From Oligoflexia bacterium (GTDB taxonomy: Bacteria > Bdellovibrionota > JAFGOL01), in NCBI GenBank assembly GCA_016926495.1, contig JAFGOL010000010.1, forward strand, positions 1-12,629: a DNA stretch of 12,629 bases, read 5' to 3'. Every line of letters begins with the position of its first letter. Positions within the stretch are counted from its first letter, which is position 1. This document shows positions 1 to 12,629 of this stretch, piece by piece. The position numbers and the translations under genes are program-made. The notes under the pieces are model-generated. The model was not told the DNA's origin. It saw nothing but the letters and a program-made list of their open reading frames with translations, and did no database searches.

Positions 1-511
1 ACTCAAAGCAATCGTTTTTTATACAACCAGTATACCCTAGTTGGTAATACAAATATAAATTTGAATCTCCTGTCGGATCACTCATCGATATTATATGGGA
101 AAAAATATCTCGGAATTTATCTAATTTTTTAGCTTCATCTATTTTGTTGAGTGTATCATAAAGCAATAAATACTTTTCCCCATCTTCTGAACTCTGTTTT
201 AATTCTCTAACTAAAAAAAGAAAGGACTGTAATAAACCGGGAACAGATTCATTTGTTCTTTTTAATTTGTCTAAATCAAAATACGAAGCGATAGTTTCAG
301 GCTTTTTTTTACTTTTAAGAAATTCATCAAGTTTCGTATAATTCCCCATCTTTTCTTTTAATTCGTCAAGATTGTTGCTATCGGAACAATATGATTCGAT
401 CAGTTTTAGACAATCGTGAACCCATTCGACCCTTTTCTGTTTATTATTTTTTGCAATCGAATCAGCTGTATCCTTAAGTTTTATGTAAAGGCAATCTAAA
501 TTCTCAGACAT
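1..511 (-). CDS. Partial unrecognised protein (probable element cargo), C-terminus off the left edge
   Basis: An open reading frame of 170 codons starts at ATG 511 (MSENLDCLYIKLKD) and stays open to the window edge, so the C-terminus is missing. I do not recognise a family. The visible part is charged, rich in Lys, Glu, Asp and Leu, and looks mostly helical; I see no signal peptide, membrane segment or catalytic motif. It contains several cysteines (for example TGCIKNDC near the visible end), too scattered to call a metal site. It is divergent from the excisionase gene, with about 70 bp between the starts. The composition is AT-rich like the excisionase and integrase, so it is inferred to be cargo of the integrated element. 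The Shine-Dalgarno is weak (GGTG about 8 nt upstream), so the exact start is uncertain. Confidence 0.6.
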   Translation of the reverse strand, partial: MSENLDCLYIKLKDTADSIAKNNKQKRVEWVHDCLKLIESYCSDSNNLDELKEKMGNYTKLDEFLKSKKKPETIASYFDLDKLKRTNESVPGLLQSFLFLVRELKQSSEDGEKYLLLYDTLNKIDEAKKLDKFRDIFSHIISMSDPTGDSNLYLYYQLGYTGCIKNDCFE

Positions 512-579
512 TTATCAGACACCGATATCCTATTTTGTTATATATTCAAATTTTTAATTTTCATATACGCCTAATATAT

Positions 580-852
580 ATGGAAACAAAAAAACAATTT
601 AAATATAACGTAATTTCTGATAATAGTCAAAATAGTAGCACGTTTGATGCACCAAAGACGTTCTTTGACAACCAAATATCAGGTGGTAGCTCAATACTGA
701 CAATTGAGGAAGTATCCGCATGGTTAAAGGTTAAGCCTAAAACTTTATACAGCATGGTACACCGTTGCGACATTCCATTCCTTAAAGTCGGTAGGTTGTT
801 AAGATTTGAAAAGAAGGCAATAGAAGAATGGCTAACTTCAAAAAGGAGGTAG
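580..852 (+). CDS. Excisionase-family (Xis/MerR-like) helix-turn-helix DNA-binding protein
   Basis: A 90-residue protein from ATG 580 (METKKQFKYN). Residues about 40-88 form the winged-helix fold of the excisionase/DNA-binding family: LTIEEVSAWLKVKPKTLYSM, then a basic stretch around GRLLRF and the closing AIEEWL helix. Known members bind DNA at attachment sites and bias integrases toward excision, or act as small repressors. The first ~38 residues are polar and probably disordered. The frame is also open to a TTG at 535 (105 residues), but that extension is hydrophobic and unlike the family, and neither start has a clear ribosome binding site; ATG 580 is preferred. The gene ends 3 nt before the integrase start, consistent with an element recombination module. 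Confidence 0.85.
   Translation: METKKQFKYNVISDNSQNSSTFDAPKTFFDNQISGGSSILTIEEVSAWLKVKPKTLYSMVHRCDIPFLKVGRLLRFEKKAIEEWLTSKRR
844..849 (+). promoter_or_regulatory. Shine-Dalgarno AGGAGG deciding the TTG start of the integrase
   Basis: AGGAGG lies over the last two sense codons of the excisionase gene and sits 6 nt before a TTG at 856. No ATG or GTG is as well placed, so the TTG start is well supported and implies translational coupling of the two proteins. Confidence 0.8.
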
Positions 853-855
853 ACA

Positions 856-1986
856 TTGTCTATTGAACGGCGGAAAGGTAAAACCGGTTCTGTTACATAC
901 AGAGCCAGGGTTTACATAAATAAAAAGCTGGTAAAGGCTGCCAGCTTTAAAAGAGCCATTGACGCTCAAAAATGGGAAAATGAACAAAAATATTTAATAG
1001 AACAGGGTAAGCATTTTCCTACAACGCCAAAAGAAATAAGACTTAATGAGCTTTATGAAAACTGGCTTGAAAATCATGCCAGAATAAAAAAGACTGCCGG
1101 GTCTGTTAAAAAAGATGAACAGTGTTACAGGGATTACATAAACCCCCACATCGGCGATCTTAAAGCTCAGGAAGTTTCACCGAATGATATTGACAGGATC
1201 ATTGTACACCTTAAAAACAAGACAAAACTGAGTAACAACTCAATAAACAAGGTATTGCAAATTGCAAGGGCATTATTTAACTACGGCATTAAAAAACGGT
1301 TCCTTGTTTATAATCCTGTTATAGCTGTTGATTTTCTTCCGGTTGAACTTAGTTCTTTTGACTTTTGGCCCAGAGAAACAGTTTCCAGATTCCTGGAATA
1401 TACAGACTCAAAATATGAAACAGACAGATCTCCGTACTTAATTTATCTGACTGCCCTTTCTACGGGCATGAGAGCAGGTGAAATTTTTGCTTTAAAGTGG
1501 GATTGTATTGATTTTACAAAGAAACTGATAATTGTAAGACGTACAGTTGATAATGCTGTACGGGAGATAAGAGAAACCACGAAAGGTAAAAAAATAAGGT
1601 ATGTGGGAATTAACGATAAACTTTTCAATGAATTAATAAAACTGAAAAGTAAAAGTAAATCAGAGTTTGTATTTTCCTGTCCGGTAACGCATGAACGCCT
1701 TGATTATTCCAATTTCCGTAACAGGCATTTTTTAAAAGACATAAAACAAAGCGGAGTAAGGTACATAAGGTTTCATGACTTACGTCATACATTTGCAAGT
1801 CATTACATGATGAACAACGGAAACATTTTTGACTTAAAACAGATATTAGGACATTCCGACATAAAAACTACACAAGTGTATGCACACCTTGCACCGGATC
1901 ATATTGCACACACCGCAAGTATTGTTGATTTCAGTCCAAAAACAAAAATCGAAAAGTCCCCAAACGTAATTTCAGGAAGGTTTTGA
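856..1986 (+). CDS. Tyrosine-type site-specific integrase (phage/ICE family)
   Basis: A 376-residue tyrosine recombinase that would catalyse integration and excision of the element at the tRNA-fMet gene. The order is: N-terminal arm-binding domain of the AP2-like type (about 1-50, TYRARVYINKK), SAM-like core-binding domain (about 61-160) and catalytic domain (about 170-350). The full catalytic set is visible: Arg206 in TGMRAGEIFALKW, Lys243 in the beta-hairpin TTKGKK, His307 and Arg310 in HDLRHTFASH, His333 in LGHSDIKTTQ and the nucleophile Tyr342 in VYAH. Length is normal for tRNA-targeting integrases and there is no frameshift, so it looks active. It begins with TTG behind a strong Shine-Dalgarno. 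Its 3' end faces the tRNA 3' end about 100 bp away, the usual arrangement for elements inserted in tRNA genes. Confidence 0.96.
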   Translation: MSIERRKGKTGSVTYRARVYINKKLVKAASFKRAIDAQKWENEQKYLIEQGKHFPTTPKEIRLNELYENWLENHARIKKTAGSVKKDEQCYRDYINPHIGDLKAQEVSPNDIDRIIVHLKNKTKLSNNSINKVLQIARALFNYGIKKRFLVYNPVIAVDFLPVELSSFDFWPRETVSRFLEYTDSKYETDRSPYLIYLTALSTGMRAGEIFALKWDCIDFTKKLIIVRRTVDNAVREIRETTKGKKIRYVGINDKLFNELIKLKSKSKSEFVFSCPVTHERLDYSNFRNRHFLKDIKQSGVRYIRFHDLRHTFASHYMMNNGNIFDLKQILGHSDIKTTQVYAHLAPDHIAHTASIVDFSPKTKIEKSPNVISGRF

Positions 1987-1991
1987 AAGGG

Positions 1992-2013
1992 TTGGTCGCC
2001 CATTGGTCGCCCA
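1992..2013. repeat. Perfect 11-bp tandem direct repeat next to integrase stop; possible integrase arm-type site
   Basis: TTGGTCGCCCA occurs twice head to tail (1992-2002 and 2003-2013), starting 5 nt after the integrase stop codon and about 70 bp from the tRNA 3' end. P4-like and other tRNA-targeting integrases use short direct repeats in this position as arm-type binding sites, so that role is inferred. The repeat itself is directly visible and exact; the function is unproven. Confidence 0.6.
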
Positions 2014-2027
2014 CGGCCCTGAATGGC

Positions 2028-2057
2028 AAAAAAAAAGGCAACCTCCATGGTCACCTT
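2028..2057 (-). terminator. Rho-independent terminator downstream of tRNA-fMet
   Basis: Read on the minus strand, a 9-bp stem (AAGGTGACC with GGTTGCCTT, two G-U wobbles) closes a 5-nt loop (ATGGA) and runs into a T-tract; the opposite strand shows nine consecutive A at 2028-2036. It begins about 28 nt after the encoded CCA end of the tRNA. There is no T-tract in the plus direction, so it should not stop integrase transcription. Because it lies on the element side of the tRNA, it was probably brought in with the element. Confidence 0.8.
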
Positions 2058-2084
2058 TCATATTGTTATCATTAATAATTTTCT

Positions 2085-2161
<77 letters not shown>

Positions 2162-2185
2162 TCATAGATAGCTATATTCATGGTG

Positions 2186-2214
2186 TTTTTATGCACTTTA
2201 TCGGGAAGTGTCAA
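2186..2214 (-). promoter_or_regulatory. Putative sigma-70-type promoter of tRNA-fMet
   Basis: On the minus strand a perfect -35 TTGACA (2209-2214) is followed after 17 nt by TAAAAA (2186-2191), a moderate -10. The predicted transcript start would lie about 18 nt upstream of the mature tRNA 5' end. The -35 and spacing are strong, the -10 is weak. The lytic transglycosylase promoter lies about 50 bp away and points the other way. Confidence 0.55.
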
Positions 2215-2262
2215 CCATTTTATACTTTTTTTATTTTACGTTGCTATTATTGGCAAATATCA

Positions 2263-2271
2263 TGTTATACT
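2263..2271 (+). promoter_or_regulatory. Putative extended -10 promoter for the lytic transglycosylase gene
   Basis: TGTTATACT is an extended -10 element (TG, one base, TATACT). It lies 29 nt before ATG 2301, leaving a short leader that carries the ribosome binding site. A weak -35 (TTGCTA at 2241-2246) sits at a long 19-nt spacing. An extended -10 often works with a poor -35. Confidence 0.5.
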
Positions 2272-2300
2272 ATTATTAATTCAGGGAAGGGGTGTCAAAT

Positions 2301-3734
2301 ATGACGTTTTTAAGATTATCCGCAACAATGCTGTTTATTGCCCTATTTGCGATATCCTGCAGTAATGTCAGGGTGGCCAAGGGGTTTAAAACAAACAGCG
2401 ATACAAACAGCGATTCGGCGCAAAACAGCGTGGAAGCCAATACAAATCCGGACATAAGGACCGTGGAACAGTTGATAGCAAACACGGACCTTGAAGGATA
2501 TTCCGATGACGAGCTTGACCTTTCAAGCCTTACTCTTGATCAGGGCCCCCAGCAAAAGCACAAAATACCCCACGAAATAAACACAGCCGTTAAAAAGTGG
2601 ATATACTACTTCACGCACGAAAACCGCGAATGGTTCCAGCGCTCTCTCACAAGATCCGAAAAATACGAAGCCAATATGAAAAACATACTCATCAAATACG
2701 GTGTGCCGGAAGAACTATTCTACGTAGCGTTCATTGAAAGCGGTTTTGTGCAAAACGCAAGATCAAGGGCACGGGCCCAGGGTATCTGGCAATTCATGAA
2801 AAGCACTGCAAAGCTTTACGGCCTCAAAGTCAATTACGGCAATGACGAAAGGAACCATCCCTATAAGGCAACCGCAGCAGCGGCAGCGCACCTGAGGGAC
2901 CTCTATAACATATATGGTTCCTGGTACCTTGCCATAGCCTCTTACAATGCCGGAGAATTCAGAATAAGACGGGCAATTTTAAGGCACAAGGAAAGAAACT
3001 TCTGGGAACTGGCGGAAAAGCACGCTCTTCCCGACGAAACAATGAATTATGTACCCAAATTTATGGCAGCAAGGATAATAGCCGAAAATCCCGCAAAATT
3101 CGGGTTTCAGTATAACGGCCCGAGCAAAGACGTGGAAACCATAGCCGAGGAAGTTGAAGAGCTTGTAAGCATAGAAAAGTACGACCGTGTTATGCCGGAT
3201 CCGCGTAAGATTGGCTACAATAAAGAAGCCGGTGTCTACAAGGTACGGCGCGGAGATAACCTGTGGACCATAGCGAGAAGAATAAGGGTGCCCATAAACA
3301 GGCTCAAGGAATGCAATCCGAGCCTGTCAAATAACAGGATATATCCCGGGCAAAAACTCAGCACAAAATGCACTACTGTATCAAGGCGCTCAAACCCGGG
3401 GTCTGTAAATTCCGGGGGCACTTATACCGTAAGAAACGGCGATAACCTCTGGATGATTGCCAAAAGGCACAGAACTACGGTAGCGGAACTGAGAAGATGC
3501 AACGATACGGTAAAAAGGCATACCCTGTTTCCGGGACAAAAACTTACACTATCCTGCGCCGGGGAGAACGAAAATGACAGGGTTGTACACACGGTAAGGC
3601 GGGGAGAATCGCTCTGGAGTATCGCGCAAAAATACAAGGTGTCAGTTTCAGATATCGCGCGATCAAACAATCTCAGAAGAACGCATAGGATCTTTGCAGG
3701 AAGAAAACTTGTAATTCCCACTAACGGCGGATAA
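2301..3734 (+). CDS. MltD-like membrane-bound lytic murein transglycosylase with three LysM domains (lipoprotein)
   Basis: A 477-residue predicted lipoprotein that would cleave the MurNAc-GlcNAc bond of peptidoglycan, leaving 1,6-anhydro ends. The signal peptide ends in FAISC with Cys20 as the likely lipidated residue; Ser at +2 would favour outer-membrane sorting under the E. coli rule. A polar linker precedes the SLT domain (about 127-242): catalytic Glu146 in FIESGF, then ARAQGIWQFM and AIASYNAGE, all typical of family 1 transglycosylases. Three LysM peptidoglycan-binding repeats follow (about 313-357, 375-418, 430-473), each with a V-R-x-G-[DE]-[NS]-LW core. AAGGGG (2287-2292) is 8 nt before ATG 2301; a GTG at 2292 is in frame but overlaps that site. 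The stop is directly followed, in the same frame, by the kinase-like gene. Confidence 0.93.
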   Translation: MTFLRLSATMLFIALFAISCSNVRVAKGFKTNSDTNSDSAQNSVEANTNPDIRTVEQLIANTDLEGYSDDELDLSSLTLDQGPQQKHKIPHEINTAVKKWIYYFTHENREWFQRSLTRSEKYEANMKNILIKYGVPEELFYVAFIESGFVQNARSRARAQGIWQFMKSTAKLYGLKVNYGNDERNHPYKATAAAAAHLRDLYNIYGSWYLAIASYNAGEFRIRRAILRHKERNFWELAEKHALPDETMNYVPKFMAARIIAENPAKFGFQYNGPSKDVETIAEEVEELVSIEKYDRVMPDPRKIGYNKEAGVYKVRRGDNLWTIARRIRVPINRLKECNPSLSNNRIYPGQKLSTKCTTVSRRSNPGSVNSGGTYTVRNGDNLWMIAKRHRTTVAELRRCNDTVKRHTLFPGQKLTLSCAGENENDRVVHTVRRGESLWSIAQKYKVSVSDIARSNNLRRTHRIFAGRKLVIPTNGG

Positions 3735-3740
3735 TTGTTT

Positions 3741-4790
3741 ATGCCTCCCCTGTTCCTGCTTTTTCTTGTTGCCTGCATTTATCCTTTTTCATCACTTCCG
3801 GCCAATATTGATATTAACAGCGATAAAATAAATATTTCACTCATGGGAGATCTTGAAGGTACTTCCATAATACTGAAAATAAAGGACGATAAAGGTAAAA
3901 AAATAGGCGTATTCAAGCCCTCAAGCGGCAGCACTAACCACAGGGGGGAATACGCGATGACCGTACTCGGCCATACAATAGGGTTTGACATATTCCCGGA
4001 CGCTATAATCACATCCCTTAAGCCTGAAACAATCAACAAGGTAATCAACCTTCTTGAAAACGTTAAATTTACCGGATTTTACGGAGCAAAGCATGTACTG
4101 CACATGAAGCGCAAGGAGCAGAACAGAAAATCCATGATACAGGACCTTAAAAAACTCGTAGAAGCCGGGCAGCCGCTGGAAGGAGTATTAAAACTGTGGG
4201 TGTACAATATACAGTTTTACGTACCGCTGGGCTCAATGCGGGGATTCAGCAGCCATCAATTAAAAAAATACCTTAACGCGAAAAACAGCATGCCCGAACA
4301 CAAACCGTTTATTATAAAACAATGTACAAAGCTGTTTAAGCCTTACGGCTGCTACTACGGCCATTCATTTGAAGACGAAATAGCCAGAGACATGAGCAGC
4401 CTGCTACTGCTGGATGCCATACTTGCAAACAGGGACAGGTTTGCGGGCGGCAATATACACTTCAGGTCCGTTGACGGCAAGGTCATTGAAAAGGAAAATA
4501 AATTCATCTATCCGGCGGTCAGGTTGCTTGCCCTTGACAACGGCGCCGTTTTGTTCCCAAATGATTACTATGCCTTTAAGCTTCTGAAAAAATTTAATAT
4601 ATCCAGATTTGTAAAAAAACACGTAACGGAACTGAAAAAATTCTTTAAACAGGATAACGGCAAAATCGCTGACAAGTTGAAGCTTACCGGGAAAGAAGCA
4701 GGAATAACCGTTACCAACGCAAAGCTTGTCTTTAACTACATAGACGGCCTTGAAAAAAAGTATGGCGGCAATATCTGGTTTAAGGAATAA
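3741..4790 (+). CDS. Predicted exported Fam20C/HipA/PI-kinase-like kinase
   Basis: A 349-residue protein from ATG 3741; a TTG at 3735 in the same frame adds two residues. A hydrophobic N-terminus (MPPLFLLFLVAC) predicts export, and LVAC is a textbook lipobox, although the usual basic n-region is absent. The rest has the skeleton of the Fam20C/HipA/PI3-4-kinase-like group: GVFKP with Lys59 (ATP lysine), RGEYA with Glu70 about 11 residues later, a catalytic loop of the NxDR type (LLDAILANRDR, Asp232, with Asn238 following in GGN), and a DFG-like metal-binding Asp266 in LALDNG, matching Fam20C LDNG. Family assignment is by motif; phosphorylation is inferred and the substrate unknown. Pseudokinase, lipid or small-molecule kinase activity cannot be excluded. 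It is probably co-expressed with the upstream cell-wall enzyme and ends 3 bp from a convergent gene. Confidence 0.7.
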   Translation: MPPLFLLFLVACIYPFSSLPANIDINSDKINISLMGDLEGTSIILKIKDDKGKKIGVFKPSSGSTNHRGEYAMTVLGHTIGFDIFPDAIITSLKPETINKVINLLENVKFTGFYGAKHVLHMKRKEQNRKSMIQDLKKLVEAGQPLEGVLKLWVYNIQFYVPLGSMRGFSSHQLKKYLNAKNSMPEHKPFIIKQCTKLFKPYGCYYGHSFEDEIARDMSSLLLLDAILANRDRFAGGNIHFRSVDGKVIEKENKFIYPAVRLLALDNGAVLFPNDYYAFKLLKKFNISRFVKKHVTELKKFFKQDNGKIADKLKLTGKEAGITVTNAKLVFNYIDGLEKKYGGNIWFKE

Positions 4791-4793
4791 AAA

Positions 4794-5333
4794 TCATTCA
4801 CTGAATACAACCTGCCCGTCTTCGCTTACATAAACGGCCCTTAGTACATTTATGCTGTTCTTTTCCTTGTCGACATAGATCCTGCATATTCTGTCCTTTA
4901 TGCCTTTTTCCTGGTCCGCCCTGTTAACAAGAAAAACGGAATTTTTTCCATCATCAACATCTGGCTTGCCTTCGTAATTAAACACAACAGTCCCGTTTTT
5001 GAAAATCACACCCTTATTCTCAAACCATCCGGAAAATAACACGTCTTTGTAGATGTTCGCCATAAAGACAGTCTTTATAACAAGATCTTCCCTGTCGAAA
5101 TTACCGTTTTTGTTTATATCGACAAAAACACTATATTTCTGTTCTCCCTTCGTTACAAAATGCAGCCCGTAGTTCTCCTTTTCCCTTATGGAATTACTCC
5201 TGGCAAAAAGCAAATCCTCGGCGATAAGCCTTGAAGCCCTGAAGTTTTTATGCTCCTTGTATGATTCAACAAAGGTGGGTATGGAATATATCAAAGCAAT
5301 AAGTAACACGATTGTAATAATAAAATATCTCAA
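4794..5333 (-). CDS. GspH/FimT-like pseudopilin-like protein
   Basis: A 179-residue protein from TTG 5333. One hydrophobic helix (about 3-21) is followed by a helical stretch RASRLIAEDLLFARSNSIRE and a beta-rich C-terminus, the layout of GspH/FimT minor pseudopilins, which sit at the tip of a type II secretion pseudopilus or type IV pilus. A calcium-loop-like DINKNGNFDRED (72-83), common in such pilins, is visible. Oddities: no Gly before the hydrophobic helix, only a two-residue leader, and no Glu at mature position 5. A longer frame to 5504 is open but lies entirely within pilD. The TTG overlaps the pilD stop (TTGA) with a good Shine-Dalgarno. Family assignment is moderate; processing by the neighbouring peptidase is doubtful. 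Confidence 0.75.
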   Translation of the reverse strand: MRYFIITIVLLIALIYSIPTFVESYKEHKNFRASRLIAEDLLFARSNSIREKENYGLHFVTKGEQKYSVFVDINKNGNFDREDLVIKTVFMANIYKDVLFSGWFENKGVIFKNGTVVFNYEGKPDVDDGKNSVFLVNRADQEKGIKDRICRIYVDKEKNSINVLRAVYVSEDGQVVFSE

Positions 5334-6082
5334 CCGGGGAACCCTCCCTCGGCTATAAAAAAGTAAAGTATTGAGGCTATACCTATAAAGGGCCCGAACG
5401 GAATGGCCGTTTGCCTGCCCTGCCTGTAAACCAGCATCATGATTATACCGTATACTGAGCCCAGTATGGAACTGGCGAAAATGACTATAAGTACCGGATA
5501 CCATCCCAAAAGGGCACCCACACCCGCAAGAAGCTTGATATCTCCCCCGCCAAGCCCTTCCCTGCCCGTTAACCTGTAATAGAGTTCGGCTACGACAAAA
5601 AGCATGCCTCCTCCCACGACTATACCGGCAGCCGATTCATGCCAGGCCATCATGGGATCAATCAGCGAGAGAATAAAACCCGCAATAACCAGCCCGATGC
5701 TGAAACGGTCAGGAATTATTCTATGTTCAATATCTATCAAAATGCAGGGGATCATAACGCTGATAAGCAAAAAAGTCCTTATCAGCGTATAGATATCGAC
5801 AAAAAGTAATTCAAATGCCAGTACAAAAAGCAAGGCAACCGCAAATTCCGTAAGCCAGTACCGGAAAGGAATTTTAGTGCTGCAATAACTGCATTTTCCT
5901 TTCAGCATAAAATACGAAAACAGGGGCAGGTTATGGTACCACCTGATTTTCGTGTTACATTCCCCGCAAAAACTCGCAGGTACAACTACGGAAATTTTTT
6001 TCGGTAATCTGTACGCGACAAGGGCAAGAAAACTGCCCCAACAGGCTCCGGCAAAAAAAATTATTATATCCAGCCAATACAT
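5330..6082 (-). CDS. pilD: Prepilin peptidase / N-methyltransferase (PilD/GspO)
   Basis: A 250-residue polytopic inner-membrane aspartyl protease that removes prepilin leaders and N-methylates the new N-terminus. Two CxxC pairs for the zinc-binding cytoplasmic loop are visible (Cys39/Cys42 and Cys64/Cys67), preceded by the family's GSFLALVAYRLP. The two catalytic aspartates are Asp117 in LIDIEHRIIPD and Asp181 in LGGGDIKLLAG. Length is normal for the bifunctional enzyme, and both domains are intact. ATG 6082 has GGAGG 5 nt upstream and overlaps the preceding membrane-protein gene by 19 nt. The position after ABC-like and permease-like genes matches pilD following pilGHI in the Myxococcus pilus cluster. 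The fold is certain; the pilus or secretion system served is not visible in the window. Confidence 0.96.
   Translation of the reverse strand: MYWLDIIIFFAGACWGSFLALVAYRLPKKISVVVPASFCGECNTKIRWYHNLPLFSYFMLKGKCSYCSTKIPFRYWLTEFAVALLFVLAFELLFVDIYTLIRTFLLISVMIPCILIDIEHRIIPDRFSIGLVIAGFILSLIDPMMAWHESAAGIVVGGGMLFVVAELYYRLTGREGLGGGDIKLLAGVGALLGWYPVLIVIFASSILGSVYGIIMMLVYRQGRQTAIPFGPFIGIASILYFFIAEGGFPG
5342..5348 (-). promoter_or_regulatory. Shine-Dalgarno GGGAGGG deciding the TTG start of the pseudopilin-like gene
   Basis: The site lies inside the last codons of pilD, 8 nt before TTG 5333, whose last two bases start the pilD stop codon. This supports the short form of the downstream protein and translational coupling. 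Confidence 0.65.
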
Positions 6083-6714
6083 TCCTGCCTCCAGGCTCCA
6101 ATATATAATCTGTTCGCGATAATATAATAAATCAGAACATACATTAAAGTATAACCCGCGGCACCCTGAATGCCACCACTAATAATATAGGCAAAATTGG
6201 GAATTATATAGAGGGGAAAATAAAGCGAAACAAAAAAAGCCGCAAACAGGATATAAAACACAAACCATATCTTCAAAAACAACACAAGGGTCCTTGCAAG
6301 TACAAGAAAAGAAGTAAACACGAGTACCGCCAGAAAATACCTTACATTGAATTCCCACAACAATACGGATATATAAATATACATGACAAAACCGGAAAAC
6401 ATGACAAAAAGATAAAATACCGTAAACTGGACGTTAACACCGGCACCAAGACGCCTGTACAATATCACCTCGTTTTTCAGATCATCTCCGTAAGGAAATA
6501 CCAGCCACACCAAGACGACCATCATGATCACCGACAGAACAACACCCAGCGCCAGCCCTGTAACAGCTGAGAAAAACAGGACATAGGGCATATTTGAATA
6601 ATAAACAGGGATAAGCCTTGAGGAAAGAAAAACAAGGAAAAGAAAAAAAGGAGCAAACCACAGGTACCTGCTTTGCCTTACAAGACGGGAAAATGTAATA
6701 AAAAAAACAGCCAT
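6064..6714 (-). CDS. Polytopic membrane protein, ABC-2/PilI-like permease candidate
   Basis: A 216-residue integral membrane protein from ATG 6714, with about six predicted transmembrane helices (roughly 17-32, 43-72, 98-118, 123-145, 148-170 and 190-207) and short loops, including the cytoplasmic-looking basic stretch DDLKNEVILYRR. No catalytic motif. Size, topology and its place directly after an ABC-ATPase-like gene suggest an ABC-2-type permease, matching PilI in the pilG-pilH-pilI-pilD order of Myxococcus; that is inference from context. An upstream ATG at 6744 is in frame but would overlap the ATPase-like gene by 29 nt and has no ribosome binding site, whereas ATG 6714 has GGCGG about 8 nt upstream and begins 1 nt after the preceding stop. 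Confidence 0.75.
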   Translation of the reverse strand: MAVFFITFSRLVRQSRYLWFAPFFLFLVFLSSRLIPVYYSNMPYVLFFSAVTGLALGVVLSVIMMVVLVWLVFPYGDDLKNEVILYRRLGAGVNVQFTVFYLFVMFSGFVMYIYISVLLWEFNVRYFLAVLVFTSFLVLARTLVLFLKIWFVFYILFAAFFVSLYFPLYIIPNFAYIISGGIQGAAGYTLMYVLIYYIIANRLYIGAWRQECIGWI

Positions 6715-6715
6715 G

Positions 6716-7348
6716 CTATTTACCGCCGGTCCCGAATTTAACATGTTTTGAATAGACAGGGGGCTCTTCGGAACAAAGTATGATAAAAGACGTCCCCTCC
6801 GCAGCGTATTCGTTGATCCTGTCGCCTAAAAAAACCGACTCCTGTGTTTCAAGGCCCTGAAAGGGTTCTACCAGGGGCACAAGCAGCGCAGGCATGGACA
6901 TGCCAAGCGCCGTTACAACCCTCCTTTTTGTCCACGGTTTCATCTCCGCAAGCTTCATTTTCAGGGCATAGGTAATCCCCAAACCTTCGGAGTTTTTACG
7001 AAACTCGTCATAAACCATTGATGTCTGCAAACTCAGCGATATAGAAAGAATTCTAACCATCAGCTTCAGGTCCTCAAGGCATGGAAGCCAGTAACCGGAA
7101 CTTATATACGAAACAAGTTTTTTTACGTCTCTTCCCAGGGGACGTCCGGCAAGGCTCAATTCACCTTTTTCGGGTTCAAGCAGGCCCAGCAGCAGGGAAA
7201 CAAAAATCTCGGCGTACAATTCATGTTCGACCTCAAGCCACAATACTTCTCCTGAACACAAAGAAATATCGGGAACATGAATCTTTTTATCCACAACGAC
7301 ATTCCTGACGCTCAACAATACACTACCTGCTTTTGCCGCCTCTTTCAC
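6716..7348 (-). CDS. Degenerate ABC-transporter ATPase-like protein (probable pseudo-ATPase, PilH-like position)
   Basis: A 210-residue protein co-linear with an ABC ATPase domain. GEVLWL (33-38) and LLLGLLEPEKGELSLAG (52-68) align with the sequences flanking Walker A, with identical spacing. Between them the GxxGxGKT site reads VEHELYAE (40-47), so every glycine and the lysine are lost. The signature LSGGQ region reads MKPWT before KRR (136-143). Walker B reads PLVEP (158-162): the aspartate is Val160, the glutamate Glu161 remains, followed by GLE as D-loop. The H-loop His is Glu194. ATP binding is therefore unlikely. GTG 7348 has AAGGAG 5 nt upstream and overlaps the previous gene by 26 nt. 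The neighbours suggest a diverged PilH-like partner of the membrane protein. The fold is inferred; no frameshift is seen. Confidence 0.75.
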   Translation of the reverse strand: MKEAAKAGSVLLSVRNVVVDKKIHVPDISLCSGEVLWLEVEHELYAEIFVSLLLGLLEPEKGELSLAGRPLGRDVKKLVSYISSGYWLPCLEDLKLMVRILSISLSLQTSMVYDEFRKNSEGLGITYALKMKLAEMKPWTKRRVVTALGMSMPALLVPLVEPFQGLETQESVFLGDRINEYAAEGTSFIILCSEEPPVYSKHVKFGTGGK

Positions 7349-8012
7349 TCGTACTCCTTATCTGCCCCTGTTTGGCTATAAAATACTGTCCGCCGTAAGG
7401 TTCCTCCGGAATTTCGTCAATTATACCTGCTTCCTCAAGAACCGAAAGATCACCGGGGAATATCTTGTTTGCCTGGTAATACTTTTCTACAGCCCTGGTA
7501 AGAAAAAGAATATTCCTTTCGTGCTGCAAGCCCCTGATGGCTTCAAGATACCAGGCTTTTTTATAGGGGTCGCTGGTTTTCTGATCGAGCTCCTTTAAAA
7601 AATCAATACCCCTGGCAAATCCTTCAACGCTCCTTAAAACCTTAAGATAACATATAACATATTGTTCATTATTGTAGAGTTCAACACCCTTGCCGATTAT
7701 AGTCAGCAGTTCGTCAATATCCACCCTTGAAGCCATATATTCCTCGACCGAAGAGCATATCTCCCGGTAAATGCTTTCAAACTCAGGATTATAACGCATG
7801 GTTTGCTTTACAACTTCAAACCTGGACGAAAAATCCTTCTGTTCCTCAAGCTCCTTCCATATCAACGCTGAATATGTTTCCTTAATAACAGTCAAAGGGT
7901 CCTTGTAAACGGAGGTATCGGGTTTTTTAACGGGTGCCGGTTTCAAAAAAAAAGCCGTAATTACGGACACGAAAAAAAGCAATGTCACAACTGACAAATA
8001 GCGGACAACCAT
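7323..8012 (-). CDS. Membrane-anchored protein with GspG-like C-terminal segment (PilG-like position)
   Basis: A 229-residue protein with one N-terminal transmembrane helix (about 5-23, [14 protein letters not shown]) and a large, mainly helical, presumably periplasmic domain. Residues about 177-220 resemble the tail of major pseudopilins: KYYQANKIFPGDLSVLEEAG followed by IPEEPYGGQYFI, comparable to the Y-x-G-x-YP...L...G...P-x-DPWG-x-Y pattern of GspG. It has no prepilin cleavage motif, so it is not itself a canonical pseudopilin. It precedes the ABC-like gene and overlaps the yjbQ stop by an ATGA junction. The slot corresponds to pilG in the Myxococcus pilGHI order; no orthology is claimed from sequence. 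A role in pilus or secretion assembly is inferred. Confidence 0.7.
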   Translation of the reverse strand: MVVRYLSVVTLLFFVSVITAFFLKPAPVKKPDTSVYKDPLTVIKETYSALIWKELEEQKDFSSRFEVVKQTMRYNPEFESIYREICSSVEEYMASRVDIDELLTIIGKGVELYNNEQYVICYLKVLRSVEGFARGIDFLKELDQKTSDPYKKAWYLEAIRGLQHERNILFLTRAVEKYYQANKIFPGDLSVLEEAGIIDEIPEEPYGGQYFIAKQGQIRSTSERGGKSR

Positions 8013-8440
8013 CAGGCTTCAGAACCCGTGCCAAGGGCTTTCATCAGTACTTTTTTAGGACGCCTGCCGTCGAACTCGGCGTAAAAAATCTGCTGCCACG
8101 GACCGAAGTCAAGCTCTCCCTTTGTAACCGGGATCACAACCTGGTAACCCACGGTAAGGTTCTTAAGATGGGCGTCGGCGTTGGTTTCACCCGTTCTGTG
8201 ATGCCTGTAATCACTCCTTACGGGCGCGACGTCTTCCAGCCACTCCATTATGTCCTGGTGCAAACCGCTTTCCCAGTCATTCACGATAACCCCCGCGGTT
8301 ATATGCATCGCGGAAACCAGCACGAGACCGTCATAAAGCCCGCACCGACGGACAAAATCGTCAACCATGTCGGTTATGCGCACGAGTTCTTTTTCCTTTT
8401 TTGTGTTAAAAGTCAAATACTCGGTTTTGGAAATCCACAT
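8012..8440 (-). CDS. yjbQ: YjbQ/UPF0047 family protein
   Basis: A 142-residue member of the YjbQ (UPF0047) family, small trimeric-type proteins with a conserved His-rich cleft; some are annotated with secondary thiamine-phosphate synthase activity, and the physiological role is unsettled. Family motifs are visible in order: [12 protein letters not shown] (His46), [16 protein letters not shown] (His80, His81, His91), [13 protein letters not shown] and [14 protein letters not shown], then the closing VLMKALG strand. Length is typical and start and end are clear: ATG 8440 has GGAGG 5 nt upstream, and the stop overlaps the next start as ATGA. It sits between thrC and the pilus-related block; nothing in its sequence ties it to either. 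Family identity is near certain, the reaction is not. Confidence 0.93.
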
Positions 8441-8449
8441 ACAGACCTC

Positions 8450-9757
8450 CTATCCATATCGTTTTAAAAGAAACGCCCTCAAATAATCATACCCGGAACT
8501 TATCTTTACTGATCTTTTCGGCCTGTCCATACAGGAGCGGAGGCGTTCGGGCATTTCAACCTTTTTATTTATACAAGGCTCAACAACATCAAGAAATTTT
8601 GAAGGATGGGCGGTGGCAAAAAATATTCCCCGGCCGTCCGCACGGACATTGAAATACTTTTCAATTCCAAGGCAGGCTACCGAGCCGTGAGGATCAAGAA
8701 TATAACCGTATTTTTTAAACACATCCGAAATATTCCTTCTTGTCTGTTCATCCGTAAAACTGAAACCTTCTATGTTTTTTCTCATCAGGTTTACGTCGTT
8801 ATCATAAATATCCAGCATTCGGGCGAAATTGCTTGGATCGCCGACATCCATTGCGTTTGATATTGTCTCGACGGACTTGCGGGGCACATAAGTTCCGTTT
8901 TCAAGATATTCAGGCACAACTGAATTAATATTGGTTGAAGCAACAAACCCGGATACAGGCAATCCCATTTTGTTCGCCAGAAGCCCGGCTGTCAGGTTAC
9001 CGAAATTGCCGCTCGGGACCGAAAACACAGGAGCAGCGCCGTTATTTTTAACAAACTGGGCGTATGCCCTGAAGTAATAAAACAACTGCGGAATAAGGCG
9101 CGCTATATTAATGGAATTAGCGGAACTCAGCTTCATAACGTTAGCGAGCTCAGGGTCAAGAAAAGCCTTTTTAACCAGTCTCTGACAGTCATCAAAAGTC
9201 CCGTCGACTTCCAGTGCGATAACGTTTTCATCAAGCGTGGCTATCTGCTGTTCCTGTATGGAGCTTATTTTTCCGGACGGGTATAAAATAATAATGTTTA
9301 TGCCCGGGACCCTGAAAAAACCGTTCGCCACCGCGCTGCCCGTATCGCCGGAAGTCGCGACAAGGATATTAAGACTGCCGGAAGTTTCCCTTATAAAATA
9401 AGCCATGACCCTGGACATAAACCTTGCCCCGAAATCCTTAAAAGCCAGGGTGGGACCGTGAAAAAGCTCCAGCACGTAAAGCCTGTCCGTCAGTTTCACC
9501 AGGGGCGCGTCAAAATTTATCGCGTCATTTACTATTTCCTCGAGTATTGGTACCGGGATATCTTTATCAAAAAACTTTTTCGCAATTTCAAAAGATATTT
9601 CCTGAAATGACATGGAATCAAGTTTTTTTATAATTCCGGAGTCCACAACGGGTATCGCTTCAGGCATATAAAGACCGTTATCGGACGGCATACCCGTAAG
9701 TACGGCGTCTTTGAGTGAAACCCTGTTATTTTTATTTTTTGTGCTGTAAAATTTCAC
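8450..9757 (-). CDS. thrC: Threonine synthase
   Basis: A 435-residue PLP enzyme converting O-phosphohomoserine to threonine and phosphate. The N-terminal signature GLYMPE (28-33) is present, the PLP Schiff-base lysine is Lys107 in LELFHGPTLAFKDFGARF, and SGDTGSA (136-142), VPSGNFGN (247-254), NAMDVGDPSNF (301-311) and DPHGSVA (355-361) follow, as in the long E. coli-type class. Length is close to the E. coli enzyme. GTG 9757 has a GGGGTG ribosome binding site a few nt upstream. It lies 19 nt after thrA and 9 nt before yjbQ, so threonine-pathway genes and the downstream block are probably co-transcribed. No thrB (homoserine kinase) is in the window. Confidence 0.97.
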   Translation of the reverse strand: MKFYSTKNKNNRVSLKDAVLTGMPSDNGLYMPEAIPVVDSGIIKKLDSMSFQEISFEIAKKFFDKDIPVPILEEIVNDAINFDAPLVKLTDRLYVLELFHGPTLAFKDFGARFMSRVMAYFIRETSGSLNILVATSGDTGSAVANGFFRVPGINIIILYPSGKISSIQEQQIATLDENVIALEVDGTFDDCQRLVKKAFLDPELANVMKLSSANSINIARLIPQLFYYFRAYAQFVKNNGAAPVFSVPSGNFGNLTAGLLANKMGLPVSGFVASTNINSVVPEYLENGTYVPRKSVETISNAMDVGDPSNFARMLDIYDNDVNLMRKNIEGFSFTDEQTRRNISDVFKKYGYILDPHGSVACLGIEKYFNVRADGRGIFFATAHPSKFLDVVEPCINKKVEMPERLRSCMDRPKRSVKISSGYDYLRAFLLKRYG

Positions 9758-9776
9758 TCCGCACCCCGTATAAAAA

Positions 9777-12239
9777 TCAGTTATAATTTGAAATCCTGAT
9801 AATGTCCGCGAGTATACCCGCCGCAGTTACTTCGGCACCGGCACCGGGTCCCTTAACAACCAGGGGCGTCTGGCTGTACCTTTCGGTTGTAAACGCGACA
9901 ATATTGTCGCTGCCCTTCATGTGGTAAAAAGGATGCGACTGGTCAACTTCCCTGAGCGCCAGGCTCGCCTTTCCGTTTTCAAAAGTCGCGATGTACCTTA
10001 ATACGCATCCTTTATCCGAAGCCTTAACCCTTAAATTCTCAAAATGGCCGTCATGCTTTTCCAGTTCCGCAAAAAAATCATCCACAGTGGCGGTGTTAAA
10101 ACAGGATTCAGGAAGCATTTTCTGTATATCCACGTCTTCCAGTTCCAGCGTTGAACCGTTTTCCCTCGCAAGTATAAGTATCTTCTTGGCAAAATCCGCA
10201 CCGCTTAGATCAACCCTGGGATCAGGCTCGGTGTAACCCAGTTTTTTAGCCTCCCTGACTATGGTGCTGAACCTGGTCCCGGCCACAAACGAACTCAGGA
10301 TATAACTTATCGTGCCTGAAAGTATACCTTCAATTCTTACCAGCTTGTCGCCGCTATTAATAAGATCGTTCAGCGTGTTTATAACAGGCAGTCCCGCGCC
10401 GACGTTGGTTTCGTAAACAAAATGCGTATTATGTCCGCGGGCGGCTTCATTAAGTTTTTTATACTGTTCGTAAGGACCGGAAGCCGCGTTCTTGTTGGGA
10501 GTAACAATATAAATACTTGAAGAAAGTATGTCTGAATAAAGATCATAAACATTCGGAAGCGCGGTACAGTCAACAAACACGCTGTAAGGAAGGTTCATTT
10601 TTCTCATTCCTGACACAAAGGCTTTAAGATCGGATTTAACCCCCGAAGACTGTATGGCGTTTTTCAATTCGCTGACCGGAACGCCCGTATCGCTGAACAT
10701 CATGCTATTGACATCCGCAAGACCGGTAATTTTTATATCAAGTTTCATATTTTCAATGATCTTTTGATGCTGCTCGGTTATCTGTTTAAGCAGCGTTGAA
10801 CCCACGAGGCCCGTGCATCCCAGGACAAAAAGGTTCAGCGTGCGTATATCGGATAGAAAAAAAGCATCATGTACCGCGTTGAGAGCTTTTTCAAGATCAT
10901 GTTTTTTTATAACGACCGAGATATTAAGCTCCGAGGAGCCCTGGGCTATTGCTATAACGTTAATACCGTTTATACCGAGGGCTTTAAAAAGCTTTGCCGA
11001 AATTCCGGGAGTCATGCACATCTTTTCGCCAACCACAGCTATAATCGAAAGCTTGTCCTCAACTATAACCTTGTCCACAAGCTCCATGGTTATTTCCAGG
11101 GCGAATTCCTTTTCAATAGTCTTTTTGGCTTTTTCAGCCTCGTTAGGCATTACCGCTATACAGATTGAATGCTCGGAGGACGCCTGGGTAATGAGGATAA
11201 TATTTATTTTTTCAGCGGCAAGCGCCCCGAAAAGCCTTGACGATATACCGGAAACTCCGATCATTCCGCTGCCCTGAATCCTGAGCAGGGCAATATCGTC
11301 TATGGACGTAATGCCCTTAATAACCTGTGCCGAGGCCGTCTCGGAAGAAGAATCATGTATCAGTGTTCCCCTGAATTCAGGATAAAGCGTATTCATTATC
11401 CTGATCGGTATCCTGCCTGAAAGCGCGGGCTGGATTGTCGGCGGATGAATTATCTTGGCGCCAAAATGAGAAAGCTCCATGGCCTCGATATATGAAAGCG
11501 ATTCTATGGGGAAAGCCTTGGTAACCCTCCTGGGATTCGCGGACATAACACCGTTTACGTCTTTCCATAACTGGATCTCTTTCGCGCCGAGTTCAGCGCC
11601 AAGTATCGCCGCGGTATAGTCTGAACCGCCCCTTCCCAGTGTCGTAGTATGGCCCGAGGTTGTACTTCCGATAAACCCGGTAACAACCGCTATTCCTGTT
11701 CTGTCCTTAAAGGCCTTTTCTATCTTTTTGCCGGTTTTTTCAAAATCAACCATGGCGTAACCGTAATTATCGTCCGTTATTATAAAATCCCTTGCGTCCA
11801 TAAACTCCGCGTCAAGCCCCGTATTCTTAAGGTAGACAGCGATTATGTAAGCGGACATTCTTTCCCCGAAACTCAAAATGGTATCCAGGGTTTTCGGCGA
11901 AAGTTCCCTAATCTTGTATACACCGTCAAGTATTTCCTCAAGCTCGTCAAGTATCGCCGAAACATACTCCGAAACAGCCCCGGCTTCTGAAGCCTCAAGC
12001 AAACCCGATATAGCATCCATATGCGACTGGGATATATAACCGAACATTTCCTTGAAGACAGGTTGCCTGTTGGAGGCATTCACGGCAGCTTCAATAAGCA
12101 GGTCCGTTGTATCGCCCATTGCGGAAACAACAACCGCAAGGTTTTTCTGCGTCGCGTTTATTGTTTTTATTACCGAGGTAACCTTTTTAATATTTTGCGC
12201 GGAACCAACCGAAGTGCCCCCGAATTTCAGAACCAGCAT
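9777..12239 (-). CDS. thrA: Bifunctional aspartokinase / homoserine dehydrogenase (ThrA type)
   Basis: An 820-residue fusion catalysing the first and third steps from aspartate to homoserine. Aspartokinase domain (about 1-300): KFGGTS (5-10), LSFGERMSA (122-130), LGRGGSDYTA (201-210), KDVNGVMSANPR (226-237). Two ACT-type regulatory domains follow (about 315-390 and 397-465), consistent with amino-acid feedback control. Homoserine dehydrogenase domain (about 468-820): Rossmann GCTGLVGS (474-481), TPNKNA (580-585), YETNVGAGLPVI (609-620), LSGTISYIL (640-648) and EPDPRVDLSG (671-680). Length matches E. coli ThrA. ATG 12239 has GGCAGGG about 8 nt upstream. I saw no leader peptide rich in Thr or Ile and no attenuator hairpin in the 84-bp gap to rex, so enteric-style attenuation is not supported. 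Confidence 0.97.
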   Translation of the reverse strand: MLVLKFGGTSVGSAQNIKKVTSVIKTINATQKNLAVVVSAMGDTTDLLIEAAVNASNRQPVFKEMFGYISQSHMDAISGLLEASEAGAVSEYVSAILDELEEILDGVYKIRELSPKTLDTILSFGERMSAYIIAVYLKNTGLDAEFMDARDFIITDDNYGYAMVDFEKTGKKIEKAFKDRTGIAVVTGFIGSTTSGHTTTLGRGGSDYTAAILGAELGAKEIQLWKDVNGVMSANPRRVTKAFPIESLSYIEAMELSHFGAKIIHPPTIQPALSGRIPIRIMNTLYPEFRGTLIHDSSSETASAQVIKGITSIDDIALLRIQGSGMIGVSGISSRLFGALAAEKINIILITQASSEHSICIAVMPNEAEKAKKTIEKEFALEITMELVDKVIVEDKLSIIAVVGEKMCMTPGISAKLFKALGINGINVIAIAQGSSELNISVVIKKHDLEKALNAVHDAFFLSDIRTLNLFVLGCTGLVGSTLLKQITEQHQKIIENMKLDIKITGLADVNSMMFSDTGVPVSELKNAIQSSGVKSDLKAFVSGMRKMNLPYSVFVDCTALPNVYDLYSDILSSSIYIVTPNKNAASGPYEQYKKLNEAARGHNTHFVYETNVGAGLPVINTLNDLINSGDKLVRIEGILSGTISYILSSFVAGTRFSTIVREAKKLGYTEPDPRVDLSGADFAKKILILARENGSTLELEDVDIQKMLPESCFNTATVDDFFAELEKHDGHFENLRVKASDKGCVLRYIATFENGKASLALREVDQSHPFYHMKGSDNIVAFTTERYSQTPLVVKGPGAGAEVTAAGILADIIRISNYN

Positions 12240-12323
12240 AATTACAGCCCTGCCTTTTAAAAAAATTCCTGATAAACATATCCTTTATCAATTTCCCCTG
12301 TTTTTTCAAGAATAATTTCCCTT

Positions 12324-12629
12324 TCAGGCACTTTCGGGGGTATACGTATTCGCAAAATACACGACTTTTTCCAGATGCATTGTTATGTCGACATTTTCCA
12401 CAAATACGTCCTGGGGAGTTTTAAGCCGGACCGGCGCGAAATTCATAATTCCCCTGATCCCGGAGTCAATGACCAGCTCGGTCGCTTTTTGCGCGTAAGC
12501 ACCGGGCACCGCAATAATCGCAATTTTAATATCATTGTTTGCCACGAACTCTTTCAGGTAATCCATATGAAAGCACCGGCATCCGCTGACCAATGTGTCG
12601 ATCTTTGTTTTGTCATCATCAAAAGCAGC
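12324..12629 (-). CDS. rex: Redox-sensing transcriptional repressor Rex, C-terminal part
   Basis: The last 101 residues of a Rex protein; the N-terminal winged-helix DNA-binding domain and the start of the Rossmann domain lie beyond the right edge. Visible Rex features are AAFDDD at the Rossmann strand-2 edge, IKIAIIAVPGAYAQ (35-48), GIRGIMNFAPVRL (57-69) and VFVENVDITMHLE (75-87), the domain-swap and NADH-pocket region. Rex senses NADH/NAD+ and represses fermentative and respiratory genes. It is upstream of thrA on the same strand with an 84-bp gap; co-transcription is possible. I saw no Rex operator palindrome in the window. The stop TGA is clear, and the protein ends a few residues beyond the usual last helix. 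Confidence 0.93.
   Translation of the reverse strand, partial: AAFDDDKTKIDTLVSGCRCFHMDYLKEFVANNDIKIAIIAVPGAYAQKATELVIDSGIRGIMNFAPVRLKTPQDVFVENVDITMHLEKVVYFANTYTPESA

Follow-up and report, generated by a model that had tools for sequence, protein, structure and literature searches.

Kinases acting beyond the cytosol are firmly documented in animals and, to our knowledge, hardly known in bacteria. Nearest in fold to the bacterial protein considered here is Fam20, an animal secretory kinase. Glu306 of human Fam20C is essential for catalysis, and Fam20A owes its pseudokinase status partly to a Gln at the equivalent site (PMC5865150). Among Legionella kinases, one survey clusters four bacterial families (Lmor_1975, LLO_1015, LLO_2159 and Lsai_0337) with FAM20/CotH and suggests lipid substrates for them, so bacterial relatives of this group are not a new idea (PMC9758233). 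These families are likewise bacterial and kinase-like, and we set them against ours by description rather than by sequence. An exported family with the motifs DRFxGGN and LDNG was not seen in the open-access literature searched, nor was any description of the family.

The gene lies in a 12,629-nucleotide stretch of an Oligoflexia bacterium genome, hereafter the window (table 1). Residues are numbered from the ATG at 3741; an alternative in-frame TTG start at 3735, which abuts the stop of the upstream gene, would give 351 residues. The product has no Pfam or NCBIfam name at E <= 1, and the kinase-like family to which it belongs is without a name in both collections. A single copy of the gene was found in the window genome (1.74 Mb, ~76% complete). 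One homologue (P0002) is labelled "virulence-associated protein VapD" by a source, which looks like a mis-annotation.

Table 1. Coordinates of the kinase-like gene, its putative functional elements and its immediate neighbours in the window.
Feature	Position	Strand	Basis or remark
MltD-like SLT transglycosylase with three LysM domains, upstream	2292..3734	+	Pfam/NCBIfam; possibly on the same transcript as the kinase
Kinase-like protein, predicted to be exported	3741..4790	+	ORF, homologues, structure model; 349 aa, ATG start
Hydrophobic export-signal-like N-terminus, residues 1-19	3741..3797	+	Hydropathy
C12 of the lipobox-like LVAC	3774-3776	+	Lipobox lacking in close relatives
K59, putative beta-3 nucleotide-binding lysine (GVFKP)	3915..3917	+	35/36 A1 rows
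E70 in RGE, putative alpha-C glutamate	3948..3950	+	36/36 A1 rows; aligned with conserved Fam20 Glu
C195 to C204, cysteine pair on neighbouring strands in the model, probable disulfide	4323..4352	+	Covariation
Catalytic loop D232-R-F-A-G-G-N238	4434..4454	+	D232, R233, G236, N238 in 36/36 A1 rows
D266-N267-G268 (LDNG), putative metal-binding, DFG equivalent	4536..4544	+	36/36 A1 rows; aligned with Fam20C LDNG
GspH-like pilin gene, convergent, 3' border of accessory locus	4794..5504	-	Pfam GspH E 0.0015

Two alignments carry the comparison. The first (A1) comprises 36 sequences at E <= 0.01, the window protein included, out of 4776 candidates. An alignment-based search, in which only the 7996 candidates sharing most words were scored, returned 13 proteins, three of them new. 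The second alignment (A2) has 38 rows: 21 of the 36 A1 rows, the three new proteins, four genome loci and 10 distant relatives from genomes of the window's phylum. K59, E70, D232, R233, N238, D266, N267 and G268 are near-invariant in A1, indicating that the motifs are not a matter of chance, and K125 and W153 are likewise invariant. An earlier note, made from the sequence alone, had read an ordered set of kinase motifs into the protein, and the residues it named (K59, E70, D232 and D266) are conserved in 35 or 36 of the 36 rows; a lack of conservation among homologues was looked for and did not occur. Its NRDR catalytic loop holds in part, as D232 and R233 are kept throughout, whereas position 230 is either N (16 rows) or Q (20 rows) and position 231 is variable.

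The structure model of the window protein has a kinase fold, for which the earlier note had argued, and its nearest solved structure is Fam20; the non-kinase fold that would have spoken against the note did not occur. Sequence identity to the matched Fam20 chains (PDB 5xoo, 5yh0 and 4kqb) is 12-16% in the structure matches. When the A1 profile was compared with 177,635 distinct PDB sequences, the top three were Fam20C-type chains (E 0.0032, 0.025 and 0.07), followed by two unrelated chains at 0.13 and 0.3. The A2 profile placed Fam20 chains at ranks 1-4 (E 3.8e-4, 0.0011, 0.061 and 0.086) and PI4K-II at ranks 5-8 (E 0.11-1.3). These E-values are suggestive of a link to Fam20 rather than decisive, and it is their agreement with the fold ranking that makes the argument. 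A similarity to ubiquitin (E 2.4e-6, to polyubiquitin chains) was rejected, as no single stretch passes and the same 40 residues match the repeated units.

The profile alignment puts D232-R233 opposite the Fam20 DR and L265-D266-N267-G268 opposite the Fam20 LDNG, in register. The Hydra Fam20 Asp aligned with D232 is Asp299, the catalytic base, in the numbering of PMC5865150, which we derived by matching that paper's Tyr148-Glu149-Gly150-Tyr151-Asp152 to the Hydra stretch in the alignment. Thr65, five residues before the alpha-C Glu, aligns with Hydra Asp152, equivalent to worm Glu213 and to the Glu306 of human Fam20C. The 36 A1 rows have T (28) or N (8) at position 65, never D or E, and an acidic residue is found there in none of the 38 A2 rows. 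The window protein gives no hit at E <= 1 with the Pfam model of Fam20C (PF06702), Fam20C is absent from the 14 Pfam families matched by the 36 A1 members, and a PF06702 search of the window genome gave nothing at E <= 0.01; weak matches occur in five of 144 genomes of the window's phylum, with the cut-off reached in none. The description of the protein as Fam20C-like thus stands for the Fam20 fold, the catalytic Asp and the LDNG motif and fails for membership, because Thr65 takes the place of Glu/Asp and the Pfam Fam20C model is unmatched. The motifs also differ, Fam20 having DRH where the window family has DRF plus GGN, and the Fam20C alignment has a gap where the window protein has Asn238. 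The proteins are best called a separate bacterial family (DRFxGGN ... LDNG) in the Fam20 / PI4K-II / HipA superfamily, nearest to Fam20 in fold.

An Asn after the catalytic Asp (N238) is a likeness to HipA and PI4K. The spacing from D232 to N238 is six residues, as against five between the catalytic Asp and Asn of PKA, HipA and PI4K. PI4K-II matches the window protein less well than Fam20 does in both fold and profile, and works on cytosolic membrane faces, whereas the window protein has an export signal. The type II PI4K model (PF00454) leaves the window protein unmatched at E <= 1 and matches four of the 36 members at that level, the best at E 0.0013; P0008 reaches 14.8 bits where 27.1 are needed to pass the cut-off. 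A profile check for HipA, which the earlier note had put forward, gave no Pfam match in the window protein or the 36 members, and no HipB-like gene is found among the scanned neighbours, the flanks being MltD-like and GspH-like. Unlike the HipA / HipT toxin kinases and CtkA, the window protein carries an export signal. Structural similarity to the CotH spore-coat kinases is lower, with no Pfam match to CotH (PF08757) in the window protein or the members. SelO is not among the fold matches listed, which excludes nothing.

Export of the family is suggested by its N-termini. The most hydrophobic 12-residue stretch of the window protein starts at residue 4 with a Kyte-Doolittle mean of 2.57, and in 34 of the 38 A2 rows the corresponding stretch, sought over residues 1-60, averages at least 1.88. 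The exceptions are a late start (L013), a sequence cut by a contig end (L014), a frame running from a contig end (L006) and P0039, at 1.62. P0010, P0037, P0003 and P0016 have what by eye resemble ordinary signal peptides; the window protein's own signal is atypical, since the first 28 residues contain no K or R. LVAC in the window protein fits the lipobox proposed earlier, but close relatives have none and the basic n-region is missing. A Cys in this column occurs in the window protein only in A1 (1/36) and in 6/38 rows of A2, where the other five (P0036, L010, L011, L012 and L022) are all distant.

A cysteine pair supports folding outside the cytoplasm. C195 and C204 occur together in 14 of the 36 A1 rows, are jointly missing from 22 and are never found singly; in A2 one stands alone in a single row of 38 (L006). 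Such covariation is expected of a disulfide formed outside the cytoplasm, although shared ancestry explains part of it; P0013 and P0038 lie near the cysteine-bearing group and have neither cysteine. Together, the hydrophobic N-termini and the co-varying pair support the earlier proposal that the protein is exported.

The family is rare and patchy, as judged from its counts in genomes. A1 finds matches at E <= 1e-4 in 18 of the 368 genomes of the window's phylum; a close full-length copy is present only in the window genome, and a genome of the same family (G010) has a fragment that lies where a contig ends. For the phylum of the genome holding L008, 23 genomes in a sample of 377 match at 1e-10, with only four candidates per genome scored, and six of these 23 match over most of the model with E below 1e-75. 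In the phylum of the L003 genome, four of 340 match, one of them partially. None of the genomes listed for the L003 phylum (24/340) and the L008 phylum (43/377) was in the window-phylum search. DUF4423 is present in 45 of 59 genomes of the window's phylum and in 0 of 14 controls; as this family abounds in Bdellovibrio, the phylum may be Bdellovibrionota, a tentative assignment because none of the four genomes of the window's own family has DUF4423. An RpoB domain was not detected in the incomplete window genome, and threonine synthase gave no taxonomic signal. Named relatives account for six of 30 matched stretches, namely three Elusimicrobia, two Deltaproteobacteria and one Latescibacterota metagenome-assembled genomes. 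A relative was encoded in none of 24 pattern-matched stretches of viral contigs, and a viral origin was rejected; a single-sequence scan of genome contigs likewise found a relative in none of 72 stretches. A different group of exported proteins in the window's phylum, about 420-470 residues long (L019, L021, L023, L024, L026, L027 and L028), has DRFGN- or DRY-type and DNDC motifs and is possibly a further exported kinase-like family.

The surroundings of the gene suggest an accessory status. In G010 the kinase fragment occupies the same convergent place beside the GspH-like gene (19.4 bits in the window, under the Pfam cut-off of 21) within a conserved five-gene run. This run, at 4794-8012 in the window, keeps its order in G010 at 29-51% identity and comprises the GspH-like pilin, a prepilin peptidase and three further products whose Pfam matches, if any, fall short of the cut-off; the product of 6719-7348 resembles a degenerate ABC ATPase by eye. 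Another genome of the same family (G001) has a gap of 7 bp, and no kinase, between the MltD homologue (51% identity over 463 residues) and the GspH-like gene (42% over 166). The prepilin peptidase (77% over 79) comes next, and no kinase was found in the rest of that genome, which is 80% complete. The kinase is therefore accessory at this junction and the hydrolase independent of it, and the best explanation is that this accessory gene is acquired or dropped as one unit. The cell-wall hydrolase mentioned in the earlier note is a real neighbour, but a functional tie to it is not supported. A functional operon with the hydrolase was rejected as a general arrangement, given G001 and the lack of any neighbour shared between the window, L003, L004 and L005; among the compared loci there is no shared gene neighbourhood that would name a substrate. 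L004 also encodes, at 4193-5272 and one gene from the relative, another protein that is kinase-like by eye; it has a signal-like N-terminus, HxDNxxNQ and DLG motifs and no Pfam hit. Upstream in the window, at 535-2161, HTH_17 (excisionase-like) and tyrosine integrase genes lie beside the 3' end of a tRNA-Met gene (2085-2161, strand -) in DNA of 32-36% GC, compared with 42-47% for the rest; this is likely an integrated mobile element ending at the tRNA.

On balance, we favor with moderate confidence an atypical kinase of the Fam20 / PI4K-II / HipA superfamily that consists of one domain, is exported and acts on an envelope or surface acceptor. The N-terminal signal would carry the protein across the inner membrane, where it would fold with a disulfide in the strand pair. 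Nucleotide would be bound between the lobes via K59 and E70 and metal via N238 and D266, and D232 as catalytic base would pass the gamma-phosphate, with ATP as the presumed donor, to an acceptor hydroxyl at the envelope or surface; Ser/Thr residues of exported proteins are the likeliest acceptors, a glycan being less likely. ATP is scarce outside the cytoplasm and inner membrane, which we count against this explanation together with the six-residue spacing, the missing basic n-region, relatives that lack K59, profile E-values that stay at the suggestive level and the lack of a substrate-naming neighbourhood. Periplasmic ATP has been reported in Escherichia coli (24 uM per 10^10 bacteria, as reviewed in PMC7432876), leaving room for ATP as the donor.

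The protein may instead be an exported pseudokinase, a nucleotide-binding or structural fold that regulates or scaffolds envelope proteins without phosphate transfer. Eleven of the 38 A2 rows (P0036, L010-L017, L020 and L022; L016 stops early) keep D232, N238 and D266 but carry L, V, I, M or S at K59, and this related branch is exported, suggesting that some relatives may be pseudokinases. Low ATP outside the cell and the absence of the acidic residue essential in Fam20 point the same way, and Fam20A offers a precedent (PMC5865150). We nevertheless consider a pseudokinase unlikely for the window protein, since the complete set of K, E, D, N and D is kept in 35 of 36 homologues from several phyla, which is unexpected under relaxed selection.

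A secreted enzyme that works on or inside a different cell, be it prey, host or competitor, would find ATP there, as bacterial effector kinases do. This appears quite unlikely: the genome is small (1.74 Mb at 76% completeness) with no predation on record, the Elusimicrobia and Latescibacterota members fit poorly, and a general domain scan recognized no immunity or delivery partner among the neighbours, of which the GspH-like and peptidase genes are convergent and persist without the kinase in G001.

One locus bears on a polyphosphate donor. At L036 6243-12744 (G288) a distant relative ends a run of M48 peptidase, DUF4956, HlyD-like, a further gene and VTC polyphosphate polymerase; CotH is known to form a gene set with polyphosphate polymerase and DUF4956 (PMC7112168), so the G288 relative takes the place of CotH there. 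Among the loci compared, a VTC homologue lies beside a relative in G288 only, and in G132 the nearest relative does not lie beside VTC. VTC is found in 9/20 chosen genomes with a relative versus 4/20 without (no A1 match at E 1e-4 or at 1e-10; Fisher p 0.18) and in 3/14 controls. Another chemistry or donor on the same fold, be it AMP transfer, glutamylation or phosphate from polyphosphate, has precedents in the kinase-fold proteins SelO and SidJ (PMC9950578) and a hint in G288, but we regard it as highly improbable and reject a polyphosphate donor via VTC, the association being nonsignificant and VTC absent from the incomplete window genome.

Returning to the favored reading of an exported kinase, a bolder extension is that these proteins represent a bacterial extracytoplasmic kinase lineage that is the closest prokaryotic relative of animal Fam20, in which phosphorylation of secreted molecules outside the cytosol would have existed earlier than the Golgi kinases or apart from them, and donor supply would have been solved separately; we hold this to be doubtful. 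If active, the kinase would work beyond the cytoplasm, phosphorylating molecules in surroundings poor in ATP. The occurrence in several phyla of an exported family whose catalytic set is intact offers a direct route to asking whether bacterial envelope or secreted molecules are phosphorylated once exported, which donor serves, and how Fam20-type secretory kinases originated.
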